A DNA stretch of 64,000 bases from assembly GCF_001650905.1 (NCBI RefSeq), contig NZ_LXYG01000016.1, positions 1-64,000 of the forward strand, in the 5' to 3' direction. Positions 1-64,000 of this stretch are shown here, piece after piece. Source of the DNA: Balneola sp. EhC07. Lineage in GTDB: Bacteria > Bacteroidota > Rhodothermia > Balneolales > Balneolaceae. How positions within the stretch are numbered: position 1 is the stretch's first letter; every line of letters begins with the position of its first letter. Below the pieces are notes generated by a model. That model saw nothing but the letters and a program-made list of their open reading frames with translations. It ran no database searches and was not told the origin of the DNA. The position numbers were made by a program, and so were the translations under genes.

Positions 1-423
1 GAACAAACAAGTGGAAGTGATATTGAGGTTGCAAGATTTGAAGGAAACGGGAACGTAGGCATCGGCACTAGCAATCCAGATCAAAAACTAACGGTAAAGG
101 GTAAAATCCATTCCGAGGAAGTGATTGTAGATTTAAACGTGCCTGGTCCGGATTATGTATTTGAAGAAGATTATGACCTCACTACTCTTAAAGATCTGGA
201 AGCCTACATTAAAGCCAACAAACACTTGCCTGAAATTCCTTCTGCTAAGGAAATGGAAGCAAACGGGATTACTCTGGGAGAGATGAATATGCTACTACTT
301 AAGAAAATTGAAGAACTAACTCTTTATGCAATAGAGCAGGAAAAAGCAAAAGACAAGCAACAGGAGATAATTAATTTGCTTATTCAACGAATTGAAAAAC
401 TCGAAAATAAACAAGGGAACTAA
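1..423 (+). CDS. Secreted tail-fibre-like protein, C-terminal part (5' truncated by window)
   Basis: The reading frame is open from base 1, so the gene begins outside the window; a GTG at 121 is only an internal valine. The visible part carries the GNVGIGTSNP motif, seen in secreted Bacteroidota proteins that resemble phage tail fibres. A conserved block follows (PDYVFEE, LEAYIKANKHLPEIPSA, GEMNMLLLKKIEELTLY), ending in a charged coiled coil. The same C-terminal block recurs in the genes at 425-1447 and 8910-9710, so this is one of three paralogs around the RHS gene. The stop lies one base before the next ATG, which suggests co-transcription. The function is unknown. The coiled coil suggests oligomerisation, possibly trimerisation, at the cell surface; that is inference. 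Confidence 0.75.
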   Translation, partial: EQTSGSDIEVARFEGNGNVGIGTSNPDQKLTVKGKIHSEEVIVDLNVPGPDYVFEEDYDLTTLKDLEAYIKANKHLPEIPSAKEMEANGITLGEMNMLLLKKIEELTLYAIEQEKAKDKQQEIINLLIQRIEKLENKQGN

Positions 424-424
424 A

Positions 425-1447
425 ATGAAGAACGTATTTCTATTGATGCTTTTTCTAAGCCTCGCTACTATTTCTAAAGCTCAGTGGAACACCTCAGGTA
501 GCGATATTTATTATAATTCCGGAAAAGTTGGGATTGGCACCACTAACCCTGAGGCAGAATTGGACGTTTCAGGAACCATTAAATATTCCGGATATGGTTT
601 CGATGATTATATAAGAAAAAGAGTTTCAGGTTTTGTTAATAATGAAAGGACACACTATTTAATATTATATAAATCCTCAGATACAGTGACAAGAGTGGTA
701 GGAAGATTCTTAGGAGTTCGGAGCACCGGGTCAAGTAATCCGGCATCTTTACATATGATAATTGAAGCCGGAAGGGGAACGGGATCAAATCATGATGTTA
801 ATATTCAGTATTCGTCAATTTCAGGAAAAAATAGCGGATATAAATTATCGAGTGTTACCTTAGATTATAACGGAAACAATTATGTTGCAGTAAAAATAGA
901 TCCGGGTTCTACTAGCACAATTCTTAGCTCGGGATATTTTGATGGAGTAATACATAATGCAGATTTATTTGTGCTTCCTTCTGACTCAGTTAATAATATT
1001 ATCGATTATTCTCCAACTCAAAATATAAAGAAAACAGCCATTCTCAGCCCTGTTTATATTGATGGTAAGTTGGGTATTGGTACAGAAGACCCAAGCCATA
1101 CTCTGGAAGTAAATGGCACTGTTCGATCTAAAGAAGTAATCGTAGAGGCTACGGGCTGGCCGGATTATGTATTTGAAGATGCCTATACATTGCCAAGTTT
1201 AGAAGAGCTTGAAGCCTACATTGAAGCCAATAAGCACTTGCCCGGAATCCCAACTGCAGAAGAAGTAGAGAAAAATGGGCAGCAAGTTGGGGAGACGCAA
1301 AAATTACTTTTGAGGAAGATTGAAGAGTTAACCTTATATGTGATTATGCAAGATCAGGTAAATAAGAAACAGCAAAATGTAATTGACAAGTTGCTTGAAG
1401 CAAATCAACTTTTAATTGAGCATCTAGAAAAGAAAAATGATAATTAA
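425..1447 (+). CDS. Secreted tail-fibre-like protein
   Basis: The 340-residue protein begins with a clear signal peptide (MKNVFLLMLFLSLATISKAQ). I chose the ATG at 425 over one at 392 because it starts exactly at that signal peptide. Two VGIGTTNP-type motifs bracket a beta-rich middle of about 180 residues. The end is the conserved block WPDYVFEDAY, ANKHLPGIP, KIEELTLYVI followed by a glutamine/lysine-rich coiled coil. The block is shared with the neighbours at 1-423 and 8910-9710, while the middle differs between them, so the family has a constant C terminus and a variable body. The gene lies two bases upstream of the RHS gene and is probably in its operon. No enzymatic motif is visible. A surface structural or display role next to the RHS protein is plausible but unproven. 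Confidence 0.75.
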   Translation: MKNVFLLMLFLSLATISKAQWNTSGSDIYYNSGKVGIGTTNPEAELDVSGTIKYSGYGFDDYIRKRVSGFVNNERTHYLILYKSSDTVTRVVGRFLGVRSTGSSNPASLHMIIEAGRGTGSNHDVNIQYSSISGKNSGYKLSSVTLDYNGNNYVAVKIDPGSTSTILSSGYFDGVIHNADLFVLPSDSVNNIIDYSPTQNIKKTAILSPVYIDGKLGIGTEDPSHTLEVNGTVRSKEVIVEATGWPDYVFEDAYTLPSLEELEAYIEANKHLPGIPTAEEVEKNGQQVGETQKLLLRKIEELTLYVIMQDQVNKKQQNVIDKLLEANQLLIEHLEKKNDN

Positions 1448-1448
1448 C

Positions 1449-4400
1449 ATGAAAATACCAACTATATATTTTTACGCTATCGTACTTGCATTATTCTTAA
1501 CAACAGATGCCTATAGTCAGGGTGGGGCAAATGGTGACCGAATGCAAGCAACATCATTTAATACCGGATTTTCTTCACCTACAGCAGCATCAATTGCAAA
1601 ATTCACCGAAATACCGATGGCCTATTCCACAGGAGCTCCTAGTATTTCTGTACCGTTGCATGGAGGGGGTATTCCGCTAACGTTGCAGTACAATGCTTCC
1701 GGAATTCGTGTGCAAGAGTTACCCGGTTGGGTAGGTCTGGGTTGGTCGCTGAATGCAGGAGGAGTAATTACACGTACGGTGTATGGACTCCCCGATGATG
1801 TGCCCAATGGATTTTACCATGAAGGGAATCAGACTCGGCTTTATGCCAATGGAACAACTAGCGGAACTGCTAAGGAAGATTTTCAGTATGATGTAGCGAG
1901 TGGTATTTTGGACTCTGAACCAGATTTGTTCACCATAAATGCTCCGGGAATTAGCGGGACTTTTGTTTTTGATGATACGGGTGATGGTTCCACAGTTCCA
2001 AGCATTATTAAGCTACCCCACAGCAATATTAAAATTACATTTCAGGAGAACTCAACCTCAGAAGAGATTGATTCCTTTACTATAATTTCAGAAAACGGAA
2101 CCAAATACGTGTTTTCCGAAACGGAGCGCTCGTTCATCTCTACTTATCCTTCTGACAACGCTTTTGGAGGAGTAAATAGCTCTGTAAACTACACTTCTTC
2201 CTGGTATCTAACTTCTGTGGTTTATCCAGATCGTAATACTCCGGTAACCATTACCTACAACGAGAATCAGGATAATATAGATATAGATAACATCCTGTCA
2301 GAGACCTGGACTACAGTAAACCCGGGTTACAATTTTAATTGCAGTGTTTCGAATGTGACCACAAAGCATAAGGTGCGAAACCGAAACAAGGTGTGGACTA
2401 AGCGGGTAGATCAGATTACAACCGCAACCGAAACCATCGACTTTAAGGTAAATGAATCCAATTCTCATATAAATAATATCAGACTGGATTCCATAGTAGT
2501 AAAGAACAAGCAAGGGTTGGTTAAAAAGACTATTGTATTATCGTACTTGAATGGTATGCTGGGCGGTCGGCAAGCTTTAGAGGAGGTGGTTATTAAGGGA
2601 ATTAATGGTAAACAAAACCCTCCTTATACCTTTGAGTATTATAATACGGGCTCTAGTGTGCTACCGGCCAGAACTTCTTATGATGTGGATTACTGGGGAT
2701 ACTATAACGGAGCAAATAACGGAACTGCGGCATCACTTATTCCGGAAGTAAGCGTAGACGGATACAATTTTACAGGAATTGATCGCGAGCCTGATGGCTC
2801 TTCAAATGCCGTGTACTCCCGAGCCGGTACTCTTAAGAAAATGACATATCCTACCGGAGGATACTCCTCATATGAATACGAGCCAAACGAACACAACTTT
2901 GCTTCTAATATTAAGAAAGTTGGAGGGATTCGCGTAAAAAAGATCACGCTTCATGATGGGATAAGTTCTGCAAATAATATTGTTAAAGAATACAAGTATC
3001 GTTCCTCTCTTAATTCTTCGATATCCAGTGGCCATCCAATTCAAGGCAACCATGTACCATACCATAAAGTACAGCAAGGTGAGCCTGGTTATGACTCCAA
3101 CTGCGAGACTTACATTCGTAATACAAACGCACACACTGCTTCGGGACCGGTTGTGGTTTATAGTGAGGTGCAGGAGTACATTAGCTCTAGTGCAAACACC
3201 GATGGATACAGCAATATTGATCTCACTGTTTCATCAGCCAATAATGGAAGACATGATTTTTCATGGAGGCGAGGGAAAGTCCTCAATCGTAAAGAATTTA
3301 ATTCAGGAGATTCTCTTATTACAGAACAAATTAACACCTACAATTTTGACTACGCCTCAAGTGATTTTACGGATGAAATTTGGGGAGTAGAAATACAAGT
3401 AGATGAAATCTTTTGTGGAGGGTTGTCTGAGTGTCCGGCTTATACATTCGAAGATAAAAGGAAGTACAAATACTATGGGCGATATAATGTTCAAACCTCT
3501 TCTAAAACCAAAATTTATGAAGGATCGGGAAATTATGTGGAAAGTGGTGAAAGCTTCACCTACGAAGATGTTAGTGGGAATAATGACTACCAGTTAACCA
3601 CCATAATCAAAACTAATTCCAGCAAAGATACCGTGCTTACCAAATTAGAGTACGCTCACGAAACCCATCAGATAGCCATGGGGACGTCCTCGGTAAATAT
3701 GCTTTCTCAACCGTATGCAGTGTCATTAACAAAAGCAGATGGATCAGTATTGGCTAAGCATTGGACAGAATGGGCTAAAAACTCTGTTACAGAAAATCGT
3801 TGGCAACCTGTAAAAAGCTGGCAATGGACAGACAGCACTACGACCTCACCAGACAGCACCAACGCCGTAATAGTAAGTGAGGTTCTGGATTATGACGACT
3901 ACGGTAATCCTCTTGAAGTGAAAGATGCGCTTGGAGCCATTACCAAATACTACTTTGGAAGCAACGGCTCGCCATTTTCATACAGCGGACAATATGGAAC
4001 CAACGGCATATACCTGACGGGGATGAAGCAGCTTCTGACCAGCGCAAGCAGTGGGGTGTGCGGTAATGACGCTTTGTGCACACAAGCCTCATACGATGAC
4101 TACGGGCGGGTAACCAGCATGCAGGATCCCTCAGATATAACAAGCAGTTTTGTCTACGACGACCTGCATCGTTTACAAGAGATTAAAAACGATTCCAGTC
4201 AAGTTATTAACGAATATATCTACACTTATACAGGAACCAATTTTAGTGCAACTAACCCAAATTGGATTGAAGTAGACAGCTATGATGGAGCTATTACACG
4301 AACATCCCGTGCTTATGTAGACGGATTGGGGAGAGATATACAAAACGTAACTCTGGCCGATGGAAAGGTAGTAGTGACCGCCACTGAATACGATGAAGTA

Positions 4401-7400
4401 GGCAGACCTTGGAAAGCCTACAAACCTTTCTACAAAACCGGAACGGGATTAACCTACGTAAATGATGCTCCTGCACAGGCTAAATCTAAAAACAACAACA
4501 ACGATTATGCCTTCGCTGAATCGGTATATGAAGAAAACCCACTCTCTCGCACGGACAAAACCATTCCTATGGGTGGAGAAAGTAGCTTCGGAGCTACAAA
4601 CCAAACATACGGAGTTGAAGCTATCATAGAGGGTACAGACACTCTATACTTATCTTATACTGAATTAGCTGACCAACTAGGAAAAAAAGTAAAAACCTAT
4701 ATCGACGGTTGGGGTAGAATGGTACGATCAGTGGGAGACCCTGGTGGGATTAATGTTATTACTGAGAATATTTATAATGAATTAGATCAACTAATAGAAG
4801 TGCGGCATCCCAATTATTTTGATCCGCCAACCGGAAGTAATGCTGATGACTGGGTAACTACCTACAGTCACGACAAAAGGGGTAATATGATCAATAAAAT
4901 AGGAATGGACTTTGATACCGTAAACTATGTATACAATAAAGCGGGACAATTGCGTTTCAGTCAAACACAAAATCAAGAAGATGCTAAAGAAGTGACATAT
5001 GTTCAGTATGATAAACTTGGAAGGGCGATAGAAAATGGTATAGCAGATTATTCCGGAGATGTAACCGTGTTAAATGGCTATATTACTCAATCTTTTGAAA
5101 ACAGTGATGACTATGTTAAAGGAGTTAATGCATACGATGAAGTACCGTCTACAAGTGCTTATCCCTGGAGTGAATTTGCAAGCCAGATTGGAAACTTCAA
5201 TCCCGAAAAAACTGAGGGTAAACTAGTTGCAGATATGTATAAGTTTGGAAATGATCCTCTGGAAGCTAATGTAGATACTTCCGGGTTAGGTATTAACAAC
5301 GCAGCTACTTATCAGGCAGCAGATACGTTAACGCTGAGCACCTCAGATATAAACGCCGGGAGCAATGTAACTTTAAAGGCCGGAAAGGCAGTGATTCTTA
5401 AAAACAATGTAACAGCTGAATCGGGCTCAAACCTGAATGTTTATATTGATACCAACTTAATTGGGTCAGACTCAGTGGGAGTTAGTACAGCAACCGGAAA
5501 TAATCCTTGGTTGTTGAACTTATACAGTTATGACAATGAAGGGCGTCTGGCTACCAAAAAAATATTAGTTGGAGATCAACGCGATTGGGATGCTACCATC
5601 AGCTATACATATAATCGCTTAGGAGAACTTATCGAGCGGAAAGTTGAATTTGGAGGACAGACCCTATACCATCATTACAGCTACAATAATTTGGGTCAGC
5701 TTACGGAAGTATATCTGTCTGATGATGGAACACAACCATCAGAACCTGAAATAAGTTATACTTACACTGCTGATGGCCAGATAGAAGGGAAAGAATATAA
5801 AGGCAACACCATTGTTGATTACACCTACGATATTCAAAGCAGGTTAACTCAGATCAACGATCCGGGTAGTGGAAGTTACCCGTTTGCAGCAGAATATGAA
5901 TACTTAAAAAACGGTAACATAAAAGTAGCTGAATTTAAAAACCCCCTCACCTCTATGGGTAGTGCACACCAACGCTATAAATACACCCATAGCTATGATA
6001 ATTTAAACAGGCTGGAAAATGCCGTTTACAGCAACTACAACAGTAGTTGGGACACTACCAACGCCTTTAAATTGGATAGCCTGCAATACGATCTTCAGGG
6101 GAATATTTTTAAATTGAAACGCTATGATGAAACAGGAGCTCTTCTGGATAATCTCTCATATTCTTATACAAATGGGCAAGGTGAGGTAACTAACCGCTTA
6201 CATAAAGTAACGGATGGAGAGGCAGTAACCACGGAAAGTTGGGATGCAGAAACCGCAACCTTCGGGTATGACAGGAACGGAAATATGACCAGCCAAACCG
6301 GAAAGTTTAATGAGTTAGTGTACAACGAATTTAACTTGCCTGTGCAGATAACCACGGCGGCTAATAACAAACTTGTTGCCAATTATAATGGAATGGGGCA
6401 CCGTATTATTAAAGAGTTTAAAACTTCATCAGGGAATACATGGAACTACTATTTGCGTGATGGTGATCAGACATTAGCTATCTTAAACGAGCAAGATGAA
6501 GTGGATTTTAATATTATAGGGCAAGGTATTGAAGGACGTTGGGGCGAGGTAACCTTAACCGGATTATTCAATACCGGTGGAGCTATTTACTCTGAAAGCG
6601 AAACCAATGACACTAAGACCACCGCGGACGGTCGGATAAGAAGCGGATGGACCTCGGGAAATCTTGATGACTGGAACGATGAAGATTGGTATTATATAGA
6701 TGTACTTGGAGATGGAACAATGACCTATTCTATAGACTTGCAGGATGTTATTCATACAAGTCGGGAATTTACAGTAGAGTTGCATAATGCCTCAGGGTTA
6801 GTACAAACCCACACAGGCACCATGCCGGTAACAGGCAGCCGAAGTGTAAGCGAGGGACGATACTGGCTAAAAGTAAAAAGTACTGATCAATTTATTGATT
6901 ACGATTATGGGATATATGTAAGTGGGTCTTTAACAAGTACAACCCAAGCTTTTAGTTGGTACTATCTTAAAGATCACTTGGGGAGCACCCGTGCTGTTGT
7001 AAAAGACAATGGCAGTCATGAAGACAGTTTTGACTATTACCCGTTTGGACTGGTCATGCCTGGAAGGTCGAGTAACTCCGCCAACCCTAACGATGCCTAT
7101 AAGTTTACCGGCTACGAGCACGATGACGAAGCGGGCATAGATATTTACCACGCCAACGCAAGAGGCTACGATCCGGTGCTGGGCAGGTTTATGCAAATAG
7201 ATCCGCTATCCGATTTGTTTGCTGGGTGGACTCCATACCATTATACCCATAACAACCCGTTAAATATGATTGATCCTACAGGGATGTTTTCTACTCATAC
7301 CGATAGTGCGGGGAACGTGGTTGCTGTATATGATGATGGGGATACAAGTATATATAGTCATAATCAAAGCTCAGAAGAAATCAAAAAGCATACACAAGCT

Positions 7401-7919
7401 TGCCAAGCTAATGGAGATACTGCTTGTAATGGAACAAAACGGGGAGAGACTTATACAATAGACGCTCTTGAAGAGGGTGATATTGTAATGTTTGGCTCAA
7501 ATGAAGCAACAGAATTATTCATGACGGCTTTTTATAAACATATTTTATCTACCGATCAATTTAACGATCCGGGGATGGGACCTCTTTTCGCAGTTGCCGA
7601 ATACATGTCGAAAGCAGGTAATACTGGAGCCTATGACATTAAACATGGTCAAGATCCTGGAAAAGCTACTATGCTATTTGGTAAATATGTCACTTCTCGA
7701 CAAGCTGGGAATATGCTTGCAGGTTTTGTAGCTGCACACAATGGTTTACCATTTAATGCAACTATGAAAGGTTTTGGAGCTTATCAATTATCTGGGAATA
7801 AAATAAATATGAGTATGATAAAGAATTTCCTTTTTAATCCTGGAGCACCTAACTATGGGGAAAGACCAAAATCTTCACAATATCAGCAAATCGGCTATAA
7901 ACTGAAGAAGGGATTTTAG
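1449..7919 (+). CDS. RHS/YD-repeat polymorphic-toxin-like secreted protein
   Basis: The protein has 2156 residues counted from the ATG at 1449, which opens a signal peptide (MKIPTIYFYAIVLALFLT..AYSQ). The N-terminal third has the SpvB/RHS entry sequence found in Bacteroidota (SISVPLHGGGIPLTLQYNAS, LGWSLNAGG). Many YD repeats follow. Two modules interrupt the shell: an AG-rich beta repeat (about 1279-1337) and a PPC-like domain (about 1715-1828). The RHS core ends at about 1838-1946 with YLKDHLGSTRAVV, GRFMQIDPLSD and NPLNMIDPTGM. After this hallmark junction comes a roughly 210-residue tail of different character. It contains YDIKHGQ, FGKYVTSRQAGN and GFGAYQLSGNK and vaguely recalls the toxin-44 (Ntox44) RNase family. 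By analogy the tail would be a toxin encapsulated by the RHS shell. The toxin identity is a weak guess; the RHS call is firm. Confidence 0.9.
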   Translation: MKIPTIYFYAIVLALFLTTDAYSQGGANGDRMQATSFNTGFSSPTAASIAKFTEIPMAYSTGAPSISVPLHGGGIPLTLQYNASGIRVQELPGWVGLGWSLNAGGVITRTVYGLPDDVPNGFYHEGNQTRLYANGTTSGTAKEDFQYDVASGILDSEPDLFTINAPGISGTFVFDDTGDGSTVPSIIKLPHSNIKITFQENSTSEEIDSFTIISENGTKYVFSETERSFISTYPSDNAFGGVNSSVNYTSSWYLTSVVYPDRNTPVTITYNENQDNIDIDNILSETWTTVNPGYNFNCSVSNVTTKHKVRNRNKVWTKRVDQITTATETIDFKVNESNSHINNIRLDSIVVKNKQGLVKKTIVLSYLNGMLGGRQALEEVVIKGINGKQNPPYTFEYYNTGSSVLPARTSYDVDYWGYYNGANNGTAASLIPEVSVDGYNFTGIDREPDGSSNAVYSRAGTLKKMTYPTGGYSSYEYEPNEHNFASNIKKVGGIRVKKITLHDGISSANNIVKEYKYRSSLNSSISSGHPIQGNHVPYHKVQQGEPGYDSNCETYIRNTNAHTASGPVVVYSEVQEYISSSANTDGYSNIDLTVSSANNGRHDFSWRRGKVLNRKEFNSGDSLITEQINTYNFDYASSDFTDEIWGVEIQVDEIFCGGLSECPAYTFEDKRKYKYYGRYNVQTSSKTKIYEGSGNYVESGESFTYEDVSGNNDYQLTTIIKTNSSKDTVLTKLEYAHETHQIAMGTSSVNMLSQPYAVSLTKADGSVLAKHWTEWAKNSVTENRWQPVKSWQWTDSTTTSPDSTNAVIVSEVLDYDDYGNPLEVKDALGAITKYYFGSNGSPFSYSGQYGTNGIYLTGMKQLLTSASSGVCGNDALCTQASYDDYGRVTSMQDPSDITSSFVYDDLHRLQEIKNDSSQVINEYIYTYTGTNFSATNPNWIEVDSYDGAITRTSRAYVDGLGRDIQNVTLADGKVVVTATEYDEVGRPWKAYKPFYKTGTGLTYVNDAPAQAKSKNNNNDYAFAESVYEENPLSRTDKTIPMGGESSFGATNQTYGVEAIIEGTDTLYLSYTELADQLGKKVKTYIDGWGRMVRSVGDPGGINVITENIYNELDQLIEVRHPNYFDPPTGSNADDWVTTYSHDKRGNMINKIGMDFDTVNYVYNKAGQLRFSQTQNQEDAKEVTYVQYDKLGRAIENGIADYSGDVTVLNGYITQSFENSDDYVKGVNAYDEVPSTSAYPWSEFASQIGNFNPEKTEGKLVADMYKFGNDPLEANVDTSGLGINNAATYQAADTLTLSTSDINAGSNVTLKAGKAVILKNNVTAESGSNLNVYIDTNLIGSDSVGVSTATGNNPWLLNLYSYDNEGRLATKKILVGDQRDWDATISYTYNRLGELIERKVEFGGQTLYHHYSYNNLGQLTEVYLSDDGTQPSEPEISYTYTADGQIEGKEYKGNTIVDYTYDIQSRLTQINDPGSGSYPFAAEYEYLKNGNIKVAEFKNPLTSMGSAHQRYKYTHSYDNLNRLENAVYSNYNSSWDTTNAFKLDSLQYDLQGNIFKLKRYDETGALLDNLSYSYTNGQGEVTNRLHKVTDGEAVTTESWDAETATFGYDRNGNMTSQTGKFNELVYNEFNLPVQITTAANNKLVANYNGMGHRIIKEFKTSSGNTWNYYLRDGDQTLAILNEQDEVDFNIIGQGIEGRWGEVTLTGLFNTGGAIYSESETNDTKTTADGRIRSGWTSGNLDDWNDEDWYYIDVLGDGTMTYSIDLQDVIHTSREFTVELHNASGLVQTHTGTMPVTGSRSVSEGRYWLKVKSTDQFIDYDYGIYVSGSLTSTTQAFSWYYLKDHLGSTRAVVKDNGSHEDSFDYYPFGLVMPGRSSNSANPNDAYKFTGYEHDDEAGIDIYHANARGYDPVLGRFMQIDPLSDLFAGWTPYHYTHNNPLNMIDPTGMFSTHTDSAGNVVAVYDDGDTSIYSHNQSSEEIKKHTQACQANGDTACNGTKRGETYTIDALEEGDIVMFGSNEATELFMTAFYKHILSTDQFNDPGMGPLFAVAEYMSKAGNTGAYDIKHGQDPGKATMLFGKYVTSRQAGNMLAGFVAAHNGLPFNATMKGFGAYQLSGNKINMSMIKNFLFNPGAPNYGERPKSSQYQQIGYKLKKGF

Positions 7920-7921
7920 TG

Positions 7922-8311
7922 ATGAAGAAAATATTTTTTACTATTGCTTTTATTGGTCTCTTCTTAAGTGGATGTGACTCAAATAAAGAAATAAAGAAAA
8001 TAATACATCCATCAACGAATGAAGAACTTGCAATATTGGTACTTAGTGGATTTGATGATGATATTACATACTTAGTTAACGGCGAATTAGAAAATGGCGA
8101 ATTAAATAAGAAAGTTAATTTTGTAGCTTTTAATGATTCCTTTGGTGTCACTACCGAAGGAGACCAATGGGTTATATATCATTTAGGAGAAATCTTTGAC
8201 AGTAATAATCCAACGAACATGAATATTATTTTAAAAAAGATTGACAAAATTAAATATCGAGAAATAATAGATGAATCTGATGTTCGGTTTTTATATAGAT
8301 ATTACTTCTAA
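7922..8311 (+). CDS. Small putative lipoprotein, candidate immunity protein of the RHS tail
   Basis: The protein has 130 residues with a lipoprotein signal (hydrophobic stretch, then FLSGC with the lipobox cysteine at about residue 18). The ATG at 7922 lies two bases after the RHS stop; a GTG at 7919 would overlap it. The rest is small, acidic and without a recognised motif. A small orphan gene directly behind an RHS toxin tail is the classic place for the cognate immunity gene, and a lipidated periplasmic inhibitor would fit a toxin arriving from outside. That role is inferred from position only. A strong terminator follows immediately, so the gene closes the operon. Confidence 0.6.
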   Translation: MKKIFFTIAFIGLFLSGCDSNKEIKKIIHPSTNEELAILVLSGFDDDITYLVNGELENGELNKKVNFVAFNDSFGVTTEGDQWVIYHLGEIFDSNNPTNMNIILKKIDKIKYREIIDESDVRFLYRYYF

Positions 8312-8322
8312 ATAAACAAAGA

Positions 8323-8351
8323 GCATCCTGAGCAATCGGGATGCTTTTTTT
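8323..8351 (+). terminator. Rho-independent terminator after the RHS operon
   Basis: The arms GCATCC and GGATGC enclose a 10-base loop and are followed by seven T. It lies 12 bases after the stop of the small lipoprotein gene. Confidence 0.8.
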
Positions 8352-8354
8352 GTG

Positions 8355-8576
8355 TTAAGAAGAAGCCAGTTCCTGAAGTTTACGTTTGGCGATGAAGGCA
8401 TCAATGAGACTCTTCACGGTCTGCTTGTCTTCTTCGGGAAGTTCCTGAATGGCGGAGAAAAGTTTAAGCAGCTGCTGGTCGGTAAGTTGTCCGGCAGCTT
8501 GTTCAGCTATCGAGCCGGAAGCCAACTGATCGAGGGAAACCCCAAGATGTTTTAAGTCTTGAGCGAATGCGGAGAC
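8355..8576 (-). pseudogene. Remnant of an XRE-type transcriptional regulator (C-terminal end only)
   Basis: On the minus strand an open frame of about 74 codons without a start reads LKHLGVSLDQLASG, then LTDQQLLKLFSAIQELPEEDK and TVKSLIDAFIAKRKLQELAS, then stop. This matches the usual end of Bacteroidota XRE/HTH repressors, in which the last HTH helix region (hxVSxDxL) is followed by an ExxxxLPEEDKxxVxxLIDAxIxK helix. The helix-turn-helix itself is missing, because an in-frame stop at 8577-8579 lies inside the palindrome at 8550-8582. The gene is therefore 5' truncated and dead. The palindrome sits exactly at the breakpoint. Confidence 0.6.
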
Positions 8577-8582
8577 TTAAAA
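8550..8582. repeat. REP-like palindrome, copy 1
   Basis: The arms TTTTAAGTCT and AGACTTAAAA enclose the loop TGAGCGAATGCGG. A second copy at 8770-8803 has nearly the same loop. Together the two bracket the transposase remnant. Confidence 0.75.
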
Positions 8583-8639
8583 CTGAGAGTTAAGCAAGTT
8601 TGCAACTTGCATTAAGACATAGAACTATTAAACTTGTTT

Positions 8640-8771
8640 ATGCCGTTCAAAATCCATAACCACCAACAAGCTCATTTTATCACCTTTGGAGTAGTGGATT
8701 GGATAGATGTATTCACCAGACCAATGTAAAAGCAAGTAATTATTGACAGTTTGGAATACCCCAAAGATCTC
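8640..8771 (+). pseudogene. Remnant of a REP-associated tyrosine (Y1) transposase
   Basis: From the ATG at 8640 the frame reads MPFKIHNHQQAHFITFGVVD, then WIDVFTRPM, an in-frame TAA, then KQVIIDSLEY. This matches the N terminus of the Y1_Tnp/RAYT family in Bacteroidota, where (H/Y)F(V/I)TF.VV.WIDVFTR is followed by a DSL.YC helix. Everything downstream, including the HUH motif and catalytic tyrosine, is gone. The fragment lies between two copies of a hairpin with 10-base arms (8550-8582 and 8770-8803), the arrangement expected of a RAYT and its REP substrates. Two further small palindromes (GCAAGTTTGCAACTTGC at 8594-8610 and GCAAGTCTGCGACTTGC at 8848-8864) form an outer pair. Confidence 0.65.
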
Positions 8772-8803
8772 TGAAGTCTTGAGCGAATAGCGGAGACTTC
8801 AGA
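8770..8803. repeat. REP-like palindrome, copy 2
   Basis: The arms TCTGAAGTCT and AGACTTCAGA enclose the loop TGAGCGAATAGCGG, one base longer than the loop of copy 1 at 8550-8582. Arm sequences near the tips differ between copies by compensating changes, while the loop is conserved. Confidence 0.75.
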
Positions 8804-8909
8804 GCAGGAATGAACTTGCCAAAAGAACTAACTGGTTAAAGCAAACGGCAAGTCTGCGACTTGCATTACAGTTTATAAACTGTAAGTCTGATCTGTAACA
8901 AGATCTTTG

Positions 8910-9710
8910 TTATTGCTTTTTCTCGGTTTTCAAACGCTCATTTTCTTTTTTTAATACATCTACTTGCTTCTGAATGTCAATCATATGAAGTGTGAGTTCT
9001 TCTATCTTTTTCAAGAGTATCATATTCATTTCACCTAAGACAATACCATGAGCTTCTAGTTCTGCTGCACTAGGGACTTCCGGCAAGTGTTTGTTGGCTT
9101 TAATGTAAGCTTCCAGTTCTTTAAGAGAAGTAAGGTCGTATTCTTCCTCGAACACATAATCCGGGCCGGGGACATTCAAATCCACAATCACTTCTTCGGA
9201 ATGAATTTTGCCCTTTACCGTTAGTTTTTCGTCGGGGCTAATGGTTCCTATACCAACATTGCCATTGAGGTCTTCACTCAAGATCTTTACCCAATTGGAC
9301 CAACTTCCCGAATAGCTTCCTCTCATATAAATCCCTTCATTAATGGAGCCTTCATATCCATAAGGAATGGCTAATTGTGTAATATTACCATTTCCATCTT
9401 TACTGCTTCCATATTCAAAATTGAAAGGATGAAAAAACATGGCTGTTGTACTTGGAGCATTTAACGCGGTATTTCCGCGAAGTAATGTATGCCCACTACC
9501 GGGTCTGGAATTTGTAATATGGTTCCAATCTAGTGTGCCACTAGTTGTACGCGCTCCAAAACCACCTGTAATAAGGCCATTTACTTCGAGTTTAGTTTGA
9601 GGAGAAGTGGTCCCTATCCCAACATTACCCGAGGTGGGAAAGGTGTTAGTTTGAGCAAAAACAGAAAGTGAGAGAAAAGAAATTCCCAGAAAAATAAGTA
9701 ATGATTTCAT
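8910..9710 (-). CDS. Secreted tail-fibre-like protein
   Basis: The 266-residue protein has a signal peptide (MKSLLIFLGISFLSLSVFAQ) followed by NVGIGTTSP. A middle region of about 110 residues resembles phage tail-fibre knob sequences (HTLLRGNTAL, YEGSINEGIYMRGSYSGSW). A second NVGIGTISP motif leads to the constant C-terminal block (PGPDYVFEEEYDLTSL, ANKHLPEVPSA, GEMNMILLKKIEELTLHM) and a coiled coil. The last 90 or so codons closely match the truncated gene at 1-423 at DNA level, but in inverted orientation. The pair therefore flanks the RHS operon as inverted homologous segments. The gene is divergent from the pseudopilin operon across 70 bases. The precise function is unknown. Confidence 0.75.
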   Translation of the reverse strand: MKSLLIFLGISFLSLSVFAQTNTFPTSGNVGIGTTSPQTKLEVNGLITGGFGARTTSGTLDWNHITNSRPGSGHTLLRGNTALNAPSTTAMFFHPFNFEYGSSKDGNGNITQLAIPYGYEGSINEGIYMRGSYSGSWSNWVKILSEDLNGNVGIGTISPDEKLTVKGKIHSEEVIVDLNVPGPDYVFEEEYDLTSLKELEAYIKANKHLPEVPSAAELEAHGIVLGEMNMILLKKIEELTLHMIDIQKQVDVLKKENERLKTEKKQ

Positions 9711-9780
9711 AATTCAGAGCAGGTTGTTTATAATTAACGGCATAATTCTAATTAACATCTTTTTAAAGTAGAAATCCACT

Positions 9781-11148
9781 GTGCAGCTAATTATTAATAT
9801 TGCAGATGAAGAGGAAGGTTCAGCTTTGATAACGGTTCTCATTATTACTGTTATCATTTCTGTATTAATATTAGGCATTCTTGGTACAGTTTATGTTCAG
9901 ACATCCTTTATTCAAAGAGATATTAACAAGACCAAAGCTTTATATACCGCTGAAGAAGGAGTTTTTCGTTTACTGGACAATGTGGCAAATCGGAAGATTA
10001 CAAAAATTGATACCACCATATATACCCAAGGTAATAGTAGAGTAGAGCTTACTTTAGAACCCTTTGGAGGAATATATAATATCCATTCCAAAACCAGCTA
10101 TGGAGCAAAAAAACTAAATCTGAATGTGATTGTAGGGGAAAAAGCTACTAAAGTTTTTAATAATGCACTGGTAATTGGAGATACAACCTCAGCTTTAAAT
10201 GTAACAGGCTCAACTACTATTAAAGGAGATATCGTTTCAGGTAAAGGAGGGATACAGAAAAGTAGTTTTAAAGGATTTCCCTTTAGTGGAAAGATAGAGG
10301 GGAAAAGCTTTGAAATTGGAAAGGATTTCAACTTTCCGGAATTCGATACACGACTATTTGAAGAGTTTATTAAAGATATGGACGAGTTGTTGCAGAAAAG
10401 AAACCAGCCCTCCATAAAAGTGTTTAGCAGAAAAAAAGATCTTTTTAGCTGGACATCAACCGGAGACTCAGTTTTTTTTGATAAAAACTTAACTGTTGAA
10501 GCGAACGAAAAACTTAGTATTCCAGCAAATAGAACTCTTTTAATTGATGGAAATCTTATAGTTAACGGAGAGTTAAAGGTAGGAGAATTTTCTAAAATAA
10601 TATCAAACGATTCTGTATTAGTTTCGGGTAAAATAGAGGGTTCTGACTTTATCACCTACGCTGAAAATTTGGTTGAAATTGGAGGGAATTCTGTTGCAAA
10701 AGGCCAATTTCTTTCCTCCGGACGTATCACAGTAAAAGATAACACCTACTTGCAATATCCCAGTGTAATATATACTTCATCAGAGTACTTTGACGGAAAT
10801 GAGCCTGAAGTAATTCTTATATCAGATCAGGCAAAAGTAGATGGCACTTTATTATATCCGATTGAAAACAGTTCTTTCACAAGAGATCTATTCAGAGTAA
10901 AGATTGAAGAAGGTGCGATTGTCAAAGGCGGTGTATATACCTTAAGTCAAACAGAACTAAAAGGTAAGATTCAGGGGACTTTAGCAACTAATCAGCTTTA
11001 TTTTTACGAATCGCCCACCACCTACATAAACTGGCTTAAAGATGTAAGTATTGACGTTGAGGCTCGTCCGGAAAACTATATAGTACCAATCGGTTTTTCT
11101 GATACTACCAGATATGCGATTCTGAACTGGTTAGTGGAGGAGTTATGA
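9781..11148 (+). CDS. PilX-like prepilin-family protein with beta-helical body
   Basis: The 455-residue protein starts at GTG 9781; an in-frame TAG at 9769 leaves no ATG upstream. After a short acidic leader (ADEEEGSALI) comes a hydrophobic helix (about 15-37) and then KALYTAEEG, the PilX_N pattern of minor pilins. The glycine before SALI would be the prepilin peptidase site. The body is rich in short repeats such as TVEANEKLSIP, LLIDGNLIVNGELKVG and VLVSGKIEG, which suggests a bactofilin- or adhesin-like beta-helix. It is the first gene of a four-gene cluster with two pseudopilins and a GspF protein, overlapping the next gene by 4 bases. A tip or minor pilin role is likely; the beta-helix assignment is inferred. 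Confidence 0.65.
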   Translation: MQLIINIADEEEGSALITVLIITVIISVLILGILGTVYVQTSFIQRDINKTKALYTAEEGVFRLLDNVANRKITKIDTTIYTQGNSRVELTLEPFGGIYNIHSKTSYGAKKLNLNVIVGEKATKVFNNALVIGDTTSALNVTGSTTIKGDIVSGKGGIQKSSFKGFPFSGKIEGKSFEIGKDFNFPEFDTRLFEEFIKDMDELLQKRNQPSIKVFSRKKDLFSWTSTGDSVFFDKNLTVEANEKLSIPANRTLLIDGNLIVNGELKVGEFSKIISNDSVLVSGKIEGSDFITYAENLVEIGGNSVAKGQFLSSGRITVKDNTYLQYPSVIYTSSEYFDGNEPEVILISDQAKVDGTLLYPIENSSFTRDLFRVKIEEGAIVKGGVYTLSQTELKGKIQGTLATNQLYFYESPTTYINWLKDVSIDVEARPENYIVPIGFSDTTRYAILNWLVEEL

Positions 11149-11495
11149 ATATTCAGAATGAACATGGTTATAGTTTGGTGGAATCACTCATAGCAATGGC
11201 TATTTTACTAGCAGTGTTAGTACCGGCGGCAATGGCTCTTATATATGTTGGAAGTAATACTATTGCTAAAGATAAGATTGAAAGTTTCAATTATGCGAAA
11301 AACCAAATAGAATATGTAATAGCATATCAGGATAGCAGATCTGGTCTTATTGAGATTGATGAAAAATGGTTGGTTAAAACTAAAGTGGATAGTTCATCAA
11401 ACCTATATACCATTAAAGTAGAAGTATTTAAAAGTGATACCTTATCATTGCCACTTATCAGTTTACAAACAGCAAGGATATGGTACCGAGATTAA
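11145..11495 (+). CDS. Type II/IV pseudopilin (GspI/PilV-like)
   Basis: The 116-residue protein begins with a prepilin leader: a short polar stretch, then GYSLVESLIAMAILLAVLVP with Glu at mature position 5. That is the type III prepilin signal for the PilD/GspO peptidase and inner-membrane insertion. The short globular part is beta-rich, like minor pseudopilins GspI/PilV. It overlaps the upstream gene by ATGA and the next gene by 16 bases, so translation is probably coupled. It would be assembled into a pseudopilus or minor-pilin complex with its neighbours. The exact subfamily cannot be fixed by eye. Confidence 0.75.
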   Translation: MNIQNEHGYSLVESLIAMAILLAVLVPAAMALIYVGSNTIAKDKIESFNYAKNQIEYVIAYQDSRSGLIEIDEKWLVKTKVDSSSNLYTIKVEVFKSDTLSLPLISLQTARIWYRD

Positions 11496-11980
11496 AACAC
11501 AAAGAAGATGGATTTACCGTGGTAGAGGTGCTTATCGCTCTTACTATCTCCACCATTGTATTAGCTTTGGTTTCTTCCATTTTTATTTTCGTTAACCAGC
11601 AGTTTTTAAGAGGGGAATCAAATCTGAAGTTTTATAACAGTGTGCATATTGCTCAAACAAAGTTATATAATGATTTAAGGTATGGGGATGATGTAGTACT
11701 TACTGACACTAGCATTGTCATTGGTTTTAGGAACGATGAAGAGAATATATATACATTAACAAGCGGAAAGCTTTTGCTAAACAATTCGGAATTAAAATCA
11801 GATGGAGTTGATAGTTTATTTCTTCAGAACTTTACTATAGATGAACTTAAAAACATTGTGGAATGGGAACTAGTTCAAGTACAAGATGACAGAAAAACAA
11901 TTCTCAGATCTTCATTGTTTTTACGCAAGCCAAACTTGTGGAATTCTACAAACTCAATGTTATCAAATACGGAGGGTTGA
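11480..11980 (+). CDS. Type II/IV pseudopilin (GspJ/PilW-like)
   Basis: The 166-residue protein has a prepilin leader: a lysine-rich head, then DGFTVVEVLIALTISTIVLA, with the conserved Glu at +5 after the cleavage glycine. The longer C-terminal globular part (FYNSVHIAQTKLYNDLRYGD) fits the GspJ/PilW type of minor pilin. It overlaps the previous pseudopilin gene by 16 bases and is followed by a strong ribosome-binding site for the GspF gene. Together with its neighbours it would form the tip complex of a pilus-like fibre. Confidence 0.7.
   Translation: MVPRLKHKEDGFTVVEVLIALTISTIVLALVSSIFIFVNQQFLRGESNLKFYNSVHIAQTKLYNDLRYGDDVVLTDTSIVIGFRNDEENIYTLTSGKLLLNNSELKSDGVDSLFLQNFTIDELKNIVEWELVQVQDDRKTILRSSLFLRKPNLWNSTNSMLSNTEG
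11971..11976 (+). promoter_or_regulatory. Shine-Dalgarno site fixing a TTG start
   Basis: GGAGGG lies 7 bases before the TTG at 11984 and overlaps the end of the preceding gene. This supports the TTG as the start of the GspF-like gene, where no ATG is available nearby. Confidence 0.7.
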
Positions 11981-11983
11981 AAA

Positions 11984-13108
11984 TTGGCAAAGCTACCACC
12001 GTCTTTACAAAAGGCTTCAAAAAAGAATAAGAAAAGTGGACTTACTACAGAATTTTCACTCCCCTTTTTGAAGGACGTACCCGACAAAGAAGTGATCGAG
12101 TTCACTCGTAATCTTGCGGTAATGCTCAAGGCGAAACTGCCACTGGTAAAGGCGCTGGATACAACCATCAAACAGATCTCTCATTCAAAGTTCAAGACCA
12201 TTGTAGAGGATGTTCGGAAGCAGGTAAAGAAAGGTCAGAGTTTATCGAAAGCTTTTTCAAAACACCCTACGATCTTTGATACCGTTTATATTCAACTTGC
12301 TGAGGTAGGAGAAGTTTCGGGAGTTCTTGATGATATCCTGCTTCGTTTATCTGCTTATCAGGAAAAAGCCCACAAATTAAAGCAACGAGTTCGCATGGCG
12401 CTTGTATATCCATCGATCATTGTAGGAGTAGCCGTTTCAGCGGTGACATTTCTGCTCGTATTTGTTGTTCCGACTTTTGTAGATATGTACCAGGATTTCA
12501 ATGCAGAGCTCCCCGGTCCGACCAAGATCATTTTATCAATTAGCGAATTCTTGACCGGAAATATTCTTTTGATATCAGGAGTATTGATACTTTTAATGTT
12601 TGGATTCAGCTATTTTTCAAAAACACCCAAAGGTGCAAATCTGATTGATCGTGCTAAACTCGGTATCCCTTATTTCGGAGAACTCTATAAAAAAAGCTTA
12701 GTAGGTCAGTTCACCAAAACTTTGGCTACTCTCCTCCAAAGTGGAGTAACACTTTCAGAATCGATGAGAGTTCTTAAGAATTCTTCTACCAATTCTATAC
12801 TTACCTCCGAAGTACAACTAATGTCCAAGGCAATCACGAAAGGAAAGAGCCTAAACAAATCACTGGAAAATAGTGTCATATTTCCAATCATTGTAACCCA
12901 GATGATCAGTGTAGGAGAAGAAACAGCAAGCCTGGATGAAATGCTCAATCAAGTCGCGGATCTGTTTGAAGAAGAAGTGGATATTATGGTTGAAGGATTA
13001 ACCTCAGTTATTGAGCCGGTACTAATTGTATTTATAGGACTGATATTAGGTGCAATAATTGTGGCACTTTACCTGCCTATTTTTGAGCTGGTTAATGTGG
13101 TTGGGTGA
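11984..13108 (+). CDS. GspF/PilC-family inner-membrane platform protein
   Basis: The 374-residue protein starts at TTG behind GGAGGG. It has the two T2SF domains expected of GspF/PilC. The first begins near EVIEFTRNLAVMLKAKLPLV and contains LAEVGEVSGVLDDIL; the second begins near GQFTKTLATLLQSGVTLSES and contains VGEETASLDEML. Each is followed by a membrane segment, and the protein ends in the typical ALYLPIFELVN. It would be the platform that couples the assembly ATPase to pilin extraction. No GspE/PilB ATPase or secretin is in the window, so the rest of the machine must be encoded elsewhere or be absent. The stop abuts the stop of a truncated integrase (13109), so the operon ends at island DNA. 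Confidence 0.88.
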   Translation: MAKLPPSLQKASKKNKKSGLTTEFSLPFLKDVPDKEVIEFTRNLAVMLKAKLPLVKALDTTIKQISHSKFKTIVEDVRKQVKKGQSLSKAFSKHPTIFDTVYIQLAEVGEVSGVLDDILLRLSAYQEKAHKLKQRVRMALVYPSIIVGVAVSAVTFLLVFVVPTFVDMYQDFNAELPGPTKIILSISEFLTGNILLISGVLILLMFGFSYFSKTPKGANLIDRAKLGIPYFGELYKKSLVGQFTKTLATLLQSGVTLSESMRVLKNSSTNSILTSEVQLMSKAITKGKSLNKSLENSVIFPIIVTQMISVGEETASLDEMLNQVADLFEEEVDIMVEGLTSVIEPVLIVFIGLILGAIIVALYLPIFELVNVVG

Positions 13109-13648
13109 TCATTTAAGTTGTCCAATTCTATATATCTTGGCTTTTGCAGGTTGTTTTTCTCCTAAAATGGTATACAATAGATACCCCCAATTCTCCAAAG
13201 CGTTCTTCTTCTCAACCAGATAATCATGCCGGTCGTAAATGGATGTGATTTTACTATCTCCGGCGAGACCTTTATGATTTAGAATTTTTCCTAATACAGT
13301 TCTATTGACTCCATCCTTTGCCATAAAACTTGCTGCGGTTCGGCGTAAATCATGAATGCGGAAGTCGGATACTTCTGATGATTCCCGAACTCTTTTAGCG
13401 GCATGCTGAAGCCAATTAATAGGTCTCCCCTTCTTAGCCGTCGATTCAAACACAAAATCACTTTCTCCATTAATACTTTTCATTCGTTCAAGAATCGATA
13501 ATGCAAAAGAAGACAGCGGAACATAATGCGTACGATTGGCTTTATTTTCTTTAGCCGGGATAATCCATACCCGGTCTTTGACATGATCCCATTTCATTCT
13601 TCTGGTTTCACGAAGTCGCTGACCGATAATGAGGAGCATTTTAAGCAT
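13109..13648 (-). pseudogene. Truncated tyrosine integrase (catalytic domain only)
   Basis: About 179 residues match the C-terminal half of the intact integrase at 17054-18271 almost residue for residue: RVWIIPA.ENKANRTH, IHDLRRTAAS, VLNHKGLAGD or its variant, and SIYDRHDY. The N-terminal arm-binding and core-binding domains are missing. Homology starts at KMLLI.GQRL and an in-frame stop lies directly upstream. The first catalytic motif reads GQRLRETRR instead of GQRLGETRR; HDLR, the second His and the Tyr are still present. It points the same way as the intact copy, so the two form direct repeats of about 530 bases. It is probably the scar of an earlier related element. Confidence 0.85.
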
Positions 13649-13826
13649 CTAATGCTTTGATGAGTCTTGTAGTATTATAAAGATTAAAAGGGGCTCCATT
13701 CAGCTTTTGTGAAAGGGGTATAGCTCCAAAAACGGGACTCCCGCATTTCCTTTTTGACCATTGACCAGACAGAGAGAGCCCGTTGGAGATGCTTTAAAAC
13801 CCCTTCAAAAAAATATAGGAGAAGTT

Positions 13827-13967
13827 ATGGCGGGCATGAGAAAGTTAACCGACAAGGAATATGAATTGATTGAAGCTTGCTTTGTAAAGAAGAGAAATCT
13901 TACCATGGTTTCCATTCAGAGGTGGGCCGGGTATCGAATCAGGGATGTGCTTAGCTGGAAAGATTAG
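13827..13967 (+). pseudogene. Fragment of a second, unrelated phage-type integrase
   Basis: A 46-codon frame starts at ATG 13827 behind AGGAGAAG. It reads MRKLTDKEYELIEACF, then RNLTMVSIQRWAGYRIRDVLSWKD, then stop. The second half resembles the start of the catalytic domain of minimal integrases (RN...I..GYRISEvLSLkv.D), where the Arg of GYR would be catalytic. The remainder of the catalytic domain (HxxR, Tyr) is absent. It could be an inert remnant or a tiny protein; it is the only other trace of mobility between the two larger integrase genes. Confidence 0.4.
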
Positions 13968-13988
13968 GCAAATAACCATAGCTAAGTA

Positions 13989-15608
13989 TTAGTTTTTGTT
14001 TATGCTTAAAAGCAGTTCAAATTTGTTGGTTAGGCTATTTTTCCAGTATTCGAGTTTAACATTATAGGAATACAGACTGTATGCAACAAAGGCTTCGTCA
14101 ACCTCATCTGTGGCATACTTTCTGTAGTCAAATAACTCATCTTCAAGCAGGTCAATAATCTGGCTGTACATTCTATGCACGCTTTGATGACTATTATATT
14201 CCGGAAAATCTACTTCAATAGAGATAATATTCTTTTCCATATCGGTTACGATTCTGGTTTTAATATCATCCTCAAACTGAATAGAACTTAAATATGAATA
14301 GGTGTCTTCTCTGTAATGGTTTAATTCCCCTAAACTCTGAATGACATTCTTATCATTCAACAGAAAAGCATTAAGTATAGAGTTAAAAAACGCAGGGAAT
14401 TCTTGTATGGCATCAGATTCATTAAAACTTAAAAATTTAATACTATCTTGTTCAACCGTCGATGGGTTCCCGTCGCTGAAGAGAACTGAATAAATAGCTT
14501 CTTCAGAAATTAAGCTTGGGTACACTATCCTTGGCATCTCTAAAGGAGTAATACCGAGAAAATCATCCATTACATGCTCATTTTTGCTCCAGGACAGTAT
14601 ACCTTCGATAGTTTTAGATTCACCAGGATCAAGAGAAAACTTATAATGATCTACATTTAATTTTCGGTATGATTCACCTGAGTCAGGGCTTTCTCTACCC
14701 ACTAATGCAATAAACACTTCCATTTCAACATCCAGCTTCCTCTTACCTATATTACTATACGTAAGATCATAAAAGGCATATGGATTTATTGGGTCTGTAT
14801 CAAACGAATGTCTAGTTCCACGGGGTGTAGTTAAAACCAAGTTTGAGGCAATTTTCCTGTCATAATTAACAATTTTCTGTGCCTGACGGTAAGACCACTC
14901 AAGAATGTCATCGCCCTGCTTAATATCAATGAACTCAAATTGAGCATCCATAATACTCTTAAACTTCTGAGGAGTTATTCCCATCTGTTGTGCAGCTAAA
15001 GGATTAGATTTCATATGTTGGTCAAATAAAAAACTAAAGCCATTCATAACTCCAAGCCGTATTGCAAGCATGCGTTCCTTTTTAGAAGGATGTGATGCTA
15101 TGGTGTTCTCTGTTGTTCCCAGTCTAAAAGCTACATTGAATAATTCACGGAAGACTTCAACAGCAAGCTCTGGCTGTGAGAAAAAAGAATTATATAATTC
15201 AGGACTCCTAATAAAGAAAAGCAATCCAGCATTTATTTCAGCCTGAGTTTCAAGAATTTTTCTGGTAATCAGGTCGTCGTTCAACTTCTGTTGATCATTT
15301 TTGTATTTGTAGTATTGAACCTGATGAGCAAATTCATGAGCGAGTATAAAGCGATATAGATAATATTTAACTCTTTGATCATGTGATCCTGTCAATCGAT
15401 CTAATTCCGCAAGCCCCATCTGAATTTTTTGGTCGGGCAAGGACGAGATATTTCCACTACTATTAACATCCATTTTGATCCTATATCCCCATTCATAATT
15501 CATGATATTCAATTCATTATGAAGAAATTCAGAAGTTTGCCAAGAATATGTATTGCTGGTAAAAAAAAGGACTAAAAAAAGTGACGCTATTGAGTCCTTA
15601 TTCTTCAT
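13989..15608 (-). CDS. Secreted HExxH metalloprotease-like protein of unknown family
   Basis: The 539-residue protein has a signal peptide (SIASLFLVLFFTSNTYS). A zincin motif LAHEFAHQVQYY lies at His91-His95, and QAEINAG offers Glu124 as third ligand, the spacing of M48-like or gluzincin peptidases. A second part (about 250-380) looks beta-rich and Ig-like (NPYAFYDLTYSNIGKRKLDV), followed by a helical C-terminal region. I do not recognise the full family. It is the last gene of a three-gene operon (16167-16841, 15598-16170, then this), overlapping its partner by 11 bases. The operon lies between integrase remnants. The role is unknown; extracytoplasmic proteolysis is the simplest inference. 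Confidence 0.6.
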   Translation of the reverse strand: MKNKDSIASLFLVLFFTSNTYSWQTSEFLHNELNIMNYEWGYRIKMDVNSSGNISSLPDQKIQMGLAELDRLTGSHDQRVKYYLYRFILAHEFAHQVQYYKYKNDQQKLNDDLITRKILETQAEINAGLLFFIRSPELYNSFFSQPELAVEVFRELFNVAFRLGTTENTIASHPSKKERMLAIRLGVMNGFSFLFDQHMKSNPLAAQQMGITPQKFKSIMDAQFEFIDIKQGDDILEWSYRQAQKIVNYDRKIASNLVLTTPRGTRHSFDTDPINPYAFYDLTYSNIGKRKLDVEMEVFIALVGRESPDSGESYRKLNVDHYKFSLDPGESKTIEGILSWSKNEHVMDDFLGITPLEMPRIVYPSLISEEAIYSVLFSDGNPSTVEQDSIKFLSFNESDAIQEFPAFFNSILNAFLLNDKNVIQSLGELNHYREDTYSYLSSIQFEDDIKTRIVTDMEKNIISIEVDFPEYNSHQSVHRMYSQIIDLLEDELFDYRKYATDEVDEAFVAYSLYSYNVKLEYWKNSLTNKFELLLSINKN

Positions 15609-16170
15609 TGGAAATATAAATAATGATTGTATTTACGAAGCTGATAATGAAAACAGAAGCAATGCAATAGGATAAAGTAAGGAGAGAGATAAGAGTCCAC
15701 CTATTTCTTGAAATGCTCTCCCTTGTCCAGATGATATTAGTTTTACCTGCAACAAATTTAAGTAGCGTTTCATCGTCTATGTCCGTACCTAAGGCCTCCC
15801 TTCTTTCTTCAATTCCAACCTTATACTCATTGCCAATAACAACAGTGGTCTCGTAATAGGGAAGGGTGCTCGCGCTTCTTTTCCATGAGTAAGAATAAAA
15901 AAAAGTGATTAGTAGCAAAAGAGAAATCACAGAGATTGACAACCAAATTTTTCCATTTCTTAAACGAAATGTGAGGATAAGAATAAAACCAGCTATGACC
16001 GTAGCCATAAAAAAAATAAAGTGCATTTGAGAAGTATTTTCATCTTCTACTCCCCATTCAGGCAAAGGTAAAAAGAAAGATCCTGTAACTGAGGCAATCC
16101 AAGTACCAAAAAGAGTGAGTTGCTTCCAGATTCCTTGTATTGATTCTATCTTTTTCTGAAGTAAATTCAT
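15598..16170 (-). CDS. Four-helix membrane protein of unknown function
   Basis: The 190-residue protein has about four membrane helices: residues ~18-36, ~48-66, ~73-92 and ~158-183. Between helices 3 and 4 lies a soluble loop of about 65 residues with ETTVVIGNEYKVGIEERREA and DDETLLKFVAGKTNIIWT. The start overlaps the upstream gene by 4 bases (16167-16170) and the end overlaps the metalloprotease-like gene by 11 bases, so the three are very probably co-translated. No known family is recognised. Its place between two secreted proteins suggests a membrane anchor or sensor that connects them, which is speculative. Confidence 0.6.
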   Translation of the reverse strand: MNLLQKKIESIQGIWKQLTLFGTWIASVTGSFFLPLPEWGVEDENTSQMHFIFFMATVIAGFILILTFRLRNGKIWLSISVISLLLLITFFYSYSWKRSASTLPYYETTVVIGNEYKVGIEERREALGTDIDDETLLKFVAGKTNIIWTRESISRNRWTLISLLTLSYCIASVFIISFVNTIIIYISNEE

Positions 16171-16841
16171 AGGTTGAAAATGACACTTTCCTCGGGCGTC
16201 TGAAGATTCCCAATTTCAACCATTTCTCTTTTTTGAACAATCTCTCCATCTTTTTCAATCCAGAAGATATAGTAGCCTGGAGCTAAGTTCTTGACTGCAT
16301 CATTAGTTTGATTGGTAAATACAATTTTAGCAGATAAAAGATTTGCGTCCCACATATAATTACATTTGGCATCATATCCTGGGACCAATGCCCCATTTTT
16401 TTTGGTCATCACGGAGACCCTTACCTTTGTCCTGATCATAGAACCGTTTGATAAGGGCGAAGAAGTAGCTTTGATAGCGAAGTCTTTACGGATAAACTGC
16501 ATAGTCAGGATAGCGTGGTTATTACTCCGCCACGACTCTGGGAGGTTTGCCAAAGTATTTTTAGCCTGAACCAGCGAGTTTATAAATTCATCTTCAGATT
16601 CAGAAATAGTATCATCGGAGTCTATTTTTTCAAACAGGTTATTAGTCGCACTAGAGAGTAACAGGAGCTCATCTTTTAACTCACTATTATTCTCGATGGT
16701 GTTTACTTTAAGGATCAATTGCCGAATCGCTCTTTTGGCCTCCAATTCGACTGACTCGAATGAAGTTTGGCCTAAAACTGTCATAGGAAAAAGAAGAAAA
16801 ACCCCAGACATAACCCAAATTTGTATTCGTATAAGTTTCAT
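16167..16841 (-). CDS. Secreted protein of unknown function, first gene of the island operon
   Basis: The 224-residue protein has a signal peptide (VMSGVFLLFPMTVLGQ). A helical segment follows (about 25-110; SVELEAKRAIRQLILKV, ELLLLSSATNNLFEKI). A C-terminal beta domain (about 115-224) shows TKVRVSVMTKKNGALV, then CNYMWDANLLSAKIVFTNQT and LAPGYYIFWIEKDGE, which looks like an Ig/CNA-B-type sandwich. It is the promoter-proximal gene of the three-gene operon. The roughly 210 bases between it and the intact integrase (16842-17053) are AT-rich and hold no gene, so the operon promoter should be there. No function can be assigned. Confidence 0.55.
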   Translation of the reverse strand: MKLIRIQIWVMSGVFLLFPMTVLGQTSFESVELEAKRAIRQLILKVNTIENNSELKDELLLLSSATNNLFEKIDSDDTISESEDEFINSLVQAKNTLANLPESWRSNNHAILTMQFIRKDFAIKATSSPLSNGSMIRTKVRVSVMTKKNGALVPGYDAKCNYMWDANLLSAKIVFTNQTNDAVKNLAPGYYIFWIEKDGEIVQKREMVEIGNLQTPEESVIFNL

Positions 16842-17053
16842 AATGAGTCCTATGCAAGGAAGTATTGCTTTTTATGTGTATTAGCAATAATAAAATAATT
16901 CTTCTGGAAATAACATAATTATTTATTGTTTGCACCGAAGAGCATGAAATAAAGAAATTTATATGTGCACATACCTTGTTTAAAAAATAAATTAGAAGTC
17001 TACTTTCCCAGCACCAATAGTCTAAAGCCTCTTTTTTTCTTAATTAATACATT

Positions 17054-18271
17054 TCATAAAATTCTCTCCCCAATTCTAAATATTTTAGCTTTGGTCTTCC
17101 GTTTATCCAGAATGTGTTGTAATTGATACCCCCAATTTTCCAAAGCATTTCTTTTCTCAACCATATAATCATGCCGGTCATAGATTGAGGTGATCTTGTT
17201 GTCACCTGCAAGACCTTTATGGTTTAAAACCTTACCTAAAACTGTTCTGTTAACTCCATTCTTGGCCATATAACTGGCCGCTGTTCGGCGCAAATCATGT
17301 ATTCGAAAGTCAGCTACTTGAGATGATTCACGGACTCTTTTAGCAGGGTATCCAAGCGAACTGATAGGTTTTCCTTTTCTTACTGGAGATTCAAATACAT
17401 ACTCGCTATCTCCATTAATACTTTTCATTCGTTCAAGAATAGATAACGCAAAGGAAGAAAGAGGAAGGAAGTGCGTACGGTTTGCTTTGTTTTCTTCAGC
17501 TGGAATAATCCAAACCCGGTCTTTGATATGTTCCCATTTCATCCTTCTGGTCTCACCAAGTCGTTGGCCAGTAATAAGAAGCATTTTGAATACACTTTCG
17601 AACGGTTCGACTTCTTTTTCGAAAGCCACCCAAAGTTTTTTGATTTCATCTTCTGTATAAACACGGTCCCTAGAATTCTCTTTACTAATAGGACGAACAG
17701 TTGATACGGGATTATATTCACAGAGAGCTTTTTGTAAAGCAAATCCATACATGCTTGAAAGTATACCCCGTATTCGGTTAGAATGGATGGGGGCATCTTC
17801 AGCCATGTCTTCAAGGAATTCAATGATCTGGAATCGTTTTAAGCTTCCAATTTCAATGTTTCCCAGCTTAGGTAGAATAAAATTATCTATGCGCCGGATG
17901 TAGTCCTTTTGAGTTGAGTGCTTGAGTTTTGGGAGATGTCTCTTCTTGTAGGACTCAGCCAGGTCAGAGATCGTAATGATTGTTCTGTTTCTGGTTTCAA
18001 GCTTTTCTTTTTGAGGATCAATTTCCTGCATAGATTTGATGTACAATTCCTCAGAAAGTGATCGAGCTTTTGATAATGAAACAGCAGGATACTTTCCAAT
18101 AGTGAAGCGTTTACTCTTCCCATTAACCCGGTATCGGAAGGCAAAAGTTTTGGACCCATTTCCGGATACCCGTAATACCAACCCTGGTTTCACGGTATCG
18201 GAGAATTCGATCCGACGCTTCTCGGTCTCGAAGTTTTTTATGAATACATCTGTGAGCTTTTTCTTTGGCAT
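17054..18271 (-). CDS. P4-type tyrosine site-specific integrase
   Basis: About 405 residues from the ATG at 18271 (MPKKKLTDVFIKNFE). A longer frame reaches 18319 but lacks family features. The N-terminal arm-binding domain (DUF4102-like) reads SDTVKPGLVLRVSGNGSKTF and KRFTIGKYPAVSLSKAR. Then come the SAM-like core-binding domain and the catalytic domain with GQRLGETRR, IHDLRRTAAS, LNHKGL and the nucleophile in SIYDRHDY. All catalytic residues are visible, so it may be active. Its start lies about 155 bases from a tRNA-Phe 3' fragment, the usual place for a P4 integrase next to its att site. A shortened relative sits at 13109-13648 in the same orientation. Confidence 0.93.
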   Translation of the reverse strand: MPKKKLTDVFIKNFETEKRRIEFSDTVKPGLVLRVSGNGSKTFAFRYRVNGKSKRFTIGKYPAVSLSKARSLSEELYIKSMQEIDPQKEKLETRNRTIITISDLAESYKKRHLPKLKHSTQKDYIRRIDNFILPKLGNIEIGSLKRFQIIEFLEDMAEDAPIHSNRIRGILSSMYGFALQKALCEYNPVSTVRPISKENSRDRVYTEDEIKKLWVAFEKEVEPFESVFKMLLITGQRLGETRRMKWEHIKDRVWIIPAEENKANRTHFLPLSSFALSILERMKSINGDSEYVFESPVRKGKPISSLGYPAKRVRESSQVADFRIHDLRRTAASYMAKNGVNRTVLGKVLNHKGLAGDNKITSIYDRHDYMVEKRNALENWGYQLQHILDKRKTKAKIFRIGERIL

Positions 18272-18428
18272 TATTATAAAAGGTTTTTGGGACACACCTG
18301 GGACACAAAATCGTTGCAATGCTATGATATTGTGTACTATCCAATGTATCTGATAAGCTATTATTAAACAATAGAGTTAAGGCGCGTATAGCATTCAATG
18401 AGAACCAATGAAATTAGAAATTTTTGAG

Positions 18429-18473
18429 CCTGAAAATCCGTGTGTCGGCGGTTCAATTCCGCCCGGTCCCACC
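18429..18473 (+). other. 3' half of a tRNA-Phe gene: attachment-site remnant (att)
   Basis: The sequence reads CCTGAAAATCC (loop CTGAAAA with GAA anticodon), a GTGTGTC variable region, a T arm GGCGG-TTCAATT-CCGCC, and CGGTCCC-A-CC as 3' acceptor strand. Upstream there is no D arm or 5' acceptor strand, and the 5' side of the anticodon stem does not pair. It is thus only the 3' portion, as left at the far end of an element that integrates into a tRNA 3' end. The integrase lies to its left, so the island extends leftward; the intact tRNA-Phe would be at the other end, outside this window or lost. Confidence 0.8.
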
Positions 18474-18477
18474 TTAG

Positions 18478-18510
18478 AGCCCCATTCATTTTTATGAGTG
18501 GGGCTTTTTT
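18478..18510 (+). terminator. Terminator behind the tRNA-Phe 3' fragment
   Basis: Arms AGCCCCATTCAT and ATGAGTGGGGCT (one G-T pair) with a 4-base loop, then six T. It is probably the original terminator of the tRNA gene and marks the chromosomal side of the junction. Confidence 0.85.
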
Positions 18511-18519
18511 GTTTTTGGT

Positions 18520-19670
18520 TAAAAACCCCGGATGTAATCCTGATCCCGAAGTTTCTGTACAAAAAAAGAGCTAGCTCAAAGATTTATTTCCTGTCTGCAC
18601 GCCTTCAATCGCTGCGGATTAAAATCCTGGCTGGTTTACTTGAGTAAATCTAAATTACCACCAACACTCAGTATTAAGTTTGCCAGAGAGGACTTCAGTC
18701 CGACTGGTTATGTATCTCGAATTACCTTAAAGCCCATCTGACGGATTACCCGTTTGATGGAGCTTTAGTCGTGTGTTTAGTCAGGGTCATCCTGTCCGCC
18801 AGCTGGCGGATCAGGATCTTTGTGAAGGCTACTAGTTTAATCAGATTTCTCGGCTCCGTTTTCTAACCCACCCCCGTCCCCTCCCTAAGATTAGGGAGGG
18901 GCGCTCCTTAAGAACATCTCAATAGTAATAAAACCAGGTCATTCCTGCGAAGGCAGGAATCTGGATCGTTATCACAGATATGTTACACTAAACCAATCCG
19001 GATCTCGGGCATACGCTGCGAGATGACTCTTTTGAAATGAATTAACCCAATATCCAATGTTGAATAAGGAACATCTAACGTCCAGTTACGAACGTCACAT
19101 GAGTGACAATGGACATTGGATGTTCAGTTATTGCCTGCCTTCAATCGCTGCGGATTAAAATCCTGGCTGGTTAACTTGAGTAAATCTAAATCACCACCAA
19201 CATTCCCTGTTAAGTTCACCAGAGAGGACTTCAGTCCGACCGGGGATATGGATTAATTTTAATGATTAAAAAAACTTCCCCTCCACACAAATGCAGGGCT
19301 GAAGCCCATGCTAGCTACTGAACGAGGTTTTATTCTATTCCCAATTATTAACGTCATCCTGAGGATACCTCCGAAGGATCTGCACAGTTAAAGAACTAGC
19401 TCAAAGATGTATTTCCTGCCTGCACGCCCTACTAGCTTAAATTTAGGTGTATGATTTTAAACCAGCAGGTCCTTCAGGGCCGGCGGTTTGTGGTTTGCCT
19501 GCCTGTAATCGCTACGGATTAAAATTCCGGCTCCATTCGCGATCCCGAGAATTCGGGAGAAGTGATCTCTAATTTCTGGTTCATTCGCGAGTGTATGCGA
19601 AGCGATCTTCTGTATTCTGCCCGCATCAGAAGATTATTCGGGCAGGTTTTTCTGATAAATCGGAATGGAA
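18520..19670 (+). repeat. Mosaic palindromic-repeat block 1 (no gene)
   Basis: No gene is seen. The block is a chain of recurring hairpin modules that also occur at 20190-20800, 21285-21510, 33880-35115 and 55560-56775. In order: a module around GGATTAAAATCC with TTTACTTGAGTAAA (18610-18706), a CATCCTG..CAGGATC module with core TCCGCCAGCTGGCGGA (18786-18830), CCCCTCCCTAAGATTAGGGA (about 18880), TCCTGCGAAGGCAGGA with a CTCGGGCATACGC tail (18945-19028), the AACATC..GATGTT module (19070-19125), a second GGATTAAAATCC module (19145-19245), GGGCTGAAGCCC (about 19290) and GGTCCTTCAGGGCC (about 19470). Confidence 0.8.
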
Positions 19671-20153
19671 CTAATTATCCCCGACTTCCTGACCTAATTT
19701 CATTACACTATAAACATTTTTACACTCGGGGAGCTGGCTTAAGTGAGAAATCATTTTGACCTCGAATTCTTTATTATCATCATAAGGAGAGAAACGTTCT
19801 ATAACTTCCCCACAGAAAGCATCTAGTTCCACATCTATATCTCCCATTCTTTCAATATCCTTATTTATGAGCGCTTGTTCTTCAGGTGAAGCGGCCATTA
19901 AATAGGTAAGGAAATTAGCTTGCGCTTTCTCTTCGCCGACCTCTAACATATCAGTCATTAAATCGACTAGCTTTGGATGGAGGGCATCAAAGAATAGATT
20001 CATGCAGCTACACATGCCTTTAGCGGCAGACTTTGCATCTGTTTCCATTTTTTGTTCTTCTGTTTGCCCTGCAGTTTGCGCATTCGCAGTAACGACAAAG
20101 GCAAAAGCAGTTAACAGAGTAAGGAGTAGGTTTAAGAAGATTTTTTGCAGCAT
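19671..20153 (-). CDS. Small secreted cysteine-containing protein, unknown
   Basis: The 160-residue protein has a signal peptide (LLLTLLTAFAFVVTANAQ). The mature part is helical and acidic. Conserved-looking cysteines lie in GMCSCMNLF, DAFCGEV and LPECKNVY, suggesting disulfides in the periplasm. Small CxC-containing secreted proteins of this kind are common as hypothetical proteins in Bacteroidota; I know no function. The gene stands alone between two mosaic repeat blocks, and the end of its reading frame directly abuts repeat-derived sequence. The coding call rests on the signal peptide and length. Confidence 0.6.
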   Translation of the reverse strand: MLQKIFLNLLLTLLTAFAFVVTANAQTAGQTEEQKMETDAKSAAKGMCSCMNLFFDALHPKLVDLMTDMLEVGEEKAQANFLTYLMAASPEEQALINKDIERMGDIDVELDAFCGEVIERFSPYDDNKEFEVKMISHLSQLPECKNVYSVMKLGQEVGDN

Positions 20154-20189
20154 TTTTTGAGATATTTTATTTTGATGACATTATAGAGA

Positions 20190-20800
20190 ATAAAGAGATA
20201 AAATTTAAAGCGTCAGAAAAAGAATCTTAGGGTTTGGCTTTTCCGAATTATCTTAAAGACACATCTGACGGATTACTCGTCTGATGGAGCTTTAGCCGTG
20301 TGTTTAGTCAAGCTTTTTTTGACCCCATCTGTCTTCCCCTTGGATAAGGGGAAGGACTTTTTAAATAAATATGAATAGTTTTAAAAACCCGGGGTCATCC
20401 TGTCTGCCAGCTGGCGGATCAGGATCTTTGTGAAGGCTGGTAGTTCGATCAAATCTCCCGGCTCCGATTTCTAACCCACCTACACAAACGCAGGGCTGAA
20501 GCCCATGCTAGCTTATGAATGAGGTTTTTTACTCGGAACTAGTGCTGACTCAGAATCGAATATTAAACGTCATTCCTGCAAAGGCAGGAATCTGGATCGT
20601 TATGAATGGCATATTCCTCTAAACCAATCGGGATCTCGGGCATACGCCGCGAGATGACTCTTTTGAAATGAATTAACCCAATATCCAAAGTCCAGTTACG
20701 AACGTCACATGAGCGACAATGGACATTGGATGTTCAATATTGGGTGTTGAATTACTGCCTACCTTCATTCAAGTGTTTGAAACTGCATCGGAACTACTTT
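20190..20800 (+). repeat. Mosaic palindromic-repeat block 2 (no gene)
   Basis: The modules are in the same orientation as block 1: TCTGACGGATTACTCG.. (about 20270), CCCCTTGGATAAGGGG (about 20337), CATCCTG..CAGGATC with a CTGCCAGCTGGCGG core (20395-20440), GGGCTGAAGCCC (about 20492), TCCTGCAAAGGCAGGA with its CTCGGGCATACGC tail (20573-20656), and the AACGTCACATGAGCGACAAT module with flanking ATTGGATGTT (20690-20745). Confidence 0.8.
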
Positions 20801-20824
20801 AAAAGAAATTTTGTAAAATAGAGT

Positions 20825-21271
20825 ATGCTACATTTCATAGAGATCAAAACCGACCATAAACCGCGAGCACGACAAACTCTTAATGCTATACTTACGCTGG
20901 CAACGGCAGTATTAGCACTTGTCTATCCGGATTTTCTGTACCTGATAGCCGGTGGATATTTAGTTGCTTTGGGAGTTCTCTTCTTTAGTTTTAAAATGCC
21001 GTCTCTGGTTTCAGCGATACCGTTGGTTACCGGTGTGCTGATCTTCGTCTTTCCGGAATTGATTCCCATCACTTTTGGGATATTTCTGGCCATATTCGGA
21101 CTGATCTTATTCTTTTCGTTCTCACTTTCTATACTAGGAGTACTCACTTTTGTGATCGGAATTCTGATCTACATGAATCCCGATTCCATTGCCTATTTTA
21201 TAGCGGCGTTTATGTTGTTGTATTCTGTGAACAACCTGATCTCATTATTTAAAGGGAAAGAAGATTCGTGA
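20825..21271 (+). CDS. Small multi-helix membrane protein (DUF308/DUF3096-like)
   Basis: The 148-residue protein is almost entirely hydrophobic helices after a short polar N terminus. Repeats of the type LALVYPDFLYLIAGGYLVALG, VLIFVFPELIPITFGIFLAI and ILIYMNPDSIAYFIAAFMLL are visible. Each has a proline after a turn followed by a glycine-rich helix. This internal repeat is the hallmark of DUF308/DUF3096 (HdeD-like) membrane proteins. The function is unknown; relatives have been linked to acid or general stress only in enterics. The gene stands alone between repeat blocks. Confidence 0.7.
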   Translation: MLHFIEIKTDHKPRARQTLNAILTLATAVLALVYPDFLYLIAGGYLVALGVLFFSFKMPSLVSAIPLVTGVLIFVFPELIPITFGIFLAIFGLILFFSFSLSILGVLTFVIGILIYMNPDSIAYFIAAFMLLYSVNNLISLFKGKEDS

Positions 21272-21284
21272 TGTTTTCAGGATC

Positions 21285-21510
21285 CTTTTTTTTGACCCCA
21301 TCTGTCTTCCCCTTGGATAAGGGGAAGGACGTTTTAATTAGATCGCAATAGGATTAAAATATAGAGGTCATCCTGAACTTGTTTCAGGATCTTTGTGTGG
21401 TCTGGTAGTTTGATCAGATTTCTGGGCTCTGTTTTTTAACCCACCTACACAAACGCCGGGCTGAAGCCCTTGCTAGCTTATGAACGAGGTTTTATTCTAT
21501 TCCTCGCAAA
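21285..21510 (+). repeat. Mosaic palindromic-repeat block 3 (no gene)
   Basis: Modules: CCCCTTGGATAAGGGG (about 21309), GTCATCCTGAACTTGTTTCA (21367-21400, where the CCTGAA/TTCAGG core replaces the larger one) and GGGCTGAAGCCC (about 21460). The remaining bases to 21721 are AT-rich and should contain the hsd operon promoter; no specific motif was recognised. Confidence 0.75.
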
Positions 21511-21721
21511 TGAAGTAAGCCCATATCTTTTTACTTCTTTGTTTTCACCTTTCACTTCTTAGGCTTACATAGTTAGAATCAACCACTGTCCAGTCAACAA
21601 CGTTATTACTTAAACTCTCACAAAGGAAACTCAAACTTTTACCAACATCATCTTTGCATAACCACCTGATTCTTCTATTTTCATTGAAGGAAAAATTCAC
21701 TCAAAAAAGGTAAACTCTTTC

Positions 21722-23323
21722 ATGACGGACAAACAAAAGCTTGAACAGAAGCTGTGGAATATCGCTGATACACTTCGCGGTAAAATGGGTGCCGACGAAT
21801 TTCGGGATTATATCCTTGGCTTTATTTTCTATAAGTATTTGAGTGAAAAGATGCTCAGTTATGCCACTACATGGACAGAGCCGGAAGGATATAAATACAG
21901 CGAGTTGAATGAGAATACCAAAGAAGGTCAGGCGCTGATTGATGCCGTAAAGGAAATGGCGATTGAAAACTTGGGGTACTTTCTTCTCCCGGGTGAATTA
22001 TTCAGTTCTATTTTATTACGTGGACAGGGAAACGGAACTACGAAATTTATACTGGATGATTTGAATCAAGTGCTCCGCCATATTGAGCAAAGTACTTTGG
22101 GAACCGACAGCGAAGAAGATTTTGAAAACTTATTCGAAGATTTGGATCTGGACAGCAGTAAACTCGGCAAAACTCCGGATGACAGGAACGATCTTGTGGT
22201 TAAGATCATGGAGCATTTGGATGAAGTAGATTTCCAGTTAGAAAATACTGATAACGATGTGCTGGGTGATGCCTACGAATATTTGATCGGGCAATTTGCC
22301 AGTGGTGCAGGGAAAAAAGCAGGCGAGTTTTATACACCACAAGAAGTAAGCTCGGTGTTGGCAAAACTGGTAACCACAGGCAAAGAACGATTGAAAAGTG
22401 TGTATGATCCCACTTGTGGCTCGGGCTCACTGTTGTTGAGAGTTGCCAAAGAAGTAAAAGAAGTGGGCGAATTCTACGGACAGGAAAGCAATCCCACCAC
22501 TTATAACTTGTGTCGCATGAACATGATCATGCATGATGTGCATTACAGTCGCTTTAATATTAAGAATGAAGATACGCTCGAACGACCACAACACATAGAT
22601 GAACGCTTTGATGCAGTAGTCGCTAATCCTCCTTTTTCTGCAAATTGGAAGTCGGATGATCTGAAAATGAACGACGAGCGTTTCTCGGATTACGGAAGAC
22701 TTGCTCCAAAGAGCAAAGCTGATTTTGCCTTTGTACAGCATATGATCCATCAATTAAATGATGAGGGGACGATGGCGTGTGTTCTTCCGCATGGTGTGCT
22801 ATTTCGTGGTGGAGCGGAAGGAACCATTCGGGAATACCTGATTCGGGAAAGTAATGTACTGGACGCCGTGATAGGTTTGCCCGCCAATATTTTTTACGGG
22901 ACAAGCATTCCAACATGTGTGCTGGTACTAAAAAAACAACGAACGCATGCTGAACATGTATTATTTATTGACGCCAGTGGCGATGACCACTTCGAGAAAG
23001 TAAAAACGCAGAATGTGCTCCGCCCGAAGAATATTGACAAAATTGTAGACACGTATAGAGGCTTCGTACAAAAGTCCCCTCTTGAGAGGGGATTTAGGGG
23101 TGTGTTAGAAGACAAATTCAGCTATATAGCAAATCGCGAAGAAATTGCCGAAAACGATTACAATCTGAACATCCCACGATATGTAGACACTTTTGAAGAA
23201 GAAGAGCCGGTGGATCTGGAAGCAGTAGCAAAAGAACTGAAAGCGTTAGATAAAGACATGAAAGAAACCGATGCTACCATTGCTGAATATTGTAAAGAGC
23301 TTGGGATTGAGGCACCATTTTAA
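21722..23323 (+). CDS. hsdM: Type I restriction-modification DNA methyltransferase subunit
   Basis: The 533-residue protein has the HsdM N-terminal helical domain (LEQKLWNIADTLRGKMGADE, FIFYKYLSEKM). The N6-adenine methyltransferase core follows: the SAM site DPTCGSGSLLLRVAKE and the catalytic NPPFSANW. It would methylate adenine in the sequence set by HsdS and protect host DNA. Near residues 450-462 the protein carries KSPLERGFRGV, encoded by an inserted palindrome (23072-23106) that keeps the frame open. The end (KELGIEAPF) is followed directly by the GxxExxY insertion, not by hsdS as in ordinary operons. Confidence 0.95.
   Translation: MTDKQKLEQKLWNIADTLRGKMGADEFRDYILGFIFYKYLSEKMLSYATTWTEPEGYKYSELNENTKEGQALIDAVKEMAIENLGYFLLPGELFSSILLRGQGNGTTKFILDDLNQVLRHIEQSTLGTDSEEDFENLFEDLDLDSSKLGKTPDDRNDLVVKIMEHLDEVDFQLENTDNDVLGDAYEYLIGQFASGAGKKAGEFYTPQEVSSVLAKLVTTGKERLKSVYDPTCGSGSLLLRVAKEVKEVGEFYGQESNPTTYNLCRMNMIMHDVHYSRFNIKNEDTLERPQHIDERFDAVVANPPFSANWKSDDLKMNDERFSDYGRLAPKSKADFAFVQHMIHQLNDEGTMACVLPHGVLFRGGAEGTIREYLIRESNVLDAVIGLPANIFYGTSIPTCVLVLKKQRTHAEHVLFIDASGDDHFEKVKTQNVLRPKNIDKIVDTYRGFVQKSPLERGFRGVLEDKFSYIANREEIAENDYNLNIPRYVDTFEEEEPVDLEAVAKELKALDKDMKETDATIAEYCKELGIEAPF
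23072..23106 (+). repeat. Palindromic element inserted in frame in hsdM
   Basis: TCCCCTC and GAGGGGA arms (23075-23081 and 23086-23092) around a TTGA loop, followed by TTTAGGGGTGTGTT. It is translated as KSPLERGFRGV. Hairpins of this type are normally intergenic repeats. Here the element lies in the middle of a coding region without breaking it. Confidence 0.7.
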
Positions 23324-23324
23324 T

Positions 23325-23861
23325 GTCTGAATTAGGATTCGTAGGATAAACGGATTTTAAGATTAGCTATGAAATACGAAGAACTAACACATAAAATTAT
23401 AGGCTGTTCCATGAAAGTACATAGTGCTTTAGGAAATGGTTTTCAGGAAGTGATTTACCAACGGGCACTAAGCATTGTGATGGAAAAAGAAGGATTGTCT
23501 TTTACGCGGGAAATGGAAATGGATATTTTTTATGAAGGCATTCAAATTGGTACGCGCAGGGTTGATTTTTTTGTAGAACAAACAATTATGACAGAGTTAA
23601 AAGCACTTACTGCATTAGAAGATGTACACCTTGCACAAGCGATGAACTACTGCCAGGCGTATAACCTGCCCGTAGGTTTACTTATAAATTTCGGTTCCAA
23701 AAGCCTGGAGTTTAAACGCGTTTATAATGTAAACCACCCGGAAAACAAGAATTATAAACGTCAGAATTAAGATGCATAGGATTAATAGATTTAAGGATTA
23801 TGGATTTGAAAAAGATATGAACATCCTCATATCCTTGAATCCTACAAATCCAAATTCAGAC
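23325..23861. mobile_element. Inverted-repeat-bounded insertion carrying a GxxExxY gene
   Basis: The left arm GTCTGAATTAGGATTCGTAG.. (23325-23347) is matched by the reverse complement of 23839-23861, with 21 of 23 bases identical by eye. Weaker pairing continues inward. The unit encloses the gene at 23369-23770. Outside it the end of hsdM is repeated: GAGGCACCATTTTAA at 23309-23323 and GAGGCACCGTTTTAA at 23940-23954, just before hsdS. This looks like a segment dropped between hsdM and hsdS with a copied flank. Between the right arm and that repeat lies a piece of the dispersed mosaic (GATCACTTCGCTGCGCTCGT, about 23880-23899). Confidence 0.6.
23369..23770 (+). CDS. GxxExxY family PD-(D/E)XK nuclease-like protein (copy 1)
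   Basis: The 133-residue protein has the family signature GNGFQEVIYQRAL (GxxExxY) and the nuclease-fold strand pair RRVDFFVEQTIMTELKA (Asp ... Glu-x-Lys). It ends with the typical LPVGLLINFGSKSLEFKRV. It belongs to the GxxExxY proteins of the PD-(D/E)XK superfamily; no activity is established that I know of. It lies inside an inverted-repeat unit between hsdM and hsdS. A paralog occupies the next gap of the same operon (25578-25982). Whether it serves the restriction system or is a passenger cannot be told from sequence. Confidence 0.85.
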   Translation: MKYEELTHKIIGCSMKVHSALGNGFQEVIYQRALSIVMEKEGLSFTREMEMDIFYEGIQIGTRRVDFFVEQTIMTELKALTALEDVHLAQAMNYCQAYNLPVGLLINFGSKSLEFKRVYNVNHPENKNYKRQN

Positions 23862-23955
23862 AACGGGCAACTAATGGGAGATCACTTCGCTGCGCTCGTG
23901 AATGGATGCGCCACTGCGTTCGCTGATGGAAAACCCACGGAGGCACCGTTTTAAG

Positions 23956-25209
23956 ATGGAAGAACAAAAAGCGCCAAGTTTGAGGTTTCCTGAGTTTGAG
24001 GAAGAATGGAATCCAATTAAGCTTGGGAACAAAACCAATAAAGTAGGAAGCGGAGTAACCCCAAGGGGAGGTTCAAATGTTTATACTGATTCTGGTTATT
24101 TATTTATTCGCAGTCAGAATGTAAATCAAAATCGTTTATTACTTGATGATGTAGCATATATACCAGAAGAGATTCATAAATCCATGAGTTCTTCTGTTGT
24201 TTACCCAAAAGATATTTTGCTAAATATAACTGGTGCTTCAATTGGTAGAAGTTGTTTAGTTACAGAGGAAATTGAGGAAGCTAATGTAAACCAACATGTC
24301 TGTATCATTCGATTAAAGAACACTGAAGTACCAAAGTTCTATCAAATTTATTTAGCATCCCGTCGCGGGCAAAAATTGGTTTATCAAGGTCAGGCTGGTG
24401 GAGGTAGAGAAGGTCTAAATTTCTCTAGTATCCGTTCTTTTAAATTCAAGATCCCAAAAGAACCCGAACAACAAAAAATAGCTTCCTTCCTTTCTGCGGT
24501 GGATAAAAAGATTGAGCAGCTGACCCGCAAGAAAGAACTGCTGGAGGAATACAAAAAAGGCGTGATGCAGAAGCTCTTCCCAAAACCCGGCGAACAATAC
24601 CCGGAATTTCGATTCAAAGATGAAAATGGAGAAGATTTTCCGGATTGGGAGGTGAAGAGGTTGGGGGAAATAGCAGATAGAATTACAAACAAAAATACTG
24701 AGAATAAATACTCATTTGTATTAACAAACTCAGCTACTCAAGGAATTGTAAGCCAAACTGATTACTTTGATAAGGATATTGCTAACCAAAATAATTTGGA
24801 TGGATACTATATTGTCGAGCAAGATGATTTTGTTTACAACCCACGAATATCAGTTCACGCACCTGTTGGCCCAATTAAGAGAAATACTTTAGAAACAGGA
24901 GTAATGTCTCCCCTTTACTCTGTATTTCGGTTTAGTGAAGACTCGATAGATTACTTCGAAAGTTTCTTTGAAACAACTGTTTGGCATAAACATATGCACA
25001 GTGTTGCCAATTATGGAGCGAGGCATGACCGTATGAATATAACTGTAGATGATTTTATGTCACTTCCAATCCCTTTTCCAAATGAAAAGGAAAGAGATAA
25101 AATCACTTACTTCTTAAACGAGTTAAATCTAAAAATCCATTCTTCAAAAAAAGAATTGGGTTCTATGTTAGTTTTCAAAAAAGGATTATTGCAGCAAATG
25201 TTTGTGTAG
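23956..25209 (+). CDS. hsdS: Type I restriction-modification specificity subunit
   Basis: 417 residues from ATG 23956; the longer frame from 23902 reads through repeat sequence. There are two target-recognition domains. The first (about 1-180) ends with IPKEPEQQKIASFLSAVDKK. Then comes the central conserved helix (IEQLTRKKELLEEYKKGVMQ), the second domain from FPDWEVKRLGEIADRI, and a shorter distal helix. It sets the bipartite recognition site for HsdM and HsdR. The start codon lies directly behind the second copy of the hsdM-end repeat. TRD sequences are typically highly variable, so no target can be predicted. Confidence 0.92.
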   Translation: MEEQKAPSLRFPEFEEEWNPIKLGNKTNKVGSGVTPRGGSNVYTDSGYLFIRSQNVNQNRLLLDDVAYIPEEIHKSMSSSVVYPKDILLNITGASIGRSCLVTEEIEEANVNQHVCIIRLKNTEVPKFYQIYLASRRGQKLVYQGQAGGGREGLNFSSIRSFKFKIPKEPEQQKIASFLSAVDKKIEQLTRKKELLEEYKKGVMQKLFPKPGEQYPEFRFKDENGEDFPDWEVKRLGEIADRITNKNTENKYSFVLTNSATQGIVSQTDYFDKDIANQNNLDGYYIVEQDDFVYNPRISVHAPVGPIKRNTLETGVMSPLYSVFRFSEDSIDYFESFFETTVWHKHMHSVANYGARHDRMNITVDDFMSLPIPFPNEKERDKITYFLNELNLKIHSSKKELGSMLVFKKGLLQQMFV

Positions 25210-25214
25210 GGGTT

Positions 25215-25577
25215 GAACGGTGATTTTTATGATTAAATGATGCACTATGATTATACATACAGGTTGTTTAATGGAGCGATTCCTAATCATAAGGATCAAG
25301 GAAATCACATGCATCACTGTTCAGAAAATGAGGAATGTGAAACCGAAATGATGCACTATGATTATATATTCAGGTTGTTTATTGGAACGACTTTTAATCA
25401 AAAGAATCAAGGGAATCACATGCATCACTGTTCAAAAAATGAGGAATGCGAAACCGAAATGATGAACTATGATTATACATACAGGTTGTGTAGCGGAACA
25501 GTTCTTAATCATAAGAATCATGGAAATCACATACATCATAGTTCAAAAACTGAGGAATGTGATATTAATAAGAGACT
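25215..25577 (+). repeat. Three tandem 111-base repeats upstream of GxxExxY copy 2
   Basis: The units lie at 25237-25347, 25348-25458 and 25459-25569. Each begins ATGATG(C/A)ACTATGATTAT and contains AATCATAAG or a variant, then AATCACAT(G/A)CATCA. The first unit is flanked by GAACGGTGA at 25215, which pairs imperfectly with TCACTGTTC near its end, so units can fold as hairpins (TGATGCA with TGCATCA). Because 111 is a multiple of three, a 114-codon frame (25237-25581) runs through all units and overlaps the next start by ATGA. Differences between units are mostly amino-acid changing, so I treat it as repeat DNA, not a proven gene. Confidence 0.75.
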
Positions 25578-25982
25578 ATGATTAACCACGAATACAAATA
25601 TTCAGAATTAACAGGTAGGATCATTAACTGTTCCATGACGGTTCATAATGAGTTAGGGAATGGTTTTCAGGAAGTGATTTATCAGCGAGCCTTGGAAATT
25701 GAAATGACCGATCAGGGGCTGTCATTTTCCAGAGAGCACGATATGCCCATCTATTACAAGAAAAGACCTATTGGTAAACGGAGGGTAGATTTTCTGGTAG
25801 AGGAAGTAATAGCTGTAGAGATTAAAGCATTGATTGAATTACAGGACGTTCATTTGGCTCAGGCTATCAACTATTTGGAAGCATATAATTTAGAAATAGG
25901 ATTATTGATCAACTTTGGTTCAAAATCCTTACAATTCAAACGCTTGACGAATAAAGCATACCGTTCAGACAAAGATCAATAG
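25578..25982 (+). CDS. GxxExxY family PD-(D/E)XK nuclease-like protein (copy 2)
   Basis: The 134-residue protein shows GNGFQEVIYQRALEIEM (GxxExxY), RRVDFLVEEVIAVEIKALIE (Asp ... Glu-x-Lys) and LEIGLLINFGSKSLQFKRL. It is clearly a paralog of the protein at 23369-23770, roughly half identical, so it is not a recent duplicate. It sits between hsdS and hsdR, three bases before the hsdR start, behind three tandem repeats instead of flanking inverted repeats. Having one family member in each internal gap of the same restriction operon is unusual. Function unknown. Confidence 0.85.
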   Translation: MINHEYKYSELTGRIINCSMTVHNELGNGFQEVIYQRALEIEMTDQGLSFSREHDMPIYYKKRPIGKRRVDFLVEEVIAVEIKALIELQDVHLAQAINYLEAYNLEIGLLINFGSKSLQFKRLTNKAYRSDKDQ

Positions 25983-25985
25983 CCA

Positions 25986-28862
25986 TTGAGCAGACAAAGC
26001 GAAGCCATATTAGAACAAAAGTTTATAGACCAACTTATCGGGTTAGGCTATGACTTCGTTACCATCAAAGATGAAGCGGGAATGCTGGCGAACTTGAAAG
26101 CTCAATTGGAAAGTTTCAATAACGATAGGTATTCCGAGAAAGAGTTTTCAACTATTCTCAATCATTTGTCTAAAGGCACGGTGTTCGACAAAGCTAAAAG
26201 TCTTCGCGAACGTTTTGCTTTAAAAAGAGAAAATGAAGACACAGCGTATGTCCGCTTCTTCGATTCAGAAGACTGGACGAATAATCATTTTCAGGTGACC
26301 AATCAGATCACCATCGAAGGCACCTACAAAAACCGGTATGACGTCACTTTATTGGTAAACGGGTTGCCGTTAGTTCAAGTGGAACTCAAACGTCGGGGAT
26401 TAGAGCTTAAAGAAGCGTTTAATCAGATCAATCGCTATCAACGTCATTCGTTCTGGAGCAGTCATGGGTTGTTTCAGTTTGTACAGGTTTTCGTGATCAG
26501 TAACGGCGTAAACACTAAGTATTTAGCCAATAATAAAGATCAGAGTTTTAAGCAGACCTTTTATTGGGCGGATGAGAAGAATGTAAATATATCAGGGCTT
26601 ACTGAGTTTACAGATGCTTTTCTGAATCCGGATCACCTTGGTAAAATGATTGCGCAGTATATCGTCCGCAATCAAACCGAGAAGATCCTGATGGTGCTTC
26701 GTCCTTATCAATATTATGCAGTAGAGGCGATCATCAAACAAGTAGATGCATCCAAGAAAAACGGATATATCTGGCATACTACGGGTTCCGGTAAAACGCT
26801 CACGTCATTTAAAGCCAGTCAAATAATCACGAATAAACCCGAAATTCATAAAGTGGTATTTGTGGTAGATCGCAAAGACTTGGATTACCAAACAGCTACC
26901 GAGTTCAACAGTTTTAAGCCCGGCGCGGTAGATATGACGGAGAACACCAAGTCGTTGGTGGATCAATTTTCGGACAATACCAAGCTGATCGTAACGACAA
27001 TTCAGAAATTGAATAACGCCATCAAAAATCCGCGGTACAGAAAGTCCATGGAACATTTACAGGACAAAACGATGGTGTTCATTTTTGATGAGTGTCATCG
27101 TAGCCAATTTGGGGAAACACATGAGCGCATTACCGAGTTCTTTTCTGATATACAGCTTTTTGGATTTACCGGAACGCCCATCTTTGCAGACAATGCTTCC
27201 AAAAACGAATACGGAAAGCGAACTACCGCCGACTTATTTGATGAGCAATTGCATTCTTATGTAATCACCGACGCAATCCGCGATACCAATGTATTAAAAT
27301 TCGGTGTGGAATATGTAGGCAGGTACAAAAGTAAGAGCAATAACTTTGTGGATATCGAAGTAGAAGATATCGACCGAAAGGAAGTGTTGGAATCTCCCGA
27401 GCGACTTTCTAAAATTGCTGATTATATCATTGCAAGACATGATCAAAAGACACACAGTAAACGATATTCAGCCATCTTCGCGGTAAGTGGCATCGACCAA
27501 TTAATCGCTTACTACGACATTTTTAATGAAAAGAAGAAAGCTGGCGATCACGATCTTCGAATAGCAACCATCTTTACCTACAACGCCAATGAAGAAGATA
27601 AAGACGCCGATGGATTTATATCGGATGTGGATATAGATTTCAAAAAAGTGGCAGACCCCGGGGTTGGGTATAAAACTTCGCATTCCAGAGATAAATTGGA
27701 ATCCTATATAGCGGATTACAATGCGATGTACGGCACCAACTTCACCACCAAAGACAGCGAATCTTTGGAGAAGTATTATCAGGATATCGGCAAACGACTA
27801 AAAAAGCGTGAGCGTAAAAGCTTTGTGGAAGAAGATCGGCTGGATATTCTGTTGGTGGTAAATATGTTTTTGACGGGTTTTGACGCCAAGATGCTTAACA
27901 CGTTGTATGTAGATAAAAATCTCAGATATCATGGATTGATACAGGCGTATTCCAGAACCAATCGGATTATCAATGAGATGAAGTCGCAAGGTAACATCGT
28001 TTGTTTCCGCAATCTCAAAGATAAAACAGACGAAGCCATTGCGTTGTTTTCCAATAAAAATGCTAAAGAAGAGATCTTCACCCCTGATTACGAAGTCTTT
28101 GTAGAGGAATTCAATAAGAAATATGTGGAGCTGCTCGGAATAGCCTCAACGCCCAAAAAAGTAGATGAGCTTCTTACGGAAGAAGATGAACTGGCTTTTA
28201 TCAAAGCATTCCGGGAATTAATGCGAATTCTGAATACGCTGAAAACCTATGCTGATTTCAGCTGGGACGACCTTTCCATGGACGAGCAGACCTTTGAGGA
28301 TTACAAAAGTAAATACCTTGATCTGTACGACAAAGTAAAGATGAATCAGGATGTGAATGCGGTTTCTATTCTGGAAGATGTAGATTTTGAGCTGGAATTG
28401 ATTCACAGGGATGAGATCAATGTAGCCTACATTATTAAACTACTTGCCAAGCTAAAAAACAGTAAAGAATCGGATAAAGAAGCTCAGAGAAAAGCTATTC
28501 TGGAAATGATTGGCGGAGATGTTGAATTGCGTAGCAAGCGTGAGCTCATTGAAAAGTTCATTCAGGATCATTTGCCAAATATTGAAGATGCTGAATTGGT
28601 GACCGATGAATTTGAAAAATACTGGGAAGAACAGCGATTGCTTGCGCTGAAAGAAATCTGCGAAGAAGAGAATCTGGATCAGCAACAATTCAGGAATTTG
28701 ATAGATATGTATATGTTTACAGGCAAAGAGCCTTTAAAAGAAGATGTATTTGCTTGCCTCGAAAACCGACCAAGCATATTACAAGCCCGTCAAATCGGAA
28801 ACCGAATCATCGAGCGCATGAAAGAATATGTAGATGTGTTTATAACCGGGATGGTGGGGTAG
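25986..28862 (+). CDS. hsdR: Type I restriction endonuclease/translocase subunit
   Basis: The 958-residue protein starts at TTG 25986 (MSRQSEAILEQ), since no ATG precedes the conserved N terminus. The endonuclease domain has the PD-(D/E)XK pattern RYDVTLLVNGLPLVQVELKR. The SF2 motor follows: Walker A HTTGSGKTLTSF, VFVVDRKDLDYQT, the DEAD-like box DECHRSQFG, motif III FGFTGTPIF, and a second RecA-like lobe with VNMFLTGFDAK and AYSRTNR. A helical C terminus for HsdM contact completes it. All motor and nuclease motifs are intact, so the system looks functional. Its stop abuts the stop of the convergent fic gene. Confidence 0.95.
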   Translation: MSRQSEAILEQKFIDQLIGLGYDFVTIKDEAGMLANLKAQLESFNNDRYSEKEFSTILNHLSKGTVFDKAKSLRERFALKRENEDTAYVRFFDSEDWTNNHFQVTNQITIEGTYKNRYDVTLLVNGLPLVQVELKRRGLELKEAFNQINRYQRHSFWSSHGLFQFVQVFVISNGVNTKYLANNKDQSFKQTFYWADEKNVNISGLTEFTDAFLNPDHLGKMIAQYIVRNQTEKILMVLRPYQYYAVEAIIKQVDASKKNGYIWHTTGSGKTLTSFKASQIITNKPEIHKVVFVVDRKDLDYQTATEFNSFKPGAVDMTENTKSLVDQFSDNTKLIVTTIQKLNNAIKNPRYRKSMEHLQDKTMVFIFDECHRSQFGETHERITEFFSDIQLFGFTGTPIFADNASKNEYGKRTTADLFDEQLHSYVITDAIRDTNVLKFGVEYVGRYKSKSNNFVDIEVEDIDRKEVLESPERLSKIADYIIARHDQKTHSKRYSAIFAVSGIDQLIAYYDIFNEKKKAGDHDLRIATIFTYNANEEDKDADGFISDVDIDFKKVADPGVGYKTSHSRDKLESYIADYNAMYGTNFTTKDSESLEKYYQDIGKRLKKRERKSFVEEDRLDILLVVNMFLTGFDAKMLNTLYVDKNLRYHGLIQAYSRTNRIINEMKSQGNIVCFRNLKDKTDEAIALFSNKNAKEEIFTPDYEVFVEEFNKKYVELLGIASTPKKVDELLTEEDELAFIKAFRELMRILNTLKTYADFSWDDLSMDEQTFEDYKSKYLDLYDKVKMNQDVNAVSILEDVDFELELIHRDEINVAYIIKLLAKLKNSKESDKEAQRKAILEMIGGDVELRSKRELIEKFIQDHLPNIEDAELVTDEFEKYWEEQRLLALKEICEEENLDQQQFRNLIDMYMFTGKEPLKEDVFACLENRPSILQARQIGNRIIERMKEYVDVFITGMVG

Positions 28863-29537
28863 TTATTCTTCTAGTTGGTTTAGTGGAATAATATAATCTC
28901 TCAGGTAATCAACTAAGTACCCAAATGTTTCTTTATCAGGTTTGTGATGGCAGCGGTTAAGTTTGCTAATAAATTTCTTTTTACTATCGAACTCACTCCA
29001 TGAAAGAACTAAACCATGACTTTCAAGATACATTGTCGCAATTAAACGACCGATTCTGCCATTTGCATCGTAGAAAGGATGTACTTTTACAAACTTTTGA
29101 TAGAAACGAACGGCATTATAAAGAGGATCTTTAGTACGCTTTTTTAAAAACCAAATGGCATTAAATACACCTTCTTCTATGTGTTCTGGAGCATCACCTT
29201 TGAATGGGGGACGCCTTTTTTGGGCATGCTGTGCACCAAAGTAAATTCTTCCCTCATTAGGATCATCTTTGCTTCTATATTCTCCGGCGAAAGTAAACAG
29301 CCCTTCAAATAAAAACTTATGAATCCTTAAAGGGAAGATTAAATAAGTTGGCCTTCGAAATAACTTTATGAGCCAGTGGCTATTTAACAATTCACTAAAT
29401 GGTATCTGTTCAAGAACATTGAATCGTGTCCAACTCAACTCATATACTTCTTCAGCTGTTATGCTTTGATCTGCTGCAAAATCCTTCAGCAGATCAGTTA
29501 TTGTATCTAACTCTGCCGGATCAATTTTTGAAGGCAT
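28863..29537 (-). CDS. Fic-domain protein (probable AMPylating toxin)
   Basis: The 224-residue protein carries the Fic motif HPFYDANGRIGR at His153-Arg164. The upstream helix is FLFEGLFTFAGEYR, with the flap region GRIYFGAQHAQK. Fic enzymes transfer AMP or other nucleotides to target hydroxyls; His153 would be the general base. It is the second gene of a pair and overlaps the Panacea-domain gene upstream by 17 bases. That pairing marks it as the toxin of a PanTA-type toxin-antitoxin system. I see no clear (S/T)xxxE(G/N) inhibitory helix in the protein, so control probably depends on the partner. Confidence 0.88.
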   Translation of the reverse strand: MPSKIDPAELDTITDLLKDFAADQSITAEEVYELSWTRFNVLEQIPFSELLNSHWLIKLFRRPTYLIFPLRIHKFLFEGLFTFAGEYRSKDDPNEGRIYFGAQHAQKRRPPFKGDAPEHIEEGVFNAIWFLKKRTKDPLYNAVRFYQKFVKVHPFYDANGRIGRLIATMYLESHGLVLSWSEFDSKKKFISKLNRCHHKPDKETFGYLVDYLRDYIIPLNQLEE

Positions 29538-30120
29538 TCCACTTTTTAAGCTTTCCGCTTAAATCATTAAGTCTTTCTTTTTCATTAGAGAAGTTTTCCA
29601 GATACTCTTCAATATTATTGAATTCGGGAACATATTCCTCTTTCATATCAAAGGTAAATGAATAATGACTGGAAGTTTTAGGAGGGTAAAACTTCGAGCT
29701 TGTTCCCATAGGAAAGTTTTTAGCAAAAACCTGTTCTGAGTAATAAGCAACCAATTCTTCATCAGGAATTACTTCGTTAGTATTCTTAAATTTTTTCCAA
29801 GGTAGTTCCATGTGAGTGGTCTTTGAAAGCTCAACAGCAGAGAAAACAGAATAACTATCTAAAATGAAATCAATTAAAGGTTCATTAATGTCAGTGGAAG
29901 AATCTGGTTTAATAGGGTTTCTGCCAAATTTTTTAAAAAACTCATAAATTTGTGGTTCTACCGGACCATAAGGCCAAGCTTCAAAACTGGCATCAAATTT
30001 TTTGTCATTAGCTACTAATTGCCAGGCATAGGAATAGTACATCAACTTTTGAAGCTTCATTGGAGTAACCTGATTAGGATACTTTGAAACGATATATTGC
30101 GCTAATTGGAACTTGTTCAT
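29521..30120 (-). CDS. Panacea (DUF4065/SocA-like) antitoxin
   Basis: About 199 residues from ATG 30120 (MNKFQLAQYIVSKYP); the frame reaches 30150 but the family start is the later ATG. Conserved Panacea features are visible: TPMKLQKLMYYSYAWQLV, then FEAWPYGPVEPQIYEFF near residues 25-70. The remaining half diverges, as is usual for the toxin-binding part. Panacea-domain antitoxins neutralise many toxin folds, including Fic proteins. The downstream overlapping gene is a Fic protein, so the pair is a toxin-antitoxin module placed next to the type I restriction operon. Confidence 0.85.
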   Translation of the reverse strand: MNKFQLAQYIVSKYPNQVTPMKLQKLMYYSYAWQLVANDKKFDASFEAWPYGPVEPQIYEFFKKFGRNPIKPDSSTDINEPLIDFILDSYSVFSAVELSKTTHMELPWKKFKNTNEVIPDEELVAYYSEQVFAKNFPMGTSSKFYPPKTSSHYSFTFDMKEEYVPEFNNIEEYLENFSNEKERLNDLSGKLKKWNAFKN

Positions 30121-30208
30121 GATGGGTAGTAGTATTTCATACAAGAACATAAATATAACCTAAAAAATTGTCTTTTGTAATAGATAGCGATATCGGCAAA
30201 AGGCAACT

Positions 30209-31111
30209 TTAATGACTTTTCCTGTCTAACCCCACCCCAACCCTCAACCTCTCAATAACCAATCCCGCATTCACTAAACTGATCGCGGTTTTTTGAGCTT
30301 TTTTGCTGGTTTTGTCGCCGTTGATTCCATAGATGGGATCGTCGATGATGGGATAGCCCCAATGTTCTAAATGCAAACGAATCTGGTGGGTGCGTCCGGT
30401 TTTAGGTTCGCACTTAATGATCGCAGATTCTTCTTTCCGTTCTACCACGGTGAAGGTGGTTTCGGCAGGTTTAGCGTTGGTAAGATCGGTATTGCTTTCA
30501 AAGACGAATCCCGTTTTACGCTTGATGGGTGTGTTAATGATCACCGAATCTTCTTCAGGAACGCCCGATACTTCAGCGAAGTAAGTTTTTTGTACACGAC
30601 CTTCTGCAAACTCGGTCATGGCGCGTTGGGCAAAGGCTTTGGTCTTGGCGAAGAGTACGATTCCCGAAGTCACCGCGTCTAAGCGATGTACGATCTTGAG
30701 ATCGGCGTAGCCCATATCTTCTAACATAGCCGTGAGTGTGTTCTTGAAATAACGTCCACCCGGATGCATCGGCAACGGCGCGGGTTTAAATACGGCGATC
30801 CAGTCGTTAGTTTCCTGCAGGATCTCAATTTCATCCGGCACACTAGGTTCTATCACCTTCGGATTGTGATGAAATACAGAGTCAGATTTCTTGAGTAGTA
30901 CATCCGGCGTAACAGATTCCTCATTCAACCCCACTCTTCCGTTATGGATTCGCTTTTCCCATTCTGTTTCCGCGCGAAAGGGAAATCGAGTGACCATCAT
31001 CTCCAGTAATGACTTTCCAACAAATTCGTCCTGAACTTTAAAACGATGTGTGATTGGGTACGGCGATATCAGCCGTACTTTACGACTGTTCAATTGCTTG
31101 TTCGGAAGCAT
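30209..31111 (-). CDS. RluA-family pseudouridine synthase
   Basis: About 300 residues from ATG 31111; the frame is open to 31291, but that stretch is the trhO gene in another frame. The S4-like start (KSLLEMMVTRFP, RIHNGRVGLN) precedes the catalytic domain with IVHRLDAVTSGIVLFAKT (catalytic Asp) and RTHQIRLHLEHWGYPIIDDP. It isomerises uridine to pseudouridine in rRNA or tRNA; the exact site cannot be told. The start lies within the end of trhO (32-base overlap), so the two RNA-modification genes are translationally coupled. Confidence 0.9.
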   Translation of the reverse strand: MLPNKQLNSRKVRLISPYPITHRFKVQDEFVGKSLLEMMVTRFPFRAETEWEKRIHNGRVGLNEESVTPDVLLKKSDSVFHHNPKVIEPSVPDEIEILQETNDWIAVFKPAPLPMHPGGRYFKNTLTAMLEDMGYADLKIVHRLDAVTSGIVLFAKTKAFAQRAMTEFAEGRVQKTYFAEVSGVPEEDSVIINTPIKRKTGFVFESNTDLTNAKPAETTFTVVERKEESAIIKCEPKTGRTHQIRLHLEHWGYPIIDDPIYGINGDKTSKKAQKTAISLVNAGLVIERLRVGVGLDRKSH

Positions 31112-32045
31112 GTCGGTGTTTGAAGTCGTCGCCGAAATAGTTGTACCATTTGCGGAAAGGTTTAAAGGCATTTTCAGGATCAAAAGGTCGGCGGTATTCG
31201 CTTTGTTTACATTCTTCGCTGCAACAGCCTTCCATGATATGCGCGCCTTCTTCTGAGCATACAAACAGCTTGTTGCATTCCATATTGGCACAATTCACAT
31301 AAGTATCGGCCGGTTTTCCGGTGATCTCGCATTTGGCGATCGGAGACAGATCTTTGGGATTTACAGGAACCACCAATCGGTCATCAAACACAAAGCATTT
31401 TCCTTCAAAGTGCTTGCCTTCTTCTTCTTTGGCGTAGCGAAGGATTCCGCCATGTAACTGGTTTACATCGTCCCAGCCTTGTTCTTTCATCAGAACAGAA
31501 AACTTCTCACAGCGAATTCCGCCGGTGCAGTACATCAGTACTTTTTTGTCTTTGGGGATCTCGGCTTCTTCCAGCCATTGCGGAAAATCGAAGAAGTTTT
31601 CGACATCAGGTTTTAACGCTCCTTTAAAGTGACCGATCTTGGATTCGTAATTATTTCGGACGTCGATCATCACGTGATCTTCTTCTTCCATCACTCTGCG
31701 CCATTCGGCCGGCGACAAATGGTTACCACCGTCTTTGGGATCCACTCCATCCACATGTAGCGACACAATTTCTTCTCTGGTCTTACAGATCAACTTGGAA
31801 AACGGGATATAGTCTGATTCATCCGTCTTAAACTCGGTGTTTTCAAATCCGGGGATGGCTCTCAGGTCCGCTTTATACTGCGCCATTTGCTCCGGTGTAC
31901 CGGCAGCGGTTCCGTTTATTCCTTCTGAGGAAATATAAATACGTCCTTTGATGCCCAGGTCTTTGCAGTATTGTTTATGCTGTTTGGCAAACTGCTCAGG
32001 ATGCTCGATCGTATTAAAGTAGTAGTAGAGAATAACTTCGTACAT
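31080..32045 (-). CDS. trhO: tRNA uridine(34) hydroxylase, rhodanese family
   Basis: The 321-residue protein has an N-terminal acylphosphatase-like part (YYYFNTIEHPEQFAKQHK, RIYISSEGINGTAAG) and a rhodanese domain with DVRNNYESKIGHFKGAL. The active loop is MYCTGGIRCEK (Cys173). A C-terminal cysteine-rich segment follows (CANMECNKLFVC, EGCCSEECKQSE). These are the features of TrhO (UPF0176/YceA), which hydroxylates U34 of tRNAs in an oxygen-dependent way towards (c)mo5U-type modifications. It overlaps the pseudouridine synthase gene downstream. Confidence 0.92.
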   Translation of the reverse strand: MYEVILYYYFNTIEHPEQFAKQHKQYCKDLGIKGRIYISSEGINGTAAGTPEQMAQYKADLRAIPGFENTEFKTDESDYIPFSKLICKTREEIVSLHVDGVDPKDGGNHLSPAEWRRVMEEEDHVMIDVRNNYESKIGHFKGALKPDVENFFDFPQWLEEAEIPKDKKVLMYCTGGIRCEKFSVLMKEQGWDDVNQLHGGILRYAKEEEGKHFEGKCFVFDDRLVVPVNPKDLSPIAKCEITGKPADTYVNCANMECNKLFVCSEEGAHIMEGCCSEECKQSEYRRPFDPENAFKPFRKWYNYFGDDFKHRHASEQAIEQS

Positions 32046-32146
32046 ATTTCTTAGTGCAATTCTCGTTTAAAATATTATCTTTTCAGTGGAGTTTATTCTA
32101 CGGGGCAAAGTTACGAATTTTATATTTAAATAATGTTGAGGCGACT

Positions 32147-33859
32147 ATGGTGTTAAGAGCAAAAATTTTGTGTGGGTTGATGGTTACTGTAATGCTGGCA
32201 GGATCAGCATATGGACAAACAAACCGGCACCAGATCCCGGATATTCTTCAGGAATTTAAAAAAGGGAATTCATCTGCAGATGAGGCGCTTCAGCAAATAC
32301 GGGATCATTTTTCAAACGGAGAAATCCATAAATGCTCCGCCATCGAACATATTTTTGTTCATAAGTTTAAAGATGAGATCTCTTCCTCGCTTTTAGAACC
32401 AAATAATCGGTTCAGAGAAAAATCGGCTCAGGCAACTTATACAAGTCCGTCGGGCAAATTTGTACTTACCTATCAAACAGCGGGAGATGATGCTGTTCCC
32501 GCAACAGATAGCAACACTAATAATGTGCCTGATTATATTGAAGAGGCCGGTATAGCAGCAGATTCTACTTACAACTATTTGGTGCAAACTTTGGGTTTTG
32601 GTGATCCTATCCCGGATGGCAATACTTACGATATTGCGTTTGAAGATCTTCAATCGGTATATGGTTTTGCAGAAACAATTGGTGGCGATGGACCGGGTAC
32701 GCAAATAGTTATCGAAAATGATTTTGTAGGGTTTCCTGAGAACGATGATCCGGATGGTGATCAATTAGGAGCTTTAAGAGTAACGATAGCTCATGAGTTT
32801 AAACATGCTATTCAGTTTGCTCAAAATAATTTTAACGGAGACTCGGATCTTTGGGCTGAAATGGATGCCACGTTGATGGAAGAAGTGGTTTATGATCTGA
32901 CTAACGATTATTACAATTATTTAGGTGGTGCCGGAGATGTGTTCGGAAGTCCCGGGACCACCGTAGCACCGGGTTCATACGAAGACATTACATGGGCGCT
33001 TTATTTTCACGAAAAGATTGGCGCAGATTTCTGGCCGGGCGCATGGAACAGAATTGAGAACAGTATTCCGGATCTGCCGTTATTAGATGCCGTTGAACAG
33101 GAACTGGAATCCCGCCAGCTGGATTACACAGAGTCTCTTTTAGAGTTATACTCATGGCATTTTGCTTCGGGAGCTTATAATAATGTTAACTTTGGCTTTG
33201 GCGAGAGTTTGTTTTACCCCACTCCGAATGTACAAAGAACGGATACTCAAATTGGCGATGTTATGTCATCGGATATAAGCTTAGGAAGGCTTGCCAGCTA
33301 TTTCGTAAATGTGAAACCTCCATCTAATCAAACCGGCGACGTTGCTATTATATTAGATACCGATTCTCCTGATATAGCTCTTGCAGTGGTGGCTATTTTT
33401 GACAATGGCTCCGTTTCATTTGAATATGCAGAACCGGAGGGAGAGTTCATGGTGGTAAAGAAAGAATGGGCATGGTCTGATGTTGATCGGGTAGGAGCAA
33501 TCGTGCTTAACGAAAACAGAACGGCGTCTCAGACATTCAAGATTAGAATATCATCTACTATTCAGACGTCTATTTTTGATGATGATACCAGACCTGATGT
33601 AACAGAGCTAAAACAGAATTATCCTAACCCTTTTAATCCGAGCACAACTATTCCTGTTAGTATTTCGGAGTTTCAGAAAGTAAAAGTAGATGTTTATGAC
33701 ATGACCGGAAGACTGGTGAGATCTGTGTTTAACGGAACGCTGCCAACAGGAAATCATGCATTGTCTGTAAATCTGGAAGATCTGGCTTCAGGAGTCTACA
33801 TGTACCGACTTCAAACCAATGAGATGGTTCAGATCAAAAGAATGACACTGGTTAAATAA
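32147..33859 (+). CDS. T9SS-exported metalloprotease of the MXAN_6640 type
   Basis: 570 residues from ATG 32147, preceded by TTGAGG; the longer frame from 32054 has no signal peptide at its start. The signal peptide is VTVMLAGSAYGQ. The catalytic region contains YTSPSGKFVLTYQTAGDDAV, a long acidic stretch (ENDDPDGDQLGALRV) and the zinc motif IAHEFKHAIQFAQ (His216-His220), with LWAEMDATLMEE supplying a downstream Glu. This matches secreted metalloproteases annotated as MXAN_6640 family. The C terminus is a T9SS sorting domain (NYPNPFNPSTTIPVS to IKRMTLVK), so it should be exported by type IX secretion and attached or released at the surface. Confidence 0.85.
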   Translation: MVLRAKILCGLMVTVMLAGSAYGQTNRHQIPDILQEFKKGNSSADEALQQIRDHFSNGEIHKCSAIEHIFVHKFKDEISSSLLEPNNRFREKSAQATYTSPSGKFVLTYQTAGDDAVPATDSNTNNVPDYIEEAGIAADSTYNYLVQTLGFGDPIPDGNTYDIAFEDLQSVYGFAETIGGDGPGTQIVIENDFVGFPENDDPDGDQLGALRVTIAHEFKHAIQFAQNNFNGDSDLWAEMDATLMEEVVYDLTNDYYNYLGGAGDVFGSPGTTVAPGSYEDITWALYFHEKIGADFWPGAWNRIENSIPDLPLLDAVEQELESRQLDYTESLLELYSWHFASGAYNNVNFGFGESLFYPTPNVQRTDTQIGDVMSSDISLGRLASYFVNVKPPSNQTGDVAIILDTDSPDIALAVVAIFDNGSVSFEYAEPEGEFMVVKKEWAWSDVDRVGAIVLNENRTASQTFKIRISSTIQTSIFDDDTRPDVTELKQNYPNPFNPSTTIPVSISEFQKVKVDVYDMTGRLVRSVFNGTLPTGNHALSVNLEDLASGVYMYRLQTNEMVQIKRMTLVK

Positions 33860-33879
33860 GGATCATAGATCCTAAATAC

Positions 33880-35115
33880 CAAGCTCCAAATTACAAATAA
33901 CAATCCGGTTAACTAGATCACAATAACATAAAACCACAGACGTCATCCTGTCCGCCAGCTGGCGGATCAGGATCTTTGTGGGGGCTGGTAGTTCCATCAA
34001 ATTTCTCGGCTCCGTTTGTTAACCCACCCCCGTCCCCTCCCTAAGATTAAGGAGGGGAGCTCCTTAAGAACATCCAACTTCCAGTTATGAATGTCACATG
34101 AGTAACAATGGACATTGGATGTTGAGTGTTGGATGTTGAATTACTGCTTACCCACCGGGCGTGAACGCCCTACTAGCATAAATTTTGTTGTGTGATTTTA
34201 AACCAGCAGGTCCTTCAGGACCGGCGCGGTGTGTATTCCGAATTAAATCAGTCAGTCTTTTTTTGACCCCATCTGTCTTCCCCTTGGATAAGGGGAAGGA
34301 CTTTTTAAATAGATCACAATAATATAAAAACCCCGACGTCATCCTGAACTTGTTTCAGGATCTTAGTGAAGGCTCTTAATTTCAATGAACCTCTTACTAA
34401 TCATCAAAGGAGTTATCTTTAGTTCTTTCTCTAACATTGGGGAGAGAGACTTTTTAAGCAAACTCATAATTCTGTTAAAGCGTCCCCTTCCCTCGAAGAA
34501 GGGAAGGGACAGGGATGGGTTCCTTCAGGGCCGGCGGTTTGCGGTTTATCTGTCTACAATCGCTGCGGATTAAAATCTTGGCTGGTTTACTTGAGTAAAT
34601 CTAACGCACCATCAACATTCAGTATTAAGTTTGCTAGAGAGGACTTCAGTCCGATCGGAGATACGGATTATTTTTAATGATTAAAACTTCTCACCCACAC
34701 GAACACAGGGCTTTGTTCATGGTACGTGAATCAGATTCAATATCTATTCCTTACAAAGATCCCGATCCGCCAGCTGGCGGACGGGATGACCTATTTATTA
34801 TTATTTAGTGAATGCAGTATCCAACTTCCAGCTATGAACGTCACATGAGTAACAATGGAAATTGGATGTTGAGTGTGTTTCAGGATCTTAGTGAAGGCAT
34901 TTTTCTATAATTATGGTCATTCCTGCGAAGGCAGGAATCTGGATCGTTATCAGAGACATATTCCTCTAAACCAATCCGGATCTCGGGCATACGCCGCGAG
35001 ATGACGATTTTGAAATTAACCCAATATCCAATGAGGAATAAGGAACATCCAACATCAAGCTATGAACGCCACATGAGTAACAATGGAAATTGGATGTTGA
35101 GTGTTGGATGTTGAA
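33880..35115 (+). repeat. Mosaic palindromic-repeat block 4 (no gene)
   Basis: No gene. The orientation is that of blocks 1-3, with one reversed module. Order: CATCCTG..CAGGATC with TCCGCCAGCTGGCGGA core (33943-33985), CCCCTCCCTAAGATTAAGGA (about 34035), AACATC..GATGTT (34068-34130), GGGCGTGAACGCCC with GGTCCTTCAGGACC (34158-34222), CCCCTTGGATAAGGGG (about 34280), the CCTGAA/TTCAGG variant (34339-34375), GGATTAAAATCC (34558-34660), a reversed TCCGCCAGCTGGCGGA module (34755-34792), and further AACATC and TCCTGCGAAGGCAGGA modules up to the fah stop. Confidence 0.8.
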
Positions 35116-36375
35116 TTACTGTTTCGCCGGCAAGATCTTCCCTTCAACCACACCGAATCCGATTCGATAATCATCGTTCTCTGCATATCCCGTCATGATG
35201 ATATTATCGCCGTCCTGAATGAATTTTCTTTCGGAGCCGTCATTCAATTGAACAGGCTTGGTTCCTTTCCAGGTAAGTTCCAGCATACTTCCGTAAGAAT
35301 CTTCAGTATTTCCGCTGATGGTTCCGGATGCATATATATCGCCGGGACGCACATTACAACCGGTAACCGTTTGATGAGCTAATTGCTGAGCCATACTCCA
35401 GTACATATGCTTGTAATTTGATGTCGCCAGTTTATGCGGTTCGTTTAGCTTTTCGTTATCCAGATACACTTCCAGATTGATATCAAAAGTAGAACGGTTT
35501 TTCTGATTTAAGTAAGGAAGCACCTCCGGATCCTGTTCCGGCATATCCAACCTGAATGGAGATAAAGCATCCAATGTCACGATCCAGGGAGAAATACTGG
35601 TTGCCCAGTTCTTGGCAAGAAAAGGTCCTAGCGGCTGATATTCCCATTTCTGAATATCACGGGCGCTCCAGTCGTTAACCAGAACCATCCCGAAAATATG
35701 ATCTTCAGCGTTGTCTACGGAAATCGTATCACCCAGCTCGTTTCCGGGTCCGGTGAAAAAACCGACTTCCAGTTCAAAATCCAGAAGCTTGCTGTCGCTA
35801 AACACAGGCTGATCGGAATCGTTGGGAATAGTTTGTCCTTTAGGACGATGCAGATCCGTTCCGCTTAAAACTATGGAACTAGCACGGCCGTGATAACCAA
35901 CGGGCAAATGTTTCCAGTTTGGCATCAAGGCATTGTCAGGGTCGCGAAACATTGAACCTACATTGAAAGCGTGTTGCTCAGACGAGTAAAAGTCGGTGTA
36001 GTCTCCGATCTCGACAGGCATAACCATTTCTACATCTTCCATTGGAATAAAAACCCGTGATCTGAGCAGGTCATCATCTCTCAAAGTTGGATTTTCTTTA
36101 TCGAGGAGATTCGTCAATGTTTGGCGTGCTTCCTGCCAGGCCGGTTTTCCAAGTCCCATAAAGAAATTGAGTGTGGAATCCTGAAAAGCGAATTGGTCTT
36201 TTAAATGCTTGCCATCAAATAGACCCGCTTCATCCAGAACAAAAAGGTCGATCACATAATCACCAATAGCAGAGCACAGATGAATCTCGCCATCTTCTGT
36301 TTCGAAAGCGCTGAACGGAAGGTTTTGAATTGGAAAATGAGATTCTTTATCAACAGGAATAAATGAAGTAAGCAT
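35116..36375 (-). CDS. fahA: Fumarylacetoacetase
   Basis: The 419-residue protein matches the family in length and layout. The N-terminal SH3-like domain ends near residue 120 (RSRVFIPMEDVEMVMPVEIG). The catalytic FAH domain begins with DYTDFYSSEQHAFNVGSMFR and contains LPVGYHGRASSIV. Also visible are metal and substrate residues in LDFELEVGFF, LVNDWSARDIQKWEYQPLGP and ASGTISGNTEDSYGSMLEL. It hydrolyses fumarylacetoacetate to fumarate and acetoacetate, the last step of tyrosine and homogentisate breakdown. The other pathway genes are not in the window. Its 3' end runs straight into repeat block 4. Confidence 0.95.
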   Translation of the reverse strand: MLTSFIPVDKESHFPIQNLPFSAFETEDGEIHLCSAIGDYVIDLFVLDEAGLFDGKHLKDQFAFQDSTLNFFMGLGKPAWQEARQTLTNLLDKENPTLRDDDLLRSRVFIPMEDVEMVMPVEIGDYTDFYSSEQHAFNVGSMFRDPDNALMPNWKHLPVGYHGRASSIVLSGTDLHRPKGQTIPNDSDQPVFSDSKLLDFELEVGFFTGPGNELGDTISVDNAEDHIFGMVLVNDWSARDIQKWEYQPLGPFLAKNWATSISPWIVTLDALSPFRLDMPEQDPEVLPYLNQKNRSTFDINLEVYLDNEKLNEPHKLATSNYKHMYWSMAQQLAHQTVTGCNVRPGDIYASGTISGNTEDSYGSMLELTWKGTKPVQLNDGSERKFIQDGDNIIMTGYAENDDYRIGFGVVEGKILPAKQ

Positions 36376-36559
36376 AAAGTTTTTTGAGTTTTAAAAGGTC
36401 ATCGTAAGGTAAAAAAACCTCGGCTTAGTTAAGAACTGAAATCAACGGCGATATAGAATCGGGAACCCAAAAGGTAAAAATTAGTAAATAAAATGTTCGG
36501 TGTACTTAAACGTGCTTTTTGTAGCCCATCAATAAAGTGCACTAAACAACTTAATATTA

Positions 36560-39358
36560 ATGAACAAAGAGGATATGAAATCCAATAATATACTAACACT
36601 GTTAGTGATAGGAATTCTTTCTATTTCACTATCAAATTTTACTCAAGCTCAGGCTGTGATAGGTCCTGATCTTCAAAACACACTAAATACAGCCACGGAG
36701 TCTGTAGAGGTAATTATCACCTTTTGGGGCAATGAAGCTCCCGATGCCGGCGAATTGTCTATACTAAATGACGCCGGTATTTCAATAGGTTATTCTTTTC
36801 AAAGTTTACCTATGGCAGGCGCTATTGTTACTCCGGCACAAATTACTGATCTGGTTTCCAGGCAGGAAATAAGATCGATCTATTTAAATAAAGAGCTTTC
36901 TTATTTCAACAATGATTCAAGAGCTATTACAGGTGTAGACAAAGTTCAATCTAACGCTGAGTTTACATCTCAAAACGGCGGCTTCCCGATTTCCGGAAAA
37001 GGAATTGGAGTTGTTGTGAATGACAGCGGGGTCGATGGAACTCATCCAGATCTAGAATATGGAACCGCACTGGTTCAAAATGTGCTGGGATCAACAAACT
37101 TACATGCATACAGCGATCTAGCTCCTGTAACTTATGTTGAAGGTGTGCCCAATACAGATACCAACTCAGGTCATGGAACACACGTGGCCGGAACAGTTGG
37201 CGGACGCGGTGTAGCTTCAAATGGTAAACATCAGGGAGTAGCGCCCGGTGCCGATCTGATCGGTTATGGATCAGGTGGTGCTCTTTTTGTACTTGATGGA
37301 ATTGGCGGCTTTGATTACGCCATAACACATCAGTTTGAATATGGAATTCGTGTGATAACTAATTCCTGGGGTTCTTCAGGGAACTTTGATCCGAACCACC
37401 CAATTAATCTGGCTAGTAAATTGGCTTATGATCGTAATATCGTAACGCTTTTTGCTGCCGGAAATGAAGGACCTGGTGAAGATACTCACAATCCATACGC
37501 TAAAGCACCATGGGTAATTTCTGTTGGAGCCGGAACTAAAAGTGGTGAACTTGCTGATTTTTCATCAAGAGGAACAAAAGGAAGAAGCGGAACTTTTGAA
37601 CTGGATGGCGAAACGTTCACTTTTGTAGATGAACCAAGTCTTGTTGCTCCCGGAGTAGATATAATCTCAACGAGAACAGTAGCTCCAATTCCTTTATTAG
37701 GCGCAGAAGCTGATGCAGAATTAATAGAGCCGTCAAATCTGGCTTTTTATACTACTTCAAGTGGTACATCAATGGCGACACCTCATGTAGCAGGAATTGT
37801 TGTATTACTTCTGGAAGTAGATCCGACTTTAAACCCGGATGAAGTTAAAAGTATTCTTCAAAGCACAGCTACCAACATGCAAAGCAGAGAAAGCTGGGAA
37901 GTTGGTTCCGGATATGTGAATGCATTTGCAGCCGTTCAAAAAACGTATGACAGAGATGCTGAATTCGGAAGCAGCATTAAAGCTAACAGAGAATTTAATG
38001 GTGAAGCTCAGTTTGATGTTCAGACGAATCCATTTTCAGTTAATTATGATCCAAGTGGAGTTACAAACGAAACACATAGTTTCAACTTAACAGGAAATGA
38101 AAGCGTGCTTTCTGTTCGTGCAAGTTTAGAAGGAATTGCCGGCCAAACCGGAAATCCTGTTAATGTTATCGTTATTGACCCGAATGGTGTTGAATACAGC
38201 TCAGGAATTCCTGTTCTGTTCACGCTTACCTATCTCAGAGAAGTTCAGGTTACAAACCCGATTGCAGGTGAATGGGGTGTGGAGATCCGCGGCCTGAGAG
38301 GCGACGAAGCTAACCCAACAAATGGTATCGGCATAACTGAAACAGTTTCGGGTACTATTAAAACGCAAACAGCAAGTGGTTACACCGGTTTAAATGATAT
38401 AAACGGTCATCCTGCTGAAACGGCTATTAAACTGGCGATCTCAGAACGACTTGCTGATAGCTTTAACGATAAAAGATATAAGCCAAACAGAAATCTGAAG
38501 CGAATTGAGTTGGCAGAATATCTGGTTATGGGACAAGAGATCCGTCAGTCATTACCACTGAATGGAAATACGTTCAGCGATGTAGACGGAGCCTTTGAAA
38601 CACTGGTAGCTCAATCGGTTGTAGCTCAGGGAGCTCCATTAAAAGACACCGCTCAATTTGACGACGGTGTTATGCTTGTCGGTTCAGGTTCAGGCTTTAA
38701 TCCCAACGGGAATGTAAACAGAGCAGAACTTGCCTATTCTCTGGTTCAGAGTTTAGGACTTCAATGGGCTGCCGAAGAAATTGGCGAAGAAGATGTTACT
38801 GTTGTTTATAACGGCGAGAGAATTGCTGTTGAAGACTCAGATGAGATACCTTCAGCATTCAAACCATATGTGCAAATTGCAATTGATCTGAACATCCTGA
38901 ATGTGACGTTCAGCCTTGAGCAAGGTCCGTATGATCTGGAACCTGTAGTTACAGCCGAGTTCAATCCCGGAGAAAACGTAAGCAGAGCTGATTTTGCCGT
39001 TGCAGCAACAAGAAGTTCTACTGCAAGTTTCGAAAGCGCAGAAACACAGGCTAAATCGCTGCCACAAGAAGAGGAAATACTTACAGAGCAGGTTACTGAA
39101 TTCAAGTTGGATCAAAACTATCCGAATCCATTTAACCCGAGCACGACTATTTCTTACTCTGTGGCTGAGAATGCAGACGTAACTTTAAACGTGTTTAACA
39201 TGTTAGGTAAGAAGGTTGCTACACTGGTAAACTCCAGACAAAGCGAAGGTTCTTATACCGTAACATGGGATGCTTCCAGTATGGCGAGTGGTATCTATAT
39301 TTACCGCTTGCAGGCAGGGAACAAAGTGTTCACAAGAAAAATGAACCTGATTAAATAA
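36560..39358 (+). CDS. T9SS-exported subtilisin-like protease with SLH-like modules
   Basis: The 932-residue S8 peptidase has its catalytic triad at Asp155 (VVVNDSGVDGTHPD), His205 (NSGHGTHVAGTVGG) and Ser404 (SGTSMATPHVAG), with the oxyanion Asn in FAAGNEGPGE. An I9-like propeptide (about 35-125) precedes the domain. Past residue about 610 come SLH-like repeats (FNDKRYKPNRNLKRIELAEY, GFNPNGNVNRAELAYSLV, EFNPGENVSRADFAVAA). The end is a T9SS sorting domain (NYPNPFNPSTTISYS). ATG 36560 is used; ATG 36575 in the same frame gives a more typical signal peptide and follows AGAGG at a short distance. Possibly a surface protease acting on peptides; substrate unknown. Confidence 0.9.
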   Translation: MNKEDMKSNNILTLLVIGILSISLSNFTQAQAVIGPDLQNTLNTATESVEVIITFWGNEAPDAGELSILNDAGISIGYSFQSLPMAGAIVTPAQITDLVSRQEIRSIYLNKELSYFNNDSRAITGVDKVQSNAEFTSQNGGFPISGKGIGVVVNDSGVDGTHPDLEYGTALVQNVLGSTNLHAYSDLAPVTYVEGVPNTDTNSGHGTHVAGTVGGRGVASNGKHQGVAPGADLIGYGSGGALFVLDGIGGFDYAITHQFEYGIRVITNSWGSSGNFDPNHPINLASKLAYDRNIVTLFAAGNEGPGEDTHNPYAKAPWVISVGAGTKSGELADFSSRGTKGRSGTFELDGETFTFVDEPSLVAPGVDIISTRTVAPIPLLGAEADAELIEPSNLAFYTTSSGTSMATPHVAGIVVLLLEVDPTLNPDEVKSILQSTATNMQSRESWEVGSGYVNAFAAVQKTYDRDAEFGSSIKANREFNGEAQFDVQTNPFSVNYDPSGVTNETHSFNLTGNESVLSVRASLEGIAGQTGNPVNVIVIDPNGVEYSSGIPVLFTLTYLREVQVTNPIAGEWGVEIRGLRGDEANPTNGIGITETVSGTIKTQTASGYTGLNDINGHPAETAIKLAISERLADSFNDKRYKPNRNLKRIELAEYLVMGQEIRQSLPLNGNTFSDVDGAFETLVAQSVVAQGAPLKDTAQFDDGVMLVGSGSGFNPNGNVNRAELAYSLVQSLGLQWAAEEIGEEDVTVVYNGERIAVEDSDEIPSAFKPYVQIAIDLNILNVTFSLEQGPYDLEPVVTAEFNPGENVSRADFAVAATRSSTASFESAETQAKSLPQEEEILTEQVTEFKLDQNYPNPFNPSTTISYSVAENADVTLNVFNMLGKKVATLVNSRQSEGSYTVTWDASSMASGIYIYRLQAGNKVFTRKMNLIK

Positions 39359-39383
39359 GCCAAGTTTGATCAGAGATTCTAAG

Positions 39384-39412
39384 CCGGGTGTTTAATTACA
39401 TCCGGTTTTTTT
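39384..39412 (+). terminator. Terminator behind the subtilisin gene
   Basis: Arms CCGGGTGT and ACATCCGG (one G-T pair) with a 6-base loop, then seven T. It overlaps the end of the convergent gene at 39411 by two bases. Confidence 0.8.
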
Positions 39413-40403
39413 ATGCAATTAAATTTAATTCCTGAAGATCTTCTACGGGCTCGTCGAAACTGCAACTCCCGAACGAGGTGACAGAAAGATCGCGCAACAT
39501 GTGCAGCTCTTCAAAAGAAACAGATTGTCCTTTCCATGAAAACTCAGATTCATCAAAATTGAAATTTGAAGCATTTTCGTCATTCAGAATTTCCAGCAAT
39601 TCGTCTTCAGAAAGCTTTTTGGAATAACTTAACAAAGAAGCCCCGAACACATTCAGAAAGCCATGCATTTTGGTTTGTACAGAATCATTGTAGTGACGAA
39701 CAGGATGGTGAAGTCCGGCCGTGAATTTTAGAGGAACGGTATTTTCCCGGGAAAAAGTAATGGCTTCAGCCAGATAATCCGTGGGAGGAAATTGAAAAGC
39801 TTCCACTCCACCGCAACGGATCTTAAAACCGGAAAAACAGTAATTTTCCTTTTCATTCGATTCAAGCCACTCATTGTGTTTATGAATCCCCTGAACAAGT
39901 TCTTTGGTGTATTTCATATCGAAATCAAATCCCGGAACTTCAAAAAAGATCTGATAAGGTAATGTTTCAGATTTTGCCATGGATTGAACTGCGTACTCAA
40001 TAGCAGATTGAAGTTCGGATGAACTTTCTTCCTTCAGAAAAGCCAGAGGCACCTTAATTTCTAAAGTGGATATGTGGATTTTTTTAGCTGTGGATTCAAG
40101 AGAATCCTTAATGACTTCTACTGTGTTGTCGATTACTTTTTTGAAGCTGTCAAGATCATCAGAAGCAGCACCAACCAGCGTTATTTTAAAGGGAGAAGGA
40201 GATTCAGGCTCCGCATCAATGAGTGTAATCAGTTCACGCAGAAGTCCGGTTCCGACAACAAATTTTGAAAGCATCCACGCTTCCTTCTGCTCAATATGAG
40301 ATAGATATTTTCTGAACGCCTCTTCCAAAGGCAGTTCAGAAGGCGGATATAAGCCCGCATAATCAATAATATCGGATAAGAAGGGACGTAAACTAGTCTT
40401 CAA
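39411..40403 (-). CDS. Conserved protein of unknown function
   Basis: The 330-residue soluble protein has no signal peptide. Recognisable stretches: DYAGLYPPSELPLEEAFRKY at the N terminus, then WMLSKFVVG, YQIFFEVPG, FKIRCGGVEAFQFPPTDYLA and PLKFTAGLHHPVRHYN. The alternation of strands and helices with glycine-ended strands (KFTAGLHHP) suggests a TIM-barrel enzyme. I recall similar hypothetical proteins in Bacteroidota but no function. It is convergent with the protease gene and lies about 3 kb from fumarylacetoacetase, which is not enough to link them. Confidence 0.6.
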   Translation of the reverse strand: MKTSLRPFLSDIIDYAGLYPPSELPLEEAFRKYLSHIEQKEAWMLSKFVVGTGLLRELITLIDAEPESPSPFKITLVGAASDDLDSFKKVIDNTVEVIKDSLESTAKKIHISTLEIKVPLAFLKEESSSELQSAIEYAVQSMAKSETLPYQIFFEVPGFDFDMKYTKELVQGIHKHNEWLESNEKENYCFSGFKIRCGGVEAFQFPPTDYLAEAITFSRENTVPLKFTAGLHHPVRHYNDSVQTKMHGFLNVFGASLLSYSKKLSEDELLEILNDENASNFNFDESEFSWKGQSVSFEELHMLRDLSVTSFGSCSFDEPVEDLQELNLIA

Positions 40404-40564
40404 TTGAGTTTAGCTTTTTAATTCTGATTACCTAACTAACTTAACAGAATTCCAACAAAATTGTGAGTATCATTATGCTATTATTCCTGATATAGCATTA
40501 TTTACAGGGATTATTTGACAAAATCAGACTTTTGTTGCTAATTGGAGTTAACTAACTATGGGAT

Positions 40565-40849
40565 ATGAACAAATCAGAAACGATAAAAGCACTCAGTGAA
40601 CGACTTGAGTTAACTCAAACTCAAACAGAAGAGTTATATAACTCGCTAGTGAGCATTTTTACAGAGCACCTGTCAAACAATAACGGCTTCAGCATTCCCG
40701 ATTTCGGTAGCTTCAGCTCTGAGATCAGAGAAGAATACAAGTCCTATAATCCGCACTATAAGCAAATGATGCTACTTCCAAAAAAGAAAGTAGTTCGGTT
40801 TTCTCAAAGCTCAGCTTTAAAAGATGAATTCAACGAGGTGGAGCTATGA
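40565..40849 (+). CDS. HU-family DNA-binding protein (small, divergent)
   Basis: The 94-residue protein has the HU/IHF pattern: two N-terminal helices (KSETIKALSERLELTQTQTE), then the strand FSIPDFGSFSSEIREEYKSY and a basic end PKKKVVRFSQSSALKDEF. The beta-arm tip has HYKQMMLLPKKK in place of the usual NP motif, so DNA bending may differ. It overlaps the next gene, which also starts with an HU domain, by 4 bases (ATGA). The two are therefore co-translated and could form a heterodimer. That pairing is inference. Confidence 0.85.
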   Translation: MNKSETIKALSERLELTQTQTEELYNSLVSIFTEHLSNNNGFSIPDFGSFSSEIREEYKSYNPHYKQMMLLPKKKVVRFSQSSALKDEFNEVEL

Positions 40850-41985
40850 GTAAAAAAGTTACATTTTCGGAATTGATAAAAGCGTTTGCTGAATCAAATG
40901 GTATTACTCAGCAGAAAGCAGAGGAGATGATCCGTGGAGTTTTTGATCTGGTAATTGATGATCTGGAAAAAAATGGAAAAGCATCTATAACCAGCTTCGG
41001 TAGTTTCGAATTAAAAGACGTTGCTGAAAGAACGGGTATAAATCCGCAGACAAAAGAAGAGATCGTAATTCCGGCACATAAGAAAGTATCATTCAAGCCT
41101 TTTAAAGCACTTGAACAAACTGTAAACGCGCCTTTTGCCGGTTTAGAGCCTACCTTGCTTGGAGAAAAGTCCGGAACTGAAACAGAAGAAACAACAGCAA
41201 AGGCAGAGAAAGAGCAAGAACCTGAAGTATTTGAAGATCCGTTCGAAGAAGTTATAAAGCCTGCTGATGAACAAGCTGATGAAGCAGAAACACCGGATTC
41301 AGTTGAGGAAGAAGCTGAAGAAGAACAAGAAGAAAGTGAAGTTGAAGCTCCCCCTGTTTTTAAAGCACCCGAAAAGGAAAAAGGAAATGAGGTCAGTTGG
41401 GTTTTTATAGTTCTGGTATTGTTGATAGCCGGAACGGGAATTTGGTTTTTCTTTCTGAGAGATTCCGATCCGGGGAATATGGACAATGTAGTTGCAGGAA
41501 ATCAGACTCCGGCTCAACAACAAGCTGAGCAGGTTGAAAAAGTGCCACCTGCTGAAACGCCAGTAAAAGAAGAAAAAACTTCTGAAGCTTCAGCGGCATC
41601 ATCAGAAACAAAGAATAATGTCAGTGCAGAACCGGCTGTGCAAAAAGAAAAGCCAGCCCCAAAAGAAATGACCGCTTATATCATCGAAAAAGATGAATGG
41701 ATGTGGGATATTTCAAGAGAAGTGTACGGCGCACCGTATTTATGGCCACTGATTTTTGAAGCAAATAAAACCGTAAATGACGATCCTAATTTAGTGGAGC
41801 CGGCTAATACCTTGATGATTCCTTCTTTGGAAGGAAGTTCGGCTAATCTGACAAAAGAAGATTATGCAAAACTGGCCAAAGCAACGAAGTTAGTTTCTGA
41901 AGCATATGCTAAATCAGGAAATTCGGAACGTGCGAAGGAATATTCAAGATTCGCTGCTAAGTATGAAAGGCATAGTAAAAACTAA
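40846..41985 (+). CDS. HU domain - membrane helix - LysM fusion protein
   Basis: The 379-residue protein has a canonical HU domain at 1-90 (VTFSELIKAFAESNGITQQK, SITSFGSFELKDVAERTGIN, PAHKKVSFKPFKALE). A long acidic Glu-rich linker (about 105-180) follows. One membrane helix sits at about 183-203 (VSWVFIVLVLLIAGTGIWFF) and is followed by Arg. Then a Pro/Glu/Ala linker leads to a LysM-like domain at about 277-326 (YIIEKDEWMWDISREVYG, YLWPLIFEANK, NTLMIP). With DNA-binding and wall-binding ends on opposite sides of one helix, it could tether the nucleoid to the peptidoglycan. It is co-translated with a smaller HU protein, and its end overlaps the convergent hemW by 4 bases. Confidence 0.85.
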   Translation: MSKKVTFSELIKAFAESNGITQQKAEEMIRGVFDLVIDDLEKNGKASITSFGSFELKDVAERTGINPQTKEEIVIPAHKKVSFKPFKALEQTVNAPFAGLEPTLLGEKSGTETEETTAKAEKEQEPEVFEDPFEEVIKPADEQADEAETPDSVEEEAEEEQEESEVEAPPVFKAPEKEKGNEVSWVFIVLVLLIAGTGIWFFFLRDSDPGNMDNVVAGNQTPAQQQAEQVEKVPPAETPVKEEKTSEASAASSETKNNVSAEPAVQKEKPAPKEMTAYIIEKDEWMWDISREVYGAPYLWPLIFEANKTVNDDPNLVEPANTLMIPSLEGSSANLTKEDYAKLAKATKLVSEAYAKSGNSERAKEYSRFAAKYERHSKN

Positions 41986-43124
41986 GCGGTTATAAGATCT
42001 AAAGTGAGTGCGTCGGCGATCTTTAATCCGGAGGAACTGAGCCGGATAGAATCAGAGGCGAAATGAATTTTGCCCTCTTTTTCTTTTCGCGCTAAGTATA
42101 CAAGCTGTCTTTCAGAAAGCTTGTATTCATACTTTTTCTCCAGCTTTTCAATAGAGACTCCTTTTACGGTTCTGAGTCCCAGCATGATCCGTTCTTCAGC
42201 AAGACTCTGAAGAGATAATTCTTCTTTTTCGGATTCGTTGAAATGGGTTTTTTGAAGATATTTTTTCAGATCGGGTTCATTTTCCCAGCGGTAAGCAAAA
42301 GTCTCTGATTCATCCCATTGGAAAGAGTGAGCACCGGGACCTAAACCAAGATAGTTTTTGTGCTCCCAATAATTTGCATTATGAACAGCTTCCGATCCTT
42401 TTTTAGCAAAGTTACTTACTTCATATCGATGAATGCCTTTCTGCTTCAGTTTCTCTTCCACCAGCTCAAAATGCTTTTCAACGGTTTCATCTTCTGCGGG
42501 GATAAGTCTGCCCAGTTCCAGCTGTTTTCCCAATCGGGTTTTAGGCTCAATGGTTAAGGAATAAGCAGAAACATGTGGCGGATCAAACTGCAAAAGGATA
42601 TCCAGATCTTTCTCCAGCATTTCTAAAGTTTGCCCGGGATTCCCGTAGATCAGATCAGCAGTAAACACATTTATTTCGGAAGCCTTAAGCAACTCCAAAC
42701 ATTTTAAAGCTTCCGCCGAATTATGGGTTCGATTCATGAATTTAAGCAGATCTTCATCAAAGGTTTGGACTCCCATGCTCACCCGATTCACGCCAATGCT
42801 TTTGAGTGCTGATAAATATTCTTTGGAAACATCGTCCGGATTCAGTTCAACGGTAACTTCTTTCAGATCTAAGCGGAATGAATCATCTAAAGCTTCGAAG
42901 ATTTTATCAAATTGCTCTGCGCTTAATAAAGACGGCGTTCCGCCTCCAAAATAGATGGTATCAATAATTTCGTTCGAATAGGCCGTGTCCTTTTTTGAGT
43001 GGATCTCTTCAACAAGCTTATCAGCAAATGCATTTTTATTGCCGGGCTTGGTAACAAAATAGAAATCGCAATAGGAACAAGCTTGCTTACAAAACGGGAT
43101 ATGGATGTAGATTCCGGACATCAA
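41982..43124 (-). CDS. hemW: HemW-like radical SAM protein (heme chaperone)
   Basis: The 380-residue protein has the radical-SAM cluster motif FCKQACSYCDFYF (Cys12, Cys16, Cys19) and the HemW-type IYIHIPFC start. Then IYFGGGTPSLLSAEQ, VTVELNPDD, VNRVSMGVQTFDED and DLIYGNPGQTLEM, and the HemN C-terminal domain with RYEVSNFAK and NYWEHKNYLGLGPGAHSF. HemW transfers heme and is not a true coproporphyrinogen oxidase; the short N terminus before the Cys motif supports HemW over HemN. Two adjacent ATGs (43124 and 43121) are possible starts. An unusual double hairpin lies just upstream. Confidence 0.9.
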   Translation of the reverse strand: MMSGIYIHIPFCKQACSYCDFYFVTKPGNKNAFADKLVEEIHSKKDTAYSNEIIDTIYFGGGTPSLLSAEQFDKIFEALDDSFRLDLKEVTVELNPDDVSKEYLSALKSIGVNRVSMGVQTFDEDLLKFMNRTHNSAEALKCLELLKASEINVFTADLIYGNPGQTLEMLEKDLDILLQFDPPHVSAYSLTIEPKTRLGKQLELGRLIPAEDETVEKHFELVEEKLKQKGIHRYEVSNFAKKGSEAVHNANYWEHKNYLGLGPGAHSFQWDESETFAYRWENEPDLKKYLQKTHFNESEKEELSLQSLAEERIMLGLRTVKGVSIEKLEKKYEYKLSERQLVYLARKEKEGKIHFASDSIRLSSSGLKIADALTLDLITA

Positions 43125-43129
43125 TGGTC

Positions 43130-43186
43130 AATGATACAATTATCAATTAAGAATACTTCAATTGATAATTGTATCATTCTTAATTG
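43130..43186. repeat. Two overlapping, mutually exclusive hairpins
   Basis: A perfect 19-base inverted repeat (AATGATACAATTATCAATT at 43130-43148, complement at 43160-43178) overlaps a second perfect 11-base pair (CAATTAAGAAT at 43144-43154 and ATTCTTAATTG at 43176-43186). They share bases, so only one can form at a time. Both lie between a carbonic-anhydrase-like gene and the start of hemW, which are transcribed leftward. Confidence 0.75.
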
Positions 43187-43187
43187 T

Positions 43188-43736
43188 TCAGCCTTTAGGC
43201 TGATAAAAAGGATTCTCGTCGTATTTGTCTTTCTGCTGATACGCTCGAAGATATTTCACATAGTTGGAAGCATATTTCGGAATGGACTTTATTTCTTCTT
43301 CCGTAAGTTTGCGAACCGCTTTTGCAGGCGAGCCCATGTACATATATCCGCTTTCCAGAGTTTTGCCCGGAGGAACCAAGGTGCCCGCAGCAACGATCAC
43401 GTCCGGCTCAATAACAACTTCATCCAAAATGGTAGCATTGATTCCGATCAATACGCGATCTTTGATAGTACATCCGTGTACAACCGCACCGTGACCAATA
43501 GTTACTTCATTCCCGATAATGGTAGGACCGGTTTGATTCATCACATGAATACAAACGTTATCCTGTACATTACTTTGGTCTCCGATCTGTATAAAATTCA
43601 CATCTCCCCTGATGGTTACGTTAAACCAAACACTGGATTCTTTTCCCAGGGTTACATCACCAATAATATCTGCGCTGGGAGCAACAAATGCGGTTTCATC
43701 AAATTGTGGGGTGCGTTTTAAAAATTCGTAGATCAT
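43188..43736 (-). CDS. Gamma-class carbonic anhydrase-like hexapeptide protein
   Basis: The 182-residue protein has left-handed beta-helix repeats: APSADIIGDVTLGKESSVWF, VTIRGDVNFIQIGDQSNVQD, IIGNEVTIGHGAVVHGCTIK, then GAP-type loops. The putative zinc histidines are in VCIHVMNQ and IGHGAVVHG, as in the gamma carbonic anhydrase/YrdA/PaaY family. Many members have weak or no anhydrase activity, so the catalytic role is uncertain. It ends with the helical MGSPAKAVRKLTEEEI. A divergent 170-base gap separates it from the amylase gene. Confidence 0.88.
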   Translation of the reverse strand: MIYEFLKRTPQFDETAFVAPSADIIGDVTLGKESSVWFNVTIRGDVNFIQIGDQSNVQDNVCIHVMNQTGPTIIGNEVTIGHGAVVHGCTIKDRVLIGINATILDEVVIEPDVIVAAGTLVPPGKTLESGYMYMGSPAKAVRKLTEEEIKSIPKYASNYVKYLRAYQQKDKYDENPFYQPKG

Positions 43737-43867
43737 GAGTTTTGTTCATTATAAATGAGTAAGAAATAATTACTGCCGGCACGGTTCAAAGATAAAGCAA
43801 AAAACACACAGAAGGTTTATCAAATAAGAAATGGTTTTAAAAAATTGAATTGGAAATTGATTCATAA

Positions 43868-43885
43868 AATGAAAGCGCTTACATT
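43868..43885. promoter_or_regulatory. LacI/CcpA-type operator before the amylase gene
   Basis: AATGAAAGCGCTTACATT matches the perfect palindrome at 52981-52998 in 17 of 18 positions and resembles the cre consensus TGWAANCGNTNWCA. It overlaps an in-frame ATG at 43869, which argues that translation starts later, at 43908. Confidence 0.65.
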
Positions 43886-43907
43886 CTTGACAATCCGATA
43901 CGTTGCA

Positions 43908-46900
43908 ATGGCAAAAAATCTCTTAATAAACAGAATAAAGCACATCTTTGAATTAAAGAGTCTGCTCAGAATTACAGTAAAGTGTAGTCTCTCCCCCTCA
44001 ATTTTGTTGGCGATCTTATTCTTTTCAACAGGTGTTATTAACGCACAGGTCAGTTCATCTCCTGCATTTCCTTCCAGATCTAACAGCATTACCATTGTCT
44101 TTGATGCCACCAAAGGAAACCAGGCTTTGCTCGGGCATTCCGGAGATGTTTACATACATACTGGATTGATCACAGATCAAAGTAATCCTGATAATCCACC
44201 GGATCCTGTGGGAAATCCCGGAGACTGGAAATTCATCAAAACAGCTTTTGGTCAGAATACTTCTGCAACCAAAATGACACGCCTTGAGACGAATCTTTAT
44301 TCGATAACGATCTCGGATGTGGACGCTTACTACGGATCTGCATCAGCGAACGAGATCTTAAAACTAGCAATGATCTTCAGGAGTGGGGACAGTGGTAAAA
44401 TTGCTAAAACCGAAAACGGCGAGGACTTTTTTATAGAACTGTTTTCTGACGGGGTCTACGTTCGATTCAACGAGCCTGGTGAAGAGTCTTCTTTTTTGGA
44501 AAACGGGGAAATGCTGGATATTCAGGTTTTGGGTGCGGCTCTGGGTTCAACTCTTCAATCCTTGGAGTTATTTGAGGACGGCGTCAAGCTTGCTGATACA
44601 GCCAGCGATACCTTGGATTACGTGCTAACAGCAAATTCATCCGGCAGGAAAACTCTTAAGGCTGTTGCCACCAACACGGAAGGAGAAAAAGACAGCGCTT
44701 CAGTTTATTATCTGGTTCCTGATGCTATCAATGAAAGCCCCAGACCAAACGGAGTAACACAGGGAATTAAATATTATGAGTCGGATCCGACCAAAGTAAC
44801 ACTGTCGTTACTGGCTCCTTTCAAAGATCATGTTTATGTGATCGGTGAGTTTAACGACTGGGAGGTTTTACCGGATTTTCAGATGAACCGGGAAACGGTA
44901 AGCTCGAACGAAGTTTATTGGTGGATCGATATAACCGGATTGAACCCGGGTCAGCAATACGCTTTTCAGTATTTGGTGGATAATGAGATCAGAATTGCAG
45001 ACCCATATGCCGAAGAAGTTCTTCATCCTGATGACAGTTTTATATCGGAGTCAACATATCCGAACCTGAAATCCTATCCGTACGGAAAAACGACGGAATA
45101 TGTATCCATCATTGAAACGGATAAAGAAGAATTCAACTGGACGGATCAGGACTGGGAACGACCGGCAAAGAAAAACTTAGTTATCTATGAATTGCTGGTT
45201 CGGGATTTTTCAGATAAACATAACTACCAAACGGTTATAGATTCTCTGGACTATTTACAGAGATTGGGAATAAATGCCATCGAGCTAATGCCCGTAAACG
45301 AGTTTGAAGGAAATAACAGCTGGGGTTATAATCCGTCTTTTTATTTTGCAGCCGACAGATATTATGGACCTGCCGAAGACCTGAAAAGGCTCATAAATGA
45401 AAGTCACAACAGAGGAATAGCCGTAATTGTTGACGCGGTTTACAATCATTCCTTCGGTCAGTCGCCAATGGTTCGCCTGTATAATGAAGGAGATTACGGC
45501 AAGCCTACTTCAGAAAATATTTGGTTCAATATCGATGCCCGACACCCTTTTAATGTGGGCTACGATTTTGATCACACAAGTCAGTTTACCCAACAATTTA
45601 TTGACAGTGTAAACAGATTTTGGGTGAAGGAATTTCATGTGGATGGATTCAGATATGATCTGAGCAAAGGATTCACTCAAAACTTCACATCTGATGTGGG
45701 AGCCTGGAATCAATACGATCAAGGCAGAGTAGATCTGTTAAACAGAATGAAAAGTCGCATTCACGAAGTATATCCGGAGACGTACCTGATCCTTGAGCAT
45801 CTCGGAAATAATGACGAAGAGACCGTGCTTGCAAACAGCGGATTCATGCTTTGGGGCATCATGCACGAACAGTATAAAGATGCAGCTCTGGGCTATAATG
45901 GTGACCTCACCAATGTCTCTTATCAAAACAGAGGCTGGAATGATCCGCATCTGGTTGGATATATGGAAAGTCATGATGAAGAACGGATCATGCATGAAAT
46001 TGAGAATTTCGGTAATGCTTTTTCGGGTTATGACACCAAAGAAAAAACAACGGCTTTAAACAGAATTAAGATCGCAAATGCATTTTTGCTCAGCGTTCCG
46101 GGACCTAAAATGTTCTGGCAATTCGGAGAATACGGCTACGATATCAGCATCAATCAGAACGGAAGAACAGGTGAAAAACCAATCCTTTGGAGTTATTTAA
46201 ATGATGCAGATCGTTATCGTTTGTATCAAACGGTATCAGAACTGTCGAAACTGAAAACAACGCACCCATCTTTCGCTACAACCGATTATTCGCTGGATAT
46301 GGGCGGAAAGCAAAAAAGAATTCTGCTTCGCTCAGCAACCGACGTTCAGATACTCGGAAATTTTGATGTCGTCAGCGCAGATGTATTTCCGTACGGACAT
46401 AATTCCGGATCCGGAAAATGGTGGTATGAATATTTCAGCGGAGATTCTTTGTTGATCAATGAGTCTTCAGTTCCGGCTATAAATATGGCTCCGGGAGAAT
46501 TCAGGATCTATTCTACTGCAAAGCTTGGAAATCCACCTCCGGGAATTCTGAATGAAAAAGCAGGACAAATCAGTCTGGATTCAGAATTAGTTGAATTCGA
46601 GGAATTTTCGGGTGGAGACGTAAATCCATCTTTTCAGAAAACACTTACTCTTACAAACACAGGAAGTGCCGAACTTACGATCACAGACATTTCTAATTTC
46701 AGTTCTGAATTTTTGGTTAGTCCGTTAAGTGCGTCCGTTGGCGTGGGCGGAACTCTTGATCTGGAGATAACTTTTGAGCCGTCGGGTTTAGGTAATTTTG
46801 AAGATACATTTACGATCGAAACCACCGGAATCGGATCGGTAAGTTTTCAGGTGAAAGGAAGTTATACCGATGCCTTACCCGGAAAACCTGTGATCACAAA

Positions 46901-48881
46901 TCCAGAGAACGAACAGCAGAACGTTCCGCTGAATATAGTTTTTGAATGGCAGCCGGTGAGTAACGCAGACACTTATGAAATTGAAATTCGAAATGCAGAT
47001 ACGGAAGAGATCAACGAAACAGAATCCGGACTAGCAGACAATCGTTTTGTGGGCTCAAATCTAAATTTGGAAACAGAATACAAATGGAGAGTCAGAGCAG
47101 AAAACAGTTTTGGTACCGGTGATTGGACTTCATTCTCAACTTTTACAACGCTACCGGAAGTTCCCGATGCAATACTCCACGGTTTACCTGAAGACAGCGC
47201 CACAGATGTTTCTACTAGTCCGGTGCTAACATGGAACGAAAACTCTGCAGCTACTACCTATGAAATTCATTTGGCCACCAATCCGGAATTCACGGAAGAT
47301 CTGAAAGTAAAAGATGAAGTTGAAAGTTTATCAGTACAATTTGTTGGACTATCAGCCAATACAGAATATTACTGGAGAGTTCGTGGAAGCAATGTTTCCG
47401 GAGATGGAGTTTGGTCAGCAACACGAAGCTTTACAACCAGCTCTGTAGGAACTCCTGATCTGGTTACACCGATCAATAACTCTTCTGATGTGGCTTTAGA
47501 TGCAGAACTTAAATGGAATACAGCAGCCAATGCTGAGAGTTATACAATTCAGATATCGAAAGAATCCGATTTTAAAATAAGAGCGGAACAAACAGCTGTT
47601 ACAGATACTGTTTTCGCACCGGATTTTCTGGAAAGAAATACAACCTACTACTGGCGTGTAAGATCCAAAAGTTCGGAATTTGAAAGTGCTTGGTCAGCTA
47701 CGGGTATTTTCTCCACTCCTTTTGATGCACCAACTAAACCGTCATTAATTTCTCCGGTCAATAATGAAGTAGATATAGCGGATGTTGTCTTGTTCGACTG
47801 GAGCGAAACCGAACGCACTTTCTGGTATCAAATTCAGATATCTGAAAGCAACGGGTTTTCCTCACCGACGGTTGATTCCACGAATATTCCTGAAAATGAA
47901 CTGGAGCTCAGCGATACACTGAACAGAAACACTACTTATTTTTGGAGAGTCAGAGCCATCAATTCAAGCGACTCCAGTGCGTGGTCTGATACTCTTAGTT
48001 TTTCCACACTACCTGAAATTCCAAACGCTCCGATCCAAGTTAGTCCTGCAGATAGCGTGACTGATCTAAGCACAGATCTGACATTTAAATGGAGAGAAGC
48101 AGAGATTTCATCCGATTACAGATTTCAACTTTCTGTAACCAAGAATTTTTATGAGAAAACAGATACGCTGATCAAATCTGACACTTCTTTTGCGGTATCG
48201 GATCTGAAGTTCAATCAGACTTATTACTGGCGAGTACAAACGATCAACAAAAGCGGCGTTTCAAAATGGTCGAAAGCACGATTGTTTAAAACGAAGGTCG
48301 ACCTCCCGGGAATTCCCGAATTAATAGCTCCTCAGGCTCACATTTCTGTTGATCCCTTTGTAAACAGATTTGTATGGAGTAAAGCGGATCGAGCTTCTAC
48401 TTACCGTTTTCAATTGAGTAATACTTCCGGTTTTGAAAGTGTTTTAAAAGACTCTTCCGGCTTTGTTATTCAAACGCTTGAAAACGTACCACTTCCGGAA
48501 AACACAACCTTATTCTGGCGAGTGCAGGCAAATAATAAAGCGGGTGCCGGTGCATGGAGCGCTGTTCAGGAAATAAAAACTTCCATCGCCACAAGCATAG
48601 AATCCGAAGCGCTGCCAAAGAATTATGCGATGGATCAGAACTATCCGAACCCGTTCAATCCATCCACAACTATTAAGTATGCATTGCCAAAAGCGGAAAG
48701 AGTTTCTATCACCGTATTTAATATGATAGGCCAAAAAGTGGCGGTTCTGGTTGATAAAAGACAGGAAGCAGGATTCCACTCAATTACTTTTAACGCATCA
48801 AATCTGGCAAGCGGAATGTATATCTACAGAATTAAGGCGGGAAGCTTTAGTCAGATCAAAAAACTAACCCTCATCAAATAA
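43908..48881 (+). CDS. T9SS-exported GH13 alpha-amylase-family enzyme with FN3 repeats
   Basis: 1657 residues from ATG 43908; the frame opens at 43845, but the operator at 43868 and the signal peptide (PSILLAILFFSTGVINAQ) favour the later start. An N-terminal starch-binding-like domain and an E-set/CBM48 part (HVYVIGEFNDWEVLPDF) precede the GH13 barrel. The barrel shows GINAIELMPVNEFEG, AVIVDAVYNHSFG, the nucleophile region FHVDGFRYDLSKG, the acid/base in YLILEHLGNN and the last Asp in GYMESHDEERI. An ASH-like Ig domain and about six FN3-like repeats (each with YYWRVR) follow, then the T9SS tag NYPNPFNPSTTIKYA. It would cleave alpha-glucans at the cell surface. Next gene after 7 bases. Confidence 0.92.
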   Translation: MAKNLLINRIKHIFELKSLLRITVKCSLSPSILLAILFFSTGVINAQVSSSPAFPSRSNSITIVFDATKGNQALLGHSGDVYIHTGLITDQSNPDNPPDPVGNPGDWKFIKTAFGQNTSATKMTRLETNLYSITISDVDAYYGSASANEILKLAMIFRSGDSGKIAKTENGEDFFIELFSDGVYVRFNEPGEESSFLENGEMLDIQVLGAALGSTLQSLELFEDGVKLADTASDTLDYVLTANSSGRKTLKAVATNTEGEKDSASVYYLVPDAINESPRPNGVTQGIKYYESDPTKVTLSLLAPFKDHVYVIGEFNDWEVLPDFQMNRETVSSNEVYWWIDITGLNPGQQYAFQYLVDNEIRIADPYAEEVLHPDDSFISESTYPNLKSYPYGKTTEYVSIIETDKEEFNWTDQDWERPAKKNLVIYELLVRDFSDKHNYQTVIDSLDYLQRLGINAIELMPVNEFEGNNSWGYNPSFYFAADRYYGPAEDLKRLINESHNRGIAVIVDAVYNHSFGQSPMVRLYNEGDYGKPTSENIWFNIDARHPFNVGYDFDHTSQFTQQFIDSVNRFWVKEFHVDGFRYDLSKGFTQNFTSDVGAWNQYDQGRVDLLNRMKSRIHEVYPETYLILEHLGNNDEETVLANSGFMLWGIMHEQYKDAALGYNGDLTNVSYQNRGWNDPHLVGYMESHDEERIMHEIENFGNAFSGYDTKEKTTALNRIKIANAFLLSVPGPKMFWQFGEYGYDISINQNGRTGEKPILWSYLNDADRYRLYQTVSELSKLKTTHPSFATTDYSLDMGGKQKRILLRSATDVQILGNFDVVSADVFPYGHNSGSGKWWYEYFSGDSLLINESSVPAINMAPGEFRIYSTAKLGNPPPGILNEKAGQISLDSELVEFEEFSGGDVNPSFQKTLTLTNTGSAELTITDISNFSSEFLVSPLSASVGVGGTLDLEITFEPSGLGNFEDTFTIETTGIGSVSFQVKGSYTDALPGKPVITNPENEQQNVPLNIVFEWQPVSNADTYEIEIRNADTEEINETESGLADNRFVGSNLNLETEYKWRVRAENSFGTGDWTSFSTFTTLPEVPDAILHGLPEDSATDVSTSPVLTWNENSAATTYEIHLATNPEFTEDLKVKDEVESLSVQFVGLSANTEYYWRVRGSNVSGDGVWSATRSFTTSSVGTPDLVTPINNSSDVALDAELKWNTAANAESYTIQISKESDFKIRAEQTAVTDTVFAPDFLERNTTYYWRVRSKSSEFESAWSATGIFSTPFDAPTKPSLISPVNNEVDIADVVLFDWSETERTFWYQIQISESNGFSSPTVDSTNIPENELELSDTLNRNTTYFWRVRAINSSDSSAWSDTLSFSTLPEIPNAPIQVSPADSVTDLSTDLTFKWREAEISSDYRFQLSVTKNFYEKTDTLIKSDTSFAVSDLKFNQTYYWRVQTINKSGVSKWSKARLFKTKVDLPGIPELIAPQAHISVDPFVNRFVWSKADRASTYRFQLSNTSGFESVLKDSSGFVIQTLENVPLPENTTLFWRVQANNKAGAGAWSAVQEIKTSIATSIESEALPKNYAMDQNYPNPFNPSTTIKYALPKAERVSITVFNMIGQKVAVLVDKRQEAGFHSITFNASNLASGMYIYRIKAGSFSQIKKLTLIK

Positions 48882-48888
48882 CAAGATC

Positions 48889-51800
48889 ATGAAAAGAATT
48901 ACCGGCTTATTTTTTCTTGTATGTCTGATGGGATCAGTATCACTGAACGCCCAGATCTTTCAACCCGAAGGGGTTAATATTCCCGGCGCCTGGAATGGAT
49001 TTGCGAACTCGAATGATTCAACGGCAATGGGCAACTTCAGGATGAATTACCGATCATTTGCGGGCGGACAATATATCACTACGCTGGAAGTAAAGTCCGC
49101 AGATGGAGACGCTACAGCCGGTGTGTTTAATATGCTTTTTACCAGCGGGCCCGATGGCAATAACTTTGCCAATAAATGGGCAGATGCCACGCTAACAATT
49201 GACGGTTTCTCAGATCTCAGTTACAACACGGGCGCGGATAACTCCATTACATTAATTAATGACAACTACTACACTTTAATTTTTGATGACAACGGATACG
49301 ATAATTCCTCAGCGGCTGTTTTAAAAACATCAGCTGCCCCGGTAAGTATAGTTTCTGTAACGGGCACACCAACCGGGAATGTGGTCGCAAATGATCCGGT
49401 AACGATTGCTGTAGAACTGGACAAAGCAAGATCAGCTGAAGAAAAAGTCTATATCCGATATTCCACAGATAACTTTACAACCAGCAGTGCACTTGAAGTT
49501 ACCAACTTCACAGGTGCAACCGGTTCCGTTGATATTCCGGGTCAGCCAAAAAATACAGTGGTAGAATTCTATGTGCTTACAACTACACTGGATGAAGCGA
49601 ACTGGAACTCAAATATCGATCTCGCAACTCTGGCTTTTGATGTAAACGGAGGCTCTAATTACAGATATTTTTACGAAGCTAATATTCTGCCGGCAAACGG
49701 AGCAACCGCTGTTGCCAAAACTCCTGATTTCAGTTGGTTTTCTACGGATGGAGCTGCCGGTTATGACTTTCAGCTTTCTGAAACCAATGACTTTTCTACC
49801 ACGGTTGAAGACCAGTCCGGATTAACCGATACGACCTTTTCGGTTACAGATCCGCTGGATATAAACACCAAATACTATTGGAGATTTAAAACTTCAGCGG
49901 CAACCGAATGGTCCAATGTGTATTCATTCACAACCGAAACAGAGATCACCTTCGCTAATCTTCAGTTTCCATCTGAAGTTGTTATTGACAGCGGAGAAAC
50001 ATTTCAAGTCTATGGACAGCTGACCGTTCCCGGAGTTACAAGTTTGTCCGGAGAAAACGCGGATATATCAGCGTGGGTTGCTGTAAATGAAAACAATACC
50101 GATCCATCCACTTGGGATGAAGTGAGTTGGAAGACGACTGCTTTTTTTGAGGATAAAACGTCGACCGACGAATACAGCGCTTCACTTGGATCAGAATTAG
50201 AAATTAAAAAGTACTATTTCGCATTCCGGTACAGATATAAAGATCAGGATTTTGTGTATGGCGGAGTGAATGGTTTTTGGGATGCAGGCACAAGTCCTTC
50301 GGGAGAATTGGATGTGTTGGAAATTCCTCAACTTGTTTCTCCTTTAAACAACGCTACCGAAATTTCATTGGAAGCATTGCTGGATTGGTCAGCTTCGGAT
50401 TCCAGAATTCAGGGATTTCATATCCAATTAGCAAATGAAGCTACATTCAGCTCGCCAATTATTGACGATTCGGGATTGTCATCCGCGGCCACAGAGTACA
50501 CGATAGCTTCCGGAGTTCTTGAAAATGAAACCAAATATTTCTGGAAAGTCCGTGCTGAATATGACACCACTTCAAGCGGTTGGTCAGAAACGCTGGCATT
50601 TACAACTTTGGCAGGTATTCCGGATAAGGTCACGGCGTTTCTTCCTGAGGATGATTCTGAAAACGTTTCTTTAGCTCCGGTCTTTTCATGGAATCAGGAA
50701 AGTCGCTCCGATTCTTATTCAATTCAGATCTCAAAGGATAATAATTTCACTGTTGTTCAAACCAACACTTCTGTTGCGGATACTCAGTTTGTATATAGTG
50801 ATCAGGATTCGCTTTCTGCAGGAACTCGTTATTACTGGAGAGTTCGAGGAGTGAATTCAAGTGGTTCCGGCGCTTGGTCAGATACGCTTACTTTTAAAAC
50901 AGAACTAAGAGTGCCGATGCTGATCTCTCCGGCGGATGAAGCTGAAGATGTTGTTACAGATCCCGAACTGGTTTGGAGATCGATCGATGGCGCGTTGAAT
51001 TACGATCTCCAGCTTTCTAAACTGTCTTCGTTCAGCACAACGGTTTCTGATTCATCCGCATTATCTGATACTACTTTTCAGGCAGCGCTTCTGGAAAATT
51101 CTACTTCCTACTACTGGAGAGTAAGAGCAAACTATGCCGAGGACGTTGGGGATTGGTCGACAGCTCAATTGTTTACTACAAAAGCTCCGGCTCCTTTAGC
51201 GCCTGAATTGCTGTCACCTGAAAACGGAAAAGAGAATCTGGGTTTATCTCCAACATTACAATGGGCAAGTGTAGCTGATGCGGATTCGTATGATCTGCAA
51301 TTATCAACAGAATCGGATTTCACTTCAGGAATAGTAACAGACAGTTCAGGAATTACCACAACAACTTTACAAACAGACACGCTTGCCAGAAATACCGATT
51401 ACTTCTGGAGAATACGGGCGGTGAATAACACTACCGGCAACAGCGACTGGTCAGAAACCCGATCATTTTCAATCATTCCCGAAATTCCCGGCGCATTCGT
51501 CTTAATGTCTCCCGTTGATCAGCAGGAAAACACAAGTCTCCCGGTTACATTTGTATGGTCTTCCGCTTCCGGAGCTGCTGATTATAGAGTTCAGTTTTCA
51601 ACAGACGATAACTTTACTTTTGTTTCTGATACAGCCACAACTGATACTGCTCTAACGGTTAATTCGCTGTCAGCGACAACAACTTACTTTTGGAGGGTGA
51701 AGGCATCGAACGCGGGAGGAAGCACCGAATGGTCTTCACCGTTTGAGTTTAAAACAGGAATTTCCGGTTCTGAAGGACCGGTTCTCATCAGCCCGCTGAA

Positions 51801-52914
51801 TAATGCTGTAAACCTGAGATCACCCATAGAATTTGCGTGGGACAGCGTAGCATTGGCGGAATCTTATACCATTCAGCTTTCCGAAACTTCCGCATTCGAG
51901 TCATTAATTACAGACAGCTCAGGAATTACGGATACTTCTGTGTTAGTCACCTCTGTGCAAAAAAGTAAACGATACTTCTGGCGTGTTCAGGCAATGTCAT
52001 CATCAGGAGCAAGCAGTTGGTCGCAGGTGTATTCTTTTGAAACGGAAAAAGAAATTCCGGCTTCACCACAATTGTTGCTTCCGGAAGATCAATCTGCAAC
52101 AGACCCGCAGGAAATTGAATTTGTATGGACAGAAGTTGCTGATGCAGAGAGCTACGATATCAGAATTTCGAAAACGGAAAATTTCAAAGTTTCCATCGAC
52201 AGTACGATCACCAATGATACTTCATTAACCTTACAGGCTTTTAGTTTTGATACCGATTATTACTGGCAGATTAGATCGGCGAATGCGTCAGGTAAAAGTT
52301 CATGGAGCGCGGTATTTACTTTTAAAACCAATGTTCCATTACCGGGGGTTCCTGAACTATTGAGTCCGCTGGAAAATGATGCCGTGAACGACCCTGTTAT
52401 TTTTGGATGGAACAAAGCCGACTACGCCGATTCCTACCAACTTCAAATTTCAGAAATGCAGAGTTTCGAAAGTACGGTGATCGATACTTCGGATATTTTC
52501 GGAACTACGGCTGAGATAGATAACCTAGCCGAAAACACGGAATATTTTTGGAGAGTACGATCTGAAAATTCAGCCGGGAATAGCGAATGGTCGGAAGTTG
52601 CCGATTTTATGACTCAGATCTTTACTTCTTTTGAAGAGGGAAGCGTGCCGTCAGAATTCAAGCTACATCAAAATTATCCGAATCCTTTTAATCCGGGCAC
52701 AACGATCCGGTACGATCTTAAAACGGCGGGACAGGTAAGCATTCGTGTTTATGACATTACCGGAAAAGAAGTAATGACTTTGCTGAACGGTAAAAGATCG
52801 GCAGGCAGCCACACTGTAAACTTCAATGCATCAGGTTTGGCAAGCGGAGTGTATATTTTGAGAATGACCACTCCCGGTTTTGTTCAGATCCGTAAAATGA
52901 CGCTCATAAAGTAA
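48889..52914 (+). CDS. T9SS-exported surface protein with nine FN3-like repeats
   Basis: The 1341-residue protein has a signal peptide (LFFLVCLMGSVSLNAQ) and a unique N-terminal region of about 270 residues (NIPGAWNGFANSNDSTAMGN, YTLIFDDNGYDN). That region resembles the N-terminal binding part of the neighbouring amylase. Nine FN3-like modules follow, most built as SP.N...(d/n)..FEW...A.SY.IQ(I/L)S ... YYWRVRA. It ends in NYPNPFNPGTTIRYD, a T9SS tag. No catalytic motif is seen. It lies 7 bases behind the amylase gene and is probably co-transcribed. A glucan-binding or adhesive partner of the amylase is the likely role, by inference. Confidence 0.8.
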   Translation: MKRITGLFFLVCLMGSVSLNAQIFQPEGVNIPGAWNGFANSNDSTAMGNFRMNYRSFAGGQYITTLEVKSADGDATAGVFNMLFTSGPDGNNFANKWADATLTIDGFSDLSYNTGADNSITLINDNYYTLIFDDNGYDNSSAAVLKTSAAPVSIVSVTGTPTGNVVANDPVTIAVELDKARSAEEKVYIRYSTDNFTTSSALEVTNFTGATGSVDIPGQPKNTVVEFYVLTTTLDEANWNSNIDLATLAFDVNGGSNYRYFYEANILPANGATAVAKTPDFSWFSTDGAAGYDFQLSETNDFSTTVEDQSGLTDTTFSVTDPLDINTKYYWRFKTSAATEWSNVYSFTTETEITFANLQFPSEVVIDSGETFQVYGQLTVPGVTSLSGENADISAWVAVNENNTDPSTWDEVSWKTTAFFEDKTSTDEYSASLGSELEIKKYYFAFRYRYKDQDFVYGGVNGFWDAGTSPSGELDVLEIPQLVSPLNNATEISLEALLDWSASDSRIQGFHIQLANEATFSSPIIDDSGLSSAATEYTIASGVLENETKYFWKVRAEYDTTSSGWSETLAFTTLAGIPDKVTAFLPEDDSENVSLAPVFSWNQESRSDSYSIQISKDNNFTVVQTNTSVADTQFVYSDQDSLSAGTRYYWRVRGVNSSGSGAWSDTLTFKTELRVPMLISPADEAEDVVTDPELVWRSIDGALNYDLQLSKLSSFSTTVSDSSALSDTTFQAALLENSTSYYWRVRANYAEDVGDWSTAQLFTTKAPAPLAPELLSPENGKENLGLSPTLQWASVADADSYDLQLSTESDFTSGIVTDSSGITTTTLQTDTLARNTDYFWRIRAVNNTTGNSDWSETRSFSIIPEIPGAFVLMSPVDQQENTSLPVTFVWSSASGAADYRVQFSTDDNFTFVSDTATTDTALTVNSLSATTTYFWRVKASNAGGSTEWSSPFEFKTGISGSEGPVLISPLNNAVNLRSPIEFAWDSVALAESYTIQLSETSAFESLITDSSGITDTSVLVTSVQKSKRYFWRVQAMSSSGASSWSQVYSFETEKEIPASPQLLLPEDQSATDPQEIEFVWTEVADAESYDIRISKTENFKVSIDSTITNDTSLTLQAFSFDTDYYWQIRSANASGKSSWSAVFTFKTNVPLPGVPELLSPLENDAVNDPVIFGWNKADYADSYQLQISEMQSFESTVIDTSDIFGTTAEIDNLAENTEYFWRVRSENSAGNSEWSEVADFMTQIFTSFEEGSVPSEFKLHQNYPNPFNPGTTIRYDLKTAGQVSIRVYDITGKEVMTLLNGKRSAGSHTVNFNASGLASGVYILRMTTPGFVQIRKMTLIK

Positions 52915-52980
52915 TAAATACCCTTTATTTCGAGCAAAATTACCTGAATAGGTATTGTTTTTTAAGTTTTCGTTTATTAA

Positions 52981-52998
52981 AATGAAAGCGCTTTCATT
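52981..52998. promoter_or_regulatory. LacI/CcpA-type operator, perfect 18-base palindrome
   Basis: AATGAAAGCGCTTTCATT is fully palindromic and contains the cre core TGAAAGCGCTTTCA. It lies 57 bases before the ATG at 53055. A one-mismatch copy precedes the amylase gene (43868-43885), so one sugar-responsive regulator probably controls both transcription units. Confidence 0.75.
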
Positions 52999-53054
52999 TT
53001 TCTTGGCGTTTTAGGGATTCCAAGGGGTAACAAATAATTTTAAAGAATATAAAA

Positions 53055-55262
53055 ATGAAAAAAAGAATACAGCTTTTGCTTGGGGCAACTCTGATAGTTT
53101 TCATGGGATTTGGACAGGCTTTTGGGCAAATAACAATTGATGGAGTTTCAAATGAAGCCAATTATACGACTTTAGCTACTTATACAAGCGGGATGGATGG
53201 TTTTGGCTCAGGAAATAATATAGATGAAATAAATTTTTATGCTGATGGATCTTTTATTTACATCGGTATACCTGCAGATCTTGGTGGCAATGATAACGTT
53301 GTATTGTGGATGGACTTTTCTGGTTATGGAGGGCAACCAAAAGGTGGTTTTATTGGAGAAAGCGGAGAAACCGGAATATTTGGTACAGGAGGGTTTGATG
53401 GTGCAGCGATTGACATGGAAGCTGACTTTGCATTTGCTTTTAATGAAGGGAGCGGTGTTACAAACTTATATTTAGATGCAGCTCGTTACGGTTCATCCGG
53501 TATAATTTTTAAATCTAGTTTTGTTGGTCAAAGTGATCAATCTGGAACTTCAGCAAGTATACCAACCAGTAACATTTCAGATTTATTTGATTCTGGAACT
53601 ATAGATATGGCTTATTCTAATGCAGGGACATCGGGCGCAGGTATAGAATTAAAAATAGATATTTCAAATATACCAGGTGTAGATAGCACTCAAACAGTAA
53701 AACTTTTCGCCGCTATTGCCAGTAGCGGTGGTTTTATGTCTAATGAATTTATTCCCAGTGGGTCATATACTGGTGCTAATTTAGGTAATGATGGAGATGT
53801 TGGTAGCTTGACAGGAGATTACTTCACATCAGCAGAATTACTTCAACATAATGTTGAAATAACTGGTTCAGCAGGCTGGCGTTTACTTTCGCTTCCAATT
53901 ACAGGCGGTACCGTTGAAGATGTTTCTGATGACACCCCTGTGCAAGGCGTTACCGGAGGAGATAATTCAGGATCTGATGCAAACTTCATTATCTATGACG
54001 AAACCGGTGCGTTTGAACAACCAACCAATGTAAGTACTGCATGGGGAGATGGTTTAGGCTTCGGATTGTATTTCTTTGACAACACTACAGCGGGAAGCTC
54101 CGAATTACCGGTCACATTAGATGCATCAGGATCAGAACCTTCAAGTGATGTGGTTGTTGATCTATATAGCGGAGCTACAGGTAGATATACTTTAGTTGGA
54201 AACCCTTTTGCGGCAAATGTAGATCTGGCCAATGTATCAGCAAATATCGCGATTTCATCGAATGTCACATTTTGGGATAATACTGCTGGTTCATATACCT
54301 CGCAAAGTACTTCAGGTGGTTTGGTAATCAAGCCTTGGCAAGGTTATTGGGTGCAAACTGCAAACTCGACAAGTGGCGGGCAGCTAACTTTTGGAACATC
54401 TGATAAAACTAGTTCTGAAGCTGATACAACTCATTTCGATAAAGCAGTACCTAATTCAATGAAAGAGTTGAGCTTTACCATACAAAGCAGTTACAACACC
54501 GAGAAAAACTTGAAGATTCAGGTTGCGGATGATGCTTCTATGGAATGGGATAACTACGACCTTATAAAACTGGGATCGCTAATACCTCAGAATGCATCAG
54601 CAGCATTTGTTGGAACACTGGATGGTAAAACGGTTTTAAAAGGAATCGAAGCAATTCCAACTTCTTTAAACGAAGAGATCACACTTCCAATTCTTGTTGA
54701 TCTTACCGGTGAATCACAGACTCTTACTCTGGATTGGGATGGTCTGGATAAAATGCCGGATTCCTGGTCATTTATGCTACATGATTATGAAACAGGTATT
54801 TCGTACGATCTAGAATCTATTGAGAATTATGAATTCGATGTTATAATCAATGAGTCTCAAGAAAAAGTTAATCCACTTAGTGTAATAAATAATTCGATCG
54901 GAACGCCGATGCGGGCTAAGTCAGGATCAACTCCAAGATTTGGAATCACGATCACACCAAGCACATCAGTAAGTATTGATGATGAAATTGCTGCACCAAC
55001 AGAGTTTGAGTTAGGTCAGAACTATCCGAATCCATTTAACCCAACGACGAGTATCAATTATTCCGTGGGCGAAGCCGGTCCTGTGAATATTACCGTGTAT
55101 AACGTAATGGGACAGAAGGTAGCTGAACTACTCAATACGACGAAGAATGCAGGAAGTTATCAGGTAAGCTGGAACGCAACAGGCGTAGCAAGTGGAATTT
55201 ACTATTACCGCTTAACGGCTCCGGGCCAAGTTCTAACCAGACAAATGACATTAATTAAGTAA
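53055..55262 (+). CDS. T9SS-exported surface protein, probable glycan-binding
   Basis: The 735-residue protein has a signal peptide (LLLGATLIVFMGFGQAFGQ). An N-terminal beta domain (about 25-260; ITIDGVSNEANYTTLATY, FIYIGIPADLGGNDNVVLWM) has the look of CBM9/DOMON-like sugar-binding domains. A middle beta region (GWRLLSLPITGGTVED, GRYTLVGNPFAANVDL) is shared by many T9SS cargo proteins. The C-terminal tag is NYPNPFNPTTSINYS. No enzyme motif is seen. The perfect operator upstream ties it to the amylase unit. It may bind alpha-glucans at the surface; this is inferred from regulation and neighbours. Confidence 0.75.
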   Translation: MKKRIQLLLGATLIVFMGFGQAFGQITIDGVSNEANYTTLATYTSGMDGFGSGNNIDEINFYADGSFIYIGIPADLGGNDNVVLWMDFSGYGGQPKGGFIGESGETGIFGTGGFDGAAIDMEADFAFAFNEGSGVTNLYLDAARYGSSGIIFKSSFVGQSDQSGTSASIPTSNISDLFDSGTIDMAYSNAGTSGAGIELKIDISNIPGVDSTQTVKLFAAIASSGGFMSNEFIPSGSYTGANLGNDGDVGSLTGDYFTSAELLQHNVEITGSAGWRLLSLPITGGTVEDVSDDTPVQGVTGGDNSGSDANFIIYDETGAFEQPTNVSTAWGDGLGFGLYFFDNTTAGSSELPVTLDASGSEPSSDVVVDLYSGATGRYTLVGNPFAANVDLANVSANIAISSNVTFWDNTAGSYTSQSTSGGLVIKPWQGYWVQTANSTSGGQLTFGTSDKTSSEADTTHFDKAVPNSMKELSFTIQSSYNTEKNLKIQVADDASMEWDNYDLIKLGSLIPQNASAAFVGTLDGKTVLKGIEAIPTSLNEEITLPILVDLTGESQTLTLDWDGLDKMPDSWSFMLHDYETGISYDLESIENYEFDVIINESQEKVNPLSVINNSIGTPMRAKSGSTPRFGITITPSTSVSIDDEIAAPTEFELGQNYPNPFNPTTSINYSVGEAGPVNITVYNVMGQKVAELLNTTKNAGSYQVSWNATGVASGIYYYRLTAPGQVLTRQMTLIK

Positions 55263-55283
55263 TTAGCTGTTAGCGCACAGCGG

Positions 55284-55319
55284 TTAGCTTTTAGTGTTGT
55301 TAAAATCACTAAAAGCTAA
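55284..55319. repeat. Hairpin between the surface-protein and PID-CTERM genes
   Basis: Perfect 13-base arms TTAGCTTTTAGTG and CACTAAAAGCTAA around a 10-base loop, with weaker pairing beyond. No T-run follows, so it is probably a dispersed palindrome rather than a terminator. Confidence 0.7.
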
Positions 55320-55354
55320 TGGCTGACAGCTGATAGCCTCAAAGCTATATCACT

Positions 55355-55552
55355 ATGAAAAATTTATTACTCGTTTTACTCACAATCACAATCGCATTAA
55401 TACTAACCTCACTTGCTATGGCGCAACCGGGCTTACCGGGCAATCCAGCTCAGGCTCCCATTGACGGCGGTCTAGGCTTGCTTGCAGCTGCAGGCGGAGC
55501 GTATGCTTACAAAAAGCTTAAAGGCCGTAACAGCGAAAGCGAAGACGTATAA
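55355..55552 (+). CDS. PID-CTERM sorting-signal mini-protein
   Basis: The 65-residue protein has a signal peptide (LLLVLLTITIALILTSLAMA) and then only QPGLPGNPAQAPIDGGLGLL, a second hydrophobic stretch AAAGGAYAYKKLK and a charged tail. APIDGG followed by a glycine/alanine helix and basic residues is the PID-CTERM sorting signal, a PEP-CTERM analogue in Bacteroidota. Almost nothing remains of a mature domain, so the protein may be a tiny membrane-tethered peptide. It stands alone behind the glucan locus. No matching sorting enzyme is in the window. Confidence 0.75.
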   Translation: MKNLLLVLLTITIALILTSLAMAQPGLPGNPAQAPIDGGLGLLAAAGGAYAYKKLKGRNSESEDV

Positions 55553-55559
55553 ACAAGAT

Positions 55560-56775
55560 CATGCTCATTCACGAGCGTAGCGAAGTGATCTCCGAATCAC
55601 TGCCCAATTTTTTAGCAGGGCAGATATTCACTGATTTACAACTGGTTCCGATGCTCTGCGTCGGAACCTTTTTTTTTGTTTGGGAATCTGTGGTTGTAGC
55701 CGTTCGGACTAAAGTCCTCTCTGGTGAACTTGATTGGGATCGTTGGTGGTGAGTTAGATTTACTCAGGTACACCAGCAAGGATTTCAATCCGCAGCGATT
55801 GAGGGAAGGTAATTACATAAACCGCAGAACCTGAAGGATCTGCTTGTTTAAAATCACGCAGCGAAATGTATGCTAGAAGGGCGTTCACGCCCGGCGGTAG
55901 GCAATAAATCAACATCCAATACTGAACATCCAATGTCCATTGTCGCTCATGTGACGTTCGTAACTGGATGTTGGGTGTTCCTTGTTCAACGTTGGATATT
56001 GAGTTAATTGATTTCAAGAGAGTCCTCTCTGGTGAACTTGATTGGGAATGTTCAATGTGATTTAGATTTTCTCAGGTACACCAGCCAGGGATTTTTCCCG
56101 CCGCGGTTGAGGGCAGGTAAATTGTAAGCCACAGAACCTGAAGGATCTGCTGGTTTAAAATCACGCAACGAAATGTAGGGCGTTCACGCCCGGCGGACGG
56201 GGTGGGTTAGAAATAGAGCCCGGAAGCCCAGAAAAAACTACCAGCCTTCACAAAGATCCCGAAACAAGTTCGGGATGACCCTATATATTTTACTGTTTAA
56301 AAACTGTTAACGAATTACCTGACATCTATAAGGATGACCTTCACATAGTGATCATTTAGAAAAAAGAAGCTTCGAACATAAGCTAGCATGGGCTTCAGCC
56401 CTGCGGGGATTAAGATGAGGAATTCTAATCACGAAAAGAATCCTTACATCCGTTCGGACTTTAATCCGCCGCGAATGAAAGCGGGTAATTACATAAACCG
56501 CAGAACCTGAAGGATCTGCTTGCTTAAAATCACTCAACGAAATTTATGCTAGAAGGGCGTTCACGCCCGGCGGACGGGCAGTAATTCAACATCCAATATT
56601 GAACATTCAATTTCCATTGTTACTCATGTGACGTTCGTAACTGGATGTTGGGTGTTCCTTGTTCAACGTTGGATATTGGGTTAATTAATTTCAAAAACGT
56701 CATCCATAAGCTAGCATGAGCTTCAGCCCTGCGGGTGTGTGGACGGGAATTAACTATGAAATAAGAATCTGGGAA
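55560..56775 (-). repeat. Mosaic palindromic-repeat block 5, reversed (no gene)
   Basis: The same modules as blocks 1-4, here reading on the minus strand. They include AGTCCTCTCTGGTGAACTTG with TTTACTCAGG (55710-55800), GAACCTGAAGGATCTGCTTG with GGGCGTTCACGCCC (55822-55895), the AACATC..GATGTT module (55910-56000), a second copy of the first two (56020-56195), TCCCGAAACAAGTTCGGGAT (56250-56275), GGGCTTCAGCCCT (about 56390), and a third GGGCGTTCACGCCC (about 56555) with a further AACATC module (56585-56680). A fragment GAGCGTAGCGAAGTGATCTC (55574-55593) also occurs at the hsdM-hsdS junction. Confidence 0.8.
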
Positions 56776-56783
56776 ATTACCCG

Positions 56784-59700
56784 TCAGGCAGCGTCTTCTA
56801 CATCGTCCATTTTAACACCAACGAGTCTGCTTACACCGGTTTCAGGCATAGTAACTCCGTACATCATTTCGGCTTTACTCATGGTCTTTTTGTTATGAGT
56901 GATAATGATGAACTGGGTGTCATTGCTAAAGCTTTTGATCATTTGAGCAAAGCGTTCGATATTGGCATCATCAAGGGGTGCATCAACCTCATCTAGTACA
57001 CAGAAAGGCGATGGTTTAACCAGATAAATCGCAAACAGCAAAGCAATAGCGGTTAACGTTTTTTCTCCACCGGAAAGCTGAGATATTCCCGATGGGCGTT
57101 TACCACGGGGTTGGGCCAGAATTTCAATTTTGGCTTCCAGCGGATCTTCCACGTTCTTTTCAATGATCAGGTCACAGTTGTCATCTTCAAAGAAAAGGGT
57201 TTTAAAAACTTCCTGAAAGTTGGTCCGGATCTTTTCAAAAGTAGTATTAAAGCGCTCTGTGGCAGTATCGTTTATTTCAGCGATGGTTTCCAAAAGCTGC
57301 TTTTCAGCTTTGTTGAGGTCGTCTATTTGCTCTTCATAGAAATCCAGACGCTCTTTTTCTTCCTTGTACTCGTCTATGGCAAGCGCGTTAACTTCACCGA
57401 TGTTATTCAGTTTTTGACGAAGCCATCCTATTCGTTGTTTAACTTCATCGGTCGACATATCCTCCGGCATCTCACCTTCAACCTGCTTCATCAGAATACC
57501 ATACGTTTCCCAAATATGATCCGTCAAAGCCTGGCTTTGGATTTCCATCTTTTCCTTAGCCATAGCAAGGTGATGAACGAGTTCCATGTTCACCTCTTTT
57601 CGCCGACGAACTTCTTTCAGTTCTTTTTCAAATTCATTGATCTTACCACGCTGGATGCTGGCAGCTTCTTCTGCTTTTTTAAGAGCTTCATCTGCTTCAA
57701 CTTTCAACTCCTGGTTGTCAGAAAGCTCCTGTTCCAGTGATGTAATTTGCTGGCTATAGCTTTCAATCCGGGCTTTACTCTCTTCAGTCAGTTTAGTTCT
57801 GTTCTCAATTCTGGACTGAACACTGTTTATTCCGGTTTCAGCTCTGCGTACATCCCGCTCATGATTTTCAACTTTATTTTTCAGATCTTGATGTTGAAGT
57901 TGAGCATCATTATATCGGGTCTGTGCAATGCTTCTGTCCTCTTCAAGCGACTCCAAAAGATCTTTCTTCTGATTCTGCTTTTCGTCCAGTTCCAACATTT
58001 TGCTTTGTAGCTCTTTCTGCTTTGGCTGAATGGAATCCAGTTCTTCCTGAGCAGACCCCTCGTTTGTTTTCAGATGATCTTTTCTGTTAACAAGTTCACC
58101 AATATTCTTTTGATACACCTGAACTTTCGAACTCAGACTATGCTGCTGTTGCTCAAGCCGACGAACTTCCTGCTCTTTTTCTTTCAGATTCTGACTCAGG
58201 TTTGCGACGTCCAGCTTTTCATATTTCTCAACGATCTGCTTTAAGTAATCTTCCAGCTTGGTGATCTCTTTTGAAGTCTGAGCTTTTTCCTTTTCAAGCT
58301 TTTCGATCTTATCCTTTAACCCAACTCTTATCCCTGCATTTTTACTCTTACTACCGCTTTGAAAGAATCCGGATCTTGTGACCACTTCTCCGTCGTAGGT
58401 AACGCCAATGGAAGAGGAGTTTTTAATACCGGAATAGGCCTCTTCCACAGAGTCTGCGATCAACACATTTCCAAGTAATAGCTGTTTAAGCGCGGAATAT
58501 TCTCTTTTGGATTTAACCTGATCGAACAAGCTCCCATCCTGAACTTCGTAAGTAGCAGCCAGCTGATCCAGAGGTATAAAAGTGGCACGACCTTTTTTGT
58601 TCTCTTTCAGAATTTTAGCAGCTCGCTGCGCTTCATCAAGAGTTTTGATCACAACATAATTCAGAACATCGCCCAAAGCTGCTTCCAGAGCAACGGCATG
58701 CTTTTCATCGGTATCAAAAATTTCAGAAACAGTAGTCAGGTCTTTGAACTCAAACCGATGTTTATCTATCAGGTATTTTACACTGCTTGGGAAAGCTTCA
58801 TTTGAATTTGCAAGTTCATTCATCAGATTGATCTCAGATTCCAGAGAAGCATTTTTGCTTTGCAGAGTCCTTAGTTCATCTTTGATCTCATTCTGCTTTT
58901 CCGCAAAGCTTTCTCTTTTTTCCCTGGCGCTTTCCAATTCTACTTCAAGCTCGTCACGTTCTTCCGTTAGGGAATCAAGCTTGCCTTCGATCAGTTTCTG
59001 TTCGCCATTCAGGTTGTCAACTTCATCATTAAGATCCACGATCTCATCATCGATCCGCTCCAGATCCCCTTCGGTATTTTCCAGTCGGGATTCGATCTTA
59101 ATTCGTTTTGTCTGAAGTTGATTTAATTCGTTGTTGGCTTCACTCAGCTGAACTTCAATTTCGTACAACTCGTGTCGTTCACGGTTATATTGCTGCTGAA
59201 TTTGGGAATACTGTTTCTTTGATTCTTCCAGCGTATTAGAAGATTTTTCCAGATCGTCATCAAAAGATTCCAGCTTACTTCTGCTGTTTGAAAGCAAGTC
59301 CATCAACTCTTTTAAGTCGATCTCACCCTGCTCAATATCTTTAGAATATTCTTTGATCACCTTTTCTTCGTTCTGAATTTTTTCTTTGGTGATCCTGAGG
59401 GAGGTATCCGCTTCCCTGATAGCATTATGCAACTGGCTTACACGACGTTGAGCTTCTGCTTGCTGTCTTTCTTTTTCCTGAAGATTAGAACGAGCTTTTT
59501 CATCAGAGGACTCAAACTCTTCGGCTGCTGCCGTAATTTCCTTCTTTTCTTTTTCAGCGTTATTGATACGTTCCTGAAGAGGTTCCAGCTCTTCTTTTAT
59601 TTTATTGAACTCGTGAAGAGTAAATCCTTTATCAAGAGATTCGAGTTCTACTTTATACTTCTTGGCTTTTTCTGCTTTCTCAGCTTGAATTTCCAGAGAA

Positions 59701-60308
59701 CGTGCTTTTTTCCGAAGCTCGATCAAAAGGTCATCTACACGCTGAAGATCTTTTCTGGTTTCATCAAGTTTTCTGAGTGTTCGCTTTCGCTGATCTTTAT
59801 AGCGGGTAACTCCGGCAGCCTCTTCAAACAAACGACGACGATCGTTGTTCTTATCATTCAGAATTTCTTCTACCATTTTAAGCTCGATTACAGAATAAGC
59901 ATCCGAGCCCATTCCGGTATCCATGAAAAGCTCCATGATATCTTTTAAGCGGCAGGAAGTGTTGTTGATCAGATATTCGCTGTCACCCGAGCGATACAGG
60001 CGTCGAGTAATAGTTACTTCGCTGTATTCAATGGGAAGTATGCCTTTGTCATTAACAAAAGTCAGAGAGACCTCGGCCATTCCCAGAGCTTTCTTTTTAG
60101 CCGTCCCGTTAAAAATGACATTGCTCATTGCGGAAGAACGGAGCAGCGAAGGGCGTTGCTCACCAAGCACCCATCTTAAAGCATCAACGATATTGGATTT
60201 ACCGCAACCATTTGGTCCTACGATGGATGTTATTCCGCTGTCAAAGCCCACTTTAGTTTTGTGAGCAAAGCTTTTAAATCCCTGTAAGTTTAGTTCGGAT
60301 ATATACAT
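56784..60308 (-). CDS. smc: Chromosome segregation SMC ATPase
   Basis: 1174 residues. Walker A is GPNGCGKSNIVDALRWVLGE in the N-terminal head; two very long coiled coils flank a hinge (about 500-670; VSEIFDTDEKHAVALEAALG, GVTYDGEVVTRSGFFQSGSK). The C-terminal head has the signature LSGGEKTLTAIALLFAIY and Walker B PFCVLDEVDAPLDDAN. The length and layout match bacterial SMC. It forms the ring that compacts and segregates chromosomes. It follows frr on the same strand after 103 bases that contain a nested inverted repeat. Its 3' end abuts repeat block 5. Confidence 0.96.
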   Translation of the reverse strand: MYISELNLQGFKSFAHKTKVGFDSGITSIVGPNGCGKSNIVDALRWVLGEQRPSLLRSSAMSNVIFNGTAKKKALGMAEVSLTFVNDKGILPIEYSEVTITRRLYRSGDSEYLINNTSCRLKDIMELFMDTGMGSDAYSVIELKMVEEILNDKNNDRRRLFEEAAGVTRYKDQRKRTLRKLDETRKDLQRVDDLLIELRKKARSLEIQAEKAEKAKKYKVELESLDKGFTLHEFNKIKEELEPLQERINNAEKEKKEITAAAEEFESSDEKARSNLQEKERQQAEAQRRVSQLHNAIREADTSLRITKEKIQNEEKVIKEYSKDIEQGEIDLKELMDLLSNSRSKLESFDDDLEKSSNTLEESKKQYSQIQQQYNRERHELYEIEVQLSEANNELNQLQTKRIKIESRLENTEGDLERIDDEIVDLNDEVDNLNGEQKLIEGKLDSLTEERDELEVELESAREKRESFAEKQNEIKDELRTLQSKNASLESEINLMNELANSNEAFPSSVKYLIDKHRFEFKDLTTVSEIFDTDEKHAVALEAALGDVLNYVVIKTLDEAQRAAKILKENKKGRATFIPLDQLAATYEVQDGSLFDQVKSKREYSALKQLLLGNVLIADSVEEAYSGIKNSSSIGVTYDGEVVTRSGFFQSGSKSKNAGIRVGLKDKIEKLEKEKAQTSKEITKLEDYLKQIVEKYEKLDVANLSQNLKEKEQEVRRLEQQQHSLSSKVQVYQKNIGELVNRKDHLKTNEGSAQEELDSIQPKQKELQSKMLELDEKQNQKKDLLESLEEDRSIAQTRYNDAQLQHQDLKNKVENHERDVRRAETGINSVQSRIENRTKLTEESKARIESYSQQITSLEQELSDNQELKVEADEALKKAEEAASIQRGKINEFEKELKEVRRRKEVNMELVHHLAMAKEKMEIQSQALTDHIWETYGILMKQVEGEMPEDMSTDEVKQRIGWLRQKLNNIGEVNALAIDEYKEEKERLDFYEEQIDDLNKAEKQLLETIAEINDTATERFNTTFEKIRTNFQEVFKTLFFEDDNCDLIIEKNVEDPLEAKIEILAQPRGKRPSGISQLSGGEKTLTAIALLFAIYLVKPSPFCVLDEVDAPLDDANIERFAQMIKSFSNDTQFIIITHNKKTMSKAEMMYGVTMPETGVSRLVGVKMDDVEDAA

Positions 60309-60329
60309 TTAGATCAAAATCACAAAACT

Positions 60330-60397
60330 CAAATTTCAAAATACAATTCTATAATTGTAATTTTGAACATTGTTTGTTGTGTATTATTTGAAATTTG
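60330..60397. repeat. Nested inverted repeat between frr and smc
   Basis: Outer arms CAAATTTCAAA (60330-60340) and TTTGAAATTTG (60387-60397) are perfect. An inner pair AAAATACAATT (60338-60348) and AATTGTAATTTT (60353-60364) forms a second stem. It could fold as a branched or alternative hairpin in the frr-smc spacer. Confidence 0.65.
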
Positions 60398-60411
60398 TGC
60401 TTTGTAGTTGA

Positions 60412-60981
60412 TTAGACAGTCATGATTTCACTTTCTTTTTGGGAAAGATAATCATCTACTTTTTTGATGTTACTGTCTGTAATTTTTTGGACCTCGTCCT
60501 CGGCTTCAAACTTAGAATCTTCCGGTAGGGAATCAGCTTCAACAGCTTTTTTAACTTCATCGTTAGCTTCTCTTCGGGAATTTCTGATACTGATCCTTGC
60601 TTGCTCGGCTTTGTCTCGTGCAACCTTTACTAACTCCGTTCTTCTTTCTTCGGTAAGTATTGGCAAAGGTATTCTGATAAAATCACCGTCATTCATAGGA
60701 TTAAGTCCTAAACCGGCAGCCATTATAGCTTTTTCGATATCCTGAAGTGAAGATTTATCATACGGAGAAACCATAAGCATTCTCGGTTCCGGAACAGTGA
60801 TATTTGCCAATTGTTGAAGAGGAGTTTGTGAGCCGTAATACTCAACTTTCACGCCCTCAACCAAAGCAGGATTAGCTTTCCCTGCACGGATATGAGAGAA
60901 CTCTTTTTTCAAAAATGAAAAAGCTTCGTCCATTTTTAAATCTGCTTCATCAATAATGTCTTGTAATTCCTCTGGGATCAT
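60412..60981 (-). CDS. frr: Ribosome recycling factor
   Basis: The 189-residue protein has the usual length and sequence of RRF: MDEAFSFLKKEFSHIRAGKA, PALVEGVKVEYYGSQTPLQQ, NITVPEPRMLMVSPYDKS, GLNPMNDGDFIRIPLPILTE and RRTELVKVARDKAEQARISI. With EF-G it splits post-termination ribosomes. It precedes smc in the same direction. A terminator at 61057-61094 separates it from the gene upstream, so it has its own promoter in the roughly 75 bases before its ATG. Confidence 0.96.
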   Translation of the reverse strand: MIPEELQDIIDEADLKMDEAFSFLKKEFSHIRAGKANPALVEGVKVEYYGSQTPLQQLANITVPEPRMLMVSPYDKSSLQDIEKAIMAAGLGLNPMNDGDFIRIPLPILTEERRTELVKVARDKAEQARISIRNSRREANDEVKKAVEADSLPEDSKFEAEDEVQKITDSNIKKVDDYLSQKESEIMTV

Positions 60982-61056
60982 ATCAAAATGTCTGGTTGAA
61001 TATTATTAAGCCTGTTTAGCTTTGCGAAGTTACTAAAACTCATGGTTATTTATTAA

Positions 61057-61094
61057 CAAAAAAAAGCCCCTCCGAAATCAATCAGAAAGGGCTT
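61057..61094 (-). terminator. Terminator behind the DUF4402 gene
   Basis: Read on the minus strand, arms AAGCCC and GGGCTT enclose a loop of about 19 bases and run into eight or more T. It lies 21 bases after the stop at 61115 and upstream of frr. Confidence 0.65.
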
Positions 61095-61114
61095 GGGGTA
61101 CAAAGGGGTAAATT

Positions 61115-61513
61115 TTATAAATAAACGATAGTAGTTGTCACTGTACCGGTATACCGGCCGGCAAGTTTTTTATTTTCAGGTAGTGATCCGCTTATTGAAA
61201 CCAAGCTTGTTCCGGAGCTAGTATCAGAAGTAATAAGGCTGTCTGTTTCGATTTGAAATGTTTCTCCGAGTGAGTTTGTAAGCATCGAATTTTCATCAAC
61301 AGAGATAAAGACATCAGAACGAGGGGCAGTAGTAATAATAATTTCACCATCATGAATGGAAGATGCACGGTCAGTTAAATAGAGGTCAGAAATTTTTTCT
61401 GCATTAACGCCGCTGATTACCTTAACCGAAACAGTCATTATAGTGGTCTCCTGAGCGCGTAGACCAAGAGACAAAAACAGCATTAAGGGTAATAAAAAGA
61501 AGATTTTTTTCAT
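61115..61513 (-). CDS. Secreted DUF4402-like protein
   Basis: The 132-residue protein has a signal peptide (MKKIFFLLPLMLFLSLGLRA). The mature part is all beta. It has GEIIITTAPRSDVFISVDEN in the middle and ends in LAGRYTGTVTTTIVYL, the closing strand pattern (GxYxGxxxVTVxY) of DUF4402 proteins. Such proteins are periplasmic or surface-exposed, often pilin-like, with no established function. It is a single-gene unit with its own terminator. Confidence 0.65.
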   Translation of the reverse strand: MKKIFFLLPLMLFLSLGLRAQETTIMTVSVKVISGVNAEKISDLYLTDRASSIHDGEIIITTAPRSDVFISVDENSMLTNSLGETFQIETDSLITSDTSSGTSLVSISGSLPENKKLAGRYTGTVTTTIVYL

Positions 61514-61602
61514 TCGACAGTGATTGTTGAATCACTTATCGACAAATATTAGAAAATTTTAATATTAATTTTCTTTAATTTAAATAATGCGCTTGGAATT
61601 GC

Positions 61603-62100
61603 TTAAAGGCCGATTAGTTTTTTAAACCAAAGCTTTTTAGCTTTTTTTCTTAATGTCATAAGTTTTTCCCGTGATACAGATGCATTATTGAAATCAATGT
61701 GAAGAGCTTCAATTGTTTTATCGGGTTCTTTTACTCCCAATTTATTTAGAAAAGTAAAAAATCCGGCCCTTGTGTAATTCTTTCTGTTGTCATTAAGAAG
61801 GTTTAGCAAGTATTCCCATTTTTCAGGGCTTAGAGAATACTCAATTCCAAGGCCTTCTGCATCAGCAAGGTTCCCGCTGTTTAAGCAAAGTTCGAGTTGG
61901 TGTTCCAAGTTAGAAGGAAGAGGCTCGGGTCGTAATAACTTAGGACTATTTGATTTTTTTTTACCATATGGGAAAAAGCTTTTCCACAATTCTCCTGATT
62001 GTGGATCGTGATAATAAACCTCGAAAGTTTTGTCATTTTTTCGAAGGGGAATCATTTGATTGATTCTTTTCACTTGCTGATGATAATCTAAAACATACAT
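61603..62100 (-). CDS. Hypothetical cytoplasmic protein
   Basis: The 165-residue protein has no signal or membrane segment. It is basic, and the first half has VYYHDPQSGELWKSFFPYGK. The second half is helical (EHQLELCLNSGNLADAEGLG, KWEYLLNLLNDNRKNYTRAG) and ends in a lysine-rich tail (LRKKAKKLWFKKL). I do not recognise a family. Length, codon use like its neighbours and isolation from overlapping frames support a real gene. Confidence 0.55.
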   Translation of the reverse strand: MYVLDYHQQVKRINQMIPLRKNDKTFEVYYHDPQSGELWKSFFPYGKKKSNSPKLLRPEPLPSNLEHQLELCLNSGNLADAEGLGIEYSLSPEKWEYLLNLLNDNRKNYTRAGFFTFLNKLGVKEPDKTIEALHIDFNNASVSREKLMTLRKKAKKLWFKKLIGL

Positions 62101-62194
62101 AGGATTTCCTTTTTTTATTTATATCAAAAAGGAGTCAAAAAGTTCCCTGCACAGAGCTAAGGAATTGAAGGCTTGAAAGATAGAATCGAGTTAT

Positions 62195-63334
62195 TTACTG
62201 TCCCGGATCAATTCTCCCGCATCGCACAACTTCCGGATAGATACATGTACCAACATCATATATATCTGCCCAGGCAAACCAATAGCCTGTAAAAGATCGG
62301 GTAGAATTTAAGCGTTCACCAAGTCGGGGTCCTGATACTGCACGTCCAAAAACATCCCACCTGTTTCCTTCATTGTCTTTCATAACGATCGGGAGAGAGT
62401 CCTGAACAGCTTTAAAGGTAAGAGTAGAATCACCAATATTAGCATAAAAACTTTCAGCAAATTCCATCTTTTTATTTCCTGCAACCACAATATCATAATC
62501 ATGATATCTCTCATTGATAACGGTTACGGTATCCGTAAAATGACTTGTGGAATACACTCGTACGGGAGTTTCTTCTTCTAATGAGTTGTTGAAAACTATT
62601 CCATGAACCCTCTCTTTACTTGACAATCTTTGATCGATATTATTAGGGGGAAACACGAAATCTTTATCATTTGTGAGGTATCCCTTTCCATAAGCATAGT
62701 CTCTGTAACCGTTAGTACTGCCGGAGTTTGGCCTGAGAATATCAGCTTCCGGAAACATCTTGATCCAGGTTGACCATTTGGTTTCAATTACATCGATCAT
62801 TTGAGTTTCTTTGCCACTCATTGTTCCTTTAACGCTCTTCATGAACATTTGAGACCACCGATTGTCTGTTTCTCTGTCGTAAAGGATCAGGTTGTTTCTA
62901 AAGAGAAGACCCGATACACCAAATTCAGTGGAAGTTCCTTCTATTTCAGCATTCCAAGCCATTCCGGTGCCGGTTAAAGGACAATAACTTAATACAAATG
63001 AAGTGTCACCGATCTTATCATTAACAATTTCATGCCAGTCCAGAACCTGATGTGGATATGCTCTTACTTCATTATCTATCAGGATGCCTACGACAAGCCG
63101 ATCATCCACTATAAAATCAATTTCTTCTTTAGGAACAAAAAGCGGGTCATCAATAGAGGGTATTCCATCCTTTCCAACGCCTCCGTCCCGGATCTCATCT
63201 TTAGGTAACAGCCATCCATCATTATCTACAACTTCGTCGCCATCATCTCCGCCTGATAACGAAGTATTTCCATTGCATGCACTAAGAGTTAAGAGTGATG
63301 GTATGAGAATGATATAAGTGAAAAATGCTTTCAT
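62195..63334 (-). CDS. DUF3179 lipoprotein
   Basis: The 379-residue protein has a lipoprotein signal (IILIPSLLTLSAC, lipobox cysteine at about 20). The DUF3179 domain follows: VVGILIDNEVRAYPHQVLDW, FVLSYCPLTGTGMAWNAEIE, VSGLLFRNNLILYDRETDNR, SQMFMKSVKG and GYRDYAYGKGYLTNDKD. It ends with RSFTGYWFAWADIYDVGTCI. The function of the family is unknown; the conserved Cys and His residues suggest metal or redox chemistry at the cell envelope. Its start lies 4 bases behind the stop of an outer-membrane-protein-like gene, so the two are co-transcribed. Confidence 0.85.
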   Translation of the reverse strand: MKAFFTYIILIPSLLTLSACNGNTSLSGGDDGDEVVDNDGWLLPKDEIRDGGVGKDGIPSIDDPLFVPKEEIDFIVDDRLVVGILIDNEVRAYPHQVLDWHEIVNDKIGDTSFVLSYCPLTGTGMAWNAEIEGTSTEFGVSGLLFRNNLILYDRETDNRWSQMFMKSVKGTMSGKETQMIDVIETKWSTWIKMFPEADILRPNSGSTNGYRDYAYGKGYLTNDKDFVFPPNNIDQRLSSKERVHGIVFNNSLEEETPVRVYSTSHFTDTVTVINERYHDYDIVVAGNKKMEFAESFYANIGDSTLTFKAVQDSLPIVMKDNEGNRWDVFGRAVSGPRLGERLNSTRSFTGYWFAWADIYDVGTCIYPEVVRCGRIDPGQ

Positions 63335-63338
63335 AATT

Positions 63339-64000
63339 CTAAAAAATTATGCGTGGGTTAAAGCTATAAAAAAGTGAAATATCAGCGGCGTATGAAGTAG
63401 TTGATTGTGTTCCGTTCAGGTTTTGATAAATGGGAAATTGACCGTTTAGCTGCAAAGAAATTCTGCTATTCAACTTATATGAAATGCCGGGAATGATGTA
63501 CGCCCATTCACCACCCGTATTTGCTAAGCTTCGGTCATCAAGTTTGTGTGAAGTTGTATGCCTGTACTGAATCATAAAAGTGTATGAGAACTTCTTATAA
63601 AGTTCATTTCCCACTCCGAGAGTAGATACAAACTCATTGCCAAATTTATAGACATCTCCGGGTTGATCTGACCTGCTTGCCTCTCCTGTAATTTTATAAG
63701 AATTGGCCATAAAAGCGTTTAAAGATGTTTTAGGAGCAAATGTTTTTGATAAGTAAGACCACAAGAAACCATCCCAGGCTCCGGTTCCCGGCTGCATATC
63801 TGCATTTAACTGAATGCCGTTGGCTGTAAGATCAAAATCTCCAAACGGTGCTTTAAAACCTGTTCCAACCGCAAATTGATATTGGTTGTTATATGTATTC
63901 TGATGAACTACGTATTTAAGCATTATTAAAGCGTCGCCTACTCCATTCGTTGTTATTGTAGTAGGATTATTGTTTTGCAAGCCGGAGGTTCTTGTTTTGC
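63339..64000 (-). CDS. Outer-membrane beta-barrel-like protein (5' truncated by window)
   Basis: The frame is open to the window edge, so the N terminus is missing; a TTG at 63980 is internal or only one candidate start. The visible 220 residues alternate polar and aromatic residues in strand-sized blocks (YQFAVGTGFKAPFGDFDL, FGNEFVSTLGVGNELYKKFS, YTFMIQYRHTTSHKL, ISLQLNGQFPIYQNLNG). The last strand ends in phenylalanine (ISLFYSFNPRIIF), typical of outer-membrane barrels of the transporter/MetA-degradation kind. It is co-transcribed with the DUF3179 lipoprotein. The substrate is unknown. Confidence 0.65.
   Translation of the reverse strand, partial: KTRTSGLQNNNPTTITTNGVGDALIMLKYVVHQNTYNNQYQFAVGTGFKAPFGDFDLTANGIQLNADMQPGTGAWDGFLWSYLSKTFAPKTSLNAFMANSYKITGEASRSDQPGDVYKFGNEFVSTLGVGNELYKKFSYTFMIQYRHTTSHKLDDRSLANTGGEWAYIIPGISYKLNSRISLQLNGQFPIYQNLNGTQSTTSYAADISLFYSFNPRIIF

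Follow-up and report, generated by a model that had tools for sequence, protein, structure and literature searches.

A two-gene HU module with a membrane-spanning HU-LysM subunit in Bacteroidota, a candidate nucleoid-to-peptidoglycan tether

In Balneola sp. EhC07, a member of the Balneolaceae, we found two overlapping genes that encode a small HU protein and a second HU protein, the latter continuing through an acidic linker and a single membrane helix into a C-terminal LysM domain. The reading that we favor, at a probability of about 0.5, is that the two products form a heterodimeric tether between nucleoid and peptidoglycan, with DNA binding, wall binding, heterodimerization and a role in anchoring or segregation all being predicted properties. 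Sequence comparison together with structural models supports the identities of the domains, the single helix and its charge asymmetry, the strict pairing of the genes, their common origin and the retention of DNA-binding arms; conservation, pairing and arm retention make the tether more plausible.

Architecture of the gene pair

The window analyzed here is a stretch of 64,000 nucleotides, and the pair lies in it head to tail on the same strand (contig 16 of the 3.6-Mb genome). The features, in window coordinates, are as follows.

40565..40849, + strand: small divergent HU protein, 94 aa, proposed heterodimer partner (Pfam Bac_DNA_binding, PF00216, 1.3e-20)
40846..40849, + strand: ATGA stop/start overlap, 4 bases (sequence)
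40846..41985, + strand: HU-TM-LysM fusion protein, 379 aa
40864..41127, + strand: HU domain of the fusion, residues 7-94, with intact beta-arm (PF00216, 6.5e-26)
41122..41157, + strand: conserved post-HU motif (VNAPFAGLEPTL), common to the fusion and a SPOR paralogue
41158..41388, + strand: acidic, disordered cytoplasmic linker (AlphaFold, mostly pLDDT <50)
41401..41457, + strand: single transmembrane helix, residues 186-204 (mean Kyte-Doolittle 2.73)
41458..41661, + strand: disordered linker, predicted periplasmic, ~68 aa (pLDDT <50, residues 209-272)
41665..41826, + strand: LysM domain, residues 274-327 (ortholog profile, NCBIfam, predicted fold)
41854..41979, + strand: C-terminal helical hairpin, TPR-like, residues 337-378 (AlphaFold pLDDT 93-97)

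The order within the fusion is thus HU, acidic linker, membrane helix, disordered linker, LysM and helical hairpin. An earlier note, made from the letters of this DNA, had described an HU domain, an acidic linker, one membrane helix and a LysM-like C-terminus here, and the architecture is confirmed: all four are present within 40846-41985. Chance can be excluded, since two distant lineages conserve this layout at 20-40% identity. The overlap of the two genes, which in orthologs usually amounts to 4, 8 or 11 bases, suggests translational coupling. It should be noted that the hairpin gave only weak TPR matches.

The membrane helix, which AlphaFold extends over residues 182-206, is the sole hydrophobic helix of the window fusion, and it follows a region (residues 96-185) with 36% D/E and 8% K/R. 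Exactly one hydrophobic segment was present in all 29 Balneolaceae orthologs. Among 28 orthologs of a second order, called Bacteroidales-like throughout (the order of genome G238, assigned from gene content), 26 had one clear segment, one had a weaker single segment, and one had a second, weak segment. In 28/29 Balneolaceae orthologs, lysine and arginine were more abundant N-terminal to the helix than beyond it; in the Bacteroidales-like set, the N-side count exceeded that of the C-side in 20 and was lower in 6, so that the charge asymmetry is weaker there than in Balneolaceae. The N-side excess predicts that HU lies inside and LysM outside. The orientation proposed earlier, with the DNA-binding end in the cytoplasm, therefore stands as a prediction from the helix count and the charge asymmetry.

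The identity of the LysM domain had been set as a point on which the proposal could fail. The Pfam model PF01476 does not match the window protein at its gathering score, and it matches 9 of the 29 ortholog tails weakly (best 6.8e-4). Nevertheless, a profile built from the 29 orthologs matches the solved LysM of Kbp at 2.5e-10, along with those of a phage LysM tail protein (2.3e-8), TsaP (1.1e-5) and, weakly, SafA (0.0028). NCBIfam PRK11198 (Kbp/YgaU LysM) matches residues 264-327 of the window fusion at 2e-8, and a single Bacteroidales-like version also matches the Kbp LysM (1.8e-5). The predicted fold is beta-alpha-alpha-beta with a mean pLDDT of 91, and Foldseek ranks LysM proteins highest for this region, at probabilities of 0.95-1.00 although the E-values are weak (0.03 and up). 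The Pfam miss reflects the sensitivity of the model, and the domain would be expected to bind peptidoglycan. It should be noted that glycan is not always the ligand of LysM folds, Kbp being a potassium-binding protein. Under an alternative that we regard as quite improbable, the domain would bind an ion or a protein instead, leaving a DNA-to-membrane anchor only; the potassium protein is indeed the closest solved relative, and the Pfam miss fits as well. However, the ortholog profile also reaches the TsaP and SafA domains, the LysM-type prolines P314 and P326 are invariant in the 29 orthologs, and a parallel protein, considered next, carries another peptidoglycan-binding domain, SPOR, at the same position.

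HU domains, arm retention and the SPOR paralogue

Both HU domains are well supported: PF00216 scores 73.9 bits for the small HU and 90.9 bits for the fusion, against a gathering score of 22.4, and matches all 29 orthologs. A beta-arm with a tip proline is present in both window proteins, and R62, G64, N66, P67, T69, I75 and P76 of the fused arm are invariant in the 29 Balneolaceae orthologs. The tip proline occurs in 29/29 partner and 29/29 fused HUs of this family. In the Bacteroidales-like loci, the partner retains it in all 30, whereas the fused HU lacks it in 25 of 29. The partner proline is thus kept in 59/59 loci, even where the fused HU has lost its own, so that every pair has at least one kinking arm; this pattern fits a functional dimer that always carries one such arm or two.

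The same genome encodes a second two-gene system (G000:C17:244060-246025; L052:4060-6026), in which a small HU is followed by an HU-acidic linker-TM-SPOR protein. It lies between ftsK and exbB/exbD/tonB-like genes and is present in all 48 sampled Balneolaceae genomes. Its HU can be aligned with that of the LysM protein; the alignment extends into the post-HU motif and is interrupted by a gap at the arm. The two systems share the two-gene organization with the small HU first, the acidic linker and the membrane helix; they differ in that the paralogue has SPOR in place of LysM, a different neighborhood (ftsK/exbB) and arm-less HUs, the arms of its Balneolaceae versions being deleted or shortened in both HUs (28/28 and 23/23). 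This difference in arm retention is the best argument from sequence for retained DNA binding by the LysM module, presumably through the HU pair as a dimer, a capacity that the SPOR system may lack.

Two points count against DNA binding by the module. In the Balneolaceae proteins, the HU domain has almost no net charge (mean 0.2), less than a typical, strongly basic HU; the two other HUs of the window's genome are likewise weakly charged. In addition, HU folds are reused elsewhere for protein contacts, as proposed for CCDC81. If the pair were such a protein-protein module, the whole would be an envelope scaffold, with the LysM or the hairpin recruiting wall enzymes. The near-neutral charge, the arm-less paralogue and the loss of the proline from most Bacteroidales-like fused HUs are consistent with such a scaffold; conversely, the invariant arm residues of Balneolaceae and a partner proline that is never lost argue for DNA, and we consider the scaffold unlikely.

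Distribution, neighborhood and common origin

Protein and profile searches recovered the fusion from 36 of the 41 Balneolaceae genomes sampled, but from none of the few that represent other families of the order and from none sampled elsewhere in the class. It reappears in the Bacteroidales-like order, where at least 34 of 247 genomes (17 family codes) carry it. Confinement to Balneolaceae was accordingly dropped as a description, since the genomes G230 and G238 carry the fusion. Where the fused gene is present in the sampled genomes, it occurs once per genome. At one locus (L161, G470:C1:701500-712500), a fused ORF downstream of rimO and a small HU reaches 721 aa, roughly double the usual length.

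At each of the 59 loci fetched (29 Balneolaceae, 30 Bacteroidales-like), a small HU gene lies immediately upstream in the same orientation. The distances among fused HUs and among partner HUs are correlated (r = 0.85, permutation maximum 0.16), which reflects co-inheritance and is partly expected from shared species history. The earlier suggestion that the small protein could be the dimer partner gains support from this invariable adjacency and parallel evolution.

The surrounding genes vary between clades, and the pair itself is the conserved unit. In many Balneolaceae the neighbors are hemW and a hexapeptide transferase; many Bacteroidales-like loci have rimO-ftsY and a moxR-bat operon. In G238 (L054:4469-5707), a transposase-like gene stands between the fused gene and moxR, and none does so in the related G230. 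A conserved functional neighborhood beyond the pair was sought across lineages and none was found. This result bears on another alternative, namely that the fusion is a membrane-bound one-component regulator, comparable to ToxR/CadC-type proteins but with an HU head: LysM would sense the state of the wall, as strain or turnover products, and the HU pair would alter transcription or the local architecture of DNA. Transmembrane regulators have the same topology, the HU pair might act at defined sites, and the single fused gene per sampled genome would suit such a role. Nevertheless, no candidate target gene conserved across lineages adjoins the pair, and HU has little sequence-specific readout, so that we find a regulator rather improbable.

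Other genes around the window pair are recorded here as observations. Upstream lie a 330-aa protein with no Pfam match (39411-40403), whose cluster (c13) neighbors the pair at several loci in Balneolaceae, and a subtilase (36560-39358) that combines S-layer homology repeats with a type IX secretion tail. Positions 43845-52914 hold two very large consecutive genes, both with a type IX sorting tail at the end (the first recognized by eye), the second being rich in fibronectin-III-like repeats.

Ancestry was addressed with a tree of 107 HU domains, from which the housekeeping rows L201 and L004 (long branch) were left out; the latter is a very divergent HU of 106 aa (G000:C1:189650-189919). The fused HUs form one clade (support 100/99) and the partner HUs a separate single clade (100/100), with housekeeping HU/IHF falling apart from both. 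One clade for each partner implies that the module arose once, and the tree thus points to a single origin within Bacteroidota; independent fusions in two lineages are not favored.

Known systems and the proposed tether

The claim that such a link is not a standard bacterial component held in part. For the LysM variant, no description was found among the papers searched. The claim does not hold for the kind of layout, since HU-TM-SPOR is a described Bacteroidota family with a representative in this very genome. In flavobacteria-like genomes, HU-HU-TM-SPOR proteins (PF18174/PF18175) adjoin dprA, and the HU-TM-SPOR/HU-CCDC81_bac family to which these Pfam entries belong is reportedly that of Burroughs et al. 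2017, Cell Cycle. These proteins resemble the LysM module in having two HU units, one membrane helix, a C-terminal peptidoglycan-binding domain and the post-HU motif, and differ in having SPOR, both HUs in one chain, and arms that by eye are reduced or absent. Burroughs et al. are said to have predicted a role in chromosome partition for the SPOR family. PF18175 scores 14.1 bits on the window protein, below the cut-off of 35; PF18174 does not match it and was not found in the sampled Balneolaceae. The window fusion has LysM where SPOR would be expected, and the SPOR domains of the genome lie elsewhere. The pair is therefore best described as a variant within the HU-TM-wall-domain kind that consists of two genes, bears arms and uses LysM, with HU-TM-SPOR as the known precedent.

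Two further comparisons are informative. The polar landmark proteins HubP/FimV combine a LysM-like domain in the periplasm with a single membrane segment and a cytoplasmic region that is acidic (PMC12918733), and HubP is a polar anchor in Vibrio chromosome partition (PMC9140986). The fusion shares these three elements in the opposite order: HubP/FimV have an N-terminal periplasmic LysM, no HU and a C-terminal cytoplasmic FimV TPR end, whereas here HU is N-terminal and LysM C-terminal. HubP/FimV contact the chromosome via partition proteins; the fusion would use its own DNA-binding domain. Housekeeping HU/IHF have the same fold and arm motif, but are soluble proteins of about 90 aa.

In the proposed tether, the two gene products would assemble into an HU heterodimer, held in the inner membrane by its larger subunit. 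The co-translated pair would grip and bend chromosomal DNA with little sequence specificity, through complete beta-arms on one subunit or on both. The flexible acidic linker would separate the HU head from the membrane, which the single helix would span N-in/C-out, and the flexible periplasmic linker would present LysM to hold peptidoglycan. DNA would thereby be fixed, or dragged, relative to the wall. HU-TM-SPOR would be an arm-less sister arrangement, with denuded septal wall as its expected target.

Attachment and positioning of the nucleoid with respect to the envelope pose a long-standing question, and the known links run mostly via intermediaries such as ParA/HubP, FtsK and transertion. 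Here, a single chain is predicted to contact both DNA and wall, as part of an obligate pair whose conservation extends across a large group, Bacteroidales-like bacteria among them. Pfam detects only the HU part of the fusion, and such genes are thus probably labeled merely “HU family DNA-binding protein”. It is possible, at what we judge to be somewhat less than even odds, that many Bacteroidota possess, as a single inherited module, a direct covalent chain from DNA to peptidoglycan, built on a membrane-bound HU heterodimer and working beside an arm-less, septal SPOR sister system.
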